Source: Caulobacter sp. (GTDB lineage: Bacteria > Pseudomonadota > Alphaproteobacteria > Caulobacterales > Caulobacteraceae). From it: DNA of 64,000 nt. The notes beneath the pieces are model-generated. The model was not told the DNA's origin, ran no database searches, and was given only the letters and a program-made list of their open reading frames with translations. Positions 1 through 64,000 of the stretch are shown here, one piece after another (positions within the stretch are counted from its first letter, which is position 1; every line of letters starts with the position of its first letter). The translations under genes were made by a program, and so were the position numbers. The DNA lies in assembly GCA_016125585.1 (NCBI GenBank), contig WGLL01000009.1, forward strand, positions 1 through 64,000, given 5' to 3'.

Positions 1-31
1 CCCGCCCTCAAATCCGACCTAAAAGCCTTCC

Positions 32-871
32 ATGACCAATCCCATCGCCGATCCCCTCGTCGAAGTCCCCGACACCGACACCCTCTCCGACCTCGTGCGC
101 CTTGAGGCCACCCCTGACGGCGTCGCCACCGTCACCATCAACCGGCCGGACAAGCGCAACGCCTTCAACGCCGAGGTGATCGCCGCCCTGCACCAGACCT
201 TCGAGACCCTGAAGGACGCCGACGGCGTGCGCCTGGTCTTCCTCACGGGCGCGGGCGACGCCTTCAGCGCCGGCGCCGATCTGGAATGGATGCGCGCCGC
301 CACCGAATGGAGCGAGAGCGACAACCGCGAGGACGCCATGGGCCTGGCGGTGATGCTCAAGTCGCTGTTCGATCTGCCGCAGCTGACCGTGGCCCTGATC
401 GACGGCCCGGCCTTCGGGGGCGGCGCCGGTCTGGCGGCGGCCTGCGACCTGGCCATCGCCACCGAGCGCTCGACCTTCGCCTTCTCCGAGGTGAAGCTGG
501 GCCTGACCCCGGCGACCATCAGCCCCTATGTCATCCGCGCCATCGGCGCCCGCAGCGCGCGGGTGTTGTTCGCCACCGGCCATGTGTTCCGGGCCGCCGA
601 CGCCCTGGGCTTCGGCCTGGTGCAGCAGGTGGTCGCCGACGCCGCCGCCTTCGAACCGATCCGCGCCGGCATGGCCAAGGCCAGCAAGGACGTCGCGCCC
701 GGCGCCGTCGCCGCCGCCAAGCGTCTGGTCGACGACATGGACGGCCGCGAGATCACCCACAGCCTGATGGAAGACACCGCCCGCCGCATCGCCGCCCGCC
801 GGGTCAGCGAAGAGGGGCGGGAAGGGGTTCTCGCCTTCCTCGAGCGGCGCAAGCCGGGCTGGGCCGAGTAG
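32..871 (+). CDS. Enoyl-CoA hydratase/isomerase family protein (methylglutaconyl-CoA hydratase-like)
   Basis: 279-aa ORF with crotonase-fold motifs (RPDKRNAFNAEV, AFSAGADLEWM, GPAFGGGAGLAAACDLAIA); next to a biotin carboxylase subunit gene. Confidence 0.88.
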   Translation: MTNPIADPLVEVPDTDTLSDLVRLEATPDGVATVTINRPDKRNAFNAEVIAALHQTFETLKDADGVRLVFLTGAGDAFSAGADLEWMRAATEWSESDNREDAMGLAVMLKSLFDLPQLTVALIDGPAFGGGAGLAAACDLAIATERSTFAFSEVKLGLTPATISPYVIRAIGARSARVLFATGHVFRAADALGFGLVQQVVADAAAFEPIRAGMAKASKDVAPGAVAAAKRLVDDMDGREITHSLMEDTARRIAARRVSEEGREGVLAFLERRKPGWAE

Positions 872-873
872 TC

Positions 874-1953
874 ATGGCGGAGGGGCCAAAGTCGAAGGAA
901 CCGGTATCGGAGGAGTCGGAGTCCAAACAGACGGGGCAGGTCAAACAGGCCGCCCGGCCTCGCAAGCCGCGCGCGAGGAAGGCCGTCGCAACGGCGCCCT
1001 CCGCGCCGGAACCTGAAAAGGCCCAGCCGGTCATCGATCCCGAGCACCCGACCCCGGGCGAGCCCGAGGCGCCCGGCGATCCGGGCACGATCTGCGCCAA
1101 CTGCGGAACCCGTCTCGCCGGGCCCTACTGTCATCAGTGCGGCCAGCAGGGGCATCTGCACAACAAGCTCGGCCACCTGCTGCATGAGTTCGTCGAGGGC
1201 ATCGCCCATTTTGACGGTCGGCTCTGGAGAACCCTGCCCTTGCTGGCCTGGCGACCGGGGCGGCTGAGCCGCGACTGGATCGAGGGCAAGCGCGCCCGCT
1301 ACGTCGCGCCGCTGCACATCTTCCTTTTCGCCCTGTTTCTGATGTTCACCATCCCGACCTTCATCCACTACGAGACGAGCAACACGGTCAATATCAACGG
1401 CGCGCCGGTCGTTATCGACGCCAAGGACCGCGAAGCGGTGATGAAGGAGCAGCGCGAGAAGCTCGCGGCCCTCAATGGAAAGCATGTCGGAGAGACCAGC
1501 GGCCCTCAGCGGCTCGCCAACCAGGCGGTGGACTTCTTCGACAAGCGCGCCGGCCACTGGGACTACTACCAGCTGAAGATCCAGAGCCTGCTCTACAAGT
1601 TCGGGTTCCTGATGGCCCCGATCTCGATGCTGATCCTCTGGCTCGTCCTGTTCTACAAGCGCGGCTACACCCTCTACGACCACGCGACAGTGGCTCTCTA
1701 TGGTCTTGGCTTCACCGCCCTGCTGGCCGCCTTCGGCAGGCTGCTGCCGCCGTCCATCGCCGGCGTCTGGACCTTCCTGATGATGCTGTTCATCCCCGTC
1801 CACGCCGTTCGACACCTCAAGGTGGCCTACGCGATGGGCTGGCCCGGGGCGATCTTCACCGGCCTGGTGATGGGCCTGCTGACCCTCATGGCGCTCGGCC
1901 TCTTCATCGGCGCCATCTTCCTGATCGGTATTCTTGGTGTACCCCATGCTTGA
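874..1953 (+). CDS. DUF3667-like membrane protein with N-terminal zinc ribbon
   Basis: In-frame ATG at 874 inside ORF 286..1953; CANCGTRLAGPYCHQCGQ zinc ribbon, then FDGRLWRTLPLLAWRPGRLSRDWIEGKRARYVAPLHIFLF and several TM segments. Confidence 0.75.
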   Translation: MAEGPKSKEPVSEESESKQTGQVKQAARPRKPRARKAVATAPSAPEPEKAQPVIDPEHPTPGEPEAPGDPGTICANCGTRLAGPYCHQCGQQGHLHNKLGHLLHEFVEGIAHFDGRLWRTLPLLAWRPGRLSRDWIEGKRARYVAPLHIFLFALFLMFTIPTFIHYETSNTVNINGAPVVIDAKDREAVMKEQREKLAALNGKHVGETSGPQRLANQAVDFFDKRAGHWDYYQLKIQSLLYKFGFLMAPISMLILWLVLFYKRGYTLYDHATVALYGLGFTALLAAFGRLLPPSIAGVWTFLMMLFIPVHAVRHLKVAYAMGWPGAIFTGLVMGLLTLMALGLFIGAIFLIGILGVPHA

Positions 1954-3844
1954 AAGCGTCCTCATCGCCAACCGCGGCGAGATCGCCCGGCGCATCATCC
2001 GCACCGCCCGCAAGCTGGGGGTGCGGACCATCGCCGTCTATTCCGACGCTGACGCCGACGCGCCCCATGTCCGCGAGGCCGACGAAGCCGTCCACATCGG
2101 CCCGGCCCCGGCCCGCGAGAGCTATCTGGTGCCCGAGAAGATCCTCGCCGCCGCCAAGTCGACGAACGCCGCCGCCATCCACCCGGGCTACGGCTTCCTG
2201 TCCGAGAACGCCGGCTTCGCCCAGGCCGTCCTAGACGCCGGCCTGATCTGGGTCGGCCCGCCGCCGGCCGCCATCGACGCCATGGGCCTGAAGGACGCCG
2301 CCAAGAAACGCATGGCCGAGGCCGGGGTGCCGGTCACCCCGGGCTATCTCGGCGACGACCAGACCCCCGAACGCCTGCAAAAGGAAGCCGACGCCATCGG
2401 CTATCCCGTCCTGATCAAGGCCGTGGCCGGCGGCGGCGGCAAGGGCATGCGCAAAGTGCTTGAGGCCGCCGAGTTCGCCGCCGCGCTTGCTTCCTGCCAG
2501 CGCGAGGCGTCGGCAAGCTTCGGCGACCAGAAGGTGCTGATCGAGAAATACGTTACCCGCCCGCGCCACATCGAGGTGCAGGTGTTCGGCGACAGCCACG
2601 GCAACGTCGTCCACCTGTTTGAACGCGACTGCAGCCTGCAGCGCCGCCACCAGAAGGTCATCGAGGAAGCCCCGGCCCCCGGCATGGACGAGGCTGCCAG
2701 GGCCGCCGTCTGCAACGCCGCCGTCCTCGCCGCCAGGGCCGTCAGCTACGAGGGCGCCGGCACCATTGAATTCATCGCCGACGCCAGCGAGGGCCTGAAA
2801 GCCGACCGCATCTGGTTCATGGAGATGAACACCCGGCTGCAGGTCGAGCATCCCGTCACCGAAATGATCACCGGCCAGGACCTTGTCGAATGGCAGTTGC
2901 GGGTGGCCTCCGGAGAACCGTTGCCGCTCAGGCAGGATGAACTCAAGATCGACGGCTGGGCCATGGAGGCCCGGCTCTACGCCGAGAACCCGGCGACGGG
3001 GTTCCTGCCGAGTACCGGGCTGCTGGAATACTTCCAACTGCCTGATGATGATATCGTGCGCGTTGACAGCGCGGTGGAGGAGGGCGGTGAGGTCTCGCCC
3101 TTCTACGATCCGATGATCGCCAAGCTGATCGTTCATGGTCGCGACCGCCGGGCGGCCGCCGGCTCCCTGGCCAGCGCCTGCCGCTCCGTGAAGGTCTGGC
3201 CGGTCAAGACCAACGCCGCATTTCTCGCCCGCTGCGCCGCCCACCCTGAGTTCGTCGCCGGCGACGTGGATACGGGCTTCATCGAACGGCGCCTCGACGA
3301 TCTTGTCGTCCGGCCCGCGCCTTCAGCCTCGGCGCTCGCCGTTGGAGCAGGCTGGAGCGTGCTCGACGCCCTTGAGCGCGACGACGTCCGTTCCCCCTGG
3401 TCGGCGATCGAGGGGGCCGTGGGCTGGCGACTGAACGCGCCGCCGGCGATGAGCGTGCGTTTGCTCTGCGACGGTCAGCTCGTCGTCGCCAGCCTTGAGG
3501 GACTGGGCTGGAAGCCCGCCTCCAACAGCTACTACCTCGACGATGGGGTTGTGACGTTCGAGGACGGCGAGGCTTACGAGTTCAGTCGACCGACCGGGTC
3601 TGGGGCTCTGGACGCCCACGCCTCCGACGGCTCCATCCTCTCGCCCATGCCCGGCAAGGTCGTCTCTGTCTCGGTCAAGGCCGGCGACACGGTCGCCAAG
3701 GGCCAGACCCTGCTGGTCCTCGAGGCCATGAAGATGGAGCACGCCCTCGCCGCCCCCTTCGACGGCGTCGTCGCCGAACTCTCCGCCGTCGCCGGCGGTC
3801 AGGTCAGCGAAGGGGTGGTGCTGGCGAAGCTCGACCCGGCCTAG
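1946..3844 (+). CDS. Acyl-CoA carboxylase biotin-carboxylase/BCCP subunit (methylcrotonyl-CoA carboxylase alpha-like)
   Basis: LESVLIANRGEIARRIIRTARKLG start, ATP-grasp GGGGKGMR, MNTRLQVEHPVTE, C-terminal biotinyl motif EAMKMEH; ATG at 1946 overlaps the previous stop. Confidence 0.9.
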   Translation: MLESVLIANRGEIARRIIRTARKLGVRTIAVYSDADADAPHVREADEAVHIGPAPARESYLVPEKILAAAKSTNAAAIHPGYGFLSENAGFAQAVLDAGLIWVGPPPAAIDAMGLKDAAKKRMAEAGVPVTPGYLGDDQTPERLQKEADAIGYPVLIKAVAGGGGKGMRKVLEAAEFAAALASCQREASASFGDQKVLIEKYVTRPRHIEVQVFGDSHGNVVHLFERDCSLQRRHQKVIEEAPAPGMDEAARAAVCNAAVLAARAVSYEGAGTIEFIADASEGLKADRIWFMEMNTRLQVEHPVTEMITGQDLVEWQLRVASGEPLPLRQDELKIDGWAMEARLYAENPATGFLPSTGLLEYFQLPDDDIVRVDSAVEEGGEVSPFYDPMIAKLIVHGRDRRAAAGSLASACRSVKVWPVKTNAAFLARCAAHPEFVAGDVDTGFIERRLDDLVVRPAPSASALAVGAGWSVLDALERDDVRSPWSAIEGAVGWRLNAPPAMSVRLLCDGQLVVASLEGLGWKPASNSYYLDDGVVTFEDGEAYEFSRPTGSGALDAHASDGSILSPMPGKVVSVSVKAGDTVAKGQTLLVLEAMKMEHALAAPFDGVVAELSAVAGGQVSEGVVLAKLDPA

Positions 3845-4031
3845 GATGGGGCCGGTCTACAATCCCCGCCAAGGGACCTACGCCCCACCTACGCCCCGGC
3901 CTACCTCCGCCGCGCATCGACCCACGCAAAAACCACAGGAAAACAACAGGCTAGCCACCGACTCCTGCGCTATAATGCTCCACCGCTTCGATCACCCGTT
4001 CCTCCGTAGCCCAGGGGCCTGACTCCGACCC

Positions 4032-4439
4032 ATGCCGCTCCACATCATCAAACTCTGCGTCGGCGTCGAGAGTCTGCAGGAACTGCGCGACTGGCGGGCC
4101 CAACGCGCGGCGCAAGGCCATCCGTCCTATTGTCCGACCCGCATGGCTCCCAAGCGCGCCGCCGAAATCCTCGATGGCGGATCGCTCTACTGGGTGATCA
4201 AGGGCCAGGTTCTGGCGCGGCAGGGGATCACCGAGATCAAGACCGGTCTCCCCGGTCACCAGCCGGTCCGCTTCATGCTCGCCCCCGAGCTGGTCGAAAC
4301 CGCCCCCCAACCCCGCCGCCCCTTCCAGGGCTGGCGCTACCTCGCCCCCGAAGACGCCCCGCCTGATCTGGCGACCGGCGCCGGCGAGGCGATGGATCAG
4401 GAATTGGCGAAACAGCTGCGGGAACTGGGGGCGTGGTAG
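4032..4439 (+). CDS. DUF1489 family protein
   Basis: 135-aa ORF MPLHIIKLCVGVESLQELRDW...; resembles the alphaproteobacterial DUF1489 family. Confidence 0.7.
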   Translation: MPLHIIKLCVGVESLQELRDWRAQRAAQGHPSYCPTRMAPKRAAEILDGGSLYWVIKGQVLARQGITEIKTGLPGHQPVRFMLAPELVETAPQPRRPFQGWRYLAPEDAPPDLATGAGEAMDQELAKQLRELGAW

Positions 4440-4458
4440 GGCGCCCACAATAACCTCC

Positions 4459-4564
4459 CGTCATCCCGGCCGTAGCGTAGCGAAGAGCCGGGACCCAGGG
4501 GCGGCGGCTCGGGCACCTGGAATTCCTGGGTCCCGGGTCGGCCTACGGCCGCCCGGGACGACGG
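4459..4564. repeat. Imperfect palindromic intergenic repeat (REP/MITE-like)
   Basis: CGTCATCCCGGCCGTAGCG...GAGCCGGGACCCAGGGG / CCTGGGTCCCGGGTCGGCCTACGGCCGCCCGGGACGACGG: long inverted arms between convergent genes. Confidence 0.6.
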
Positions 4565-4567
4565 CTC

Positions 4568-5422
4568 TTATACCGCCCAATTGTCGATCAGCCGCGTCTT
4601 GCCCAGCCACGCCGCCACGAAGACCCGGGCCCCGGGTCCGACCGGTCCAGGACCCAGCCGTTCCATGGTCTCGCCGTCATGCGCCTGCACATAGTCGATC
4701 GGTCCGAAACCCGCCGCCGCCAGTCGCTCGATGGCGGCTGGCTCGACGTTGGCCGCCGGCGCCCCGTCCCGCAGCGCCTCCACGGCCTCGGCCATCACCG
4801 CCGGCAGGACCGCCGCCACCGCCCGCTCATCGGCGCTGAGGTAGGCGTTGCGCGAGGACATGGCCAGGCCGTCGGCCTCGCGCACGGTCGGGCCGCCGAT
4901 GATCTCCACCGGAAGGTCCAGATCCCGCGCCATGCGCCTGATGACCAGCAGCTGCTGATAGTCCTTCTCGCCGAAAAGGGCGACGTCCGGCCCGCACTGG
5001 TTCAACAGTTTGGCCACCACCGTCGCCACCCCGCCGAAGAACTGCGGCCGCTTCTCGCCTTCCAGCGGACCGGAGACGCCGTCGACCAGCACCCGGGTGG
5101 AAAAGCCGTCCGGATACATGACCGCCACGTCCGGCGCGAAGATCAGCGCGCAGCCGGCCTCGCCCAGCAGCTGGGCGTCTCGCCCCTCGCCGCGCGGATA
5201 GGCGTCGAAGTCCTCGTGGGGGGCGAACTGCGCCGGATTGACGAAGATCGAGGCGACCACGTGGTCGGCCCGGGTCAGGCCCAGCCGCACCAGCGACAGA
5301 TGCCCCTCATGCAGCGCCCCCATGGTGGGAACCATGGCCACCCGCTCGCCTGCCGCGCGCCAGGCCGCGACCTGACGCCGCAGCGCCGCTACGGTTCGGA
5401 CAATGGCGGGTCGGTCGCTCAT
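4568..5422 (-). CDS. panC: Pantoate--beta-alanine ligase
   Basis: VPTMGALHEGHLSLVR, SIFVNPAQFAPHEDFDAYPR, FGEKDYQQLLVIRRM motifs. Confidence 0.93.
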   Translation of the reverse strand: MSDRPAIVRTVAALRRQVAAWRAAGERVAMVPTMGALHEGHLSLVRLGLTRADHVVASIFVNPAQFAPHEDFDAYPRGEGRDAQLLGEAGCALIFAPDVAVMYPDGFSTRVLVDGVSGPLEGEKRPQFFGGVATVVAKLLNQCGPDVALFGEKDYQQLLVIRRMARDLDLPVEIIGGPTVREADGLAMSSRNAYLSADERAVAAVLPAVMAEAVEALRDGAPAANVEPAAIERLAAAGFGPIDYVQAHDGETMERLGPGPVGPGARVFVAAWLGKTRLIDNWAV

Positions 5423-5611
5423 CGGCGGCTCGTGTCTACTGCGGCAGGGAAGGGGCTTATGGCGCGAGGCGAGGGCTCAAGTCCAGACGAACCGGGGGTA
5501 TCCACACGCCTGTGGACAACCCCGCGGGTCGCGTTGACCCCTCCGGCCTGGAGGGTGTCTCGTGGCCTGCCAGCGACCGGTGAGTCGCGGCCGCCGCGGA
5601 AGGAGCCCGCC

Positions 5612-6451
5612 ATGAACCAACCTCGGGTTATTGTCGTCGGCAACGAGAAGGGCGGGGCGGGCAAATCGACCATCGCCATCCACCTGACCAGCGCCCTGCT
5701 GCACGGCGGCGCGCGGGTGGCGATCATGGATTTGGACCTGCGCCAGTCGTCCCTGGCGCGCTTTTATCGCAACCGGACCGCCTGGCTGGCCTCGGCGCCC
5801 GAGGTGTCTCTGCCCGAGCCGTTGGCCCGTCACCCGGCCCTGGACGGCGTCGCCCTGGCCCGCACCGAGCCGGCCGAGCAGATGGCCCGGTTCGAGGAGG
5901 CCTTCGCCGCCGGCGTCGCCGACGCCGACTTCCTGGTCATCGACACCCCAGGCGGCGACACGCCGCTCAGCCGCGCCGCCCATGCCCGCGCCGACCTGAT
6001 CGTCACCCCGATGAACGACAGCTTCGTCGACTTCGACATGCTGGGGCACGTCAATCCGGTCACCCTCGAGCTGGAAAAGCCCAGCCTCTATTCGGAGACG
6101 GTCTGGGAGGCCCGCAAGGCCCGCGCCATGACCGGCCAGCGGGCGCCGCTCGACTGGGTGGTCCTGCGCAACCGCCTGGCCAGCGCCGACGCCCGCAACC
6201 GCAAACGGGTCAACGACCGTCTGCTGCTGCTGGCCAAGCGGGTCGGCTTCCGCACCGGCCCTGGCCTGCGCGACCGGGTCATCTATCGCGAGCTGTTTCC
6301 CTTTGGCCTCACGGTGGCGGACCTGTCGCCGCAGGTGCGGCCGATCCCGGTCGCCCTCAGCCACGTCGCGGCGCGGCAGGAGCTGCGCAGCCTGATGCAT
6401 TCGCTGGGCCTGTCCAACTTCTCGGGCGATGTGCTGCTCGCCGCCGAATGA
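5612..6451 (+). CDS. mipZ: ParA-family division-plane positioning ATPase MipZ
   Basis: RVIVVGNEKGGAGKSTIAIHL deviant Walker A, DLDLRQ, IDTPGGD, RELFPFGLTVADLSPQVRP; ATG at 5612 within ORF 4679..6451. Confidence 0.9.
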   Translation: MNQPRVIVVGNEKGGAGKSTIAIHLTSALLHGGARVAIMDLDLRQSSLARFYRNRTAWLASAPEVSLPEPLARHPALDGVALARTEPAEQMARFEEAFAAGVADADFLVIDTPGGDTPLSRAAHARADLIVTPMNDSFVDFDMLGHVNPVTLELEKPSLYSETVWEARKARAMTGQRAPLDWVVLRNRLASADARNRKRVNDRLLLLAKRVGFRTGPGLRDRVIYRELFPFGLTVADLSPQVRPIPVALSHVAARQELRSLMHSLGLSNFSGDVLLAAE

Positions 6452-6870
6452 TCTATCTCCTGCTGTTCGGCGCGGTCTTCGCCCTGCTGGTCTGGACCGG
6501 CCGCCGGGCGATGCCGTCGCTGAAGATCCGCGACTGGCGAATTGTCTCCGGCGGATTGTCGGCCCTGGCCTTCCTGGGCGGGGTGGCGGCGGCGACGCGG
6601 GGCGGCTGGCTGATCGGCGGCGGCTTGATCGCGGTCGGCGCCGTCCTGGCGCTGGGCGCCCGCCGCCGACCGGCCGGGCCGCGCGCGTCCGTCTCCAGTG
6701 ACAGCGAGGCGCGGGCCATTCTCGGGGTCGGCCCTGACGCCGACGAGGCGGAGATCAGGGCGGCCCACAGCCGGCTCATCCGCATGGCCCATCCCGATCG
6801 GGGCGGGACCACGGGTCTGGCGGCCCAGCTCAACGCGGCTCGGGATCAGCTCCTCGGCCGCCTGGGTTGA
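6448..6870 (+). CDS. Membrane-anchored J-domain protein
   Basis: N-terminal TM segments, C-terminal ILGVGPDADEAEIRAAHSRLIRMAHPDRGG (HPD motif); ATG overlaps the mipZ stop. Confidence 0.85.
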   Translation: MIYLLLFGAVFALLVWTGRRAMPSLKIRDWRIVSGGLSALAFLGGVAAATRGGWLIGGGLIAVGAVLALGARRRPAGPRASVSSDSEARAILGVGPDADEAEIRAAHSRLIRMAHPDRGGTTGLAAQLNAARDQLLGRLG

Positions 6871-6882
6871 CCCCGCCGGCGA

Positions 6883-7329
6883 TCAGTCGAGGGCGGCGGT
6901 GATCTTCGCCGCCTGCTGCTTGAGCGCCTCGACGTCGGCCATGTCGGTTCCGTGCCGACCCATGGGCTGATCCAGCCAGCGGGGGATGACGTGGAAATGC
7001 AGGTGGAAGATGGTCTGGCCGGCCGGGCCGCCGTTGTACTGGTTGACCACCAGCCCGTCGGGCTTGAGCGCGGCGGCGACCGCCCGCGTCAGGCGCTGCA
7101 CCGCCGCCATCATCTCCGTCAGCACCTCGGGCTCGACGTCCAGCAGGTTGCGCGCCCGTGAGACCTTGGAGATCACCAGACAATGGCCCGGCGACTGCGG
7201 AAAGGCGTCCATGAAGGCCAGCACCCTGTCGGTCTCGAACACCTTTACGCTGGGAACCTCTCCGCGCACGATTTTCGCGAAGATGTTGGCGTCGTCGTAC
7301 TGGCCGTCCAAACTCATGGCTTGCTCCAT
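6883..7329 (-). CDS. HIT family protein
   Basis: NIFAKIVRGEVPSVKVFE...IFHLHFHVIPRW (HxHxH HIT motif); alternative start at 7317. Confidence 0.9.
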   Translation of the reverse strand: MEQAMSLDGQYDDANIFAKIVRGEVPSVKVFETDRVLAFMDAFPQSPGHCLVISKVSRARNLLDVEPEVLTEMMAAVQRLTRAVAAALKPDGLVVNQYNGGPAGQTIFHLHFHVIPRWLDQPMGRHGTDMADVEALKQQAAKITAALD

Positions 7330-7465
7330 GGCGCGTTCCGACTGGTGGGAACCGGCAATCGGATCAAAACGCGCGACAACAAAAATTCTTGAGCAGGGCG
7401 GTTTGAGTCCATCAGATCGCTCTGCTTCGGGGTCGAGGGCTCAGGGATACCAAGAAGCGGGAGAG

Positions 7466-8059
7466 ATGACGATGGGCGAAGGGCATGGACAGGGCGACGA
7501 GCAACTGACCGACCGCCAGCAGGCCTGGTTCGCGACCATTCAGGCCAATCTGGAAAAGGAGACCGGCCGGTCGCTGGACGACTGGGTGGCCATCGCCCGC
7601 ACCTGTCCGGAGACGGCGCCGCGGGCGCGGCTGACCTGGATGAAGACCCATCACGGCCTGGGCCAGAACCGCGCCTCGATCATCCTGTCCCGGGCCTTCC
7701 CCGAGACCGGTTGGGATCAGCCGGAACAGCTTCGCGAGGCCCTGTGGAAAGACCCGCACTCCCGCGCCATCTTCGAAGCGGTCGAAGCGGCGGTCAGCGA
7801 CTTCGAGGGCCTGGTCACCGGCCAGCGCAAGGGCTTCTCGGCCTGGTCGCGGAACTTCCAGTTCGCCGCCATCCGGCCGTTGAAGGGCGGCAAGGCCAGG
7901 CTGGGGCTGGCGGTGGCGCCGGATGCGTCTTCCCGCCTTGAGCCAGCCCGCAACGAGGGTTGGTCCGAGCGGCTGAAGTCGGCGATCACCCTGGCCTCGG
8001 CGGCGGAGGTCGACGGCGATCTGATCGCCCTGCTCAAGGACGCGGCGGCGGCGTCCTGA
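7466..8059 (+). CDS. DUF4287/DUF5655-like domain protein
   Basis: Q-A-W-F-ATIQANLEKETGRSLDDWVAIA...LTWMKTHHGLGQNRAS; in-frame ATG at 7466 of ORF 6986..8059. Confidence 0.65.
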   Translation: MTMGEGHGQGDEQLTDRQQAWFATIQANLEKETGRSLDDWVAIARTCPETAPRARLTWMKTHHGLGQNRASIILSRAFPETGWDQPEQLREALWKDPHSRAIFEAVEAAVSDFEGLVTGQRKGFSAWSRNFQFAAIRPLKGGKARLGLAVAPDASSRLEPARNEGWSERLKSAITLASAAEVDGDLIALLKDAAAAS

Positions 8060-8376
8060 TGTTTGTCGCCATCTACCGCATGAAGATCCGGCCCGGCCAT
8101 GAGGAGCAGTACGCCCGCGACTGGGCGGCGGCGACACAGGTGGCCATCGACGACTTCGGCTCCGGCGGGTCGTCGCTGTTCCGCGATCAGAACGGCGATT
8201 TCGTCGCCATTGCCCGCTGGCGCAGCCGCGAGGACCGCCAGGCCTTCTTTGACCGGCCACAGACGGACCTGGCGGCGTTCGAACGGCGAAAGGCCGCTGT
8301 CCTGGAATCCCTGCCCACCATTGAACTCGACAGCGTGGAAGACCTGTGGACGGCCTTTCCCCTCAACCCTGCCTGA
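8059..8376 (+). CDS. Small antibiotic-biosynthesis-monooxygenase-like (ABM fold) protein
   Basis: MFVAIYRMKIRPGHEEQYARDWAAATQ...; ATG overlaps the upstream stop. Confidence 0.5.
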   Translation: MFVAIYRMKIRPGHEEQYARDWAAATQVAIDDFGSGGSSLFRDQNGDFVAIARWRSREDRQAFFDRPQTDLAAFERRKAAVLESLPTIELDSVEDLWTAFPLNPA

Positions 8377-9526
8377 ACGGCGACATTTCCTCCGACAGCC
8401 AGTCCATCTCGCCCTGCACCGCGGCCCGTTCCTGGTCGAGGAATCGCGCCACCGGCTCGCGCAGCATCGGGTCGGCGATCCAGTGGGCGGAATAGACCGG
8501 GGAGGGCAGGTAGCCCCGGGCGATCTTGTGCTGGCCCTGCGCCCCGGCCTCGACCCGCTTCAGACCCAGCCGGATCGCCTCCTCGATGGCCCGGTAGTAG
8601 CAGAGCTCGAAGTGCAGGAAGGGCCGCTCCTCGATACAGCCCCAGTTGCGGCCATAGAGGCAATCGTCGCCGATCAGGTTCAGGGCCCCGGCGATCCACC
8701 GTCCCTCACGCCCCTCATCCTTGTGTCTGGCCATCACCAGCAAGACCTTGTCGGCCATTCGCTCGCCGAGCAGGGAGAAGAACAATCGGTTCAGATAGGG
8801 CCGGCCCCACTTTCGCGATCCGGTGTCGGTGTAGAAGCCGAAGAAGGCGTCCCAGTGATCCTCGGTCAGCTGATCCCCGCTCAGGGCGACAATCTCGATC
8901 CCCGCCTGGGCGTCGCGGCGCTCGCGGCGGATGGTCTTGCGCCGGTTCGACGACAGGGCCGCCAGGAAGTCGTCGAAGGTTTCGTAGCCGGCGTTGGTCC
9001 AGTGATACTGCTGGTCCTGCCGCGCCAGCAGTCCGGCCCCCGTCAGGAACCGCCAGTCGCCCTCGTCGGGAAAGGTGACGTGCAGCCCCGAGGCGCCGAT
9101 CTTGTCGCACAGGGTCAGGGCCCCGCCGAGCAGCATCCGCCGCCCCTCGTCGCGGTCGACGTCGGGCCGCACCAGGAGCCTCGGCCCGGTGACCGGCGAG
9201 AAGGGCGAGGCGCATTGGAGCTTGGGATAATAGCGCCCCCCGGCTCGCTCATAGGCGTCGGCCCAGGACCAGTCGAAGACATACTCCCCCTGGCTGTGGC
9301 TCTTCAGATAGAGCGGCATGACCGCCGCCACCGCCCCGGCCTCGTCCTCGATGGCCAGGTGATGCGGCGCCCATCCGGTGCGGTCGGCCGCGCAACCGCT
9401 CTCCTCGAGGATGTCGAGGAAGTCGTAGGCGACGAACGGATTGCCGTCGCCGGCGCAGGCCCGCCATTCGTCGCGGCCGATCTCGTTGATGCGGCGGTGA
9501 ATCCGGACCGCCGGCTTCAGTTTCAC
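8363..9526 (-). CDS. GNAT-like / DUF482 peptidogalycan biosynthesis family protein
   Basis: 387 aa; VAYDFLDILEESGC, DGLHVTFPDEGDW-like segments, LNLIGDDCLYGRNWGCIEERPFLHFELCYYRAIEEAI...EAGAQGQHKIARGY. Confidence 0.8.
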   Translation of the reverse strand: MKLKPAVRIHRRINEIGRDEWRACAGDGNPFVAYDFLDILEESGCAADRTGWAPHHLAIEDEAGAVAAVMPLYLKSHSQGEYVFDWSWADAYERAGGRYYPKLQCASPFSPVTGPRLLVRPDVDRDEGRRMLLGGALTLCDKIGASGLHVTFPDEGDWRFLTGAGLLARQDQQYHWTNAGYETFDDFLAALSSNRRKTIRRERRDAQAGIEIVALSGDQLTEDHWDAFFGFYTDTGSRKWGRPYLNRLFFSLLGERMADKVLLVMARHKDEGREGRWIAGALNLIGDDCLYGRNWGCIEERPFLHFELCYYRAIEEAIRLGLKRVEAGAQGQHKIARGYLPSPVYSAHWIADPMLREPVARFLDQERAAVQGEMDWLSEEMSPFRQG

Positions 9527-10296
9527 GCCCGGAAGCCCTCGAAGATGACGTTGTCGCAGAAGGGCTCCAGCCGCTCGCCTTCCTCCAGGCTGCGCACGGT
9601 CCAGGCGATGATCGGCATGCCTTGCTTCCGGTAGGCTTCAGCCTTGGCGCTGGGCAGCATTTCGGCGTGCAGGGCCAGGAAGTCCGGCCGGGCGATGGCC
9701 ACATGTTCCAGGTTGGCGAAGCTCTTGCGGATCTCGGGCGACAGATGGGTCACCGCGCCGTCGCTCCAGTCATAGCTGTCCAGCCCGCGCAGGATCTGCG
9801 GATGATGGTCGGCGAACCAGGCGTGGCTGTAGGGATTGAAGCCGATCACGCAGATGGGGCCGTTGTGGTCGAGCAGCACCTCGCTGACCCGCTTTTCCAG
9901 CGGACCGACCTCGCCGAAGGGCGTCTTCAGCTCGATATGCACCAGGGCGCGGTGCCCGACCTCGACCAGGGCCTCGGCCAGGGTCGGAATGGTCTCGTCC
10001 GTGCCGGCCAGGCGCAGGGCCTGTAACTCGGCTAGGGTATGGTCGCGAACCTTGCCTTCGGCGCCGGTCATCCGGTGGAGGCTGTAGTCGTGAAACACCA
10101 CCGCCTCCCCATCAGCGGTGATCTGGACATCCAGCTCGATGCCGTAGCCGCCGGCGCAGGCGGCCTGGAAAGCGGCCAGGCTGTTCTCGGGCGCGCCGCC
10201 CGGCGACCACAGTCCGCGGTGGGCGATCGGCGGGCTGAACAGCAGCTCCCAGGCCTGGCCGAAATCCTCCGGCTTGGGGCGCGGATGGTGTTTCAT
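9523..10296 (-). CDS. Glycerophosphodiester phosphodiesterase family protein
   Basis: IAHRGLWSPGGAPENSLAAFQAACAGGYGIELDVQITADGEAVVFHDYSLHRMT. Confidence 0.9.
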   Translation of the reverse strand: MKHHPRPKPEDFGQAWELLFSPPIAHRGLWSPGGAPENSLAAFQAACAGGYGIELDVQITADGEAVVFHDYSLHRMTGAEGKVRDHTLAELQALRLAGTDETIPTLAEALVEVGHRALVHIELKTPFGEVGPLEKRVSEVLLDHNGPICVIGFNPYSHAWFADHHPQILRGLDSYDWSDGAVTHLSPEIRKSFANLEHVAIARPDFLALHAEMLPSAKAEAYRKQGMPIIAWTVRSLEEGERLEPFCDNVIFEGFRA

Positions 10297-10754
10297 GGCG
10301 CCAGCTCCACGACGGCGTCGACCTCGACGGCGAAGTTGCGGGGCAGGCGATAGACGCCCACGGCGGAACGGACGTGGCGACCGGCCTCGCCGAACACCTC
10401 GACCATCAGGTCGGAACAGCCGTTGACGATGTTGGGAATGTCGTAGAAGTCCGGCCCGGCCTGAACGAAGCCGCCCAGCTTGACCACCCGGACGACCTTG
10501 TCGAGATCACCGGTGGCGGCCTTCATCTGGGCCACCAGATTGATGCCGCACAGCCGGGCGGCGGCGATGGCGGTGTCCACGTCGACATCCTGGCCGACCA
10601 TGCCCTTGATCCCGCCCGAGGCGTCCAGCGACACCTGACCGGAGATATGCAGCAGATTTCCCGACCGGACGAAGGGCACATAGTTGGCGATCGGGGCGAC
10701 CGGGTCGGGCAGGGCGATGCCGGCGGCGGCGAGACGTTGTTCGACGTTTGACAT
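10293..10754 (-). CDS. RidA family protein
   Basis: GNLLHISGQVSLD...RLCGINLVAQMKAATGDLDKVVRVVKLGGFV...RSAVGVYRLPRNFAVEVDAVVEL. Confidence 0.88.
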   Translation of the reverse strand: MSNVEQRLAAAGIALPDPVAPIANYVPFVRSGNLLHISGQVSLDASGGIKGMVGQDVDVDTAIAAARLCGINLVAQMKAATGDLDKVVRVVKLGGFVQAGPDFYDIPNIVNGCSDLMVEVFGEAGRHVRSAVGVYRLPRNFAVEVDAVVELAP

Positions 10755-10814
10755 GGCCAGATACCTAGCCCGCTCCGGCCATCCGGGAAAGCGGACCGCC
10801 GTGCAAAGCGCACG

Positions 10815-10843
10815 AAAAAGCCCGGGTCCTTGCGGGCCCGGGC
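10815..10843 (-). terminator. Rho-independent terminator downstream of the phasin gene
   Basis: Minus strand GCCCGGG-loop-CCCGGGC followed by TTTTT. Confidence 0.75.
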
Positions 10844-10875
10844 GATCTCGACGTCTTGGCCTTTCGGCCGAAGGC

Positions 10876-11310
10876 TTATTTCACCGACTGGATCTTCTCG
10901 ACGGTGGCGGTCACGCGCTCGTTCAGGGGCTTCATGCTGTCCTTTACGGCGGCGGCGACGGTTTCACCCATCTTGCCGATCTCGGCCATGTAAAGCTCCA
11001 TGGCGCTCTTGGCCCAGGTGGTCTGCAGTTCCATGGCTTCCTGAACACTCTTGGCGCCGGACAGGGCCTTGGCGGCCGAGACCTGATCTTCCATGGCCTT
11101 CTTGGAGTAGGCCATGGCCTGGGCGCCCAGCGATTCCGCGCCCTTGGTGGCGGCGGTCACCGAGGCGACGACGGCCTCGAGGTTCTTCTTCGAATGGGCG
11201 TTCATTTCGTTCAGGCCGGCCAGGGACTTCTCGACGGAGTCCTTGAAAGCCTGATTGCCGGCGGTGGTGAACTGCTCGACGGTGGTCTTGAGGGTTTCGG
11301 CGGCGGCCAT
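10876..11310 (-). CDS. Phasin family protein
   Basis: MAAAETLKTTVEQFTTAGNQAFKDSVEKSLAGLNEMNAHSKKNLEAVVASVTAATKGAESLGAQAMAYSKK. Confidence 0.88.
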   Translation of the reverse strand: MAAAETLKTTVEQFTTAGNQAFKDSVEKSLAGLNEMNAHSKKNLEAVVASVTAATKGAESLGAQAMAYSKKAMEDQVSAAKALSGAKSVQEAMELQTTWAKSAMELYMAEIGKMGETVAAAVKDSMKPLNERVTATVEKIQSVK

Positions 11311-11393
11311 GGGAAGGCTCCTTGAAGGGCTTGGGCTCGGATCGTGGGGGTCGACTACCGGGGGAGGATCGACGCAACGGGGTTCTCTCATGT

Positions 11394-11431
11394 TGCAGTG
11401 CAGCAGTCAAGAAATTTGTGCAGTGCACAAA
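11394..11431. promoter_or_regulatory. Two TGCAGTGCA palindromes upstream of the phasin gene; candidate PhaR-type operator
   Basis: TGCAGTGCA at 11394-11402 and the 17-bp palindrome TTTGTGCAGTGCACAAA at 11415-11431, same core 25 bp apart; operator role is inference. Confidence 0.45.
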
Positions 11432-11590
11432 AGTGTCAAATCTCGCGGAAAGCGCCCGGATCGGCGCAATTGCGGCCAATTCGCTCAAGAGGTGTTTACT
11501 TTGGCGTAAGCCGGGATGGTGCATGTTAGGGTGCCCGTCGCCTCTACAGCCGAGGCGGCCTAACCCATTGAATTTTACGACGGACGCAGC

Positions 11591-12949
11591 ATGTTCCAGC
11601 CCGCCCGACGCGTCGTTTTCGCCGCCCTTGCCGTCCTGGCGATGGTTGTCGCGCCAATGATGAGCGGCCTGGCCCAGGCGCAGGTTCCCTACGCCCAGCT
11701 TCAGGCGGCGATGCGACCCAACCCGGCGGACCAGCCCAAATATGCGGCGGTGGTCGTCGACGCCAACACCGGCGAGGTGCTCTACGCCAAGCGGGCCGAC
11801 AGCCAGCGCTATCCGGCGTCGATCACCAAGGTCATGACCCTCTACCTGGCCTTCGAGGCCTTGTCGGAAGGGCGGATGAAGCCGACCGACCTGATCACCG
11901 TTTCGGCGAAGGCGTCCAAGCAGCCGCCGACCAAGCTGGGCATGACCGCAGGCGACGTGATCACCGTCGACGATGCGATGAAGGCCATCGCGGTCAAGTC
12001 GGCCAATGACATGGCCGTCGCCCTGGCCGAACACATGGCCGGCGGTTCGGAGGAGAAGTTCGCCGCCCTGATGACCCTGCGGGCCCAGGAGCTGGGGATG
12101 CTCAACACCCGCTTCGTCAACGCCTCGGGCCTGCCTGACAGCCGCCAGGTCTCGACCGCGCGCGACATCGCCATCCTGTCCCGCGCCGTGATGCGGGACT
12201 ATCCGCAGTACTACAACCTCTTCAACCTGCGCACCTTCACCTACCGCGGCGTCAGCATGAACAACCACAACCGGCTGCTGTTCCGCATGGACGGGGTCGA
12301 TGGCCTGAAGACCGGCTACACCAACGCCTCAGGCTACAACCTCGCCGCCTCCGGCGTGCGCGACGGCCGTCGACTGATCGTGGTGATGCTCGGGGGAACG
12401 TCCAACGCGGCCCGCGACAACCATGTGCAGTATCTGCTCAACACCGGATGGGACGTGCTGCGACGCCGCCAGCAGGGCGAACCCATCCTCGTCGCCCAGA
12501 GCATGTTCGAGCCGCCTGAGCCGGACGCGACGCAGTTCGCTTCGCTGGAGCAAGGCGACGCCGAGTTGCCGCAGGCGTCTTTCGTCAACGGTCCCGGTCC
12601 CGCGGCCGCCTCGTTTCAGGTCGCCAGTTCCATGACGCCTGTCGCTGATCCGCCCGCCAAGGCCAAGGCGCCGCCCGCCCGCAAGCCCCCCGCCCCGAAG
12701 AAGCCCAAGGGCCAGTGGACCGCCCAGGTCGGCGCCTTCAAGAGCAAGGACCAGGCGAAGACCCAGCTGGTCACCATTCGCAAGCGGTTCGGCCAGGTTC
12801 TGGACGACGCCGAGGGCGTGATCGGCGACCGGGTTGGCGGCTTCTTCAGGGTGCAGTTCACCGGCCTGACCGCCGACGGCGCCCGGGCCGCCTGCAAGGC
12901 CCTCAGCGCCAAGCGTCAGACCTGCATGGTCGTGGCGCCGGGTCGGTGA
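11591..12949 (+). CDS. D-alanyl-D-alanine carboxypeptidase with C-terminal SPOR domain
   Basis: SITKVMTLYLAFEAL (SxxK), SANDMAVALAEH (SxN), DGLKTGYTNASGYN (KTG); C-terminal WTAQVGAFKSKDQAKTQL SPOR-like. Confidence 0.9.
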   Translation: MFQPARRVVFAALAVLAMVVAPMMSGLAQAQVPYAQLQAAMRPNPADQPKYAAVVVDANTGEVLYAKRADSQRYPASITKVMTLYLAFEALSEGRMKPTDLITVSAKASKQPPTKLGMTAGDVITVDDAMKAIAVKSANDMAVALAEHMAGGSEEKFAALMTLRAQELGMLNTRFVNASGLPDSRQVSTARDIAILSRAVMRDYPQYYNLFNLRTFTYRGVSMNNHNRLLFRMDGVDGLKTGYTNASGYNLAASGVRDGRRLIVVMLGGTSNAARDNHVQYLLNTGWDVLRRRQQGEPILVAQSMFEPPEPDATQFASLEQGDAELPQASFVNGPGPAAASFQVASSMTPVADPPAKAKAPPARKPPAPKKPKGQWTAQVGAFKSKDQAKTQLVTIRKRFGQVLDDAEGVIGDRVGGFFRVQFTGLTADGARAACKALSAKRQTCMVVAPGR

Positions 12950-13899
12950 ATCTCGCGCCGGCCGCTTCGGGCTATCTGGAGTTTCTGGCAACCGAGCATC
13001 GGTTCGCGATCATCTCACTGGCGGCGATTGTCACGCTGCTTGGAGCCTTAAGTGTTTTGGCTTGGCGGGCGCCGCCTCGACGACACCCCTATTTCACCTT
13101 CGACCTTCGCCATAAGGTCTATCTCTACTGGTCAGTGACCGCGCTTGCGGTGATCGCGAGCGCCCTGGTCTCCTTTGCCGGCGCCAGACTGATCTGGGTT
13201 ATCGGCGTCGTCCTGATCGAGCTTGTTAATCGCTCCAACCTTCTCGGCAGAATGGGCTTTGATGAAAGGCCGGCGTCCCCTGGCTGGAGCCTCGTCGGCC
13301 GGCTGGCCCCGGTCCTGCTGGTGGCTGTTGCGGGCGTTACGATGCTGGCCACCAGCTATCACAGCTATCAGGTCTGGGCGCCGCTGGAGGCGCAGGCCCG
13401 GCAAGAGCTGGCCGAGAGGACCCGGTTGGCGGCGGGCGGTGGCTATCCACTCGACCCGAAGCGGGCGATAGCAAAGATCATGTTGGCGGAACCAGGAGAT
13501 ACCAGCGATCCTCCAGGATGGGCGCCCTGGCCGCCCTTTCCCTCCGTGGCCCACGCCTGCCACAGACTGGACTACTGGGATCGGGAATGGCGCGTCTGCA
13601 GCAATGACGAGAACCAGACCCGCCTCGTGGAGGTGACTCTCGAACCCCTGGCCACGGCCGACCAGCGCGCCGTGCTGCGCGACGCCCTGCGGCTGATGAT
13701 GTGGGTGATCGATCGCGACGCCTCGGAGGCCGTGAAAGCCGCGGCGCTCGCCCGACTTGACGCTGTTCGCGCCGCGGAGACCGACATCCCGTTTGGGGAT
13801 GTGGTTTTGCATGTTCGGGTCGAACAGAACTATCGATACGTCATCCAGGCCCCGGCGCCGGGCAAGCCGATCCCAGATAGCGCCGCCATCAGCTTCTGA
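12946..13899 (+). CDS. Hypothetical membrane protein
   Basis: GTG at 12946 overlapping the upstream stop; three or more hydrophobic segments followed by a soluble C-terminal domain; no family recognised. Confidence 0.5.
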   Translation: MNLAPAASGYLEFLATEHRFAIISLAAIVTLLGALSVLAWRAPPRRHPYFTFDLRHKVYLYWSVTALAVIASALVSFAGARLIWVIGVVLIELVNRSNLLGRMGFDERPASPGWSLVGRLAPVLLVAVAGVTMLATSYHSYQVWAPLEAQARQELAERTRLAAGGGYPLDPKRAIAKIMLAEPGDTSDPPGWAPWPPFPSVAHACHRLDYWDREWRVCSNDENQTRLVEVTLEPLATADQRAVLRDALRLMMWVIDRDASEAVKAAALARLDAVRAAETDIPFGDVVLHVRVEQNYRYVIQAPAPGKPIPDSAAISF

Positions 13900-13950
13900 T
13901 AACCTGATGCTTGGCCCCACGCGGGCGAGTCCAGCCGTCGGGTGGCCAGC

Positions 13951-15207
13951 ATGCAACGTATCCTCATTGGCGCAGGCGGCATCCTCCTGATCCTCGCCGT
14001 CGCCCTGCTGCTGTCGCGCGGCCGGCGGCGGATCAATCTTCGCGTGGTGATCAGCGCCTTTCTGCTGCAGGCGGCGATGGCGGTGTTCGTCCTCTATCTG
14101 CCGTTCGGCCGCGCGGTAATGGCCGGGGCCGCCAGCGGCGTCGAGAGTCTGCTGGGCTACAGCAAGGTCGGGATCGAGATGGTCTTCGGCGGTCTGACCC
14201 AGGTGAACGGCGTGGCCAGCTTCGCTATCAACATCCTGCCGATCATCATCTTCTTCAGCGCCCTGGTCTCGATCCTCTACTACCTGGGAATCATGCAGCT
14301 GGTGGTGAAGTGGGGCGGGGGCGCCCTGCGCTGGATCCTTGGCGTCGACCGGGTCGAGGGCCTCTATGCCGCGGCCAATGTGCTGGTCGGCCAATCCGAG
14401 TCACCGCTGGTCGTGCGCCGCTATCTTCGCGGCCTGACCGACGCCCAGATCTTCGCCCTGATGGTCACCGGCATGGCCGGGGTCGCGGGCTCCATCCTCG
14501 CCGCCTACGCCTCGATGGGGGCGGACCTGCGCTATCTGCTCGCCGCGGCCTTCATGTCCGCGCCGGGCGGTCTGTTGATGGCTAAGCTGATCCTGCCGGA
14601 TGAAAAGGCCGCGCCGGCCGCCGAAGCCGATGAAGAGGTTCAGGCCATCGCCGCCAGTGCACCCGAGCCGGAGGAAGAAGAGCGGGCGACCAACATCATC
14701 ATGGCCGCCTTCAACGGCGCCCAGGATGGCGTTCAACTGGCCGTGGCCGTCGGCGCCATGCTCATCGTCTTCGTCGCCCTGATCGCCTTGGCCAACGGCA
14801 TCCTTGGCGGAATCGGCGGCCTCTTCGGCCATCCGGACCTCAGTTTCCAGCAGATCCTCGGCTACATCTTCGCCCCGGTGATGTTCATGCTGAACATTCC
14901 CTGGGACGAGGCGTTCAAGGCCGGCGAACTGTTCGGCGAAAAGCTGATCCTCAACGAATTCGTCGCCTACCTCCACTACGGCGAGGCCCGCGCCGGCCTG
15001 TCGCCCCACACCCAGGCGGTCGTCACTTTCGCTCTCTGCGGCTTCGCCAACATCAGCTCCATCGCCATCCAGATGGGGGTGCTCGGTGGCCTGATCCCCG
15101 AAAAGCGGCCCCTGATCGCCCGCTACGGTCTGCTGGCCGTGGCCGCCGGCTCCCTGGCCAATCTGATGAGCGCCGCCATGGCGGGTCTGCTTCTGCCGAT
15201 GGGGTAG
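13951..15207 (+). CDS. Concentrative nucleoside transporter (NupC/CNT family)
   Basis: VLVGQSESPLVVRRYL, MTGMAGVAGSILAAYASMG, EKLILNEFVAYLHY. Confidence 0.88.
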   Translation: MQRILIGAGGILLILAVALLLSRGRRRINLRVVISAFLLQAAMAVFVLYLPFGRAVMAGAASGVESLLGYSKVGIEMVFGGLTQVNGVASFAINILPIIIFFSALVSILYYLGIMQLVVKWGGGALRWILGVDRVEGLYAAANVLVGQSESPLVVRRYLRGLTDAQIFALMVTGMAGVAGSILAAYASMGADLRYLLAAAFMSAPGGLLMAKLILPDEKAAPAAEADEEVQAIAASAPEPEEEERATNIIMAAFNGAQDGVQLAVAVGAMLIVFVALIALANGILGGIGGLFGHPDLSFQQILGYIFAPVMFMLNIPWDEAFKAGELFGEKLILNEFVAYLHYGEARAGLSPHTQAVVTFALCGFANISSIAIQMGVLGGLIPEKRPLIARYGLLAVAAGSLANLMSAAMAGLLLPMG

Positions 15208-15216
15208 GGGCGGAGC

Positions 15217-16068
15217 CTACTCCGGCAGCAGACCCAAGCGCTTGCCGACGATCCGGTCCATCGTTCGACGCGGCAGGATCTCGCTCATCAGCACCTGCAC
15301 CGGATCGGGCGTCACCGTGTAGCGGACCTTGGGTCTGGCTGTGGTCAGGGCCTTGTGGATCGCCCGGCCGATGGCTTCCGGCGGCAGACCCTTGGGGCCG
15401 TTCTGCATCATGAAGGCGCGCAGCCGATCCAGGGCCGGGCCGTAGGCGCTGCCGGCATAGGGTGAGACGTCGACCTCCTCGGCCTTGCTCCAGATCGGCG
15501 TGGCCACGGCCCCCGGGGCGACGACGACCACGTCGATCCCGAACAGCTGCAGCTCGCGGCGCAGACTTTCGGAAATGGCTTCCACCGCGAACTTCGAGGC
15601 GTTGTAGGGGGCCATGAACGGCATGGCGTTGCGGCCGCCGACGGAACTGATGTTGACGATGCGTCCCGGCGTGCCGGTGGTCCCCGGATCGGCGGCCAGC
15701 AGCGGCGCGAAGGCCTGGCTGGTGATCACCAGCCCGGTGACATTGACGTCCATCTGCTGGCGGAAATCCTCGATCGGCAGCATCAGTAGCGGCCCGGCGA
15801 CAGCGATGCCGGCGTTGTTGACCAGCCCCGCCAGAGTCTCGCCCTTCAGCGCCTCCCGCACTGTCGCCACCGACTGTTTGACGGCGGCCTCGTCGGTCAC
15901 GTCGAAGATCAGGGGGGTGAAGCCGTCGCCGAATTCCTGCTTCAGCCGGTCGGCGTCGGCCGGTTTGCGGACGCTGCCGAAGACGTGGAATCCCTTCTCC
16001 GTAAGGACCTTCACGGCGCCCCAGCCGATTCCGGTCGAGACCCCGGTGACGACGATGCTGCGTTTCAT
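15217..16068 (-). CDS. SDR family oxidoreductase
   Basis: VVTGVSTGIGWGAVK, NNAGIAVAGPL, PYNASKFAVEAISESLRREL. Confidence 0.88.
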   Translation of the reverse strand: MKRSIVVTGVSTGIGWGAVKVLTEKGFHVFGSVRKPADADRLKQEFGDGFTPLIFDVTDEAAVKQSVATVREALKGETLAGLVNNAGIAVAGPLLMLPIEDFRQQMDVNVTGLVITSQAFAPLLAADPGTTGTPGRIVNISSVGGRNAMPFMAPYNASKFAVEAISESLRRELQLFGIDVVVVAPGAVATPIWSKAEEVDVSPYAGSAYGPALDRLRAFMMQNGPKGLPPEAIGRAIHKALTTARPKVRYTVTPDPVQVLMSEILPRRTMDRIVGKRLGLLPE

Positions 16069-16138
16069 GAGTCTGCCCCTCAACTGAACCCTGATCACTG
16101 ACTTGGGCTCGGGGCGGGGGGATCACAAGAGTGGGCAG

Positions 16139-16171
16139 AAAAAAGGCCGGGGGAGTGAGCTCCGCCCGGCC
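16139..16171 (-). terminator. Rho-independent terminator downstream of clpA
   Basis: Minus strand GGCCGGG...CCCGGCC stem followed by TTTTTT. Confidence 0.7.
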
Positions 16172-16194
16172 TGTTCTCCTGGTCGCCGCCTGGC

Positions 16195-18516
16195 CTATTC
16201 GGCCAGCGCGGGCTCCTCGATCTCCGGCGCGCCGGGCTCTCTCGGTTCCGGCTCGTCGATATCGAAGTCGAAGGCGATCTTGCCGTCCTTGAGCACCACC
16301 TTGACGTGGCCGCCCTTGGCCAGCTTGCCGAACAGGATGTCGTCGGCCAGCGGCTTCTTGATGTGCTCCTGGATGACCCGGGCCAGAGGCCGGGCGCCGT
16401 AGAGCTCGTCGAAGCCGTTCTCGGCCAGCCAGTCGGCGGCCTCGTCGCTGGTCTCGATGGTGATGTTGCGATCGGCCAACTGGGCTTCCAGCTGCAGAAC
16501 GAACTTCTGGACCACCTGGCGGATGATGTCCTTGGTCAGCGGCTTGAAGGCCACCACGGCGTCGAGGCGGTTGCGGAATTCGGGGGTGAACAGCCGCTTC
16601 AGCGCCGCCTCTTCCTCACCCTCGACCTTGCCGCGGCCAAAGCCGATCGACTGGCGCTGGGCGTCGGAGGCGCCGGCGTTGGTGGTCATGATCAGCACCA
16701 CATTGCGGAAGTCGACCTTCTTGCCGTTGGCGTCGGTCAGCACCCCGTGGTCCATCACCTGCAGCAGGATGTTGTAGACGTCCTGGTGCGCCTTCTCGAT
16801 CTCGTCGAGCAGCACCACCGCGTGGGGATGCTGGTCGACCGCATCGGTCAGCTGGCCGCCCTGGTCGTAGCCGACATAGCCGGGAGGGGCCCCGATCAGG
16901 CGGCTGACGGTGTGGCGCTCCATGTACTCGCTCATGTCGAAGCGCAGCAGCTCGATGCCGAGCGTCTGGGCCAGCTGACGCGCAGCCTCGGTCTTGCCGA
17001 CCCCGGTCGGGCCGCTGAACAGATAGCTGCCGATCGGCTTGTTGGCGTCGCGCAGACCGGCCCGGGCCATCTTCATGGCCGAGGACAGCTGGGCGATGGC
17101 CTCGTCCTGGCCGAACACCGCGTGCTTCAGATCCTCCTCGAGCTGCTTCAGCGCCTCGGTATCGGTCTTGGACACCGACTTGGGAGGAATGCGGGCGATC
17201 TTGGCGATCACCGCCTCGATTTCCTTGACGCCAATGGTCTTCTTGCGCCGCGACTCCGGCAGCAGCATCTGACCGGCCCCGGCCTCGTCGATCACGTCGA
17301 TCGCCTTGTCCGGCAGCTTGCGGTCGGTGATGTAGCGGGCCGAGAGGTCCACCGCCGTCTTGATGGCGTCGTTGGTGTACTTCAGCTTGTGGAACTCTTC
17401 GTAGTAGGTCTTCAGGCCCTTGAGGATCTTGATGGTGTCGCTGATCGTCGGCTCGTTGACGTCGATCTTCTGGAACCGGCGCACCAGGGCGCGATCCTTC
17501 TCGAAGTGCTGGCGGAATTCCTTGTAGGTGGTCGAGCCCATGCAGCGCAGCGTGCCGCTGGCCAGGGCCGGCTTGAGCAGGTTGGAGGCGTCCATCGCCC
17601 CGCCGCTGGTCGCGCCGGCGCCGATGACCGTGTGGATCTCGTCGATGAACAGGATGGCGTTGGCGTGGGTCTCCAACTCCTTGATCACCTGCTTGATCCG
17701 CTCCTCGAAGTCGCCGCGGTAGCGGGTGCCCGCCAGCAGCGAGCCCATGTCGAGGGAGAAGATGGTGGCGCCCTCGAGAACTTCCGGCACTTCGTGGTTG
17801 ATGATCTTGCGGGCCAGGCCCTCGGCGATGGCGGTCTTGCCGACGCCGGGATCGCCGACCAGCAGCGGGTTGTTCTTGGTCCGCCGGCACAGGATCTGGA
17901 TGCAGCGCTCGACCTCGGCCATGCGGCCGATCAGCGGATCGACCTTACCGGCCCGCGCCTTCTCGTTGAGATTGACGCAATAGGCCTCCAGGGCCTCGCC
18001 GCCGGTCTTGGCGTTGGGCTTGCCGTCCTCGTCTTCCGGCGAGGCGCCCTTGACGTTCTTGGGCTCGGACGCCCCCGCCTTCTTGGCGATGCCGTGGGCG
18101 ATGTAGTTGACCGCGTCGTAGCGGGTCATGTCCTGCTCCTGCAGGAAATAGGCGGCGTGGCTTTCCCGCTCGCTGAACACCGCCACCAGCACATTGGCCC
18201 CGGTGACGTCGTCACGGCCCGACGACTGGACGTGGATCACGGCGCGCTGGATCACCCGCTGGAAGCCGGCGGTCGGCTTGGCGTCCTCGCCGTCCTCGAC
18301 GATCAGGGCCTTCAGTTCGGTGTCGATGTAGTTGACGAGAGTCTTCTTCAACTCCGGCAGGTTCACATCGCAGGCGGTCATCACACCCGCCGCATCCTCG
18401 TCGTCGGCGAGGGAGAGCAGCAGGTGCTCAAGGGTCGCATACTCGTGCTTTCGCTGGTTGGCGAACGCCACGGCGCGATGGAGGGTCTCTTCGAGATTGC
18501 GCGAAAACGAGGGCAA
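16195..18516 (-). CDS. clpA: ATP-dependent Clp protease ATP-binding subunit ClpA
   Basis: 773 aa; two AAA modules ([30 protein letters not shown]), Clp N-domain, directly downstream of clpS. Confidence 0.95.
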
Positions 18517-18526
18517 TGTGGGCTCC

Positions 18527-18862
18527 TCAATCCTTTTCCATAGTGCACTGCAACGGGTGCTGGTGCCGGTGAGCGGCGTCGGTCACCTGGGCCACCTTGG
18601 TCTCGGCGACCTCGTAGGTGAAGACCCCGCAGACCCCAACGCCATTCTGGTGCACGTGAAGCATGATCCTCGTCGCATCTTCGCGCGATTTGTTGAAAAA
18701 ACGCTCAAGCACGTAAACCACGAACTCCATCGGCGTGTAGTCGTCGTTCAGGATCAGCACGCGATACAGCGAGGGCTTTGCGGTCTTGGCCCTGGTCTGG
18801 GTGACCACGCCCGTTCCCGCGCCGCCCTGGCCCGCGCCAGTTCCTGATTTCCGTTCCGCCAT
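18527..18862 (-). CDS. clpS: ATP-dependent Clp protease adaptor ClpS
   Basis: [60 protein letters not shown]. Confidence 0.95.
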
Positions 18863-18971
18863 GCCGACCTTTGATACCCGTAGCGACGGTCCGCGACGCG
18901 GCCGCCATTCTTGTCAATTAGATATGGAAACATCGGCGCTTTGGAAGGGGGCTGATGGCCGCGCCGATGCT

Positions 18972-20038
18972 TTAGGGGCTGACAGCCTGTTCTCCGAGCC
19001 ATTCCACCCAGGCGCCGTGCGGGTGAACATTGGCCAGGTGATAGTTCTGTCCGTCCGGCCATATGGTGAGCCGCACCGCCATTGGAAACCCCTCCTGTGA
19101 CGGGTCGGGCTCCATCCGCAGCCAGGCAAACGGCGCGGCCGCGGTCGCCGCGGAGGCCGCCGTGTGGATGGCCTCGCTCACGGTCTTTTGAGTCTCGCGC
19201 GGCATGTACTGCCACATCACCGAATGGAACAGCACGGTCGCCCGTCCCTCGGAGGGGGCGAGCCGCGACTCGGTCCAGGCCCCGGCGTCGGCCGCCTCCA
19301 CCGTCGCCGGCGTCGACCGGGCGATGGCGATGGCGCCGCGCAATCGGGCCAGCCGCGCCGGCTGGTCGGCCCAGACATAGGCCTGCAGCCGCAGCGCTGT
19401 GTCGTCGTCGTTCACGTCCAGGGGCGCCTGATCGCAGGCCGCCCGCGAGACCACCGTCACCGCCGGGGTCAGGGCCGGCGCCGGGCCGCGCCAGTCCGTC
19501 GAAGCTGAACGGGGGAGGCGGCGTCGCCCCACCGCCTGCCGCCGAAATCATGGCCATAGCGGTCCCACCTCAGGTTCAGCCCGGCGCTGGCGCCGATCTC
19601 CAGCAGGCTCAACGGCAATCCGGTGCGCGCCGCGACCATCAGGAAACCCGGCGCCAGGCACAGGGACCGGCCGACTTCATTGGTTTGCGGCGGCGAGGTC
19701 ATGAAGGCGGCGACCTGATCGCGATGGGCTTCAAGGACCGATCGCGCGGCGGGGATCAGGGCTTGCCAGTCGGTTTCCCCGGACGTCGCCGGATAGAGCC
19801 TCGCCAGGGCGGGCGCCGCGCCGGTCAGGGTCAGATGATGCAGGGCCGCAAGCAGGCGCAGGGGTGTCGCATCGCGGATATGCGCGCCGGCCTCAAGGCC
19901 GGTCCAGCCCGAGAACAGATCGTCGAGGGCGCCCAGATGGCCGTCGGCGGCCGCCCGCAGCACCGTGGCCGAGAAGGCCGAGCCCAGGGTGTCACACTGC
20001 TCCGCCTGCCAGCGCAGGGCCTGTCTTGTCGCATCCAT
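18972..20038 (-). pseudogene. DUF2332 family protein split by an apparent -1 frameshift near 19501-19505
   Basis: ORF 19469..20038 ends productively at ...GGRRWGDAASPVQL and the downstream half continues in another frame as STDWRGPAPALTPAVTVVSRAACDQAPLDVNDDD... (ORF 18972..19532). Confidence 0.75.
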
Positions 20039-20107
20039 GGCGTCAGACTAGTCGGCGGCATCGCGCCGTATAGCTTGACCCGTTCGATCAACCCCTTCGA
20101 CCCTGCC

Positions 20108-21364
20108 TCACTCCTTCTTCAGGGCGCGACCCGTCACCAGGGCGCCCTTGCCGAACTTTGCTTCCAGCCGGTCCATCGCCGTCTCCTGGCTGAGGGCCCG
20201 GCGCTCGTCTCCGGCGAAGAAGTCCTCGCCCGAGGCGCCGGCCGGCTCGAAATCCGACAGGCCCGCTCCGATCAGCCGATAGGCGGTGCCGTTGACCTCC
20301 GCCGCCAGCAGTTCCCGCACCACGCCGAACAGGGTCTTCGCCGTCTGGGTGGCCACGGGCAGGGTTCGCCGCCGGGTGATGATCTTGAAATCCGTGCGGC
20401 GCAGCTTCAGCACCGCCACCCGCCCGGTGATGCCTTCCTTGCGCAGCTGCCGCGCCACCTTCTCGCACAGCGGCCAGAGAATGTTCTCCAGCGTGTCGCG
20501 GTCCGAATAATCCTCGTTGAAGGTCGTCTCGGCGCTGATCGTCTTGCGGCCTTCCCGCGGATTGACCACCCGGGCGTCCTGGCCGTTGGCCAGTCTATGC
20601 AGGCTCATGCCCTGGCTGCCGAACTCGGTGGCCAGATCCTTCAACTCGGCCCGCGCCAGGTCGCCGACGGTCCTGTAGCCGGCCTTCTCCAGCGTGGCGG
20701 CGAAGACCGGTCCGACGCCCGGCAGAATCCGCACCGACTTGGGCGCCAGCACCGCCGGCGCTTCCGATCCCAGCACGGAAAATCCGCGCGGCTTGTCCAG
20801 TTCAGAGGCGATCTTGGCCAGGAACTTGTTGGGCGCGAGGCCGATGGAGACGGTCAGCCCCACCTCGGCCTCGATCCGGGCCTGCAGCCGGGCCAGGGTC
20901 AGGGCCGGGCTCATGCCGTGCAGCCGTTCCGTCCCCGACAGATCGATCCAGCATTCGTCCAGGGAGAGGGTCTGCACCAGCGGCGTCAGGTCCCGGATCA
21001 TCGCCATGATCCGCTTGCTCTCGGGCACATATTTGCTGAAGTCCGGCTTCAGGATCACCGCCTCCGGACACAGCTTTCGCGCCGTGAACATCGGCATTGC
21101 GGAGCGCACCCCGCTCATCCGGGCGATGTAGCAACAGGTCGACACCACGCCCCGCACCCCGCCGCCGATGATCAGCGGCACATCCCGCAAGTCCGGCCGG
21201 TCGCGCTTTTCCACCGAGGCGTAGAAGGCGTCGCAGTCCATGTGGGCGATGGACAGGCTGTCCAGCTCGGCGTGGGCCACGATCCGGGGCGATCCGCAGG
21301 CGGGGCAGCGGCGGGGAGGGGGATCCCCGCCGGTCCAGAAGCAATCGCGGCAGAAGGCGGTCAT
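20108..21364 (-). CDS. dinB: Y-family DNA polymerase (DNA polymerase IV) with N-terminal zinc-ribbon-like extension
   Basis: HMDCDAFYASVEKRDRPDL, SLDECWIDLSGT, ASELDKPRGFSVL; N-terminal CRDCFW...CPACG. Confidence 0.9.
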   Translation of the reverse strand: MTAFCRDCFWTGGDPPPRRCPACGSPRIVAHAELDSLSIAHMDCDAFYASVEKRDRPDLRDVPLIIGGGVRGVVSTCCYIARMSGVRSAMPMFTARKLCPEAVILKPDFSKYVPESKRIMAMIRDLTPLVQTLSLDECWIDLSGTERLHGMSPALTLARLQARIEAEVGLTVSIGLAPNKFLAKIASELDKPRGFSVLGSEAPAVLAPKSVRILPGVGPVFAATLEKAGYRTVGDLARAELKDLATEFGSQGMSLHRLANGQDARVVNPREGRKTISAETTFNEDYSDRDTLENILWPLCEKVARQLRKEGITGRVAVLKLRRTDFKIITRRRTLPVATQTAKTLFGVVRELLAAEVNGTAYRLIGAGLSDFEPAGASGEDFFAGDERRALSQETAMDRLEAKFGKGALVTGRALKKE

Positions 21365-21627
21365 CGGAGAGTGATCGCGCGGCGCGGCGGACGGGGCAAG
21401 GGGGCGGACGCGCGGTGCGCCCAGCCGCCTCCGGCGCCGCGGCGAGGCGGGCCGGGTCTGACGGAAATCCGCTGTCGACGCCCGCCGTTTTCGGCCCGGC
21501 GATCTCACAATCCGACGTTACGCAGGATATTCACGCGCACGAGAGTGAGGATTGACAGTCGCGAAGTTCCCGGCGCATCTTCCCGTCAACAGCCCGGCAC
21601 AAGACCGGCGCTGACAGGGAGGGACAT

Positions 21628-23901
21628 ATGAAGGGAATTCTGCTCGGGTCGGCCTGCGCCGACCTGATGGCCGCGGCGGCGTCGCCGGCCTTCTGCCAGA
21701 CCGCCGAGACTCCGGACGCTTCGAAGGAAAAGGCGGACTCCACCGCCGTCGTCGAGGAGGTGATCGTCACCGCGACCCGCCGCGACGAAAAGCTGCAGGA
21801 CGTTCCGCTGGCCATCACCGCCTATTCGCAGCAGCAGCTGAACGAGAGCGGCACGGTCGGCTTCGAGGGTCTGGCCATGTCGACGCCCGGCGTGGTGCTG
21901 AACCGGCCGACGGCCAACTTCAACAACTTCACGGCTCGCGGCATCGCCACCAACGGCTATGGCGCCAACCTGCAAAGCTCGGTCGCCATCTACATCGACG
22001 AGATGCCGATCTCGGCCAACGGCAACTCGACCATTCTTGATCCCAGTCTGTTCGATGTTGAGCGGGTCGAGTTCCTGCGCGGGCCGCAGGGCACCCTGTT
22101 CGGCTCCGGCTCCCTGGCCGGGGCGCTGCGCATCCTGACCCACGATTCCGACCCGTCGGGCTTCGACGCCTCGATCTTTGTCGATCTGGGGGCGATGGAC
22201 AATGGCGGCCTGCGGCAGCGCTACAACGCCATGATCAACGTGCCGATCATCAAGGACCAGCTGGCTCTGCGCATCGCCGGTTTCCTCCGGGAGGAGGACG
22301 GCTGGGTCGACAACGTGGGAACCGGCGTCAAGGACTCCAACTCCCTGTCCCAGTACGGCGGCCGCGCCATCCTGCAGTGGGAGCCGACGGATCGCCTGAC
22401 CATCCGCACCATGTATTCCCACGAGATCAGCGACCCGCATGATTCGTCGCTGACCAACCCGGCGCTCGGAACCTATGTGCGCCGGTCGGATCGCCCCGAC
22501 CGCTTCACCAGCGACCTGACCAACTACAACCTGACCGTGGAATACCAGTTCGACGGCGCCCGCCTGATCAGCTCGACGACGCACGGCGACTATGATCAGC
22601 GCTTCTATGTCGACCTCGCCGGCACCTATGCCCAGCGCTTCGCCTTCGCCCTCGACGCCGACGCCTTCGACGACACCCTGGTCCAGGAGACCCGCCTGGT
22701 GTCCGACCCCGGCGGCCGGTTCGACTGGTCGGTCGGCGGCTTCTACATGAAGAAGCGGCGCGACGTGGACTACGGCTACCGGTCCAATCCGGCCTTCCTT
22801 GCCTCGCACGGCATCACCGGCCTGCCGGACGAGTATTACCAACGCTTCGGCGCCCATGCGATCAGCCACGAAAAGGCGGTCTTCGGGGAGCTGACCTACC
22901 GCTTCACGCCGGACTTCTGGATCACCGGCGGCCTCCGGTACGGCTCGCTGGACGCCCAGGCCTTCACCGAGCCGGGCGGCTACACCAGCAACTACCTGAC
23001 CCTGGCCTACTTCGGCCTGTCCGGCCCGGTGACCATCGCGCCGGTCGCCGCCGCCACCGGCGTCAAGGCGGAGGAGGATGGCACCTCCTATCGGCTGAGC
23101 GCCTCCTGGCGGCCGGTTCCGTCGGTCACCACCTATGTCGCGGTCGCCACCGGCTTCCGGGCCCCGGTGGTCAACGCCCGCGCCGGCAGCGTCAGCACCC
23201 TCGACCCGACCGACATCGTCATTCCCAACGGCGCCGACTCCGACAAGCTGACCAACTATGAGATCGGGGTGAAGGGCCGCTGGTTCGATGGCCGGGTGAA
23301 CGCCAACGTCGCCCTCTACTGGGTCGACTGGAAGAACATCCAGGTCCAGGCCAACCGGGTGTCCGACTCCGTCCAGTTCGCCACCAACATCGGCGCGGCG
23401 ACCAGCAAGGGGATCGAGTTCGAGGTCTCCACCCGTCCCCTGGAGGGCTGGACGGTGGCGGTGAACGGCGCCTTCAACGAGGCCAAGGTCACCGACCTGA
23501 CTCCGGCAGAGGCGGCCATCTCCGGCGCGGTGGTCGGGGCCAGGCTGGCGGGACCGCGGGTCCAGGGATCGCTGCGCGTCGAATATGCCTGGGACCCGAC
23601 GCCGAACGTTCAGGCCAAGGCCTCTGTCGCCGTGGCCCACGTGGGCAGTTTCCCCAACTCCTTCCCCAACACGCCGGGCAAGCCGACCGTCCCTCTGGCG
23701 ACCTTCGACTACACCGACAGCTACACCTTCGTGAACGCCAACCTCGGCCTGGCCTTCGGCAAGTTTACCGTCGGGGCCTATGTCGAGAACCTGTTCGATG
23801 ACGACTCGGTGACCTACGTCCACCCCGAAGCCTTCATCGACGGCCGCTACGGGCGGCTGCGGCCCCGCACCTTCGGCGTGCGCGTCGGCTACGAGTTCTG
23901 A
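21628..23901 (+). CDS. TonB-dependent receptor
   Basis: VEEVIVTATRRDEKLQDVPLAITAYSQQQL plug, YIDEMPIS, C-terminal RTFGVRVGYEF. Confidence 0.92.
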   Translation: MKGILLGSACADLMAAAASPAFCQTAETPDASKEKADSTAVVEEVIVTATRRDEKLQDVPLAITAYSQQQLNESGTVGFEGLAMSTPGVVLNRPTANFNNFTARGIATNGYGANLQSSVAIYIDEMPISANGNSTILDPSLFDVERVEFLRGPQGTLFGSGSLAGALRILTHDSDPSGFDASIFVDLGAMDNGGLRQRYNAMINVPIIKDQLALRIAGFLREEDGWVDNVGTGVKDSNSLSQYGGRAILQWEPTDRLTIRTMYSHEISDPHDSSLTNPALGTYVRRSDRPDRFTSDLTNYNLTVEYQFDGARLISSTTHGDYDQRFYVDLAGTYAQRFAFALDADAFDDTLVQETRLVSDPGGRFDWSVGGFYMKKRRDVDYGYRSNPAFLASHGITGLPDEYYQRFGAHAISHEKAVFGELTYRFTPDFWITGGLRYGSLDAQAFTEPGGYTSNYLTLAYFGLSGPVTIAPVAAATGVKAEEDGTSYRLSASWRPVPSVTTYVAVATGFRAPVVNARAGSVSTLDPTDIVIPNGADSDKLTNYEIGVKGRWFDGRVNANVALYWVDWKNIQVQANRVSDSVQFATNIGAATSKGIEFEVSTRPLEGWTVAVNGAFNEAKVTDLTPAEAAISGAVVGARLAGPRVQGSLRVEYAWDPTPNVQAKASVAVAHVGSFPNSFPNTPGKPTVPLATFDYTDSYTFVNANLGLAFGKFTVGAYVENLFDDDSVTYVHPEAFIDGRYGRLRPRTFGVRVGYEF

Positions 23902-25222
23902 TGTCCGAGGCGGTGGTTCCTCCCCTGGCGGCGGGCGCGCGTTCGGCGCCCGTCGCCCGCCGGCCCGGGGCGCGCGCCTGGGTCGTCCTGGCCATCCTCT
24001 GTTTCGTCTATGTCCTCAACTTCCTTGATCGGCAGCTGCTCTCGATTCTGGCCAAGCCGATCCAGGACGACCTGGGCGTCACGGACGGTCAGCTGGGTCT
24101 GATCACCGGCCTGTATTTCGCGTTGTTCTACTGCCTGATCTCCCTGCCGGTCGGCTGGCTGGCCGACCGGACGAACCGGGTCAGGGTGCTGTCGCTGGCC
24201 TGTGGTCTGTGGAGCGCGGCCACCATCGCCTGCGGCGTCTCGGCCAGCTATCCGCAACTGGTCCTGGCGCGGATGTCGGTCGGAGTCGGGGAAGCCGGCG
24301 GGGTTCCGCCGTCCTACGCCATCATCTCCGACTACTTCGGGCCCGGAACCCGGGGCACGGCCCTGGGCCTGTTCAATCTCGGGCCGCCGATCGGCCAGGC
24401 CATGGGGGTGGCCTTCGGCGCCTCGATCGCCGCCGCCTATGACTGGCGCAGCGCCTTCATCGCCCTGGGCGCCGTCGGGGTAGTCACCGCCGTCGTGGTG
24501 TTCCTCGCGGTGCGCGAGCCGCCGCGCGGGGGGCTGGACGGCGCCGCGGCGAACGCCGAGCCGGCCGAGGGCTTCTGGAAGACCTGCCGGATGTTCTTCT
24601 CCCGGCCGGTGCTGCTGCTGCTTTCCCTGGCCACCGGCGCCACTCAATTCGTCACCTACGGCCTGCTCAACTTCGTCACCCTGTTCCTGATGCGGGAAAA
24701 GGGCATGACGCTGCAGCAGATCGCCCTCTACTACGCCTTGCTGGTCGGTATCGCGGCCGGCGGCGGGATCTTCACCGCGGGCAGGCTGGCCGACTGGCTG
24801 GCGCCCAGAAACAAGCGGGCCTACGCCTACCTCCCGGCCGTCGCCCTGGTGCTCGCGGTGCCTTTTTTCATCGGATTCGTCTGGGCCCCGACCTGGCAGC
24901 TGTCGATGCTGTTCCTGATCGGCCCGATGTTCCTCAACTACTTCTACCTCTCCCCGGCCGTCGCCCTGGTCCAGGAGGAGGTGCGGCCCAATCAGCGGGT
25001 GCTGTCGGGCGCCCTGTTGCTGCTGGTGATGAATCTGATCGGCCTGGGGCTCGGCCCGACCTGGCTAGGCGCGATCAGCGACGCCTTCAGGGCCAGCTAT
25101 CCCGAGCATTCGCTGCAGATGGCCCTCTACACCCTGGTGCCCTTCTACGGCCTGGCGGTGGTTCTGTTTCTCGCCCTCGGTCAGGCCCTCGGCCGCGAGC
25201 AGGCCCTGGCCCGGAGCGCGGC

Positions 25223-25226
<4 letters not shown>
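23901..25226 (+). CDS. MFS transporter (spinster-like)
   Basis: VLNFLDRQLLSILAKPIQDDLGVTDGQLGLITGLYFALFYCLISLPVGWLADR...GVGEAGGVPPSYAIISDYF. Confidence 0.9.
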
Positions 25227-26874
<1,648 letters not shown>

Positions 26875-26878
<4 letters not shown>

Positions 26879-28479
26879 TCGACGGGACCATGCAGCCGTT
26901 CGCCCTGACCCTCGACAAGTTCCTCCAGCACGCCGCCAAATGGCGCCCCGACGGACAGGTGGTGACGGCGCGGGATGACGGAACGCTCGACCGGATCGGC
27001 TATGCCGGCCTTGAGGATCGCAGCCGTCGGGTATCGACGGTGCTCGCCGGACTCGGAGTCGGCTTCGGGCACAGGGTCGCCACCCTGGCCTGGAACACCC
27101 GGCCGCATCTTGAGGCCTGGTATGCCATCATGGGCATGGGGGCGGTCTGCCATACCCTCAATCCCCGGCTGACCGCCGACACCCTGGCCTGGATGGTCGG
27201 CCGCTCAGGGGCCCGCATTCTGATCGTCGCCGTCGACCTGCTGCCGCTGGCGCGCCAGATTGCGGCCCGCGCGCCGACGGTCGAACGGCTGCTGGTCATC
27301 GATGCGGCCGAGGGCGATGACCGGACCGTCGACGGCGCCGGGTCTCCTGCCGTCGACAATCTGGCGACCCTGGTGGCCGGAACGGCCGAGCGCCTGACCT
27401 GGGGCCACTTCGACGAGACCTCGCCCTGCGGCCTCTGCTTCACCTCCGGCACCACCGGCCAGCCCAAGGGCGTCACCTACACCCATCGCTCCAGCTTCCT
27501 GCACGCCCAGCGGCTGTTGCAGGTCGACGCCATGGCCGTCTCGGGAGCCGACAGCGTCCTGGCGGTGGTGCCGATGTTTCACGCCAACGCCTGGGGCCTG
27601 CCGTTCGCGGTTCCGGCCGCCGGCGGCAAGCTGGTGCTGCCGGGCCGCCATGCCGATGGCGCCAGCCTGGCCCGCCTTATCAAGGCCGAGGGCGTCACCA
27701 CCGCGGTCGGGGTCCCCACCGTCTGGCTCGGCCTGCTGGAGCACGTCGAGGCGAGCGGCGAACAGCTTCCCAGCCTCAAGCGCATCGTGGTCGGCGGCGC
27801 CCCGATGCCGGAAGCCCTGATGGCCCGGCTGGAGGACCGTCTTGGCGCCCGGGTCCAGACCACCTGGGGCATGACCGAGCTGTCGCCGTCCGGCACGGTC
27901 ACGCCGCTGAGCGATCCCGTTCGCCCGGCCGGCAAGTCCGGTCGGCCGATCGTTGGCATCGATCTCCTGATCACCGACCCGGAAGGCCGGCCCCTGCCCA
28001 GCCAGCGCAACGCCGAGGGAAACCTGCGGGTGCGCGGCGCCGCTGTGGTCGAGCGCTATTTCGGCGAGACGGAAACCGCCCTCGACGCCGAGGGCTGGTT
28101 TGACACCGGCGACCTGGCCCGCATCGACGACGACGGCAATCTGATCATCACCGGCCGGGCCAAGGACCTGATCAAGTCCGGCGGTGAATGGATCAACCCG
28201 GTCGAGATCGAGGCGGTGGTCGGCGCCCTGCCGCAGGTGTCCCTGGCCGCCGTCATCGGCCGGACCGACGCCAAATGGGGCGAGCGGCCGATCCTGCTGG
28301 TCGAGCTGCGCGAGTCCGGCGAGGTCAGCGACGAGGCCCTTCTGGCGCCGCTGCGGGGCCGGGTGGCCAGCTGGTGGATTCCGGACGACGTCATCCGCCT
28401 GCCGAGCATGCCGCTGGCCGCGACGGGCAAGATCGACAAAATCAGGCTGCGGACAGAGTACGGCGGCGCGCCAGCTTGA
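26875..28479 (+). CDS. Acyl-CoA synthetase / long-chain fatty-acid--CoA ligase family
   Basis: CFTSGTTGQPKGVTYTHRS, TTWGMTELSP, GWFDTGDLARIDDDGNL, GRAKDLIKSGGEWINPVEIE. Confidence 0.93.
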
Positions 28480-28511
28480 CGCTCGTCCCGCCAGCACGGA
28501 AAGACTACGGC

Positions 28512-29273
28512 GTGTCCGAGATTCAACCCAAGACCACGCTGAAGGCCGCGCCGGCGTCCAAGTCCCGCGCCAAGCCGACCGCCAAGCCGGCTGCCAAGCC
28601 GGCCGGCGCCCGGCCGCGGCGCCGCGCCACCAAGGCCGAGCAGCGCGCCGATTCCATGGAGCAGATCCTCGACGCGGCAGAGCTGCTGTTCTCCAAGCAC
28701 GGACTCTACGGCGTCACCCTCAAGGACGTGGCCAAGAGCGTCGGCGTCCACCACACCCTGCTGAACTACTATTTCGAGGACAAGAAGAAGCTGTTCGACG
28801 CGGTGTTCGCCCGCCGGGCCGGGGTGACCATCGACCGTCGGATGAAGGCACTCGATGACTACGCCGCCGCCGTCGGCGACGCGCCGACCGTCGAGGGGGC
28901 CTTGCGCGCCTTTCTCGACACCGACCTCGACCTCTACATCCAGGGCGGCGAGGGCTGGAAGAACTATGGGGCCCTGGGCGCCCAGGTCGCCAGCGCGCCC
29001 GAGAGCGCCGTCCTGATGGACGAGCATTTCGACCCCGTGGTCCTGCGCCTGATCGATCTGCTGAAGAAGGCTCTGCCCGACGCCGCCGAGGAAGACATCT
29101 TCTGGGGCTATCACTTCGTCACCGGCGCCCTGATGCTGACCCTCGCCCGGACCGGCCGCATCGACAAACTCTCCGGCGGCGTCTGCAAATCGGAAGACTT
29201 TCCGGCCGTCAAGCAACGGCTCGCCGCCTTCATGGCCGCCGGCTTCATGCAGATCTGCGCTTCGCGGGGCTGA
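28512..29273 (+). CDS. TetR/AcrR family transcriptional regulator
   Basis: [51 protein letters not shown] start at 28512 likely, start uncertain. Confidence 0.85.
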
Positions 29274-29395
29274 CGGCGCGGGGGCGTCCGGAAGCCGGCG
29301 CGATCAAGGCGGAAATACTTTGCCGACCAGGCGGCCATTCCGTCGCCGGCGCGTTTGGGTTGTCACCTTCCCATTCCCGAAGTGACAGGACCCCC

Positions 29396-31492
29396 ATGGC
29401 CAAGACCCCCAGGACCACCCCCGCCCAGGTCAAGGAGACCCTCGGCGCCGGGGGCGAAACCCATCAGACCGCTTCGGCTCCGGACGCGCGGCTGACCACC
29501 AATCACGGCGTGCCGGTCAGCGACAACCAGAACTCCCTCAAGGCCGGCCCTCGCGGACCGTCGCTGCTGGAAGATTTTGTTCTGCGCGAAAAGATCCAGC
29601 ACTTCGACCACGAACGCATTCCCGAGCGGATCGTCCACGCGCGCGGCTCGGCCGCCCATGGCTTTTTCGAACTGACCGAGTCCCTGGAGAAATACACACG
29701 CGCCAGGGTCCTCACCGAGGTCGGCAAGCGCACAGAGGTCTTCACCCGCTTCTCCACTGTCGCCGGCGGGGCCGGTTCGGTCGATACGCCCCGCGATGTC
29801 CGCGGCTTCGCGGTGAAACTCTATACCGTCGAGGGCAACTGGGATCTCGTCGGCAACAACATCCCGGTCTTCTTCATCCAGGACGCCATCAAGTTCCCCG
29901 ACCTGATCCATGCGGTGAAGATGGAGGCCGATCGCGGCTATCCCCAGGCCGCCAGCGCCCATGACACCTTCTGGGACTTCATCGGCCTGATGCCGGAATC
30001 CACCCATATGATCATGTGGGTCATGTCCGATCGCGCCATTCCCCGGTCCCTGCGGATGATGGAAGGTTTCGGCGTCCACACCTTCCGCCTGATCAACGAC
30101 AAGGACGAGGCGACCTTCGTCAAGTTCCATTGGCGCCCGAAGCTGGGAACCCAGTCCACCCTCTGGGACGAGGCGGTCAAGCTGGCCGGCGCGGACCCGG
30201 ACTTCCATCGCCGCGATCTGTTCGAGGCCATCGACAAGGGCGACTTCCCCGAATGGGAGCTGGGCGTCCAGCTTCTCACACAGGACGAGGCCGACGCCCT
30301 GCCGTTCGACATTCTCGACGCCACCAAGCTGATCCCGGAGGAGCTGTATCCGATCAAGGTGATCGGCCGCATGGTCCTCGACCGCAACCCCGACAACTTC
30401 TTCGCCGAAACCGAACAGGCCGCCTTCCTGCCCACCAACATGCCGCCGGGCATCGATGTGTCGGAAGATCCGCTCCTGCAGGGCCGGCCCTTCTCCTATC
30501 AGGACACCCAGCTCTCGCGGCTGGGAACGGTCAACTTCCACCAGCTGCCGATCAACCAGGCTAAGGGTTGTCCCTTCCAGAACCTGCAGCGCGACGGCCA
30601 CATGCAGACCCAGGTCTTCAAGGGCCGCGCCAATTACGAGCCCAACAGCCTGTCGCAGGCAGGAGAAGAGGGCGGTCCCCGCGAGGATCCTGAAGGCGGC
30701 TTCCGCAGCTTCGCCGCCCCGGTTGAGGAGACCAAGGTGCGGCTGCGCGCCGAGACCTTCGCCGACCACTACAGCCAGGCGCGCCTGTTCTACCGATCCC
30801 AGACCGAAATCGAGCAGGCCCACCTGGCCAGCGCCATCGTCTTCGAGCTGTCCAAGTGCCAGATGGAGCACGTGCGCAACCGCATCCTCGGCAACCTGCG
30901 CAACGTCGACGAGTCCCTAGCCAAGCGAGTCGCCGCGGGTCTGGCCATGGATCTGCCGGCCAAGAACAAGCCCGCCGCCGAACCTTTCGACATGGACGCC
31001 TCGCCCGCGCTGCGCATCCTCGGCAAATACCCTGACAGCCTGAAGGGCCGCGCGGTCGGCATCCTGGTTACCGATGGGGCGGACGGCGCCCTGATTGAGG
31101 CGGTCAAGTCCGCCGCCGAAAGCGCCGGGGCCAGCGTCAAGATTGTCGCGCCCAAGGTCGGCGGGGTGAAGCTGAAAGGCGGCAAGATGCTGGCCGCCGA
31201 CGGCCAGCTTGCCGGAACTCCGTCGGTGGTGTTCGACGCCGTCGCCCTGGTGCTGTCCGAAGACGGCTGCGCCAGCCTCCTGGGCGAGGCGGCGGCGGTC
31301 GATTTCGTCCGCGACGCCTTCGGCCACCTCAAGGCCATCGGCTTCACCGCCGAGGCCCAGCCCCTGCTGGACAAGGCCGGTGTCGCCCCGGACGACGGCC
31401 TGGTCGATCTGGCCAAGGGCGCCAAGGCCTTCATCGGCCCGGCGAGCACCCGCCAGTGGAACCGCGAACCCAAGGTCCGAATGCTGGCCTGA
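29396..31492 (+). CDS. katE: Large-subunit catalase (HPII/KatE clade)
   Basis: ~700 aa; [48 protein letters not shown]-terminal DJ-1/GATase-like domain. Confidence 0.9.
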
Positions 31493-31504
31493 TCTGCCGG
31501 AAAA

Positions 31505-31537
31505 GACGGCCCCTGAGCATCGGGTTCAGGGGCCGTC
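31505..31537. terminator. Terminator hairpin between convergent catalase and ROK genes
   Basis: Perfect 12-bp stem GACGGCCCCTGA...TCAGGGGCCGTC; TTTT follows on the minus strand. Confidence 0.6.
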
Positions 31538-32154
31538 TCCCGGAACGTCCCACAACCACGCCGCGCCCCGCACACCCGAGGAGTCGCCGTGCTTCGCCGG
31601 CCGCACCGCGGTGGCGAAGGTGTCGCTGAACACATGGCGGCCCATCACCTCGGGAAGCCGGTCGTACAGTTCATCGATATTGCTCATCCCGCCGCCCAGC
31701 ACGATGACCTCCGGATCGAGCAGGTCGCAGACCGTCGCCAGGCCCCGGCCCAGCCGGTCGATGTAGCGGTCGAGCGCCGCGACCGCCGCCGTCTCTCCGG
31801 CGCGGGCCGCCGCGACGATGGCCGCGCCATCCAGCGCGCGTCCAGAGGCGGTCTCGTAATCCTCCATGAAGGCTGTCCCTGACACCCAGGTCTCCAGACA
31901 GTCGGTCCGGCCGCACCAGCAGGCGTGGGGCCGGGCGCGCTCCTCGGCCGTGCGCCAGGGCAGGGGCGTGTGGCCCCATTCGCCGGAGTAGCCGCCAGCC
32001 CCGGCCCAGTCCGCGCCATTCACATGCAACCCGCCGCCGCAACCGGTGCCGATGATCACCCCGAAGGCCGTGCGCGCTCCCGCCGCTGCGCCATCGGCCG
32101 CCTCTGAGATGATCAGGCAGTCGGCGTCGTTGCGCAGTCTCAGGTGCCGTCCCA
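31526..32154 (-). pseudogene. C-terminal part of an interrupted ROK-family sugar kinase
   Basis: ERVMGRHLRLRNDADCL...FGVIIGTGCGGGLHVNG...CWCGRTDCLETWVSG...EVIVLGGGMSNIDELY; N-terminal half lies at 38375..38663 beyond the element. Confidence 0.9.
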
Positions 32155-32223
32155 TCACCCGCTCCAAATCTTTGGATTCCAATAAATACCTGAAATATCA
32201 GGGCAAAAATCACCGATTTTTGT

Positions 32224-32242
32224 CTGTGCAGGTATTGTGCAG
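32224..32242 (+). promoter_or_regulatory. Candidate integrase arm-type sites (left end)
   Basis: CTGTGCAGgtaTTGTGCAG, 11-bp spacing, matching pairs near the right end. Confidence 0.45.
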
Positions 32243-32338
32243 AAAAATTTGCGGAATCGTCGGCAGCACGGCACACGCAATTTCTAGCATTGAACGCTTC
32301 AAACGGAATCGGGCGGGGTTCCGGGGCTTGGGGCGGAA

Positions 32339-32368
32339 GGGAAATCCGCGCTCTCGGCGCGGTTTCCC
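32339..32368 (-). terminator. Stem-loop downstream of the leftmost element gene
   Basis: GGGAAATCCGCGC / GCGCGGTTTCCC inverted repeat; no clear U-tract. Confidence 0.4.
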
Positions 32369-32372
32369 ATTC

Positions 32373-32678
32373 TTAGAATAGTTCGCCTTGGCGGCTCTTG
32401 GCGGCATATGCGCGCCATTCGGGCTTTGTCGCCTCCTCGTCCAGCCATGCGATGATCTGCGCCACCACGTCGCCGCCGTTGGCTTCAACGGTGCCGCAAG
32501 GGTGGTAGTGCGACTTGTAGCCCGTTTCGGTGATTGGCAGCGGCGCGCGTGGCGGCTGGATGCTTTCGATCTCAAGATGGGCGATCACGCCTCCCCAACT
32601 ACGGGGGACATAGGTTGCCTCGATTTCGATGCCTTCCCAATGAAAGCGGTATGACTGCGATGGATGCATGGTCAGCAC
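32373..32678 (-). CDS. Hypothetical protein downstream of ardA
   Basis: 101-aa ORF overlapping the ardA stop; YRFHWEGIEIEATYVPRSWGGVIAHLEIES; no family recognised. Confidence 0.65.
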   Translation of the reverse strand: MLTMHPSQSYRFHWEGIEIEATYVPRSWGGVIAHLEIESIQPPRAPLPITETGYKSHYHPCGTVEANGGDVVAQIIAWLDEEATKPEWRAYAAKSRQGELF

Positions 32679-33202
32679 CCCGCAAACACATGAACAGCGT
32701 CATGTGCGGTTTGAATGGTGAAAAGGTCGCCATTGAGTTCGCAATCCCGCGCCATCGCTTGCCAGTCGATATAATAACGCAGGCTCTGCGGAATCGCGGT
32801 GGTTTCCTCGGTGATGTCCCGCACGTAGTCGGCAAGGCTCTGATACTGCCCAAGGTGGCGATCATCGAGCGCGCTGCGCGCCTCGTCCAAATCGCCGCAA
32901 AAGTGGTCGATCAATTCCGCGCCAAGCGCGCCATGCTCTGCGATGAACGCGGCCAGCTCGGCAACGCGCTCAAAGCTGTCATATTCGTTGATGCGAATAG
33001 AGGCGAAGCCCTCATAATCATGGATCGCCCATTCTTCCGCGTCGGGGATTGGCGACTTCGCCAGCATGTCGCGGGTTGCCTCCCACATCTGCCAAGCGTC
33101 GGTTGCCTCAATCCATGCACCATGCAGGATGCCGTTATTGTAGGCCGCAAGGCAGGCCACATAGATGCGGGGTTGTTCGGTTTGGGGATGGTGTGTTTTC
33201 AT
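32672..33202 (-). CDS. ardA: Antirestriction protein ArdA
   Basis: RIYVACLAAYNNGILHGAWIEATD...EEWAIHDYEGF...VAELAAFIAEHG...LADYVRDITEET...YIDWQAMARDCELNGDLFTIQ. Confidence 0.9.
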   Translation of the reverse strand: MKTHHPQTEQPRIYVACLAAYNNGILHGAWIEATDAWQMWEATRDMLAKSPIPDAEEWAIHDYEGFASIRINEYDSFERVAELAAFIAEHGALGAELIDHFCGDLDEARSALDDRHLGQYQSLADYVRDITEETTAIPQSLRYYIDWQAMARDCELNGDLFTIQTAHDAVHVFAGC

Positions 33203-33382
33203 GGTTCTGCCCTCCTTTGGCAGCGGGTTTCAGATGCGTTTCTGAAATCCTGCCTCGTGGCGAACAGCGGGGGGCAAGCGGGAAGCACCTTCGCGGGGAA
33301 CCGGCTGCACGGAGCGCACGCGGAGGAAGCTGGGCGGAAGGTGCTTGCAAGCGCGCTAGGGGCAGCGCCCCAGCCTTATGCG

Positions 33383-34210
33383 TCAGGGATCGTAACCCGA
33401 ATGGGCGGAAACCGCCGCGTGGGTTCCGTCGCGCCAGCGATAAAGCCCGGTCCGAAGGGGACGCCCGAGTAATCTTGGTATCGAAGCCTCCGCTTCTCCT
33501 TCTGGTGTTGCCGCATAGGCACGGCCAACGGTGAGCGCATGGCGCATGAGGTTGGCGGCCATGTCGGGCCAGAAGGTATCGCCCTGTGCCCCGCCGACCT
33601 GTGCGAGAACCGAACGCAGGACGGCAGCGACGTGGCTGGGTGCGAGGCTAGCGGTGATGTTCACGCCAAGGTCGCCCGTGCCTGTGCCGATGCGCAGCAC
33701 GTCGCCCGAACGCCCTGCGGCGGCGGCGATCTTCTCGGCGTCGTGCCACAGCACGCCCTTGGCGTCGGTGATATATGCACCGCACTCCGGCTCTGCGAAT
33801 ACCTGCCGCAGCAGTGGTTTCAGAATGGCCGTGGTCTTGCCGTCGCCGGTGCCGCCGAACACCAGCAGGTGCTGGAACAGGGACTCACCATCAAGAGCGA
33901 GGGCTTGCCCCTTGCTTGGAGCTGCCATGTCACCGCGCACGCGCAAGGTGCCCGTGCCCTTGCCGATGTGAAACAACGGCGCTTCTGCCAGATAGTCGGT
34001 GGCATGGGCCACCTGTCGCACATAGCCAGCGCGGGCGATCTCTCGCGCTTCGGCACGAAACGGCCAGCGCACATGCGCATCCTTGGACAGCACTTCATAG
34101 GGTGCTGATGCTTCGCGCCGCCAATGCTCAATGGCGGCGATGGCGACAAGGATGGCCGCATCATGGCCGATCTGCGCAGCATGGGTCAGTCGGTCTTTCT
34201 CAACCCGCAT
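33383..34210 (-). pseudogene. Truncated conjugative coupling ATPase (VirD4/TraG-like) fragment
   Basis: 275 aa with LLVFGGTGDGKTTAILKPLLRQVF Walker A and YITDAKGVLWHDA; ends ~145 aa later, before a Walker B region normally present. Confidence 0.65.
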
Positions 34211-34423
34211 ATCTATGCTTCACTGCAAAACATCGACGCTGCAATCCAGCGTCTGCAACAGCAGCCCAAGCCGCGTGGGCCAAAGCCGCCGGGATTCTAA
34301 GGGGTGCGCTAGTCCTCGCAGACATTGCCAGCTCATTTGATATATCAGTAATTTCAATCAGATAACAAAGGTCGTATGGCGAGCCACCTTGCCTCCGACG
34401 CCTCTCTGTGGCAGAATTGAACT

Positions 34424-34720
34424 ATGGAACGAGAGGTCGCATTGGCTCGGTTGAGGCCGTTGGAACAAAGGCTGCGCCAGCAAGGCGTTTCGGCCCTCTA
34501 TCTCTTTGGTTCTACGGCGCGCGGCGAGGCCGACGATAAATCGGACATTGATCTGCTTTTCGAGTATGTGCCGGATCGCGGGTTTAGCTTGTTCGATCAG
34601 GCCGGGCTTCAAGTAGAGCTTTCAGAGCTTCTGAATACGAAGGTGGATTTCATTCCCCGGAGAGGGTTACGTGATAGGGTCAGACAGCGCGTAGAAGCTG
34701 ATATGGTTCAGGTCTTTTAA
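34424..34720 (+). CDS. MNT-domain nucleotidyltransferase antitoxin (MntA-like)
   Basis: LYLFGSTARGEADDKSDIDLLFEY = GSX10DXD motif of MntA antitoxins; TAATG-coupled to the downstream HEPN gene. Confidence 0.88.
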   Translation: MEREVALARLRPLEQRLRQQGVSALYLFGSTARGEADDKSDIDLLFEYVPDRGFSLFDQAGLQVELSELLNTKVDFIPRRGLRDRVRQRVEADMVQVF

Positions 34721-35094
34721 TGAGCCGCGACCTGAGCGATAACTTTGACAATCTCCAAGTGCTGATTCAGCGCATAGAGGACGGTTTGAAGGATAGGTCC
34801 TATGAGGATTATCTGAATGACCAAGACCTGCAAGATGCGACCACATATCGTCTATCAATGCTCGGGGAGATCACGGGCAAGCTGCCTGACGATGTGAAAG
34901 AACGCCACCCAGGCATACCTTGGAATAAGATACGCGGTTTAAGGAACGTCGCCAGCCACGACTATTTCAGCATTATGCCTGATATGGTGTGGGAAGGAAC
35001 GCGGTCGCTGGAGCCTATCAAGCAAATGATCCGCGAGGAACTAGTGCGCATCGAAGCGGAGCAACGCGAGCGCGACGGTGGGCGTAGGCGCTGA
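34720..35094 (+). CDS. HEPN-domain (DUF86) HepT-like RNase toxin
   Basis: GLRNVASHDYFSI contains RX4HXY; start overlaps the MNT stop. Confidence 0.87.
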   Translation: MSRDLSDNFDNLQVLIQRIEDGLKDRSYEDYLNDQDLQDATTYRLSMLGEITGKLPDDVKERHPGIPWNKIRGLRNVASHDYFSIMPDMVWEGTRSLEPIKQMIREELVRIEAEQRERDGGRRR

Positions 35095-35136
35095 CGGATT
35101 TCCGATGCGCAGCATGGCGGCGCGGAACAGGAAAGC

Positions 35137-35505
35137 ATGGAGCAATGGATAGAGGCTCAAGACTTCATCGCCGCTGACGTGATCCGCTGGAAAGAAGGCG
35201 TGTTTCACAACCGCCGCAAAGGCAAGGCGCTTCGCATAGGCGAGCGTCAGGTTGCCGCCGAGGTGCTGGAACGTGGTGAGGATGGTTGGATAAAGCTGCT
35301 CGTGCGAGGCTGCGCCATTACAAAAGATGAGGCTGCCGGAAAAACTGTTCAGACGCTCAAGGCAGGCGAACAGATAAGGCGCGCCATTAAAACGGTGTTA
35401 CGCGGCAAGGTCGAACGGTTGCTCTGGGACGATGAAACCGCTCGGGCGGCGGTGGTCGCAAGTAATATAGAAAGGTCGCGCTTTGCTGCTGAGGAATATG
35501 AATGA
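35137..35505 (+). CDS. Hypothetical protein translationally coupled to chrA
   Basis: 122-aa ORF MEQWIEAQDFIAADVIRWKEGVFHNRR...; stop overlaps the chrA start (ATGA at 35502-35505). Confidence 0.65.
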   Translation: MEQWIEAQDFIAADVIRWKEGVFHNRRKGKALRIGERQVAAEVLERGEDGWIKLLVRGCAITKDEAAGKTVQTLKAGEQIRRAIKTVLRGKVERLLWDDETARAAVVASNIERSRFAAEEYE

Positions 35506-36689
35506 CACCAAATTCACCTAGAGAAGTTTTTCAGGTATTTCTTAAACTAGGACTAACGTCGTTTGGTGGCCCAATCGCCCACCTCGGATATTTCCGCGAT
35601 GAGTTAGTTTTGAAGCGGCGATGGCTTGACGAAGCAGAATACGCCGACCTTGTCGCTTTGTGCCAATTTCTGCCGGGGCCTGCTTCGAGCCAAGTTGGGT
35701 TTGCTCTTGGCCTTGGTCGTGCTGGGTGGCGCGGTGCCTTGGCCGCATGGACAGGCTTCACACTGCCTTCCGCACTCGTGTTATTGGCGTTTGCACACGG
35801 CGCTTCACTTTTGAGTGGTGGTTACGGCGAGGCAGTTACGCACGGGCTTAAGCTCGTGGCCGTCGCGATTGTGGCGCAGGCTGTCGTAGGAATGGCGCGC
35901 GCACTGACGCCAGATTTTCGACGGGCGTCTATAGCCGTTGTCGCCCTACTTTTTGTGGTGATCGTAGGCGGCGCGATAGGTCAGATCGGCGCTATCGTGT
36001 TAGGCGGTGCGCTAGGGCTTGTGTTCTGCCGGAATTTGGCGTCGAGCGTCGCGGGTAGGCTGCCGTTCGGCGTGTCGCGTCGTCTTGGAATGACCTGCCT
36101 CGTTACGTTCGCACTATTATTGCTGACGCTTCCACTTGCCTCCTTATCAACGGATAACGGAAATCTGGCGTTGGCTGACACCTTTTATCGCGCGGGCGCT
36201 CTGGTTTTTGGAGGCGGTCATGTCGTTCTACCCTTACTTCAAGCAGGCGTTGTTCAGACGGGCTGGGCGACCAATGACGCATTTCTAGCCGGATACGGTG
36301 CTGCACAAGCGGTTCCGGGTCCGCTTTTTACCTTCGCGGCATACCTTGGTGCCGTGATCCGCCCTGAGGGGTTCGGGGTCGTTGGCGCGGCGCTGGCGCT
36401 CTTTGCTGTTTTCGTTCCCGGATTTCTTCTGCTGGTCGGCGTGATACCATTTTGGGATACATTCCGCACAACACCTGCGGCGCAAGCCGCCATGAAAGGC
36501 ACAAATGCAGCGGTCGTTGGTATTCTCACTGCGGCACTGTATAATCCGATATGGACGAATGCGATATCCAAGCCAGCGGATATACTGATCTCGCTCGCTG
36601 GGCTTGCGGCGCTGACCTATGGGCGTATTGCTCCTGCCATTGTGGTGACCTGCATCGTTCTAGCATCAGTCCTCATTCAAGCGTTCTAA
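35502..36689 (+). CDS. chrA: CHR-family chromate efflux transporter
   Basis: 395 aa; FLKLGLTSFGGPIAHLGYFRDELVLKRRWLDEAEYADLVALCQFLPGPASSQVGFALG, second half FGGGHVVLPLLQ..GYGAAQAVPGPLFTFAAYLG. Confidence 0.9.
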   Translation: MTPNSPREVFQVFLKLGLTSFGGPIAHLGYFRDELVLKRRWLDEAEYADLVALCQFLPGPASSQVGFALGLGRAGWRGALAAWTGFTLPSALVLLAFAHGASLLSGGYGEAVTHGLKLVAVAIVAQAVVGMARALTPDFRRASIAVVALLFVVIVGGAIGQIGAIVLGGALGLVFCRNLASSVAGRLPFGVSRRLGMTCLVTFALLLLTLPLASLSTDNGNLALADTFYRAGALVFGGGHVVLPLLQAGVVQTGWATNDAFLAGYGAAQAVPGPLFTFAAYLGAVIRPEGFGVVGAALALFAVFVPGFLLLVGVIPFWDTFRTTPAAQAAMKGTNAAVVGILTAALYNPIWTNAISKPADILISLAGLAALTYGRIAPAIVVTCIVLASVLIQAF

Positions 36690-36750
36690 GTCTGCCGTAA
36701 CTCTGCCCATTGAGCAAACAAAAGGGCGATGGTTGTCTCCCTTTGCAAGT

Positions 36751-36952
36751 CCTGCCCTGAAAATTGCCAGCGGCAACGGGCAGGTAGAAGGCGGCATGGG
36801 GGCCGCGTCGAACTCGACGCAGCTTGATTCCCCAAACCGCCAGCCGGTTCACAATCGAGAAGCGCCAGCGGCGCATTGTGAATCCGGCAGAACGCAAGGC
36901 TTGAAGCATCGGCAACCGGACCCGGTTGCTGGCTCGATGCCCGCCTAGCGTT
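36751..36952. other. Array of four consecutive hairpins (apparent duplicated two-hairpin module)
   Basis: H1 36751-36784, H2 36790-36841, H3 36844-36887, H4 36891-36952; loops AGC, AC, AGC, AC; see findings. Confidence 0.7.
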
Positions 36953-38240
36953 TGGGTCGCGACGGCTTATCCGTCTGCTTGGCCTTGATGGACTCCACGG
37001 CTTTCGCCTTGGCTTCGAGCTTGTCGATTTCCTCGTTCATTTCATTATGCATGGCGTCCCATCCGCCAATGCCCATCAACACGCGGTCGGCGTGCTTGAT
37101 GGTGTTCACATGCCCATAGTGCTGTTCGATCATTTTGACTGACGTGCCCATCTGCTGGGCGAGAATATAAACATCGACACCTGCGGACAGTCGCAGGGTG
37201 GCGTAGGTATGACGGAAACAATATGTCGTGCGTGGAATCCCGCTCGGTCCATCGCGAAGGTCGGTATATTTTAGCAGTTCTTCGACAGTATCACGGTAGA
37301 GCCATTTGGCGGGTTTGCCGTTGATGATCGTGAATACGTGATCGTCCTGCTTGGTCGCCTTGGACAGCTCCCGCACGCGATCAAGATATTTTCCGACGCT
37401 GATCGGAGCGATGAGTTTGCGGGTTTTACCTTTGCCCTGAACATAGAGGACAAGGATTTCCTGTCCGTCCTTGTCCTTGGCAGTTGTGATGTCCCGCCAG
37501 CGTAGGTTCTTTGCCTCGGGCGGGCGCATCCCTGTGTTGCACATGATGAGGATGAAGTTGTAGCAGATTTGGCGATACCAGACGCCCTGCGGCGTGGTCG
37601 CCTCTTTCATCCATTTGCGCCCCTTCGTGTGCAGCTTGCGGTATTCCTCAAGCGTGAACTCGTCGCGGCGGTTGGATTTCAGCTTTGGCATGCCTTCAAA
37701 GCGGTGGTGCGCGGGCACATACCGCTTGCTGATAGCGAAATTCATAATGGCAGCGAAAATGGTCATCTCGATGCGGATGGTGGAATCGCTGATGACGCCT
37801 TTGCGACGGCCTTCGCCGTTTTCCCGTCGCCACAGCGGATAGTCGGCCCAGCGCTCCTGCGTCACCAGATGAATCTGTGTGCTGCCGACATAAGCCTTAA
37901 GCGGGCCGTCGATCTTGCTTCTGATATTTCTTGAGCGGGCTTTGCTGACCTCGCCTGCGTTAGCGCGGCGCTGCTGGGCGTCGGCATATTCCTCTGCCAC
38001 CTGCAAAAAGGGGCGATTGAATACCGGAACGTCGTGCTTCACCCGAAAACGAATATCGGCATACTCGTCTAGCGCTCGGTCACGCGCCGCCTGCTTGTCA
38101 GCCGTGCGGAGCGAGATTGTCTTGTAGCGGTCCTCGTTCTGGATTCTGACACGGCAATAGTAGTTGTCGTGCCCGACATCGCCGCGCCGGAAGATAATGA
38201 GGCCGGGCTTGACCTGCTCTTTATCGACGATGAAACTCAT
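36945..38240 (-). CDS. int: Tyrosine-type site-specific recombinase/integrase
   Basis: 431 aa; NTGMRPPEAKNLRW (box I Arg), TTYCFRHTYATLRLSAGVDVYILAQQMGTSVKMIEQHYGH (HxxR...Y). Confidence 0.93.
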   Translation of the reverse strand: MSFIVDKEQVKPGLIIFRRGDVGHDNYYCRVRIQNEDRYKTISLRTADKQAARDRALDEYADIRFRVKHDVPVFNRPFLQVAEEYADAQQRRANAGEVSKARSRNIRSKIDGPLKAYVGSTQIHLVTQERWADYPLWRRENGEGRRKGVISDSTIRIEMTIFAAIMNFAISKRYVPAHHRFEGMPKLKSNRRDEFTLEEYRKLHTKGRKWMKEATTPQGVWYRQICYNFILIMCNTGMRPPEAKNLRWRDITTAKDKDGQEILVLYVQGKGKTRKLIAPISVGKYLDRVRELSKATKQDDHVFTIINGKPAKWLYRDTVEELLKYTDLRDGPSGIPRTTYCFRHTYATLRLSAGVDVYILAQQMGTSVKMIEQHYGHVNTIKHADRVLMGIGGWDAMHNEMNEEIDKLEAKAKAVESIKAKQTDKPSRPKR

Positions 38241-38254
38241 TTCCCTACTTCCTA

Positions 38255-38323
38255 CTGTGCAGAAACTGTGCAGAATAGCGGGGTAAGCCTTTGATTCCCC
38301 GTGCCTGTGCAGGTTCTGTGTAG
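38255..38323 (+). promoter_or_regulatory. Candidate integrase arm-type sites upstream of int (right end)
   Basis: CTGTGCAG at 38255 and 38266 (11 bp apart), CTGTGCAG at 38305 and CTGTGTAG at 38316 (11 bp apart). Confidence 0.45.
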
Positions 38324-38374
38324 GCTATTATAACAAAAAATAGTGAATAATTGTAGTGGTTTATTGGAATACCT

Positions 38375-38663
38375 TCACCCGCTCCATGTCGACCGGCAGC
38401 GGACGATCATTGAGCCAGAAGCTGTTGGCGTTGCGCGACAGGCCGGTGCGCGGCGAGATCGAGCCCGGAATGCCGACCCCGACCCGGTCGACCCTGACCC
38501 CGGCCTGGCGTTCGGCCTCCTCGACGACCTGACGCGCCACTTCCAGCGAGTCCTCGTAGACCCGCGGATTGGGCAGGCGCACCCGGGCGACGAATCGCCC
38601 TTCGCCGTCGAGCGCGGCCGCCTCGATCTTGGTGCCCCCGAAGTCCACGCCGATCCGGATCAT
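38375..38663 (-). pseudogene. N-terminal part of the interrupted ROK-family sugar kinase
   Basis: [34 protein letters not shown]...GVGIPGSISPRTGLSRNANSFWLNDRPLPVDMERV, then runs into element sequence (KVFQ stop). Confidence 0.9.
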
Positions 38664-38791
38664 CGGCGGATATCACCCGGGCGCGCCGGGGCGGGCAAGG
38701 GGGCGCCGTTCGCGCCTTGCGCATCGCAGGGCCCTTGCCTGACCCATCGTCACCGCCTCTAGTCCTTGTCCAAACATCGGGAGATTGCGTC

Positions 38792-39919
38792 ATGGCCCAG
38801 GGGCCCCTGTCTGGATTGAAGATCATCGAGTTCGCCGGCATCGGGCCGGGCCCGTTCTGCGGCATGCTGCTGTCCGACCTCGGGGCCGATGTGGTGCGCA
38901 TCGACCGCAAGGGCTCGGGGCGCTCCTCGCCGGCCGACATCACCGCCCGCGGCCGTCGCTCGGTGGCCCTGGACCTGAAGAACCCCGCCGCCATCGAGAC
39001 CTGCCTGAAGCTGATGGAGGAGGCCGACGGCATCATCGAGGGCTTCCGCCCCGGGGTGATGGAGCGTCTGGGGCTGGGTCCTGACGTGGCGCTCAAGCGC
39101 AATCCAAAGCTGGTCTTCGGCCGGATGACCGGCTGGGGCCAGTTTGGTCCCTACGCCAAGGCCGCCGGTCATGACATGAACTACATCGCCATCACCGGCG
39201 CCCTGCACGCCATCGGCACCGAGGAAAAGCCGGTTCCGCCGCTCAATCTGGTCGGCGATTTCGGCGGCGGCGCCCTGTATCTCGCCTTCGGCCTGCTGGC
39301 CGGGGTGATCCATGCCCGCGCCACCGGCCAGGGCCAGGTCATCGACTGCGCCATGAGCGACGGCGCCGCCTCGCTGATGTCGATGTTCTACGGCTTCAAG
39401 GCCAGCGGCATGTGGCTCGAGCAGCGCCGCGCCAACCTGCTCGACGGCGGGGCCCACTTCTACGACACCTACCAGTGCGCCGACGGCAAATGGATTTCCA
39501 TCGGCTCGATCGAGCCCCAGTTCTACGCCCTGCTGCTGGAGAAGACCGGCATCACCGATCCGGAGTTCGCCAACCAGATGGATCGCCGGGCCTGGCCGGA
39601 GCTGAAGGCGAAGCTGGCCGATGTCCTGCACCAGAAGACCCAGGCCGAATGGTGCGCCATCATGGACGCCACCGACATCTGCTTCGCCCCGGTCCTCGAC
39701 CTCGACGAGGCGCCCAAACACCCGCACAACGTCGCCCGCGAGACCTTCGTCACCGTCGAGGGCGTGATCCAGCCGGCCCCGGCCCCGCGTTTCTCCGCCA
39801 CCCCCGGCGTCGTCCAGGGGCCGCCGCCGAAGATCGGCGCCGACAACGAGACCGCGCTTGGCGACTGGGGCTTCAGCGGCGCCGACATCGAACAGCTGAA
39901 GGCGTCCGGCGCGCTCTGA
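38792..39919 (+). CDS. CaiB/BaiF family CoA-transferase (alpha-methylacyl-CoA racemase-like)
   Basis: [71 protein letters not shown]. Confidence 0.92.
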
Positions 39920-39936
39920 CCGCCTTCCGAAGGCGC

Positions 39937-39969
39937 AACCGGGGCTGCCAGCGCCGTTCAGCCCCGGTT
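39937..39969 (+). terminator. Stem-loop downstream of the CaiB/BaiF gene
   Basis: Perfect 11-bp inverted repeat AACCGGGGCTG / CAGCCCCGGTT; no U-tract. Confidence 0.45.
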
Positions 39970-40152
39970 CAGCGCCCGGGTCATAGAGTGCCATTGTGAC
40001 TGGAGGCCCCGCGCTCCCCCGTCCCTCGATAGCGGGGTTTTCGGTCATACAGGACGAAGGCAAGATCATCCTGGAGGCGCGTCGTTCCCTGATCCGGAGC
40101 GGCGCGCCGTCTTCTGTTGCGTCAGGCGCGTTCAGCGGGCAGGTTCCCCGCC

Positions 40153-41079
40153 ATGTCGGACACCCGGGCCCGCCTCTCCAGCCTTGCGTCACATTGGCGA
40201 GATCTCGACCCAGCCCACTGGCTGCGGCTGACCCTGTCGGTCGCCGGCAAGTCGCTGTCGCGGCTTTGGGGCCGGGACGTGATGCTCTACGTCGGCGGCG
40301 TGTCCTTCTGGGCGATGCTGGCGGCCTTTCCCGCCATCGCCATCGGCATGGGGCTGTTCGGCCTGCTGGTGGATCCCGAACAGATCGCCCGCCGCGCCGA
40401 GTATTTCACCGGCATGATGCCGCCCGGCGCCCAGGCCCTGTTCGAACAGGAGCTGATCCGCCTGGCCCATGCGCCGCTGCAGGCGGTCTCCGCCCAGAGC
40501 GCCCTGGCCCTGATCATCGGCGGCTATGCGGCCCATCGCGGCTTCAAGGCCCTGCTGGCCGGGCTTTCCTTCATCCACGATGAGGAAAACCAACGCGGCT
40601 TCTTCAGCTTCAACTTCATGGCGCTGGTCGTACTGATCAGCGCCTTTGTCTTGATGGGCGTGGTTTCGGCCCTGTTCCTGATGCTGCGGCTGATGGGGGC
40701 GGCGATGAACCTCAAACCGCTGGCCGGCGCCTGGTGGCTGTACAGCGAATGGACCTGGACCAGCATCGGCCTGACCCTGGCCATGACCCTGATCTATCGC
40801 TACGCCATGTCCCGTCAGCTTGTGGTCTGGCGCGCCTCGATCATCGGCGGCATGGCCGCCGCCGCCCTGGCCGTGGGCGCCAGCTGGGCCAGCGCCTTCT
40901 ATGTCGAGCAGATCGCCCACCTCGGCGCCACCTACGGCTCGGTTTCGGCCGTGGTCGTCTTCCTCATCTGGCTCAGCTGGAACGTCAATGTGGTGTTCCT
41001 GGGCGGCGCCATCGCCACCGAGGTCGAGATCGCCATCGCCCAGGGCGACCCGAATTTCGAGCCGCCGCCGCTGATCTAG
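40153..41079 (+). CDS. YihY/virulence factor BrkB family membrane protein
   Basis: VMLYVGGVSFWAMLAAFPAIAIGMGLFGLL...ALALIIGGYAAHRGFKALLAGLSFIHDEENQRGF...FLIWLSWNVNVVFLGGAIATEVE. Confidence 0.85.
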   Translation: MSDTRARLSSLASHWRDLDPAHWLRLTLSVAGKSLSRLWGRDVMLYVGGVSFWAMLAAFPAIAIGMGLFGLLVDPEQIARRAEYFTGMMPPGAQALFEQELIRLAHAPLQAVSAQSALALIIGGYAAHRGFKALLAGLSFIHDEENQRGFFSFNFMALVVLISAFVLMGVVSALFLMLRLMGAAMNLKPLAGAWWLYSEWTWTSIGLTLAMTLIYRYAMSRQLVVWRASIIGGMAAAALAVGASWASAFYVEQIAHLGATYGSVSAVVVFLIWLSWNVNVVFLGGAIATEVEIAIAQGDPNFEPPPLI

Positions 41080-41384
41080 CCGCCCTTGCGGACGGTGAAG
41101 CTGACTCCGCCGTCGACGGCGGCTGTCTCCATCAGCTCATGCCCCCCCTGGGTCACGAAGTGCGGCACATCGACCTTGGCCATCGGATCATCGGCCAGCA
41201 AGCGCACGACCGCGCCCGTCGCCAGCCCCTCCAGCGTCTTGCGCAGTTTCAGCGTCGGCACCGGGCAGCGGTGGCCGCGGGCGTCGATCAGCAGGGGGTC
41301 TTGCGACAAGGCGGGCCTCCAGTCAGGTCGGTCTGCATACCGCAAAACACCGTCCTGAACATCGGGGCTGGCGTCCGCCGCCAC
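41076..41384 (-). CDS. Sulfurtransferase TusA family protein
   Basis: LLIDARGHRCPVPTLKLRKTLEGLATGAVVRLLADDPMAKVDVPHFV (CPxP motif); start uncertain. Confidence 0.87.
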   Translation of the reverse strand: MAADASPDVQDGVLRYADRPDWRPALSQDPLLIDARGHRCPVPTLKLRKTLEGLATGAVVRLLADDPMAKVDVPHFVTQGGHELMETAAVDGGVSFTVRKGG

Positions 41385-41426
41385 AGCCGTTAGGTTTCGC
41401 CCCTGATCTGATTTCGAGGGGCGTTC

Positions 41427-44400
41427 ATGACCAGGTTCCTGATTGCGGCGGCGGTAAGCCTTTCCCTGGCGCTCGGCGCCGCGCCGGCCAGCTTCGCGGC
41501 GGCGGCGAAGAAGGATCCGCCCAAGTGGGACGTCAACAGCCCACCCGGTCCCTCGAAAGAGGTCGCCATCGACACCACAACCGGCACCTGGATGAGCGTC
41601 GACATCAGCCCCGACGGCAAGGAGATCCTCTTCGACCTGCTGGGCGACCTCTATGTCATCCCCGTCGCGGGCGGCGAGGCCAAGGCCCTGACCAGCGGCG
41701 TCGCCTGGGACATGCAGGCCCGCTACTCGCCCAACGGCCGCTGGATCGCCTTCACCTCAGACCGGGGCGGCGGCGACAACATCTGGGTCATGGACCGCGA
41801 CGGCTCCAACATGCACCCGGTGACCAAGGAGTCCTTCCGCCTGCTCAATTCACCCAACTGGACGCCCGACAGCCAGTTCATCGTCGCCCGCAAGCATTTC
41901 ACCTCCGGCCGCTCGCTCGGCGCCGGCGAGATGTGGCTGTATCACCGCTCCGGCGGCGATGGCCTGCAGCTGACAAAGAAGCGCACCGAACAGAAGGACA
42001 GCGGCGAGCCGGCCTTCAGCCCCGATGGCCGCTACCTCTACTACAGCGACGACGCCACCCCGGGCGGGGTGTTCGAATACAGCAAGGATCCCAACGGCCA
42101 GATCTATGTGATCCAGCGGCTGGATCGCCAGACCGGCGAGACCGAGCCCTATGTCACTGGCCCCGGCGGGTCGATCCGGCCCACCCCCTCGCCGGACGGC
42201 AAGAGCCTCGCCTTCGTGCGCCGGGTTCGCTACCAGTCGGTCCTCTATGTCCGCGACCTGGAAAGCGGTCGCGAAACCCCGGTGTTCGACGGCCTCGACC
42301 GCGACATGCAGGAGACCTGGGCCATTCACGGGGTCTATCCCGCCATGGCCTGGACCCCCGACAACAAGGCGCTGATCGTCTGGGCCCAGGGCAAGATCTG
42401 GAAGATCGACGCCGCCGGCGGCGCCGCGACCAACATCCCCTTCCATGTGAAGACCACCCGCCGCGTCACCACGCCGGTGCGGGCCAAAGTCGATGTCGCG
42501 CCCAAGGCCTTCGACGTGAAGATGGTCCGCTGGGCCGAGGTCTCGCCGCGGGGCGACAAGGTCGTCTTCGAGGCCCTTGGCAAGCTCTGGCTGCGCGACC
42601 TGTCCGGCGGCGAGGCCCGCCGCCTGACCAGCCAGACCGACGATTTCGAGCTGTATCCCTCATGGTCTCGGGATGGCTCGTCCATCGTCTACACCACCTG
42701 GAATGACGAGACCCTGGGGACCGTGCGCGTCGCCCCGGCGACCGGCGGCGAGGGCAGGGTGGTGACCCGCAAGCCCGGCCACTACATCGAGCCGGCCTTC
42801 TCGCCGGACGGCCGCACCATCGCCTATCGCACCGTGCGCGACGGCTACCTGACCAGCGCCCTGTGGAGCGGCGAGACCGGACTCTACACCGTGCCCGCCG
42901 CCGGCGGGGAGGCCAGCCTGATCACCCATGACGGTGTGCTGCCGCAGTTCGGGGCCGCCTCCGACCGGGTCTACTTCATGACCTATGAGGCCGAGGGCAA
43001 GCGCGCCCTTCGGTCCGCGCGCCTCGACGGCGGTGATCCCCGCACCCTGCTGATCAGCGGCAACGCCACCGAATACGCGGTCGCGCCGGACGAGCAGTGG
43101 GTGGCCTGGACCGAGCGGTTCAACGCCTACATCGCCCCGCTGGTGGTCACCGGCAAGGCGGTCGAGATCGGCCCCGACACCAAGTCGATCCCGGTGACCA
43201 AGGTGACCCGCGATGCCGGCGAGTGGCTGCACTGGTCGGGCGACAGCAAGCGGCTCTGGTGGTCGCTCGGGCCGGAGCTCTATTCCCGTGACATCAAGGA
43301 CGCCTTCGCCTTCGTCGATGGCGCGCCCAAGGAGCTGCCCAAGGCTCCGGAAAAGGGTTTCCAGCTCGGCTTCAGCCAGCCCTATGACGCCCCCACCGGC
43401 CGCGTCGCCCTGGTCGGCGCCCGCATCATCACCATGAAGGGCGATGAAGTCATCGAGAACGGCACGATCGTCCTCAACGGCAACCGCATCGAGGCCATCG
43501 GCCCGGCTGCTTCCGTGACCGTGCCAGCGGACGCCAAGACCTTCGACCTCGCCGGCAAGACCATCATCCCCGGTCTGGTGGACGCCCACTGGCACGGCTC
43601 GATGGGCTCGGACGAGATCATCCCGCAGCAGAGCTGGATCAACTACGCCGCCCTGGCCTTCGGGGTGACTACGATCCACGACCCGTCCAACGACACCAGC
43701 GAGATCTTCGCCGCCAGCGAGCTGCAGAAGGCCGGCCAGATCGTCGGTCCGCGCATCTTCTCGACGGGCACCATCCTCTATGGCGCCACCACGCCGTTCA
43801 CCGCCAAGATCGACAGCGAAGAGGACGCGCTTGGCCACCTGCGGCGCATGAAGGCGGCCGGCGCCTTCAGCGTGAAAAGCTACAACCAGCCCCGCCGCGA
43901 TCAGCGCCAGCAGGTCATCGCCGCCGCCCGCGCCCTCGATATGTCAGTGGTGCCGGAGGGCGGATCGCTGTTCGAACACAACATGACCATGCTGATCGAC
44001 GGCCACACCACCATCGAGCATTCGATCCCGGTGGCGGTGATGTATGACGACGTCAAACAGCTCTGGTCGCAGATTGACACCGGCTACACCCCGACCCTGA
44101 TCGTCGCCTACGGCGGCAGCTTCGGGGAGAACTACTGGTATGAGACGACCAACGTCTGGGAGGATCCGATCCTGTCGAAATACGCCCCCCGCCGCGTTCT
44201 CGACTCCCGCTCGCGCCGTCCCTTCAAGGTCCCGCCTGAAGAGCTCAATCACATCAGCATCGCCAAGGGGGCCAAGCAGCTCAGCGACCTTGGCGTCCGG
44301 GTCGAGACCGGCGCTCACGGCCAGCGCGAGGGTCTCGGCGAGCATTGGGAGATCTGGATGATGGCCCAGGGCGGCATGACCCCGATGGAGGCCCTGCGCA

Positions 44401-44687
44401 CCGCCACCTGGAACGGCGCCAAGACCCTGGGCATGGACCGCGACATCGGCTCGCTGGAGGTCGGCAAGCTGGCGGACCTGGTGGTGCTGGACAAGAACCC
44501 CCTCGACAACATCCGCAACACCACGTCCATCCGCTACACCATCGCCAATGGCCGGGTCTTTGACAGCGACATGAACGAGGTCGGCACGCGCCAGCGGGCT
44601 CACAAGCCCTTCTGGTTCCAGCAGGCCGGGGGCGAGACCTGGGGCGGGGCGGCGATGACCGAGACCGTGGGGCACGACGGTGACTGA
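41427..44687 (+). CDS. Amidohydrolase family protein with N-terminal TolB/WD40-like beta-propeller
   Basis: Signal peptide, repeated FSPDGR..YRT and SPNGRWIAFTSDR motifs, then GKTIIPGLVDAHWHGSMGS and SLEVGKLADLVVLDKNPL. Confidence 0.9.
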   Translation: MTRFLIAAAVSLSLALGAAPASFAAAAKKDPPKWDVNSPPGPSKEVAIDTTTGTWMSVDISPDGKEILFDLLGDLYVIPVAGGEAKALTSGVAWDMQARYSPNGRWIAFTSDRGGGDNIWVMDRDGSNMHPVTKESFRLLNSPNWTPDSQFIVARKHFTSGRSLGAGEMWLYHRSGGDGLQLTKKRTEQKDSGEPAFSPDGRYLYYSDDATPGGVFEYSKDPNGQIYVIQRLDRQTGETEPYVTGPGGSIRPTPSPDGKSLAFVRRVRYQSVLYVRDLESGRETPVFDGLDRDMQETWAIHGVYPAMAWTPDNKALIVWAQGKIWKIDAAGGAATNIPFHVKTTRRVTTPVRAKVDVAPKAFDVKMVRWAEVSPRGDKVVFEALGKLWLRDLSGGEARRLTSQTDDFELYPSWSRDGSSIVYTTWNDETLGTVRVAPATGGEGRVVTRKPGHYIEPAFSPDGRTIAYRTVRDGYLTSALWSGETGLYTVPAAGGEASLITHDGVLPQFGAASDRVYFMTYEAEGKRALRSARLDGGDPRTLLISGNATEYAVAPDEQWVAWTERFNAYIAPLVVTGKAVEIGPDTKSIPVTKVTRDAGEWLHWSGDSKRLWWSLGPELYSRDIKDAFAFVDGAPKELPKAPEKGFQLGFSQPYDAPTGRVALVGARIITMKGDEVIENGTIVLNGNRIEAIGPAASVTVPADAKTFDLAGKTIIPGLVDAHWHGSMGSDEIIPQQSWINYAALAFGVTTIHDPSNDTSEIFAASELQKAGQIVGPRIFSTGTILYGATTPFTAKIDSEEDALGHLRRMKAAGAFSVKSYNQPRRDQRQQVIAAARALDMSVVPEGGSLFEHNMTMLIDGHTTIEHSIPVAVMYDDVKQLWSQIDTGYTPTLIVAYGGSFGENYWYETTNVWEDPILSKYAPRRVLDSRSRRPFKVPPEELNHISIAKGAKQLSDLGVRVETGAHGQREGLGEHWEIWMMAQGGMTPMEALRTATWNGAKTLGMDRDIGSLEVGKLADLVVLDKNPLDNIRNTTSIRYTIANGRVFDSDMNEVGTRQRAHKPFWFQQAGGETWGGAAMTETVGHDGD

Positions 44688-45006
44688 CGCCCCCGCCTTC
44701 GAGGTCATCGACAATCGCCCGGACGGCGCGACCGAGGGCCGTTTCGAGGTCCATCTGGGCGGGGAGGTGGCTTTCGCGGAGTACCGCCTGCTCGAAAGCG
44801 GGGTGATGTTCCCCCATACCGTGGTCCCGCACGCCTTCGAGGGAAAGGGCGTCGGCGGCGCCCTGGTCCGGCACGGCATGGCCTTCGCCCGCGAACGGGG
44901 CCAGAAGGTCATTCCGGTCTGCACCTTCTTTGCCGGCTACATCGCCAAACATCCCGAGTTTCATGACCTGGTTCACCCCGACTACCGCAAGGCGCTTGGA
45001 CTCTAG
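44680..45006 (+). CDS. GNAT-like (YjdJ-type) N-acetyltransferase
   Basis: GRFEVHLGGEVAFAEYRL...HTVVPHAFEGKGVGGALVRHGMAFARERGQKVIPVCTFFAGYIAKHPEFHDLV; GTG start. Confidence 0.87.
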   Translation: MTDAPAFEVIDNRPDGATEGRFEVHLGGEVAFAEYRLLESGVMFPHTVVPHAFEGKGVGGALVRHGMAFARERGQKVIPVCTFFAGYIAKHPEFHDLVHPDYRKALGL

Positions 45007-45036
45007 CCCGGCCGTGCTCCCCGCGGGGGGCGGCCG

Positions 45037-46248
45037 GTGACGCTCGCCAGTTGGGTGCTTGTGGCGGTCGCTGTCGTCCTGGTCGGCGTCATGTTCCGCC
45101 CGCGGCTGGTCCGCTCGGAGCTGTGGCAGGCCACCGTCACACCGCTGGCCTCGATCATCGGTTCAGGCTTTCTCGTCGCCGGTCCCATCCTGGCCTCGAC
45201 CGCCGGGCGGCTGGCCTGGCTGGCGATGCTGGCCCTGTGCGCGGTCGCCTGGCTGTTCGGGTCGGCAATCCGTCACAACATCCGCTTCATCGAGCCCCAG
45301 CTGCATGATGATCCGCCGGTCGTCATCCGGGTCATCGAGCGGCTGTCGGAACTGACCCTGGCCTTCGCCTACTTCGTCTCGGTCGCCTACTATCTGAACC
45401 TTTTCGCCGCCTTCGGTCTTCGCGTGGTCGATGTCGTCGATCCCTTCTGGATCAAGGTCGTCGCGACTTTCGTCATTGCCGGCGTCGGCACGGTCGGAGC
45501 CCTGTGGGGGCTGGACGGTCTGGAGCGGGTGGCGGTCAGCGCCGTCGGCCTCAAGCTGGGCCTGATCGGCGGTCTGCTGGTCGCCCTGGTCGTCGCCACC
45601 GTCGCGCTCCTCACCCGGGGCCAGTTCACCTGGGTCGCGCCCGACCATCCCCATGGATGGCATGAGCTCAGCATCCTGTTGGGGCTGGTGATCCTGGTGC
45701 AGGGCTTCGAGACCTCGCGCTATCTCGGCGACGCCTATGACGCCGACACCCGCATCAAGACCATGCGCTGGGCCCAGATCCTGGCCACTGGCATCTACCT
45801 GGCCTTCATCCTGCTGATCACCAGCTACTTCACCCGCACCCTGCCGGACGCCGGCGGCGAGACCGCCATCATCGACATGCTGCGGCCGGTGGGGCTGGCG
45901 GTGGCGCCGGTGATCATCCTCACCGCCCTGGCCTCGCAGCTTTCGGCCGCCGTCGCCGACACCAACGGGGCAGGGGGCCTGCTGGCCGAAGCGCTGGGCG
46001 GGCGGATCAAGGTCCGCATCGGCAATCTGATCACCGCCATGGCGGCCATCGCCATCATCTGGCTCGTCGATATCTACCAGCTGATCACCTACGCCTCGAA
46101 GATGTTCGTCGCCTACTATGGCCTGCAGTCGGCCCAGGCGGCCATGTCGGCCTGGAAGCGCGGACAACGCGCCCTGGCGGCGGTCTACGGGCTCGGGGTG
46201 GTCATCGCCCTGGCGGTCATCCTCTTCGCGGTCCCGGCGAAAGCCTGA
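45037..46248 (+). CDS. Polytopic membrane protein, APC-superfamily permease-like
   Basis: ~11 hydrophobic segments; SIIGSGFLVAGPIL, LLGLVILVQGFETSRYLGDAYDADTRIKTMRWAQ. Confidence 0.6.
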   Translation: MTLASWVLVAVAVVLVGVMFRPRLVRSELWQATVTPLASIIGSGFLVAGPILASTAGRLAWLAMLALCAVAWLFGSAIRHNIRFIEPQLHDDPPVVIRVIERLSELTLAFAYFVSVAYYLNLFAAFGLRVVDVVDPFWIKVVATFVIAGVGTVGALWGLDGLERVAVSAVGLKLGLIGGLLVALVVATVALLTRGQFTWVAPDHPHGWHELSILLGLVILVQGFETSRYLGDAYDADTRIKTMRWAQILATGIYLAFILLITSYFTRTLPDAGGETAIIDMLRPVGLAVAPVIILTALASQLSAAVADTNGAGGLLAEALGGRIKVRIGNLITAMAAIAIIWLVDIYQLITYASKMFVAYYGLQSAQAAMSAWKRGQRALAAVYGLGVVIALAVILFAVPAKA

Positions 46249-46359
46249 TGGTTTCAAAAAAGGACGGTTGCCCTCGCCGTTCATTTTCCTAACATCGCGG
46301 CCGAACGCGCGGGGCAAGGACCGGGCGACCGCAAACCCAACAGGACCAGGAAACAGGCC

Positions 46360-47337
46360 ATGAAGACCCGCATCACCGAACTCTTCGGAATCGAACACCC
46401 GATCATCCAGGGCGGGATGCACTTCGTCGGCTTCGCCGAGATGGCGGCGGCGGTCTCCAACGCCGGCGGCCTGGGCATCATCACCGGCCTGACCCAGCGC
46501 ACGCCCGATGATCTGGCGAAGGAGATCGCCAGGTGCCGGGAGATGACCGACAAGCCCTTCGGCGTGAACCTGACCTTCCTGCCCAGCGTCAACCAGCCCG
46601 ACTACCCCGGCTATGTGAAAGCCATCGTCGATGGCGGCGTGAAAGCGGTGGAGACGGCCGGTAACAACCCCGCCAAATGGCTGCCGGGCCTCAAGGAAGC
46701 CGGCATCAAGGTGATCCACAAATGCACCTCGGTCCGCCACTCGCTGAAGGCCGAGGCGATCGGCTGCGATGCGGTCAGCGTCGACGGCTTCGAATGCGGC
46801 GGTCACCCGGGCGAGGACGACGTGCCCAACTTCATCCTGCTGCCCCGCGCGGCCGAGGAGCTGAAGATCCCCTTCGTCGCTTCCGGCGGCATGGCCGACG
46901 CCCGCTCCCTGGTCGCCGCCCTGGCCATGGGCGCCGAGGGCATGAACATGGGCACCCGCTTCATCGCCACCAGGGAAGCGCCGGTGCATGAGAATGTGAA
47001 GCTGGCCATCGTCGCCGCCTCCGAGCTCGATACCCGCCTGGTCATGCGCCCGCTGCGCAACACCGAACGGGTGCTGACCAACGCCGCGGTCGAACGGCTG
47101 CTGGAGAAGGAAAAAGCGCTCGGTCCGAACATCAAGTTCGAGGATATTATCGAAGAAGTGGCGGGCGTTTATCCGCGCATCATGATGGACGGCGAGATGG
47201 AGGCGGGGGCCTGGTCCTGCGGCATGGTCGCCGGGCTGATCCACGACATCCCGACCTGCAAGGAACTCATCGACGGCATCATGAGCGAGGCCGAGCGCAT
47301 CATCCGCGGCCGGCTGGAAGGCTTCCTCGCGGCCTGA
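46360..47337 (+). CDS. Nitronate monooxygenase / 2-nitropropane dioxygenase family
   Basis: FGIEHPIIQGGMHFVGFAEMAAAVSNAGGLGIITGL, DGFECGGHPGEDDV, VASGGMADARSLVAALAMGAEGMNMGTRF. Confidence 0.9.
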   Translation: MKTRITELFGIEHPIIQGGMHFVGFAEMAAAVSNAGGLGIITGLTQRTPDDLAKEIARCREMTDKPFGVNLTFLPSVNQPDYPGYVKAIVDGGVKAVETAGNNPAKWLPGLKEAGIKVIHKCTSVRHSLKAEAIGCDAVSVDGFECGGHPGEDDVPNFILLPRAAEELKIPFVASGGMADARSLVAALAMGAEGMNMGTRFIATREAPVHENVKLAIVAASELDTRLVMRPLRNTERVLTNAAVERLLEKEKALGPNIKFEDIIEEVAGVYPRIMMDGEMEAGAWSCGMVAGLIHDIPTCKELIDGIMSEAERIIRGRLEGFLAA

Positions 47338-47844
47338 TCAGCCCGGCTGGCAGGCGATCATTCCGGCCGCCGGAATGACCGTCTCCCAGCCGGCGGCGTC
47401 GCGGTACTCGACGGTGGCGTTGGGCGCCACCAGGCCGCCGACAAGACCTTTGCGTTCCTCGGCGGAGAACCGCACCGTCAGGGTGATGCCGTCGCCGGAA
47501 AAGGTCTGGATCTCATGCAGGCCATAGACCGCCTCGCCGTCCCAGGCGGTCAGCGGCACGTCCAGGGTGCGGCCGTCCAGGCTGACCCGCGCCGAGGCCG
47601 GATTCTGCGTCGCCATCAGGAACCGGCGCGCCGGGGTGGTCCGGGCCCACAAGAACAGGGCGCACTGGCCGGGCGCCAGCTCCTGCGGCGGCAGTTCAGC
47701 GAACACCAGCCCGCCGTTGTCCAGCGGCGGGGCCTTCTGTGACCTGGGCGCCGCCAGGGAGGGGACGGCGACAAGCGCCAGGGCGATCGCCAGCCCCGCG
47801 CCGACGACAGCCCCGAGGCCAGGGAGTTTTCGCGCGGTCATCAT
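47338..47844 (-). CDS. Hypothetical protein with N-terminal signal/TM segment
   Basis: 168-aa ORF with signal-like N-terminus; ends 4 bp into the gspN start (47841-47844). Confidence 0.6.
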   Translation of the reverse strand: MMTARKLPGLGAVVGAGLAIALALVAVPSLAAPRSQKAPPLDNGGLVFAELPPQELAPGQCALFLWARTTPARRFLMATQNPASARVSLDGRTLDVPLTAWDGEAVYGLHEIQTFSGDGITLTVRFSAEERKGLVGGLVAPNATVEYRDAAGWETVIPAAGMIACQPG

Positions 47845-48542
47845 CGTCCTTCCACGGTTCGGCGCCAGCGATCACCATCCTGGGTGAAGCCGGCCGCGCC
47901 CAGAGCCTGCGCCATCGTGGGGTCGGTGGGAATGAGGATCAGGTCGGAGCGCCAGCCGCCGTCGCCCGCCAGGCTGAACTGGCTCTCGATGCGCAGGCCC
48001 TGGGCCTCCCCGGCCATGGGCAGCACCCAGCGCCCGTCGATACAGGCCGGCGTTCCGCTCAGGGCCACGGGCTGGGGCAGGAGGCCGGAGCCGCCCACCT
48101 GGGCGGCGGCCTTGCCGCCGGCCTTGATGCAGCGGCCGCGATCGAACAGCAGCGACACGCCGGTCAACTTCAGGGCGCCGCTCGGCAGGCCGGCAAAGCC
48201 CAGCTGGTCCAGGGCGATCATGCCGCTGACCCGGTCGGCGCCGCGCTTGCCGCCGCCGCTGATCAACCGGCCCTTGCCAGTGAAGGCGCCGCCGCGCGCC
48301 TCGCCCTCCAGACGCGCGGCGCCGGTCAGCAGAGGCAGGATCTCCATGCGGCTGCGCACCTGGCCGAGCGGCAGGGCGCCGATGGCGGCGCCGGTCAGGC
48401 GGCCGCTCCAGAGGGTCCCCTCGACCCTGGTCGCGGTCACGGGGGCGCGGCTCCAGGCCAGCACCGCCGACAGCGGGATCAGGGCGATCAGCATCACCGC
48501 CAGCCCGGCGGCGAAAATCAGCAACAGGCGGCGGTCGCTCAT
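47841..48542 (-). CDS. gspN: Type II secretion system protein N
   Basis: MSDRRLLLIFAAGLAVMLIALIPLSAVLAWSRAPVTATRVEGTLWSGRLTGA; last gene of the gsp run. Confidence 0.8.
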   Translation of the reverse strand: MSDRRLLLIFAAGLAVMLIALIPLSAVLAWSRAPVTATRVEGTLWSGRLTGAAIGALPLGQVRSRMEILPLLTGAARLEGEARGGAFTGKGRLISGGGKRGADRVSGMIALDQLGFAGLPSGALKLTGVSLLFDRGRCIKAGGKAAAQVGGSGLLPQPVALSGTPACIDGRWVLPMAGEAQGLRIESQFSLAGDGGWRSDLILIPTDPTMAQALGAAGFTQDGDRWRRTVEGR

Positions 48543-49030
48543 CCGGCGGGGCGCTCCAGGGTGATCTGGGCCTCGATCAGGCCGTTGTCGAGGCGGGAGG
48601 CGGTGATGTCGGTGACGGCGACGCCGTGCGCCTGCGCGAGGGCGGTCAGCCAGGTCATCATCACCGTCGGACTGACGCCGGTGAGCCAGACCGTCAGCCG
48701 TCCGTCCGTCTCCTCGCGCCGGCGATCCACCGTGACGCCGGCCGCCTGGGCTGTGGCGTCGACCACGGCGGTCAGAGGCTGGCGCGCCCCGGCCGCGGCG
48801 GCGCCGGGACTGATCCCGCCAACGCGGGCGGCCGCTTCCAGGTCCGACAGCATGGCGGCGGCCCGGCGGGCGCGCTGCTCGGAGGCGGTCACGCCGCGCG
48901 ACAGAGGCTGCGCCACGCCGTACCAACCCAGGACCAGGAGCAGGATCAGGCCCATGATCATCAGCATCGTCCGCTCCCGCGGCGAACGGGCGGCCCAGGC
49001 TTCGGTCAGGCTGTTGAGAAACGCGGTCAT
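48539..49030 (-). CDS. gspM: Type II secretion system protein M
   Basis: Small bitopic protein between gspL and gspN; AWAARSPRERTMLMIMGLILLLVLGWYGVAQPL. Confidence 0.85.
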   Translation of the reverse strand: MTAFLNSLTEAWAARSPRERTMLMIMGLILLLVLGWYGVAQPLSRGVTASEQRARRAAAMLSDLEAAARVGGISPGAAAAGARQPLTAVVDATAQAAGVTVDRRREETDGRLTVWLTGVSPTVMMTWLTALAQAHGVAVTDITASRLDNGLIEAQITLERPAG

Positions 49031-50124
49031 GGCGCCTTCCGGATGATCAGGTCGCTGGAGATCTTGCCGCCCTCGGTCACCGTGGCCTCGTCGGTCAGAT
49101 CGAGGCCGGCCTCGCGTGCGGCGGCCTTCAGGCCGTCCAGGTCGGAATAGTTGAGATAGGACACTGTCGTCCGCAGGGCGCCGTCGGCCCCGTAGACCAG
49201 GGTGTCCATCCGCACCGCCCCGCTGGCCTGAACGATCCGGAAGAAGGCGGCGGCGGTGTCGAGGAAGCGGTTGGCTGTCCGTCGTTGCTCGATCTGGCCG
49301 AGCACGAACCGGGCGGGACTCTTCTGGCCGCGGGCGGCGGGGGCCATGGCGACCGCCCGCTTGTCCGCCTGTCGCTCGAGGGCGGCGGCGGAGGCGGTGT
49401 TGCGGGCCAACTGGGCCAGGGAGACCACCAGGGGCGAGATCAGCAGGAGCGCCGCCAGGATCGCCGCCCGCCGCCAGCCGCGCCGGGGCGCGCGACCGGT
49501 CCCCGGGGCGTAGTCGCCCTGCAGTAGATTGACCGCCGGGGACAGGGCGCCGCGGGCCAGCAGAGCGGCCGCTTCCAGCGGATTGGCCGCCACCGGGGCG
49601 CGTTCGCCCAGCACCGCGCCCAGCAGCTCCGGCTCCCCCGACAGGGCCAGCTCATGGCCTCGCACCGCCAGCAGCGTGCCGAAGCGAACCCCCAGCGGCT
49701 GGCCATCGAGGCTCTCGGGAAGGCTCAGATGATCGGGGGTGACGATGGCGGGCGCCACGCCCAGCGCGGCGGCGCGGTCCAGCCAGGCGCGGAGCCGGGC
49801 GGTGTCGACCACCGCCACCAGCCGTTTGCCGTCGCCGGCCGGGCCGACCGCCACATGATGGTCCGACGCCGGGCCGGCGAGCGTCTCTTCCAGCATGAAG
49901 CCGGCGGCGGACCGGGCCTGGGCGTCGCTGGCGGCGGGCAGGTCGAGCCAGCGGGCGACGACATCGGCGCCGGGCACGATCAGCAGGGTGCGCGCCGGCG
50001 CCCAGGACGACGCCTCGTCATCGGCCATGACGTCATAGCGCAGGATCTCGCCATCGACGGTTTCCAGCACCTCGGGCGGCCGCTCGGGATCGGCGAAGAA
50101 GATGACAAGTCGGGTCAGGGTCAT
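49027..50124 (-). CDS. gspL: Type II secretion system protein L
   Basis: VPGADVVARWLDLPAASDAQARSAAGFMLEE; single TM, synteny. Confidence 0.87.
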   Translation of the reverse strand: MTLTRLVIFFADPERPPEVLETVDGEILRYDVMADDEASSWAPARTLLIVPGADVVARWLDLPAASDAQARSAAGFMLEETLAGPASDHHVAVGPAGDGKRLVAVVDTARLRAWLDRAAALGVAPAIVTPDHLSLPESLDGQPLGVRFGTLLAVRGHELALSGEPELLGAVLGERAPVAANPLEAAALLARGALSPAVNLLQGDYAPGTGRAPRRGWRRAAILAALLLISPLVVSLAQLARNTASAAALERQADKRAVAMAPAARGQKSPARFVLGQIEQRRTANRFLDTAAAFFRIVQASGAVRMDTLVYGADGALRTTVSYLNYSDLDGLKAAAREAGLDLTDEATVTEGGKISSDLIIRKAP

Positions 50125-51107
50125 TCGTCGTGGGTCCAGCGCCGGGCGGCCAGGCGGATGTCGCCCGACGGGGGGGTCTCGAAGAGGGAACTGAGGGTGA
50201 CCTGGCCGTCGGCGAACGCGACCTCTGCCTGCAGGGTGAAATAACGGCTGCGCAGAGTGATCTGGTTGCGCACCGGGGCGTCGGCGGCCATGCCGGCAAA
50301 GGCCGGGTTGCTCCAGAAGGCGGCGATGTCGCGCCAGCCGTCGGTCGGCCGGCTCGCGAGAACCGAGCGCGCCGCGCCGGGACTGACCGCGCCCTCGGTC
50401 AGGGCCGACAGCACCACCGCCCGGTCGAATGGCAGGGTGTTGATATTGACCGGCGACAGATCGGTCGTCGGCAGGGCGCAGACATAGGGGCGGATGGCCG
50501 CATAGATCGGGGCGGTGAAGCCGTGGACAGCCCGCAGCTCGCTGACCTCGGCCAGGGGCGCGGCGGCGGTGCGGTGGGGCAGGGCGTCCCGCAGATAGCC
50601 GTCATCCTCGGTCCCCGGCGCCCCGACGTCGTTGCTGTCGATCCATTCGGCCAGCCCCGAGGCCAGGCTCTCGCCGCCATCCACGCCCAGTCCGGTCAGC
50701 AGGGCGGCGAACTGGCGCACGCCCTGTTCGCGGCGAACGAAGGGCTCGCCGCCGCCGGTGGTGACGACGCTGTTGAGATTGAAGCATCCGGTCCCGTCGC
50801 TGACCCGGGCGGTGATCTGGCCCCCGTCGACCGGGAAGACGATCGGCCGGCCGTTCCACCCGCCCTCCAGCGAGGTGCGGGCAGGGTCGCGTTCCAGCAG
50901 CCGGCGGATCCGGGACCGGGCCAGTTCCTCCGCCCCGAGGGCGAAATACTGTCCCTGGGTCGCGGCGGCGGCGTTGAAGGTGCGCCGGATGCCGAAGCGG
51001 ATGTCGTCCAGCACGCCCACCGCGATGGCGGCCATCACCGCCACCAGCAACAGGACGGTCAACAGGGCCACGCCCTTTTCATGCGGTTTGGCGGCGGGGG
51101 CGGTCAT
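50121..51107 (-). CDS. gspK: Type II secretion system minor pseudopilin K
   Basis: EKGVALLTVLLLVAVMAAIAVGVLDDIRFGIRRT...VNINTLP. Confidence 0.88.
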   Translation of the reverse strand: MTAPAAKPHEKGVALLTVLLLVAVMAAIAVGVLDDIRFGIRRTFNAAAATQGQYFALGAEELARSRIRRLLERDPARTSLEGGWNGRPIVFPVDGGQITARVSDGTGCFNLNSVVTTGGGEPFVRREQGVRQFAALLTGLGVDGGESLASGLAEWIDSNDVGAPGTEDDGYLRDALPHRTAAAPLAEVSELRAVHGFTAPIYAAIRPYVCALPTTDLSPVNINTLPFDRAVVLSALTEGAVSPGAARSVLASRPTDGWRDIAAFWSNPAFAGMAADAPVRNQITLRSRYFTLQAEVAFADGQVTLSSLFETPPSGDIRLAARRWTHDE

Positions 51108-51703
51108 CGGCCATCCCCCGGGGTCAGGAACAGTTGGGTGACCTCGCCGATCCCCTGGACGGTCAGGTCGAGACGCACGGCGCGGGGGATTTCGGTTCCC
51201 GGCTGCCCCTTCCAGGCCCCCTGCCAGGCGCCTTTGGACAGGAAGGCGACGTCGGAGCTGTCGACGCCGGTCAGCAGCACCTGGGCCGCACCCAGAGGCG
51301 CCCCGTCGAGCGCGGCCCGCACCCGGCGCTCGATCCGGCCGTCCGACAGGCGGTATTCCACATACTGCAGGGAGGGGCGCGCCTCCTGGTCGGGGTTTTC
51401 CCAGCCCCGGCGCACGACGACGAACAGGCGCTCGGGCGCGCCGCCCCAGGGATCGCCGCCGATGAAGGCGACGGGCGCCGGCTGGCCGCCCGCGTCACGG
51501 GTGCGGCGGGCGGCGGCCTGGCCCAGGTCGGCCCTCAGGATGGCCCGCAACCGCTGGAAGTCGGCGAACCGTTCGACCCGGCTCCTGACCGCGCTCTGGG
51601 TGGTCAGGGTCGAGCCCATCACCGTCGCGCCGGCCGCCGCCAGCAGGCCGAAGACGAACAGGGCGACCAGCATCTCGACCAGGGTGAAGCCGGCCCGTCT
51701 CAT
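51104..51703 (-). CDS. gspJ: Type II secretion system minor pseudopilin J
   Basis: MRRAGFTLVEMLVALFVFGLLAAAG prepilin N-terminus, synteny. Confidence 0.88.
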   Translation of the reverse strand: MRRAGFTLVEMLVALFVFGLLAAAGATVMGSTLTTQSAVRSRVERFADFQRLRAILRADLGQAAARRTRDAGGQPAPVAFIGGDPWGGAPERLFVVVRRGWENPDQEARPSLQYVEYRLSDGRIERRVRAALDGAPLGAAQVLLTGVDSSDVAFLSKGAWQGAWKGQPGTEIPRAVRLDLTVQGIGEVTQLFLTPGDGR

Positions 51704-52089
51704 TTCAGGCTCCGGAACACGGTCAGGGCGCCGGCCGGCCGGGGCGTCGCCGGATCGAGCACGAGGATGTCGATGCGCAGGATGTCGGGATCGGCGGTGG
51801 CTGCGACCTTGCGGCTCCAGCGCCAGACCCGGTCGCCGGCCCGCTCGGCCCCGGCGGTCGTCCCCTTGGCCGGCGGCCGTTCGCTGGTCAGGGCCTCGAC
51901 GGCGCGGTTCTCGGCCACAACCGCGGCCAGGGCCCGGGTCTCGATGCGGCCGGCCGCGCGGGTGTTCTCGCCCGACAGATTGATCAGCGCCATCGCCGCC
52001 AGGCTGAACACCGTCAGGGCGACCAGCAGCTCGATGAGGGTGAAGCCCTCGCGTCCCTGTCTGCGGCTAGAGGGCATCGATACGCACAT
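51700..52089 (-). CDS. gspI: Type II secretion system minor pseudopilin I
   Basis: GREGFTLIELLVALTVFSLAAMALINLSGEN; probable start at 52077. Confidence 0.87.
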   Translation of the reverse strand: MCVSMPSSRRQGREGFTLIELLVALTVFSLAAMALINLSGENTRAAGRIETRALAAVVAENRAVEALTSERPPAKGTTAGAERAGDRVWRWSRKVAATADPDILRIDILVLDPATPRPAGALTVFRSLK

Positions 52090-52534
52090 TTCCGGCCTGG
52101 TCGACGGCGACCTCGACGGCCCGGTCGCCGCGGCTGAGGGTGATATGGGCGGGGGTGGCGATGCCGGTCGGATCGAAGGCGATGCGGCGCACGTCCTTCT
52201 CCGAGGTCGCGCGGGTGCGCGGCGCCCAGGCCTCGGGGCGGAAGGGGCCGTCGTCGAGCGCTCGCCAGCCGCCGGCGTCCCGCACCCGGAAGGCGTAGCC
52301 CCCGGCGGTCAGCTCGACCTGCACCGGCCGGTTGACCAGCACCGCCTCCTCCTGGGCCCGCTTCAACCGCGCGGCGAAGCGCTCTCCCTCGGCGGCCACC
52401 GTCATGCGGCCGTCGGGGATCGCCACCACCACCACGGCGGCCATCAGTCCCAGCACCACCAGCACCACCATCATCTCGACGAGGGTGAAGCCGGACCGGC
52501 CGGATCTAGCGCCAGTTGCCGATGTCCGCGTCAT
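52067..52534 (-). CDS. gspH: Type II secretion system minor pseudopilin H
   Basis: GRSGFTLVEMMVVLVVLGLMAAVVVVAIPDG; start inferred at 52534 within ORF 52067..52567. Confidence 0.86.
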   Translation of the reverse strand: MTRTSATGARSGRSGFTLVEMMVVLVVLGLMAAVVVVAIPDGRMTVAAEGERFAARLKRAQEEAVLVNRPVQVELTAGGYAFRVRDAGGWRALDDGPFRPEAWAPRTRATSEKDVRRIAFDPTGIATPAHITLSRGDRAVEVAVDQAGNVRIDAL

Positions 52535-52958
52535 CGCCCTCGCCGCCCTCCTGACCGTCGGCGCCAAAGCTGTAGATGTCGAAGGGCCCGTGCTTGCCCG
52601 GGTAGCGGTACTGGTAGGGATGGCCCCAGGGATCGTCGGGCAGCCGCTTGATGTAGCCGCCCTCGCGATAGCGGCTGGCCGCCACGCCGCCCGGGGCGGT
52701 GACCAGGGCGTTCAGTCCCGCCTCGCCGCGGGGAAAGGCGAAGGTGTCCAGCCGGTAGCTCTCCACCGCCTGCTCCAGGGTGGCGATGTCGGCGCGGGCC
52801 TTTTCCTTCATCGCGCGGCCCTGGGCCGGCAGCACATTGATGATCACTACCGTGGCCAGCAGACCCAGGATGACCACCACCACCATCATCTCCACCAGGG
52901 TGAAGCCGGCCTCCCGGTGCGGGCGCGGTTGCGGGATCTGGGGTTCAGCGTCGGTCAT
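52506..52958 (-). CDS. gspG: Type II secretion system major pseudopilin G
   Basis: EAGFTLVEMMVVVVILGLLATVVIINVLP...PDDPWGHPYQYRYPGKHGPFDIYSFGADGQEGG. Confidence 0.94.
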   Translation of the reverse strand: MTDAEPQIPQPRPHREAGFTLVEMMVVVVILGLLATVVIINVLPAQGRAMKEKARADIATLEQAVESYRLDTFAFPRGEAGLNALVTAPGGVAASRYREGGYIKRLPDDPWGHPYQYRYPGKHGPFDIYSFGADGQEGGEGDDADIGNWR

Positions 52959-52963
52959 GATCT

Positions 52964-54181
52964 CTACCCGAGGGCCATTGTGTTGATCTGCAGGATGGGC
53001 AGCAGGATGGAGAGGACGATGGTCGCCACCACCGCGCCCATGACGATGATGATCGCCGGCTCCAGCAGGCTGAGCGCGGCGGAGGTGAAGGTGTTGAATT
53101 CCCGCTCCAGATAGTCGGCGGCGCGCGACAGCATCATCTCCAGCCGTCCGCTGCTCTCGCCGCTGGCGGCCATGTAGAGCAGCACCGGCGGGAAGACCCC
53201 GGCCCGGCGCATGGCGGTCGACAGCCCGCCGCCCTCGCGGATGAAGACGGTCATCTCCTCGGTCGCCCGCCGCAGCACGCTGTTGCGGATGGTCCGGGCG
53301 GTCAGGGTCAGGCCCTCCAGCACCGGCAGGCCGCTGGCCAGCATGGTCGCCAGGGTGCGGGCCAGACGCGCCGCATGAACCTCGCGCAGCAGCCGCCCCA
53401 GCAGCGGCGTCTTCAGCAGGGCGCCGTCGACGGCCAGCCGGAAGCCGGGCGAGCGCAGGCCCCGGGCGAACAGGATCGCCCCGACCGCCAACAGCAGGGC
53501 GACCAGCCAGCCGTACTGGCTCAGGCCCGCGGAAATGGCGATGACCACCCGGGTCAGCAGCGGCAACGCCTGGCCCATGCTGTCGAACTGGTCGACGACC
53601 TTGGGCACCACGAAGGTCATCAGGGCGATGATCACCAGCACGGCGGTGATGGCCAGAGCGATGGGATAGACCAGGGCGGTGGCCAGCTTGGCCTTGACCG
53701 TCTGTTCCTGCTCCATCAGATCGGCCAACCGCTCGAGAATGGTCGGCAGGGAGCCGGACGCCTCGCCCGCCGCGACCATCGCCCGATAGAGGGGCGGAAA
53801 GCTCGGCGCGGCCCGACCCATGGCCTCCGACAGCCGATAGCCTTCCAGCACCCCGGCGTGGACCTCGCCCAGGATGGTCTTGACCTTCGGCTGGTCGGCG
53901 TTCTGGGCGATGGCCCGCAGGGCCTCTTCCAGGGGCGAGACCGACACCAGGGTGGCGATCTGCCGGGTGATCAGCGACAGGTCCTTGGTCCCCAGCTTCT
54001 GCTGGAACAGGCCTGCGAAGGCGCCGCCGGCCGGCCCGCTGTCATTGGCCGGCGTCAGCCGCACCGGCGCCAGCCGGCGCTTCTGCAAGATCTGCCGGGC
54101 GCCGGCCTCATCGGCGGCGGAGACCACCCCGTTGCGGGTCGCCCCGCGCGGGTCCAGGGCCAGATATTCAAACGCCGCCAT
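52964..54181 (-). CDS. gspF: Type II secretion system inner-membrane protein F
   Basis: 405 aa; TRQIATLVSVSPLEEALRAIA, VAAGEASGSLPTILERLADLMEQ, MAASGESSGRLEMML. Confidence 0.93.
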   Translation of the reverse strand: MAAFEYLALDPRGATRNGVVSAADEAGARQILQKRRLAPVRLTPANDSGPAGGAFAGLFQQKLGTKDLSLITRQIATLVSVSPLEEALRAIAQNADQPKVKTILGEVHAGVLEGYRLSEAMGRAAPSFPPLYRAMVAAGEASGSLPTILERLADLMEQEQTVKAKLATALVYPIALAITAVLVIIALMTFVVPKVVDQFDSMGQALPLLTRVVIAISAGLSQYGWLVALLLAVGAILFARGLRSPGFRLAVDGALLKTPLLGRLLREVHAARLARTLATMLASGLPVLEGLTLTARTIRNSVLRRATEEMTVFIREGGGLSTAMRRAGVFPPVLLYMAASGESSGRLEMMLSRAADYLEREFNTFTSAALSLLEPAIIIVMGAVVATIVLSILLPILQINTMALG

Positions 54182-55658
54182 GCGCCTCGGCCCCCTGGCG
54201 CGTCACCCGCAGCAGTTCCTCGACGGTCGTTGTTCCCTCGGCCACCAGCGCGCGGGCCGCCACGGTCATGTCGCCGCCCTGGTCGCGACCGATCGCGGCG
54301 ATGGCCTGTTCGTCGGCGCCGTTGGCGATCATGCCGCGCACCGCGTCATCGATCCGGATGGCCTCATAGACCCCGACCCGGCCGACATAGCCGGTCTGGT
54401 TGCAGGCGGGGCACCCCCGGGCGCGCCACACCGTCTGCCCCTCGGCCAGTCCCGCCAGCCGGGCGGCGGCGGCGTCGGCGGCGACCGGCTCGCGACATTG
54501 CGGACAGAGCCGGCGGACCAGCCGCTGGGCCAGCACCATCCGCAGGGTCGAGGCCAGCAGGAAGGGCTCGACCCCCATGTCCCGCAAGCGCGTCACCGCG
54601 CCGGCGGCGTCGTTGGTGTGGACCGTGGACAGCACCAGATGGCCGGTCAGGCTGGCCTGGACCGCGATCTGGGCGGTCTCGCTGTCGCGGATCTCGCCGA
54701 CCATCACCACGTCGGGGTCCTGGCGCAGAATGGCCCGCAGGCCGGCGGCGAAGGTCATGCCGACCCGGGTGTTGACCTGGGTCTGGCCGACGCCGTGGAT
54801 GGCGTATTCGACCGGGTCCTCGATGGTCAGGATGTTGCGGGTCTGGTCGTTGAGCAGGCCAAGCCCGCCATAGAGGGTGGTGGTCTTGCCCGAGCCGGTC
54901 GGGCCGGTGACCAGGATGATGCCGTGCGGCTCGCGCACCGCCGCCTCGAACTGGCGCAGCAGGGCCGGGGCCATGCCCAGCTCCTCCAGCCGAAGCCCGG
55001 CCTGGTCCTTGTCGAGGATCCGCAGCACCACCCGCTCGCCGACCCGCGCCGGCAGGGTCGAGACCCGCACGTCCAGCGCCTTGCCGCCCAGGGTCAGGGA
55101 GATGCGGCCGTCCTGCGGCAGCCGCTTCTCGGCGATGTCCAGCCGGGCCATGACCTTGATCCGCGAGACCAGCAGCGGCGCGATCCGCTGCGGCAGGCTC
55201 AGCATCTCGCGCAGCACCCCGTCGATGCGGAACCGCACGGTGACCGACTGCTCATAGGGCTCGACATGGATGTCGGAGGCGCCCAGCCTGGCGGCCTCGG
55301 CGATCAGGCCGTTGATCAGCCGGATCACCGGCGCCTCGTCCTGCGGGTCCAGCAGGTCGGCGGTGGCCGGCAGGTCGTCCAGCAGTCCGTCCAGGCCGCC
55401 CGCCATCTCGACGCTGTCGGCGCTCGAGGCGGCCAGGCCCTCGCCGGCATAGACTTCCGAAAACCGCCGCTCGAAGGCAGGGATCGCCAGGGTCTCGATG
55501 GCCAGCGGCCGGCCCAGCACCCGCCGCGCCTCGACCAGGGCGGCCGGATCAGCCCCCTCGCGCAGGGCCACCCGGGCGGTGTCGCCAAGCTCGAGCAGCA
55601 GGACGCCCGCGCGCTTGGCGAAGCCGTAGTTCAGGGCGGGTTCGGCCAGGGTGGTCAT
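54168..55658 (-). CDS. gspE: Type II secretion ATPase E
   Basis: GPTGSGKTTTLYGGL, EDPVEYAIHGVGQTQVN, tetracysteine CPQC...CPAC. Confidence 0.95.
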   Translation of the reverse strand: MTTLAEPALNYGFAKRAGVLLLELGDTARVALREGADPAALVEARRVLGRPLAIETLAIPAFERRFSEVYAGEGLAASSADSVEMAGGLDGLLDDLPATADLLDPQDEAPVIRLINGLIAEAARLGASDIHVEPYEQSVTVRFRIDGVLREMLSLPQRIAPLLVSRIKVMARLDIAEKRLPQDGRISLTLGGKALDVRVSTLPARVGERVVLRILDKDQAGLRLEELGMAPALLRQFEAAVREPHGIILVTGPTGSGKTTTLYGGLGLLNDQTRNILTIEDPVEYAIHGVGQTQVNTRVGMTFAAGLRAILRQDPDVVMVGEIRDSETAQIAVQASLTGHLVLSTVHTNDAAGAVTRLRDMGVEPFLLASTLRMVLAQRLVRRLCPQCREPVAADAAAARLAGLAEGQTVWRARGCPACNQTGYVGRVGVYEAIRIDDAVRGMIANGADEQAIAAIGRDQGGDMTVAARALVAEGTTTVEELLRVTRQGAEAHGGV

Positions 55659-57679
55659 GGATTGGCCGGCGGCGGGGCCGCCGCGGCGGGCGGCAGCGGC
55701 GGGGGAACGGTCGGCGGGTTGGCGCGCAGGTAGTCCAGCACCAACGCGTCCAGGTCGTTGCTTCCGTCCTTGCGGTTCAGCGCCGGATCCTGCCGCAGCA
55801 GTTCATAGCGCGGGCCGGTCACCGCCTGGGCCTCTTCGGCGCTGCGGATGATCCGGGGGCGCAGGAAGATCATCAGATTGGTGCGCTTGCCCTCGCGGGC
55901 CCGGCTCTTGAACAGCTCGCCCAGCCCGGGGATGTCGCTGAGGATGGGGGTGCGCTCCAGGCTGATCTTCTCGTCCTGCTGCAGCAGTCCGCCCAGCACG
56001 ACGATGGCGCCGTCATCGACCACGGCGGTGGTCTCGATCACCCGCTTGTTCAGCACCAGTTCCGGCGAATTGGTGGTCACCGTCCCGGCGATGGCCGAGA
56101 CCTCCTGGCGCAGATGCAGGGTGATGCCGCCGCCGGCGTTGATCTGCGGCGTCACGGTCAGGCGGATGCCGACATCCTGGCGCTGGATGGTCCGGAAGGG
56201 ATTGCTGTTGGCGTTGCCCAGCACCTCGCCGGTGGTGATCGGCACTTCCTGGCCGACAAGGATGCTGGCCTCGCGGTTGTCGAGGGTCAGGATCGACGGC
56301 GTCGACAGCAGCTTCGACGAGCCGTCCTCGCGCACGGCGTTGATGATGAAGCCGAACAGGGTGTCGCCGCTGAGCGTGCCGGTGACCGCGCCGAGGGCGC
56401 CGTTCGACCCCAGCAGCGAGCTGATCGCCGAGTCCCTGAGAGAGGCCAGCAGGGCGGAATCCTCGGGCAGGTTGTTCTGGCCGACGATGGCCCCGGTCAG
56501 GGCCAGGATGTTGGGTCCGGTGTTGGAATAGTTGGTCGCCGCGAACGGCACCGTGCCCTTGCCGCTGCCGAGGATGGTCTGCACGCCCAGACGCTGGGCG
56601 GTGTCGTCGGACACCTCGACCACGATGGCCTCGACCAGCACCTGCTCGCGCCGCACGTCCAGCTGGCGGATGACCTCGGCCAGCATCCGCTGGGTCTCCG
56701 GCGGGGCGTTGATGATCAGGGCGTTGGCGCCGGGATAGCGGGCGATGGTGGCCTTCTGGCCGGCGGCGCCGGCCTGGGCCGGTTCGGCCTCGGCGGTCTG
56801 GCCGCCGGCGCCGCTCGTCGGCCGGCTCGGCGTCTGGCCGACCAGCTGCTGCAGCACCGGCAGCATCTCCTCGGCATTGGCGTGGCGCAGGAAGATGACC
56901 TGGACATCGGCCTTCGACTGGGCGCGGCGGTCGAGGTCGGCGATGATCGGCACAAGGCGCTGGATGGCGTCGGGATCGCCGCGCAGCATGATCGAGTTGC
57001 TGCTGTCGACCGGCACGATCGACACCGCCCCCCGCGCGCCCTTGCCGTCGGCGCCGGGCAGGGCGGTCAGGTCGGAGAGCACCGCGGCGATCTCCCGGGC
57101 CGAGCTGTATTGCAGGGTCACGGTCTGTACCGAGGCCCGGTCCTGGTCGATCTGGCCGATCAGGCCCCGGATGCGCCGCACATTGTCGGCGTAGTCGGCG
57201 ACCACCACGGTATTGCCGCGCGGATTGGCGGTCACCACGCCCTGGGGACCGACCAGCGGCTTGAGCATCTCGGCGGCCGAGGCGGCGTCAACGGTCCGCA
57301 GGCGGAAGACTTCGGTGACAAAGCCGTTGCGGGCGCTGGTCGGCTGCCGGGCGGCGTTCTCCGCCGGCTCGATGCGGTAGGTCGAGGGCCCGGTCGGGAT
57401 GGCCACATAGTTGTTGGCCCGCAGGGTGGCCAGAAACACCTCGAACAGCTCGGACTTGTTCAGCGGCCCGTCGCTGGCCACCGTCACCGTGCCCTTGACC
57501 CGGGGATCGACGATGAAGGTCATGCCGGTGCTGCGGGCGACGTCCTGGATGAAGGCGCGGATGTCGGCATCCTGCACGTTCAGCACCTGGGTCTGGGCCA
57601 GGGCCGGCGCGGTTGCGCCCGACGACAGGCCGGAAGCGATCACCGCCGCCAGCGCCAGGGTCCGGAGGGTCTTTCTCAC
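55655..57679 (-). CDS. gspD: Type II secretion system secretin D
   Basis: VNVQDADIRAFIQDVARSTGMTFIVDPRVKGTVTV-type N0 domain, VEAIVVEVSDDTAQRLGVQ, VPITTGE, secretin C-terminus VLGGLLQQDEKIS..FKSRAREGKRTNLMIFLRPRII. Confidence 0.95.
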   Translation of the reverse strand: MRKTLRTLALAAVIASGLSSGATAPALAQTQVLNVQDADIRAFIQDVARSTGMTFIVDPRVKGTVTVASDGPLNKSELFEVFLATLRANNYVAIPTGPSTYRIEPAENAARQPTSARNGFVTEVFRLRTVDAASAAEMLKPLVGPQGVVTANPRGNTVVVADYADNVRRIRGLIGQIDQDRASVQTVTLQYSSAREIAAVLSDLTALPGADGKGARGAVSIVPVDSSNSIMLRGDPDAIQRLVPIIADLDRRAQSKADVQVIFLRHANAEEMLPVLQQLVGQTPSRPTSGAGGQTAEAEPAQAGAAGQKATIARYPGANALIINAPPETQRMLAEVIRQLDVRREQVLVEAIVVEVSDDTAQRLGVQTILGSGKGTVPFAATNYSNTGPNILALTGAIVGQNNLPEDSALLASLRDSAISSLLGSNGALGAVTGTLSGDTLFGFIINAVREDGSSKLLSTPSILTLDNREASILVGQEVPITTGEVLGNANSNPFRTIQRQDVGIRLTVTPQINAGGGITLHLRQEVSAIAGTVTTNSPELVLNKRVIETTAVVDDGAIVVLGGLLQQDEKISLERTPILSDIPGLGELFKSRAREGKRTNLMIFLRPRIIRSAEEAQAVTGPRYELLRQDPALNRKDGSNDLDALVLDYLRANPPTVPPPLPPAAAAPPPANP

Positions 57680-57691
57680 GGGCGATGATCC

Positions 57692-58165
57692 TTACTGCGG
57701 GGCATTGGGAAAGGTCAGGCTGGACGGGACGCCGCCCCGGACCAGGACGACGTGGTCGCTCTCGACGGCCTTCAGCACCACGCCGGGCGCCACGGTCTCG
57801 CCGACCAGATAGGAGGCCTGGCGCCCGTCAGCCGTTCCGATGATGGCCGAGCCGGCCCCGGCGCCGGCCGCCCGCACGCCATAGAGGCGCAGGCCGTCGC
57901 CGCTGGTCGCGCCCGTCGGGCCCTCGGCGCCGAGAAACGGGTTGAAACGGGTCAGGATGGTCAGGTCGTCCTGGTTCTGGAGGACCGCCGCCGGCGGCGG
58001 GGGAAGGGCGGGGGTGGCGATGGCCCAGATCAGGCGCGCCGCCTGCGCCGACAGCGCCAGGACGAGCAGCACCTCGACGAGGCCGCGGGCCCCGTCTGGA
58101 CGCCATCCGCCCGTGGTGAGGCGCTGCATGAACGACAAAAGATTTCCCCGATGCGACCCTGTCAC
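57692..58165 (-). CDS. gspC: Type II secretion system protein C (GspC-like)
   Basis: Single TM, HR-like domain FNPFLGAEG...LRLYGVRAAGAGAGSAIIGTADGRQASYLVGETVAPGVVLKAVESDHVVLVRGG; first gene of the gsp run. Confidence 0.8.
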   Translation of the reverse strand: MTGSHRGNLLSFMQRLTTGGWRPDGARGLVEVLLVLALSAQAARLIWAIATPALPPPPAAVLQNQDDLTILTRFNPFLGAEGPTGATSGDGLRLYGVRAAGAGAGSAIIGTADGRQASYLVGETVAPGVVLKAVESDHVVLVRGGVPSSLTFPNAPQ

Positions 58166-58229
58166 GTCGGACCGGTTAGACGCGCGATGCCGCAGGAAGG
58201 TGAAGCTTCGATGACGCTAAAATGACAAA

Positions 58230-58258
58230 CGCTCCCCACCCGGATCGAGTGGGGAGCG
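58230..58258 (-). terminator. Terminator hairpin downstream of the TonB receptor gene
   Basis: CGCTCCCCAC/GTGGGGAGCG stem; minus strand continues GTTTGTCATTTT. Confidence 0.6.
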
Positions 58259-58301
58259 CTCGATTGCGTTCCGGCCAGGAGGAGGCCGGACCGGGCAGGC
58301 G

Positions 58302-60947
58302 TCAGAACTTCGCCGTCAGGCTGAAGGAGAAGCTGCGGCCCAGATCATAGGTGTTGGTGTCTACGCGACCGCCACCCTGGCTCTGGTATTCCTCGAAGTT
58401 CTCGTCGAGCAGGTTGCGAGCCTCGAAACCGAACTCGAGGTCGTGACCCATCACCTCGAAGCCCTTGCGGTAGGTGAAGTCCACCGTCACGCCGGGATCC
58501 TGCACCAGGTCCGGGAAGCCGGTGCGGCCGCGGGCGGCGATCCGCTTGCTGACATAGCCGACCAGGAGGGTCGCCTGGGACTTGGCGTTGTCGTCTTCCC
58601 AGCCGAACTGGATGTTGGCCAGGTCCTTCGACTGACCCTGCAGCTGGTCGCCGTCCTGCACATAGTCCGTCGCCGGACGGGGCGCGCCCAGCCCGGACAG
58701 CGGATAGACGGAGTCGCCGGAGCCGACCTTCACCTCGGAGTGGGTCCAGGTGTAGTTGGCCGAGATCAGCCAGCGCTTGTCGGCGAACCACTGGGCTTCG
58801 AGCGGAATGTCGAAGTAGACCTTGGTATCGATCTCGAGGCCGTAGAGCACCGCCTTGGGCGCGTTCAGGAAGGTGGTCTGCAGGTTGGAGCCGCCCTCGT
58901 TGACGATGGTCTCAACCGGCTTGTCCAGGTCCTTGTAGAAGGCGCCGACGGTGAACGACTGGCCGCGGTCGAAGTACCACTCATAGCGGGCGTCGAGATT
59001 GAGGATCTCGGTGTCCACCAGATAGGGGTTGCCGATGTAGAGCCGGTCGCTGTCGGGATCCAGATAGGTCTGGGGCGCCAGTTCACGAAACTGCGGGCGG
59101 GCGATGGTCTTGGAGGCCCCGAACCGCAGTTGCATGTCCTCGTAGAAGTTCCAGGTCACCGTCGCGGCCGGCAGCCAGTAGCTGTTTTCCAGCGGCGGAG
59201 CCGCCGCCAGGGGGCCGCTGAAGATGTCGATCGGGGTGACGCTCTGGGTGGCGTCCTCGTAGCGCACCCCGACGGCGACGCGCACCAGCGGGATCACCTC
59301 GGCATCGACCTGGAACCAGCCGGCGCGGGTTTCCAGCGCGGCCTTGTAGGCCGAGGCCCCGTCGCCGCCCGTGGTTTCCCGCAGGGTGAACAGGTTGGGA
59401 CCGATGTTGTAGTCCGACAGCAGGTAGTCGACCCGGCTGTCCTGAACGTCCAGGGGAATGGCGTTGTTCAGGGCCAGGAAGCGGAACTCGCGCTGGATGG
59501 CCTGGCGGTTGTTGTCCATCCAGGCGACGCCGCCGCTGAAGATGATGTCGCGGGTGTCCGACAGCGGCAGGGCGTAGGTGCCGTCGACGCCGAAGCTGGC
59601 GACCTTGTCCTCGACCTCGCCGAAGCGGGTGTAGTTCTGCTCGGACGAGCCGTTGTGATAGAAGGTGCCGCCGGTGAACTGGTGGGTCTTCGGATCGAAG
59701 GCGCCGCCATCCAGTCGGTAGCGGATGCTCTTCTCATAGGGCGAGTTGCGCGAGGTCTTGGCGAAGGCGCCGCGCCAGTCGACCTTGAAGTCGCCGAACT
59801 CGGACGTCCCGGCCAGCTGGGTGTTGAACAGGCTGCGCTCGAACCAGTTTGTGTAGTCGTCGCGCACCAGACCGGCGCCGGGGGCGTCGGCGTCAAAGCC
59901 CTGGCGGATACGGGCTTCCTTCAGGGTCGAGTGGATATAGAGGTTGGTCCACTTGACCGTGTGGTCGCCGTTGAGGGACTCGTAGGACAGGCCCACCAGG
60001 CCGTTCAACACCGCCTCGTTCTTGGTCGAATTGAACCCGTAGTCGGAATTGACGCTGATCACGCCGGCCTGGACGATGCCGTCCTGCTGCACGCCGTTGC
60101 GGTTGTGCCAGCTGTTCTTGAAGCCCAGCACGCCGACCACGCCGAACACGCCGACGCCGGTGTCAAAGGAACGGCCCGTCGAGACGTCCACGCCCAGGTT
60201 CGGATCCAGCTGGTTCTTCTTCTGGATCAGATTGAGCGGCGCATTGACGAACTGGCGGCCGATCAGCTGCAGCTGGTAGTCGGTGTAGTTGGCCTCGCTG
60301 ACGCGCAGGCGGTCCGGCGCGATCTTCTGCAGCAGCTTGGGCAGGTCGCGGGTGCCGTCGTCATAGCCGAAATAGTCATAGTCGGAACCGTAGTAGGTGA
60401 TCCCGTTCTTGAAGGTGGTCTCGCTGTTGCCGCTGGTGCTGACGCCGATGCTGAAGAACGGCTCGTCAGGGGTGCCGATCGTCTGCAGGTCGATGACGCC
60501 GCCGCCGAACTCGCCGGGATATTTCGGCGAATAGGTCTTCTGGACCGTGGTCCCGGCCAGGATGCTGGCGGGGAACAGGTCCAGGGGCACGACCCGTTGC
60601 AGGGGCTCGGGCGAGGGCAGGGGGGAGCCGTTGAGCAGGGCCGAGCTGTAGCGCTCGCCCAGGCCGCGGACGTAGACGAACTTGCCGCTGACCAGCGACA
60701 GGCCGGTCAGCCGGACCAGGGCCTCGGCGGCGTTGTCGTCGCCCTGACGCTTGAGGTCTTCGGGCTGCAGGAAGGTGGCGACTTCGCTGGTCTCGCGCAT
60801 CGGCTCGGGGATGTTGCGCCCGAGAACGACGATTTCCTCGACTTCAGCCTCGGGAGGCGCGGCCTCCTGGGCGAAGGCGAGGCCAGGCGCCGTGAGCGCC
60901 GTGGTCGCCAGCAGCAGACCGCTGAGGGTCAGGGAGAACTTCGACAT
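58302..60947 (-). CDS. TonB-dependent receptor
   Basis: 881 aa; VEEIVVLGRNIPEPMRETSEVATFLQPEDL, FVYVRGLGERYSSALLNGSPLPSPEP, C-terminal SFSFSLTAKF. Confidence 0.92.
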   Translation of the reverse strand: MSKFSLTLSGLLLATTALTAPGLAFAQEAAPPEAEVEEIVVLGRNIPEPMRETSEVATFLQPEDLKRQGDDNAAEALVRLTGLSLVSGKFVYVRGLGERYSSALLNGSPLPSPEPLQRVVPLDLFPASILAGTTVQKTYSPKYPGEFGGGVIDLQTIGTPDEPFFSIGVSTSGNSETTFKNGITYYGSDYDYFGYDDGTRDLPKLLQKIAPDRLRVSEANYTDYQLQLIGRQFVNAPLNLIQKKNQLDPNLGVDVSTGRSFDTGVGVFGVVGVLGFKNSWHNRNGVQQDGIVQAGVISVNSDYGFNSTKNEAVLNGLVGLSYESLNGDHTVKWTNLYIHSTLKEARIRQGFDADAPGAGLVRDDYTNWFERSLFNTQLAGTSEFGDFKVDWRGAFAKTSRNSPYEKSIRYRLDGGAFDPKTHQFTGGTFYHNGSSEQNYTRFGEVEDKVASFGVDGTYALPLSDTRDIIFSGGVAWMDNNRQAIQREFRFLALNNAIPLDVQDSRVDYLLSDYNIGPNLFTLRETTGGDGASAYKAALETRAGWFQVDAEVIPLVRVAVGVRYEDATQSVTPIDIFSGPLAAAPPLENSYWLPAATVTWNFYEDMQLRFGASKTIARPQFRELAPQTYLDPDSDRLYIGNPYLVDTEILNLDARYEWYFDRGQSFTVGAFYKDLDKPVETIVNEGGSNLQTTFLNAPKAVLYGLEIDTKVYFDIPLEAQWFADKRWLISANYTWTHSEVKVGSGDSVYPLSGLGAPRPATDYVQDGDQLQGQSKDLANIQFGWEDDNAKSQATLLVGYVSKRIAARGRTGFPDLVQDPGVTVDFTYRKGFEVMGHDLEFGFEARNLLDENFEEYQSQGGGRVDTNTYDLGRSFSFSLTAKF

Positions 60948-60983
60948 GAGTTTTGCCTTGAATTGGAACCGCGGGATGGCGTT

Positions 60984-61009
60984 GGGCGGCGGAGATCGCT
61001 CCGCCGCCC
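60984..61009 (-). terminator. Intergenic GC-rich hairpin between lipoprotein and TonB receptor genes
   Basis: Perfect GGGCGGCGGA/TCCGCCGCCC stem, loop GATCGC, no U-tract; possible attenuator. Confidence 0.45.
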
Positions 61010-61019
61010 TTTGCCGACG

Positions 61020-62513
61020 TCAGCAGGAGGGGCTGCCCACCAGGCCGCAGGTCCAGCCGGAGTACCAGGTGTCCGTGCCGTCCCGCACCGCGCCGATCTT
61101 GCTCGGCACGCCGAAGAAGCCCGGGTTCAGCGCGGTCGGGTCCGTCACCGTGACGCCGTTCTCGTTGGCGCCGTTGATGAAGCCGCCGGTCAGGCTGCTG
61201 GTCCCGGTCGAGACGTTGTTGTTGGAACCGGGTCCGAAGATGGCCGAGGTGGCCGCGGCGTTGACGTTGGCGTCGTCCTCGAAGGGCTTGGCGCAGCTCA
61301 TGAACACCGAGCGGAAGGTGGCCGTGGTGGCCGCATCGTCGATGTCGAGGCAGGCGCCGGCCGAACCGGTCTTGGTCACCACGCCGTTGTAGAGCTTGTA
61401 GTCGGTGCCGGTGTTCAGGACGATCGCCGAGCTGGAGCTGTCACGCGACATGAAGGTGAAGTTGGAGATCTTCGGGCTGGACCGGGGGTTGCCCGTGGCA
61501 AGGGACTTCATCGAGGCTTCGATGATCCGGTCGCCGCCGTTGGCGCGCTGGACGGCCAGCACATACTGCAGCGAGCCGCTGAAGCCTTCGTCGGTGTCGA
61601 GGCTGTCGTCGTCGTTGCCGGTCAGCACGACATACTTGAGGTTCACGTTGCCGCCGAACCATTCGATGCCGTCATCCGAGCTGTTGTGAACCTGGATGTG
61701 GTCGATGGTGGTGCCGCTGCCGACGCCGGCGAGGGTGATGCCGTTCAGTTCGTTGCCCGGCAGGATCTGGAAGCCGGAGTGCATCAGGCGGAAGTATTGC
61801 AGCACGCCGCTGTTGTCGCTGTTGCTGCTGCCGCCGTAGAGGGCGTTGGTGCCTTCCACCTGGGCTTCACAGTTGGCGCTGCCGTAGGGGACCACGCCGG
61901 GGCAGTTGGAGATGTTGGCGCGGCCGAGGATGACCAGGCCGCCCCATTGGCCGATGGAATCGACGTTGGTGGTCCCGAGGATGCTCTGCTTGCTGGTCAT
62001 GACGATCGGCGAGGTGGCCGTGCCCTGGGCGAAGATCTGCGAGCCGCGGTTGACGACGACATAGTCGAGGCCGGCCGAACCGAAGATGCGGACGCCCGGT
62101 TCGATGGTCAGGATGCCCTGGGCGGCGCCGGCGATCGGGGATGCGGGATCGCCGCCGCGGTCCTGGCCGACGTCGACCCGGCCGCTGATCGAGTAGATGG
62201 TGCCGGTGCGCAGCGGAACCACCAGGTTGCCGGTGATCAGGGGGGGCAGCTGGCAGATGCGCAGGGTGCCGCCGACCGCGGCGTCGATGGTGCCGACGTT
62301 GGCGAAGCCGGTCGGGCAATCGGCAGCCGCGCCGCCGCCGCCGCCGCCGCTTCCGCCGCCGCCGCCCGCGCCGCCGCCGCCACCGGCGCCGAAGTCGCCT
62401 TCACCGGGGGAGGCGACGCCATCGGCGCCGCCGCAGCTGGCCAGCATCAGCGAGACACTCGCCGCCGCCATCACTGTAAGAAGCTTCTTGAAGCCCGACA
62501 TCCTGATCTCCAC
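61020..62513 (-). CDS. Secreted/surface lipoprotein with Gly-rich linker and beta-helix-like domain
   Basis: MSGFKKLLTVMAAASVSLMLASCGG (lipobox LASC), GAGGGGGAGGGGGSGGGGGG linker, parallel-repeat-like body. Confidence 0.75.
   Translation of the reverse strand: MEIRMSGFKKLLTVMAAASVSLMLASCGGADGVASPGEGDFGAGGGGGAGGGGGSGGGGGGAAADCPTGFANVGTIDAAVGGTLRICQLPPLITGNLVVPLRTGTIYSISGRVDVGQDRGGDPASPIAGAAQGILTIEPGVRIFGSAGLDYVVVNRGSQIFAQGTATSPIVMTSKQSILGTTNVDSIGQWGGLVILGRANISNCPGVVPYGSANCEAQVEGTNALYGGSSNSDNSGVLQYFRLMHSGFQILPGNELNGITLAGVGSGTTIDHIQVHNSSDDGIEWFGGNVNLKYVVLTGNDDDSLDTDEGFSGSLQYVLAVQRANGGDRIIEASMKSLATGNPRSSPKISNFTFMSRDSSSSAIVLNTGTDYKLYNGVVTKTGSAGACLDIDDAATTATFRSVFMSCAKPFEDDANVNAAATSAIFGPGSNNNVSTGTSSLTGGFINGANENGVTVTDPTALNPGFFGVPSKIGAVRDGTDTWYSGWTCGLVGSPSC
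62326..62390. repeat. Imperfect GCC trinucleotide tract coding the poly-Gly linker
   Basis: (GCC)n interrupted by TTCC, CGC and ACC within the lipoprotein gene. Confidence 0.8.
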
Positions 62514-62709
62514 GTGGCAAACTGATTGCGCGCGGGGATGCGAAGGCTTCCCGTGAAGCCTCGCATTTAGGATTGGACGTCCCCGCCTGCCCGGACACCG
62601 GAGTTAGCGTTACTTCGTGACGGCGGGGCCAAGGGTTTGCGACGAAACAAGGACCGTCGGGTGACGCTTCGCTTTCGGTTTTGCAGCGGTTTTGTGAAGA
62701 CCGATCCGG

Positions 62710-63483
62710 CTACGGATGGAGCAGCGGCGCGCCCAGCGCCCCGAAAACCCATGTTAGCCAAGCGCCTGCCGCCAGAAAGGCGCCGAAGGGCAGGCGCTGA
62801 TCGGCGGAGACCGGTCGCCGGTTAACCATTGTTGCGGCGACGACACTCAGTCCGGCGATTCCGGCCCAGACCAGCACGCTGGGCAGTCCCATCCAGCCGA
62901 CCCAGGCGCCGATCGCCCCGAACAGTCTGGGATCGCCGCCGCCCAGCCCCTCCCGTCCCCGCAGCCGCCGATAGGCCCAGGCCACCAGCCAGAGCGAGAC
63001 AAAACCGGCCGCGACGCCGATCACGGCGTTGAGCGGAGAAAAACCCGGGTAAAATTGCGAGAGCAGCCAGGCCAACCCCAGGCCCACGGCCCCGAGCGGC
63101 AGGGTCAGCCGGTCGGGCAGCCAGAAATGCTCGGCATCGACGATGGCGATCAGCAGCAGGTGCCAGCCGAACAGGGCGGTGATCAGCGCCATCGGGCCGT
63201 CAAAGCTGAACGCCGCCCAGACGCCGATGGCCAGGCAGGCCAGCTCGATGGCGATATAGCGCCGGGGAATGGCCCCGCCGCAGGTCCGGCACCGGCCGCG
63301 CAGGGCCAGGAAGCTGACGACGGGGATCAGATCCACCGGCCCCAGCTTGCGTCCGCAATGGTCGCAGGCCGACCGTCCGACGGCCACTGGCCGCCCGGCC
63401 GGCAGGCGCAGGCTGATCAGGCCGATGAAGCTGCCGGCCACCGGGCCGAGGATCATCGCGGCCAGATCCCAGATCGCGGTCAC
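62710..63483 (-). CDS. gspO: Prepilin peptidase (A24 family, GspO/PulO-like)
   Basis: GSFIGLISLRLP, CDHCGRKLGPVDLIPVVSFLALRGRCRTCGGAI, DAEHFWLPDRLTLPL, GGGDPRLFGAIGAWVGW. Confidence 0.92.
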   Translation of the reverse strand: MTAIWDLAAMILGPVAGSFIGLISLRLPAGRPVAVGRSACDHCGRKLGPVDLIPVVSFLALRGRCRTCGGAIPRRYIAIELACLAIGVWAAFSFDGPMALITALFGWHLLLIAIVDAEHFWLPDRLTLPLGAVGLGLAWLLSQFYPGFSPLNAVIGVAAGFVSLWLVAWAYRRLRGREGLGGGDPRLFGAIGAWVGWMGLPSVLVWAGIAGLSVVAATMVNRRPVSADQRLPFGAFLAAGAWLTWVFGALGAPLLHP

Positions 63484-63833
63484 GTCAGGCGCTCTCCTGT
63501 CGGCCCGGGCGCCAGTTGCGGCGGCCGGGTCGCAAATGTGCGGGTCTCATAACCGATCGCCGCCGCACCGTCCCCGTCGAATCCCCGCACCCAGGAAATC
63601 CAGATCGGGAACACTTTCGGCCCCCACCTTGGGAACAATCGCCCCGCCGGGGTGGTGTTTTCGACCCCGCCCGGCCCCCGCCGTCGCCCCGCCGCAAACC
63701 CCCGCCACGCCCGCCGTAACCCCCCGTTTTCCCCTTGCTGTGCAAGGAATTCACGGCGCCCGCCGCGCCTCGCGCCAGATTTCCGGTCTATAATGGTGGG
63801 GCGCTTCGATAAGGCCGCCGTGGGACGACGCCG

Positions 63834-64000
63834 CTACTGCGACGACCGCTTCAGCCGTTGCACGACATCGGCAGGGGTCTCTGCGGGCTGTCCCGCATCC
63901 TGGCGCGAAAAGACCCGCGTCACCGGTCTGACCGGCGGCCGCTGCACGGGTCGGGCGCGGTCGTGGAAGGGGTTGGCGTCATAGAGGCCCGCGAAGGCCG
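63834..64000 (-). CDS. C-terminal part of a hypothetical protein truncated by the window edge
   Basis: Open frame on the minus strand ...AFAGLYDANPFHDRARPVQRPPVRPVTRVFSRQDAGQPAETPADVVQRLKRSSQ stop at 63834. Confidence 0.4.
   Translation of the reverse strand, partial: AFAGLYDANPFHDRARPVQRPPVRPVTRVFSRQDAGQPAETPADVVQRLKRSSQ

What the first reader, a model, noticed from the sequence alone, without database searches (positions are those of the whole stretch)
32155..38386. Integrative element captured inside a ROK kinase gene; in-silico excision restores the gene exactly
A 12-bp direct repeat TCACCCGCTCCA occurs at 32155-32166 and 38375-38386. The ROK N-terminus ([16 protein letters not shown]...VDMERV) is on the right and the C-terminus (...ERVMGRHLRLRNDADCL...VLGGGMSNIDELY) on the left. 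Removing 6220 bp (6220 mod 3 = 1) brings both fragments into one 918-bp, 305-aa reading frame, a normal ROK length. The attB is therefore a protein-coding gene rather than a tRNA, and integration truncates the kinase to 100 aa instead of regenerating it. Occupancy could act as an on/off switch for a sugar-kinase function.
Basis: partly seen in the sequence, partly recalled or inferred. Interest (0 to 1): 0.8.

Follow-up and report, generated by a model that had tools for sequence, protein, structure and literature searches.

The report
Mobile element misplaced into sugar-kinase gene
A small mobile DNA element from a family that normally inserts at the end of a glycine tRNA gene has here inserted into a sugar-kinase gene that contains a look-alike of that tRNA end, cutting the kinase in two; this is a clear but ordinary case of a known kind of off-target insertion.

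Summary
A 12-bp repeat, TCACCCGCTCCA, flanks a 6.2-kb element at 32155-38386 that splits a ROK gene. Joining the flanks gives one 305-aa frame, nearest to fructokinase. Intact relatives in the same genus, one of them syntenic, bridge the junction exactly.

The reading needs correcting. The 12 bp is the 3' end of a tRNA-Gly gene. In 31 genome loci with 83-99% identical integrases, the same core (imperfect in a few) lies about 140 bp upstream of int beside unrelated flanks. In all eight relatives with both ends resolved, the far end is a tRNA-Gly gene (one has only the tRNA's 3' part). The family is a tRNA-Gly-targeting integrative mobilizable element with relaxase and coupling protein. The window copy is a deletion derivative: no relaxase, a fused coupling-protein fragment, and chrA, MNT/HEPN and ardA.

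All three tRNA-Gly genes of this host are unoccupied and diverged (2, 3 and 5 mismatches to the canonical 17-bp target). The ROK site has one mismatch, the best match in the 3.96-Mb genome. Secondary-site integration after transfer from a sphingomonad-like donor explains this. Nothing supports a regulatory on/off switch. Excision was not testable.

The parts
38361..38663 (-). N-terminal ROK fragment (100 aa, of which the last few residues are read from the element)
   Evidence: Pfam ROK profile 2-93; joined frame
31526..32173 (-). C-terminal ROK fragment; carries the Asn-Asp of RLRNDADC, so phosphate-binding and catalytic parts are separated
   Evidence: Pfam ROK profile 90-291; role of the Asp is established knowledge of ROK kinases
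38375..38386 (+). integrase-proximal copy of the 12-bp core (attR), TCACCCGCTCCA
   Evidence: same core about 140 bp upstream of int in related loci
32155..32166 (+). integrase-distal copy of the core (attL); with 5 bp more, TCCCATCACCCGCTCCA (32150-32166) is the former attB and has 1 mismatch to the tRNA-Gly target
36945..38240 (-). tyrosine integrase, 431 aa, intact, up to 99% identical to integrases of tRNA-Gly-integrated elements
   Evidence: Pfam PF00589; alignment around the catalytic region
35502..36689 (+). chrA, chromate efflux transporter (cargo; not found by tblastn in the related loci read)
   Evidence: PF02417 and TIGR00937 above cut-off; no hits
35137..35505 (+). 122-aa conserved backbone protein of unknown role, present in many relatives
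   Evidence: tblastn hits in most related elements
34720..35094 (+). HepT-like HEPN toxin of a type VII toxin-antitoxin pair
   Evidence: PF01934; HepT_toxin below its cut-off
34424..34720 (+). MntA-like nucleotidyltransferase antitoxin
   Evidence: PF01909; MntA_antitoxin below its cut-off
33383..34210 (-). fused fragment of a VirD4/TraG-like coupling protein left by deletions; the version in a relative is 864 aa (L127:12906-15500)
   Evidence: residues 1-19, 20-243 and 248-275 map to three separate places in relatives
32672..33202 (-). ArdA antirestriction protein
   Evidence: PF07275
32373..32678 (-). 101-aa conserved protein next to ardA in relatives
38255..38322 (.). repeated CTGTGCA/CTGTGTA motifs (4 here, 1 at 32224; 6 in the whole window): possible arm-type integrase binding sites (inferred)

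Best explanation
The element is a shrunken member of a family of integrative mobilizable elements whose tyrosine integrase normally recombines attP with the 3' end of a tRNA-Gly gene. It entered this host from outside the genus. The host's three tRNA-Gly genes differ from the canonical target, while its ROK kinase gene happened to hold TCCCATCACCCGCTCCA, one base from the tRNA-Gly end. The integrase recombined there, within the nine bases CCCGCTCCA that the resolved targets share, so the kinase gene was cut in two. Shown: exact ends, identity of the core, normal tRNA-Gly target of the family, empty and diverged host tRNA-Gly genes, intact integrase frame, deletions in the mobilization part. 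Inferred: direction of transfer, that target divergence caused the choice of site, and loss of kinase function.
For: 31 genome loci with 83-99% identical integrase have the core with unrelated outer flanks. In 8 of 8 elements with both ends resolved, the distal end is tRNA-Gly sequence, and the element's last bases (TCCAAAGATT in most) match those of the window. ARAGORN calls tRNA-Gly in 7 of the 8; in G119 only the 3' part of the tRNA remains. Four of them keep GCGGGCGA on the tRNA side and GCGGGTGA on the integrase side, which places the crossover inside TGGAGCGGG. In the host genome the ROK site is the only 17-mer with at most 1 mismatch to TCCCTTCRCCCGCTCCA apart from the element's own end. 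Host tRNA-Gly genes have 2 (GCC), 3 (CCC) and 5 (TCC) mismatches, with ordinary sequence downstream. No integrase above 66% identity occurs in 100 relatives of the host; the nearest elements (about 95% DNA identity over int) are mostly in Sphingomonadales. Secondary-site use by tRNA-targeting and gene-targeting elements is established (PMC3715440, PMC2297512).
Against: The host tRNA-Gly(GCC) gene keeps the nine-base crossover segment intact, so it may still be usable and the choice of ROK may be chance. Only one occupied ROK gene is known. Only 8 of 31 related elements could be followed to both ends. A few related loci have imperfect cores and some sit in apparent coding sequence, so site choice in the family may be looser than strictly tRNA-Gly.
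Confidence: 0.9

Rival explanations
1. The element is specific for ROK genes and acts as a reversible switch of kinase function.
For: Excision would restore the gene exactly; the integrase frame is intact.
Against: Near-identical integrases sit at tRNA-Gly. No other ROK homologue among 61 genomes is interrupted at this position. No reads were available to show excision. In ICEBs1, excision from secondary sites fell to 4-15% of normal or was undetectable (PMC3715440).
Confidence: 0.03
2. A lineage of this element has shifted its specificity toward protein-coding attB sites, of which this ROK insertion is one example.
For: L073 and L083 share an insertion into the same small gene beside a xerC/D-like gene, and L077 lies in a reading frame with an HTH-like end.
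Against: Those loci have only 85-87% identical integrases and broken contigs; the nearest relatives of the window element use tRNA-Gly.
Confidence: 0.05
3. Assembly or sorting artefact that joins an element to a broken kinase gene.
For: The host genome is a 20-contig draft.
Against: Both junctions lie inside one contig, carry the exact ends seen in relatives, and the flanks join in frame.
Confidence: 0.02

Closest known systems
Secondary-site integration of ICEBs1 of Bacillus subtilis (Menard and Grossman 2013, PMC3715440)
   Same: Tyrosine-integrase element whose primary site is a tRNA gene; integrates into coding genes with near matches when the primary site is missing.
   Different: Different host and integrase; ICEBs1 is self-transmissible and its secondary sites were found after removing attB, whereas here the host's target genes are naturally diverged.
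Salmonella genomic island 1, secondary attB (PMC2297512)
   Same: Integrative mobilizable element that uses a second site when the first is absent.
   Different: Primary site is the 3' end of thdF and the second site is intergenic, not within a coding gene.
ICEclc-type elements at glycine tRNA genes (mentioned in PMC3516476)
   Same: tRNA-Gly as integration site.
   Different: ICEclc is a large self-transmissible element with, from my own knowledge, a longer P4-type integrase; not compared here.
pPDL2 of Sphingobium fuliginis (PMC3516476)
   Same: Sphingomonad integrative mobilizable element with a tRNA-end attB.
   Different: Plasmid form, seryl tRNA target; its integrase was not compared here.

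Membership tests
tRNA-Gly-targeting integrative mobilizable elements of Alphaproteobacteria (family defined here from 31 loci) | Integrase at least 80% identical, same position and orientation relative to the core | tested here: met
tRNA-Gly-targeting integrative mobilizable elements of Alphaproteobacteria (family defined here from 31 loci) | Same terminal sequences and tRNA-Gly-type core | tested here: met
tRNA-Gly-targeting integrative mobilizable elements of Alphaproteobacteria (family defined here from 31 loci) | Located at a tRNA-Gly 3' end | tested here: not met
   This copy is in a ROK gene; all 8 resolved relatives meet it
Integrative mobilizable element (functional) | Own relaxase or mobilization genes | tested here: not met
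   Relatives have a MobA/VirD2-like relaxase and one a NikA/MobC-like protein; the window copy has none
Integrative element with tyrosine integrase | Intact integrase and flanking direct repeats | tested here: met
Integrative element with tyrosine integrase | Excision and circular form | not testable with these tools
   needs reads or PCR
ROK fructokinase (NF007108) | Score above the curated cut-off | tested here: not met
   Best family hit but 383 bits against a cut-off of 443; substrate therefore only likely

The most novel reading that the evidence does not exclude
Divergence of tRNA target genes between bacterial orders forces incoming tRNA-targeting elements into the best-matching coding gene, so that host jumps of such elements routinely break specific genes; this window and the L073/L083/L077 loci would be natural examples.
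Probability: 0.2. Interest if true: 0.4.

Novelty: new member of a known kind. Interest (0 to 1): 0.25.

Why it matters
It is a clean natural example of how a tRNA-targeting element behaves in a host whose target genes have drifted: it settles at the best remaining match and breaks a metabolic gene. It also shows why a direct repeat inside a coding gene should be compared with tRNA ends before a new attB type is claimed.

Tried and rejected
ARAGORN on the first relatives (10-kb flanks) found no tRNA because the elements are longer than 10 kb or the contigs end; following the contigs solved this. The possibility that the host's tRNA-Gly genes were already occupied was rejected: all three are followed by ordinary sequence. 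Plasmid and phage collections hold no close relative. An 11-bp inverted repeat flanks the core in attP (38360-38370 and 32176-32186), but most relatives' ends do not keep it, so I give it no weight. The host's other ROK-profile hit is a glucokinase (PF02685), so glucose phosphorylation is probably unaffected; several PfkB-family kinases are present, so loss of fructokinase activity cannot be assumed.

Full report
Observation. The 12-bp repeat is real, exact and unique in the window. Removing 6220 bp gives a single 305-aa ROK frame. Pfam ROK positions 2-93 and 90-291 lie in the two halves. Same-genus relatives are uninterrupted and align across the junction; the closest (73% identity, G014) is syntenic, with the same CaiB-like and YihY-like neighbours, and carries 11 of the 12 bases at the site. 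The closest named family is fructokinase, below its curated cut-off.

Anatomy. The element is 57% GC in a 69% GC region. It encodes a tyrosine integrase (36945-38240, minus), ChrA, a 122-aa conserved protein, a HepT/MntA-like toxin-antitoxin pair, a fragment of a VirD4/TraG-like coupling protein, ArdA and a 101-aa conserved protein. No relaxase was found.

What the repeat is. A search of genome contigs with the integrase gave 31 loci at 83-99% identity, mostly Sphingomonadales and other Alphaproteobacteria. Lined up at the integrase start, nearly all keep TGGAGCGGGTGAAGG about 140 bp upstream, and sequence outside it is unrelated from locus to locus. Read on the other strand this is ...CCTTCACCCGCTCCA, the 3' end of tRNA-Gly. 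Both ends could be reached in eight genomes; each distal end is the 3' end of a tRNA-Gly gene, directly preceded by the element's own terminal sequence as in the window. ARAGORN calls an intact tRNA-Gly in seven; in G119 only the 3' part is left. In four of them the tRNA side reads GCGGGCGA and the integrase side GCGGGTGA, so the exchange happens within TGGAGCGGG.

Why the ROK gene. In the host genome the canonical 17-mer TCCCTTCRCCCGCTCCA, taken from the relatives and not from the ROK gene, has one match with one mismatch, the ROK site, apart from the element's own end; the next best have two. The host's own tRNA-Gly genes have 2, 3 and 5 mismatches and none carries an element. The GCC gene does keep the nine-base crossover segment, so divergence of the neighbouring bases is the proposed, not the proven, reason.

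What the family is. Two relatives were annotated in part: they encode a MobA/VirD2-like relaxase, a VirD4/TraG-type coupling protein, ArdC and, in one, a NikA/MobC-like protein. This is the set expected of an integrative mobilizable element; I did not scan every gene for a mating-pore system. Compared with two relatives (L124, L127) the window copy lacks about ten kilobases or more: its 275-aa coupling-protein fragment is fused from three places that lie far apart in relatives. It should be able to integrate and perhaps excise, but it has no relaxase of its own for transfer.

Function and consequence. The split separates the N-terminal phosphate-binding part of the kinase from the Asn-Asp motif, so neither half is expected to be active (inference from ROK kinases generally). 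A glucokinase and several PfkB-family kinases remain in the genome. Secondary-site integration is well described: ICEBs1 in Bacillus excised at 4-15% of normal or not detectably from secondary sites (PMC3715440), and SGI1 uses a second site when its first is deleted (PMC2297512). The on/off switch is therefore unlikely, although the identical cores at both ends here would avoid the heteroduplex problem described for some ICEBs1 sites.

Verdict. Real, precise and well explained: a known kind of event by a member of a widespread element family. I found no paper naming this family in three searches of open-access papers, which is weak evidence that it is unnamed.

Noticed in passing
L073 and L083, core near position 9859: Two different metagenome genomes have a related integrase inserted at the same place, in a small gene beside a xerC/D-like gene; contigs end before the distal junction.
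   Followed up: partly
L077, core at 5474: A related element appears inserted in an open reading frame whose end resembles a helix-turn-helix.
   Followed up: partly
L126, core at 5927: In G119 the tRNA-Gly next to the element has only its 3' part; its 5' half is replaced by other sequence.
   Followed up: no
L190 end and L191 end: In same-genus genome G030 the ROK homologue is split between two contig ends at about residue 75, with a few residues of overlap; perhaps another insertion, perhaps only an assembly break.
   Followed up: partly
L127:4214-10044: A relative carries a DNA methylase and a type III restriction-like protein as cargo.
   Followed up: no
window 54815-54913: ARAGORN reports a tRNA of undetermined type with a four-base anticodon; probably a false positive.
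   Followed up: no

What the first reader, a model, noticed from the sequence alone, without database searches (positions are those of the whole stretch)
36751..36952. Four back-to-back hairpins between chrA and int, arranged as a duplicated and diverged two-hairpin module
Contiguous inverted repeats. H1: CCTGCCC-TGAAAA-TTGCC-AGC-GGCAA-C-GGGCAGG. H2: GGCGG-cat-GGGG..GCGTCGA-AC-TCGACGC..CCCC-aaa-CCGCC. H3: CCGGTTCACAAT-CGAGAA-GCGCC-AGC-GGCGC-ATTGTGAA-t-CCGG. H4: AACGC-aa-GGC..GCATCG-GCAACCGG-AC-CCGGTTGC..CGATGC-cc-GCC-ta-GCGTT. H1 and H3 share the layout outer stem, 6-nt one-sided bulge (YGARAA), 5-bp inner stem, AGC loop. H2 and H4 share multi-segment stems closed by an AC loop. Stem sequences differ while pairing is kept (TTGCC/GGCAA versus GCGCC/GGCGC), a covariation-like signal. 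This is far more structure than a terminator needs. Options: a structured ncRNA, a ssDNA-folding recombination or transfer site, or remnants of a hairpin-ended small element.
Basis: seen in the sequence. Interest (0 to 1): 0.7.

Follow-up and report, generated by a model that had tools for sequence, protein, structure and literature searches.

The report
Hairpin array trailing an integrase gene
Right behind the integrase gene of a mobile DNA island sits a run of four hairpins that related islands keep in shape while changing the letters, which points to an undescribed structured RNA (or folded single DNA strand) that probably controls or insulates the integrase gene.

Summary
The four hairpins are real (z = -7.5 on the integrase strand). 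They are a conserved feature of a family of tRNA-Gly-targeting islands whose full-size members carry a relaxase. All 29 of 29 loci with a complete integrase 3' end carry the array directly behind int; in the window the first stem encloses the stop codon. Covariation is strong: score 0.240 against 0.108 shuffled (0/500), 16 pairs changed on both sides. The build is modular: hairpins with a 5' bulge alternate with hairpins that have a 5-6-nt 3' bulge and a GCT triloop (47 GCT against 14 for all other 63 triloops together). Some islands add hairpins. chrA is only local cargo. The att sites lie elsewhere; attC boxes, arm-type sites and the att core are absent from the array. Rfam has no match. Function is not shown. 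Most likely: a structured 3' UTR of int mRNA that sets the fate of the message or insulates int from cargo, in the manner of lambda sib. Rivals: two-way transcription barrier, folded ssDNA site, mutational palindrome correction. Strand evidence favours the int strand but is not decisive.

The parts
   Evidence: folds in 22 of 22 aligned homologues; covarying inner stem
   Evidence: covarying outer stem in A1
36945..38240 (-). int, 431-aa tyrosine recombinase; stop codon 36945-36947
   Evidence: PF00589; 31 loci at 83-99% identity
38375..38386 (-). att core TGGAGCGGGTGA at the int end of the island
32155..32166 (-). att core TGGAGCGGGTGA at the far end of the island
   Evidence: same far-end sequence next to tRNA-Gly in four relatives

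Best explanation
The array is a structured element in the 3' untranslated region of the integrase mRNA of a family of islands that target tRNA-Gly. Shown: it follows int on the same strand in every copy with a complete int 3' end, alpha folds across the int stop codon, the hairpins keep their shape while stem letters change, and hairpin units are added or lost as modules. Inferred: when int is transcribed the RNA folds into alternating bulged hairpins that fix the fate of the int message (processing or protection of its 3' end, with folding of alpha depending on whether a ribosome sits on the stop codon) and keep int and cargo transcription apart. The islands thereby hold the recombinase at a set level. 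In outline this works like lambda int/sib retroregulation. The invariant GCT triloop and fixed bulge distance suggest a protein that reads the hairpins; which one is unknown.
For: 29 of 29 loci with a complete int 3' end carry it directly behind int. Covariation: 93.6% of cells paired vs 86.0 shuffled, 87 vs 25.3 double-changed cells, score 0.240 vs 0.108, 0 of 500 shuffles. Same three hairpins in 22 of 22 single folds. GCT 3'-bulge geometry 47 vs 14 for all other triloops. G.T on int strand 28 cells at 7 column pairs vs A.C 10 cells at 3. Only two arrays lack an intact int beside them, one with an int remnant (L056), one orphan with a decayed delta (L061). Precedents: lambda sib (PMC5300877 passage), int 5'-UTR stem-loops of ICEKp1 (PMC13023037 abstract and passages).
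Against: No transcript data. No terminator-like hit in the window's array. The opposite strand folds with lower energy in 10 of 22 rows. G.T wobble would also suit ssDNA. One covariation measure (further pair types) does not exceed shuffles (29 vs 31.4). L031 and L062 lack alpha, so its overlap with the stop codon is not essential. No RNase III or protein evidence.
Confidence: 0.45

Rival explanations
1. A two-way transcription barrier: each hairpin is a GC-rich inner stem followed by an unpaired tail, beta/delta facing int transcripts and alpha/gamma facing transcripts from the cargo side, so that the mirror-image layout stops RNA polymerase from both sides.
For: Mirrored bulges. In most rows the gamma bulge is A-rich on the int strand, i.e. 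T-rich behind the inner stem on the opposite strand (seen in the alignment). In the window chrA converges on int; first downstream genes occur in both directions (heuristic ORF calls).
Against: No terminator-like hit in the window array; beta/delta tails are often not T-rich; a terminator does not need an invariant GCT apex or fixed bulge distance.
Confidence: 0.22
2. A folded single-stranded DNA site on the int strand used when the island is transferred or replicated, such as a priming or protein-loading site.
For: int and array are among the few things shared between islands; full-size relatives have relaxase and coupling-protein domains; G.T pairs are tolerated in ssDNA.
Against: Relaxase lies about 8-11 kb away in L097, L099, L100; place fixed to the int stop codon rather than to transfer genes.
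Confidence: 0.17
3. No function: quasi-palindromes kept perfect by template switching, which makes changes look compensatory.
For: Array letters change much faster than int (54-59% vs 81-91% identity in the extreme pairs); extra units come and go.
Against: Template switching would erase one-sided bulges, yet the 5-6-nt bulge persists with changing letters and the GCT loop is invariant; the orphan L061 without int has lost the delta apex.
Confidence: 0.1
4. A folded recombination site at which the integrase captures cargo, integron-like.
For: The integrase is a tyrosine recombinase; cargo differs soon behind the array among nearly identical int copies.
Against: No attC box, arm-type site or att core in 22 of 22 rows; GCT hairpins cluster at the int 3' end and not between cargo genes; att sites lie elsewhere.
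Confidence: 0.04

Closest known systems
lambda sib / int retroregulation (PMC5300877 passage; RNase III step recalled)
   Same: structure 3' of a tyrosine integrase gene, on the int transcript, proposed to set int mRNA level
   Different: several modular bulged hairpins with GCT apex; stays with int after integration because att is on the other side of int; no RNase III evidence
STAXI motif (PMC2864571 section 26)
   Same: tandem structured units near integrase and antirestriction genes; RNA or ssDNA left open by its authors
   Different: STAXI is a repeated pseudoknot with UUCG tetraloops; here bulged hairpins with GCT triloops, and no Rfam match
ICEKp1 int 5'-UTR stem-loops (PMC13023037, abstract and passages)
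   Same: mRNA stem-loops that limit integrase expression in an island at a tRNA gene
   Different: 5' UTR and terminator-like there; 3' of the stop codon here
integron attC sites (recalled; listing only)
   Same: imperfect hairpins with extrahelical bases beside a tyrosine recombinase gene
   Different: no attC boxes, no cassettes, recombination sites elsewhere

Membership tests
any Rfam 15 family | covariance match at or above gathering score | tested here: not met
   window: 0 matches; low-threshold hits far below gathering
lambda sib-type retroregulator | lies 3' of int on the int transcript strand | tested here: met
   29 of 29 loci; transcription itself not shown
lambda sib-type retroregulator | RNase III-dependent decay of int mRNA | not testable with these tools
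   needs experiment
lambda sib-type retroregulator | separated from int by integration (att lies between, recalled) | tested here: not met
   att core is upstream of int, array on the inner side
STAXI | Rfam/STAXI model match | tested here: not met
   no match at gathering or E<=10
integron attC | RYYYAAC/GTTRRRY boxes | tested here: not met
   0 of 22 rows
intrinsic terminator | hairpin followed by T-run | tested here: not met
   no hit in 36751-36952; other relatives not scanned with this tool
oriT | lies beside the relaxase gene | tested here: not met
   about 8-11 kb away in L097, L099, L100; window island has no relaxase hit
REP/MITE-like repeat | many copies per genome | tested here: not met
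   one strong R1 match in each of 9 of 9 genomes

The most novel reading that the evidence does not exclude
A modular RNA built from mirror-image bulged hairpins with an invariant GCT apex is an obligatory partner of a tyrosine integrase: it is read by a dedicated protein, possibly the integrase itself, so that recombinase activity is controlled by its own 3' RNA, with the number of hairpin modules tuning the response.
Probability: 0.15. Interest if true: 0.8.

Novelty: new variant of a known kind. Interest (0 to 1): 0.55.

Why it matters
Control of island excision is well understood only in a few model elements. A conserved, covarying, modular structure tied to one integrase clade across Sphingomonadales and some other Alphaproteobacteria makes 3'-structure control of a recombinase directly testable, with natural variants (extra hairpins, alpha missing) and an orphan copy as built-in comparisons. 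It also adds a candidate family that Rfam 15 lacks.

Tried and rejected
DNA searches with the window array gave nothing useful: own genome only itself plus chance-level hits, 1 of 385 class genomes (itself), one 43-base chance-level plasmid hit, no phages. L013 array: no plasmid; L022 array: no phage. Int: none in viral contigs, none in plasmids. Rfam: no match (low-threshold hits are far below gathering). Coding in an overlapping frame: rejected. Cassette array: rejected, since GCT hairpins cluster at the int 3' end. The weak R1 match L063 (24.5 bits) folds into an unrelated long structure and looks like coding DNA; set aside as chance. L061 was examined as possible independent mobility of the array: no array follows the EF-hand gene in the 10 related loci I read, out of 23 other genomes with that gene; with a truncated alpha and no int in the genome I read it as debris of a lost island. 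Paper searches did not show this array; they cover open-licence PMC only.

Full report
Observation. The four hairpins are at 36751-36952 as described. The region folds at -118.1 kcal/mol on the minus strand (z -7.5) and -106 on the plus strand (z -4.6); none of 200 dinucleotide shuffles folds as well on either strand. I name them in the direction of int (minus strand): alpha = H4, beta = H3, gamma = H2, delta = H1.

Setting. int is a 431-aa tyrosine recombinase (PF00589) on the minus strand; its stop codon (36945-36947) lies inside alpha. The island has the core TGGAGCGGGTGA at both ends, 38375-38386 and 32155-32166. It splits an ORF that I read as a ROK-type kinase (the name is my reading, not tested). 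In relatives the core is the 3' end of tRNA-Gly: 10 of the 28 loci scanned carry a tRNA-Gly at the core, and four of these also show the island's far-end sequence next to it (L085, L087, L088, L096). The window copy therefore seems to sit at a secondary site. Full-size relatives carry a MobA/VirD2-type relaxase (L097, L099, L100), coupling-protein domains (L097, L099, L100) and ArdC (L099), and a near relative of the window's ArdA region (L097). The window island carries ArdA, HepT-like and ChrA; int with array and the far end are shared most widely, cargo differs.

Conservation. A protein search with int in one-per-species genomes gave 31 loci. Their int 3' flanks show the array with altered letters. 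A covariance model, R1, was built from alpha-beta-gamma of 22 of the 26 arrays then in hand (L015 and L026 left out as near-duplicates, L030 and L031 as divergent). Run on 40 sources, it matches all 29 of 29 with a complete int 3' end, at E <= 3.9e-15. Six loci with a truncated int (L033, L034, L036-L039) and three loci with integrases of 30-32% identity (L042, L043, L067) do not match; L056 (only the last 28 codons of int left) and L061 (no int) do. In 9 genomes there is one strong match each. In 396 genomes of the order of L013's host there are 12 matches: 9 beside int (71-99% identity), L056, L061, and L063, which I set aside as chance; several of the 12 are genomes already met. In 198 genomes of another family only the known one matched. 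None was found in plasmids or phages.

Covariation. On A2 (22 rows, 50 pairs) 93.6% of cells pair against 86.0 in shuffles, 16 pairs and 87 cells change on both sides against 11.3 and 25.3, and the score is 0.240 against 0.108; 0 of 500 shuffles reach any of these, and slid structures score at most 0.069. One measure, further pair types, does not exceed its shuffles (29 against 31.4, 460/500). Each row folds alone to the same three hairpins (22 of 22). The rows are close relatives, so changes are partly inherited, and the structure was taken from the same rows.

Architecture. In 31 array regions the 3'-bulge geometry occurs 47 times with a GCT loop and 14 times with all other 63 triloops together. 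31 distinct GCT hairpins share outer stem, 4-7-bp inner stem, GCT and a 5-6-nt 3' bulge, while stem letters vary. Alpha and gamma have the mirrored bulge. L028 folds with a third pair, and L029 and L032 carry the same sixth hairpin; L011, L027, L035 and L023 have an extra delta-like hairpin; L031 and L062 lack alpha. Array identity falls to 54-59% in pairs whose int stays at 81-91%, so letters change fast while the shape stays.

Strand. G.T on the int strand occurs in 28 cells at 7 column pairs, A.C in 10 cells at 3 column pairs. z is lower on the int strand in 16 of 22 rows, but raw energy is lower on the other strand in 10 of 22. The int strand is favoured, not proven, and ssDNA of that strand would show the same signal.

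Not coding and not an att site. The phase of the invariant CCGCTGG relative to the int stop takes all three values, and no frame is open in all rows. The att core, arm-type sites (TRCACAG, my reading of the repeats beside int) and attC boxes (consensus recalled) are absent in 22 of 22 rows. No terminator-like hit lies in the window's array.

Orphan. L061 lies between an EF-hand gene (my reading) and a convergent gene, in a genome without this int. In the 10 related loci that I read no array follows the EF-hand gene. Its alpha is truncated and its delta has lost the GCT apex, as expected of debris of a lost island.

Mechanism. I commit, at 0.45, to a structured 3' UTR of int mRNA that fixes the fate of the message and separates int from cargo. 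Position, covariation and modularity are shown; transcription, processing and protein binding are inferred. Precedents are lambda sib (passage in PMC5300877) and the int 5'-UTR stem-loops of ICEKp1 (abstract and passages of PMC13023037). The nearest described motif in concept is STAXI (section 26 of PMC2864571), which differs in fold. Rivals: two-way transcription barrier (0.22), folded ssDNA site (0.17), palindrome correction (0.10), folded recombination site (0.04).

Novelty. No Rfam family matches, and nine answered paper searches in open-licence PMC did not show it. I file it as a new variant of a known kind: a 3' structure beside an integrase gene, with an undescribed modular build.

Noticed in passing
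31526-32182 and 38361-38663 (-): The two halves of what reads as a ROK-type kinase ORF flank the island; the insertion is at a 12-bp match to the tRNA-Gly 3' end, so probably a secondary integration site.
   Followed up: partly
33383-34210 (-): Fragment resembling a TraG-type coupling protein (no Pfam hit) that aligns at 94% DNA identity with L100; the window island looks like a reduced mobilizable element.
   Followed up: partly
L056 and upstream in G740: Array with only the last 28 codons of int left and a different integrase (30% identity) about 1.6 kb upstream.
   Followed up: no
54815-54913 (+): ARAGORN reports a tRNA-like gene with a four-base anticodon, tRNA-???.
   Followed up: no
L012 against window: int 91% identical in DNA but array only 55%: L012 has the array type of the L013 group, so array and int may be exchanged separately.
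   Followed up: partly
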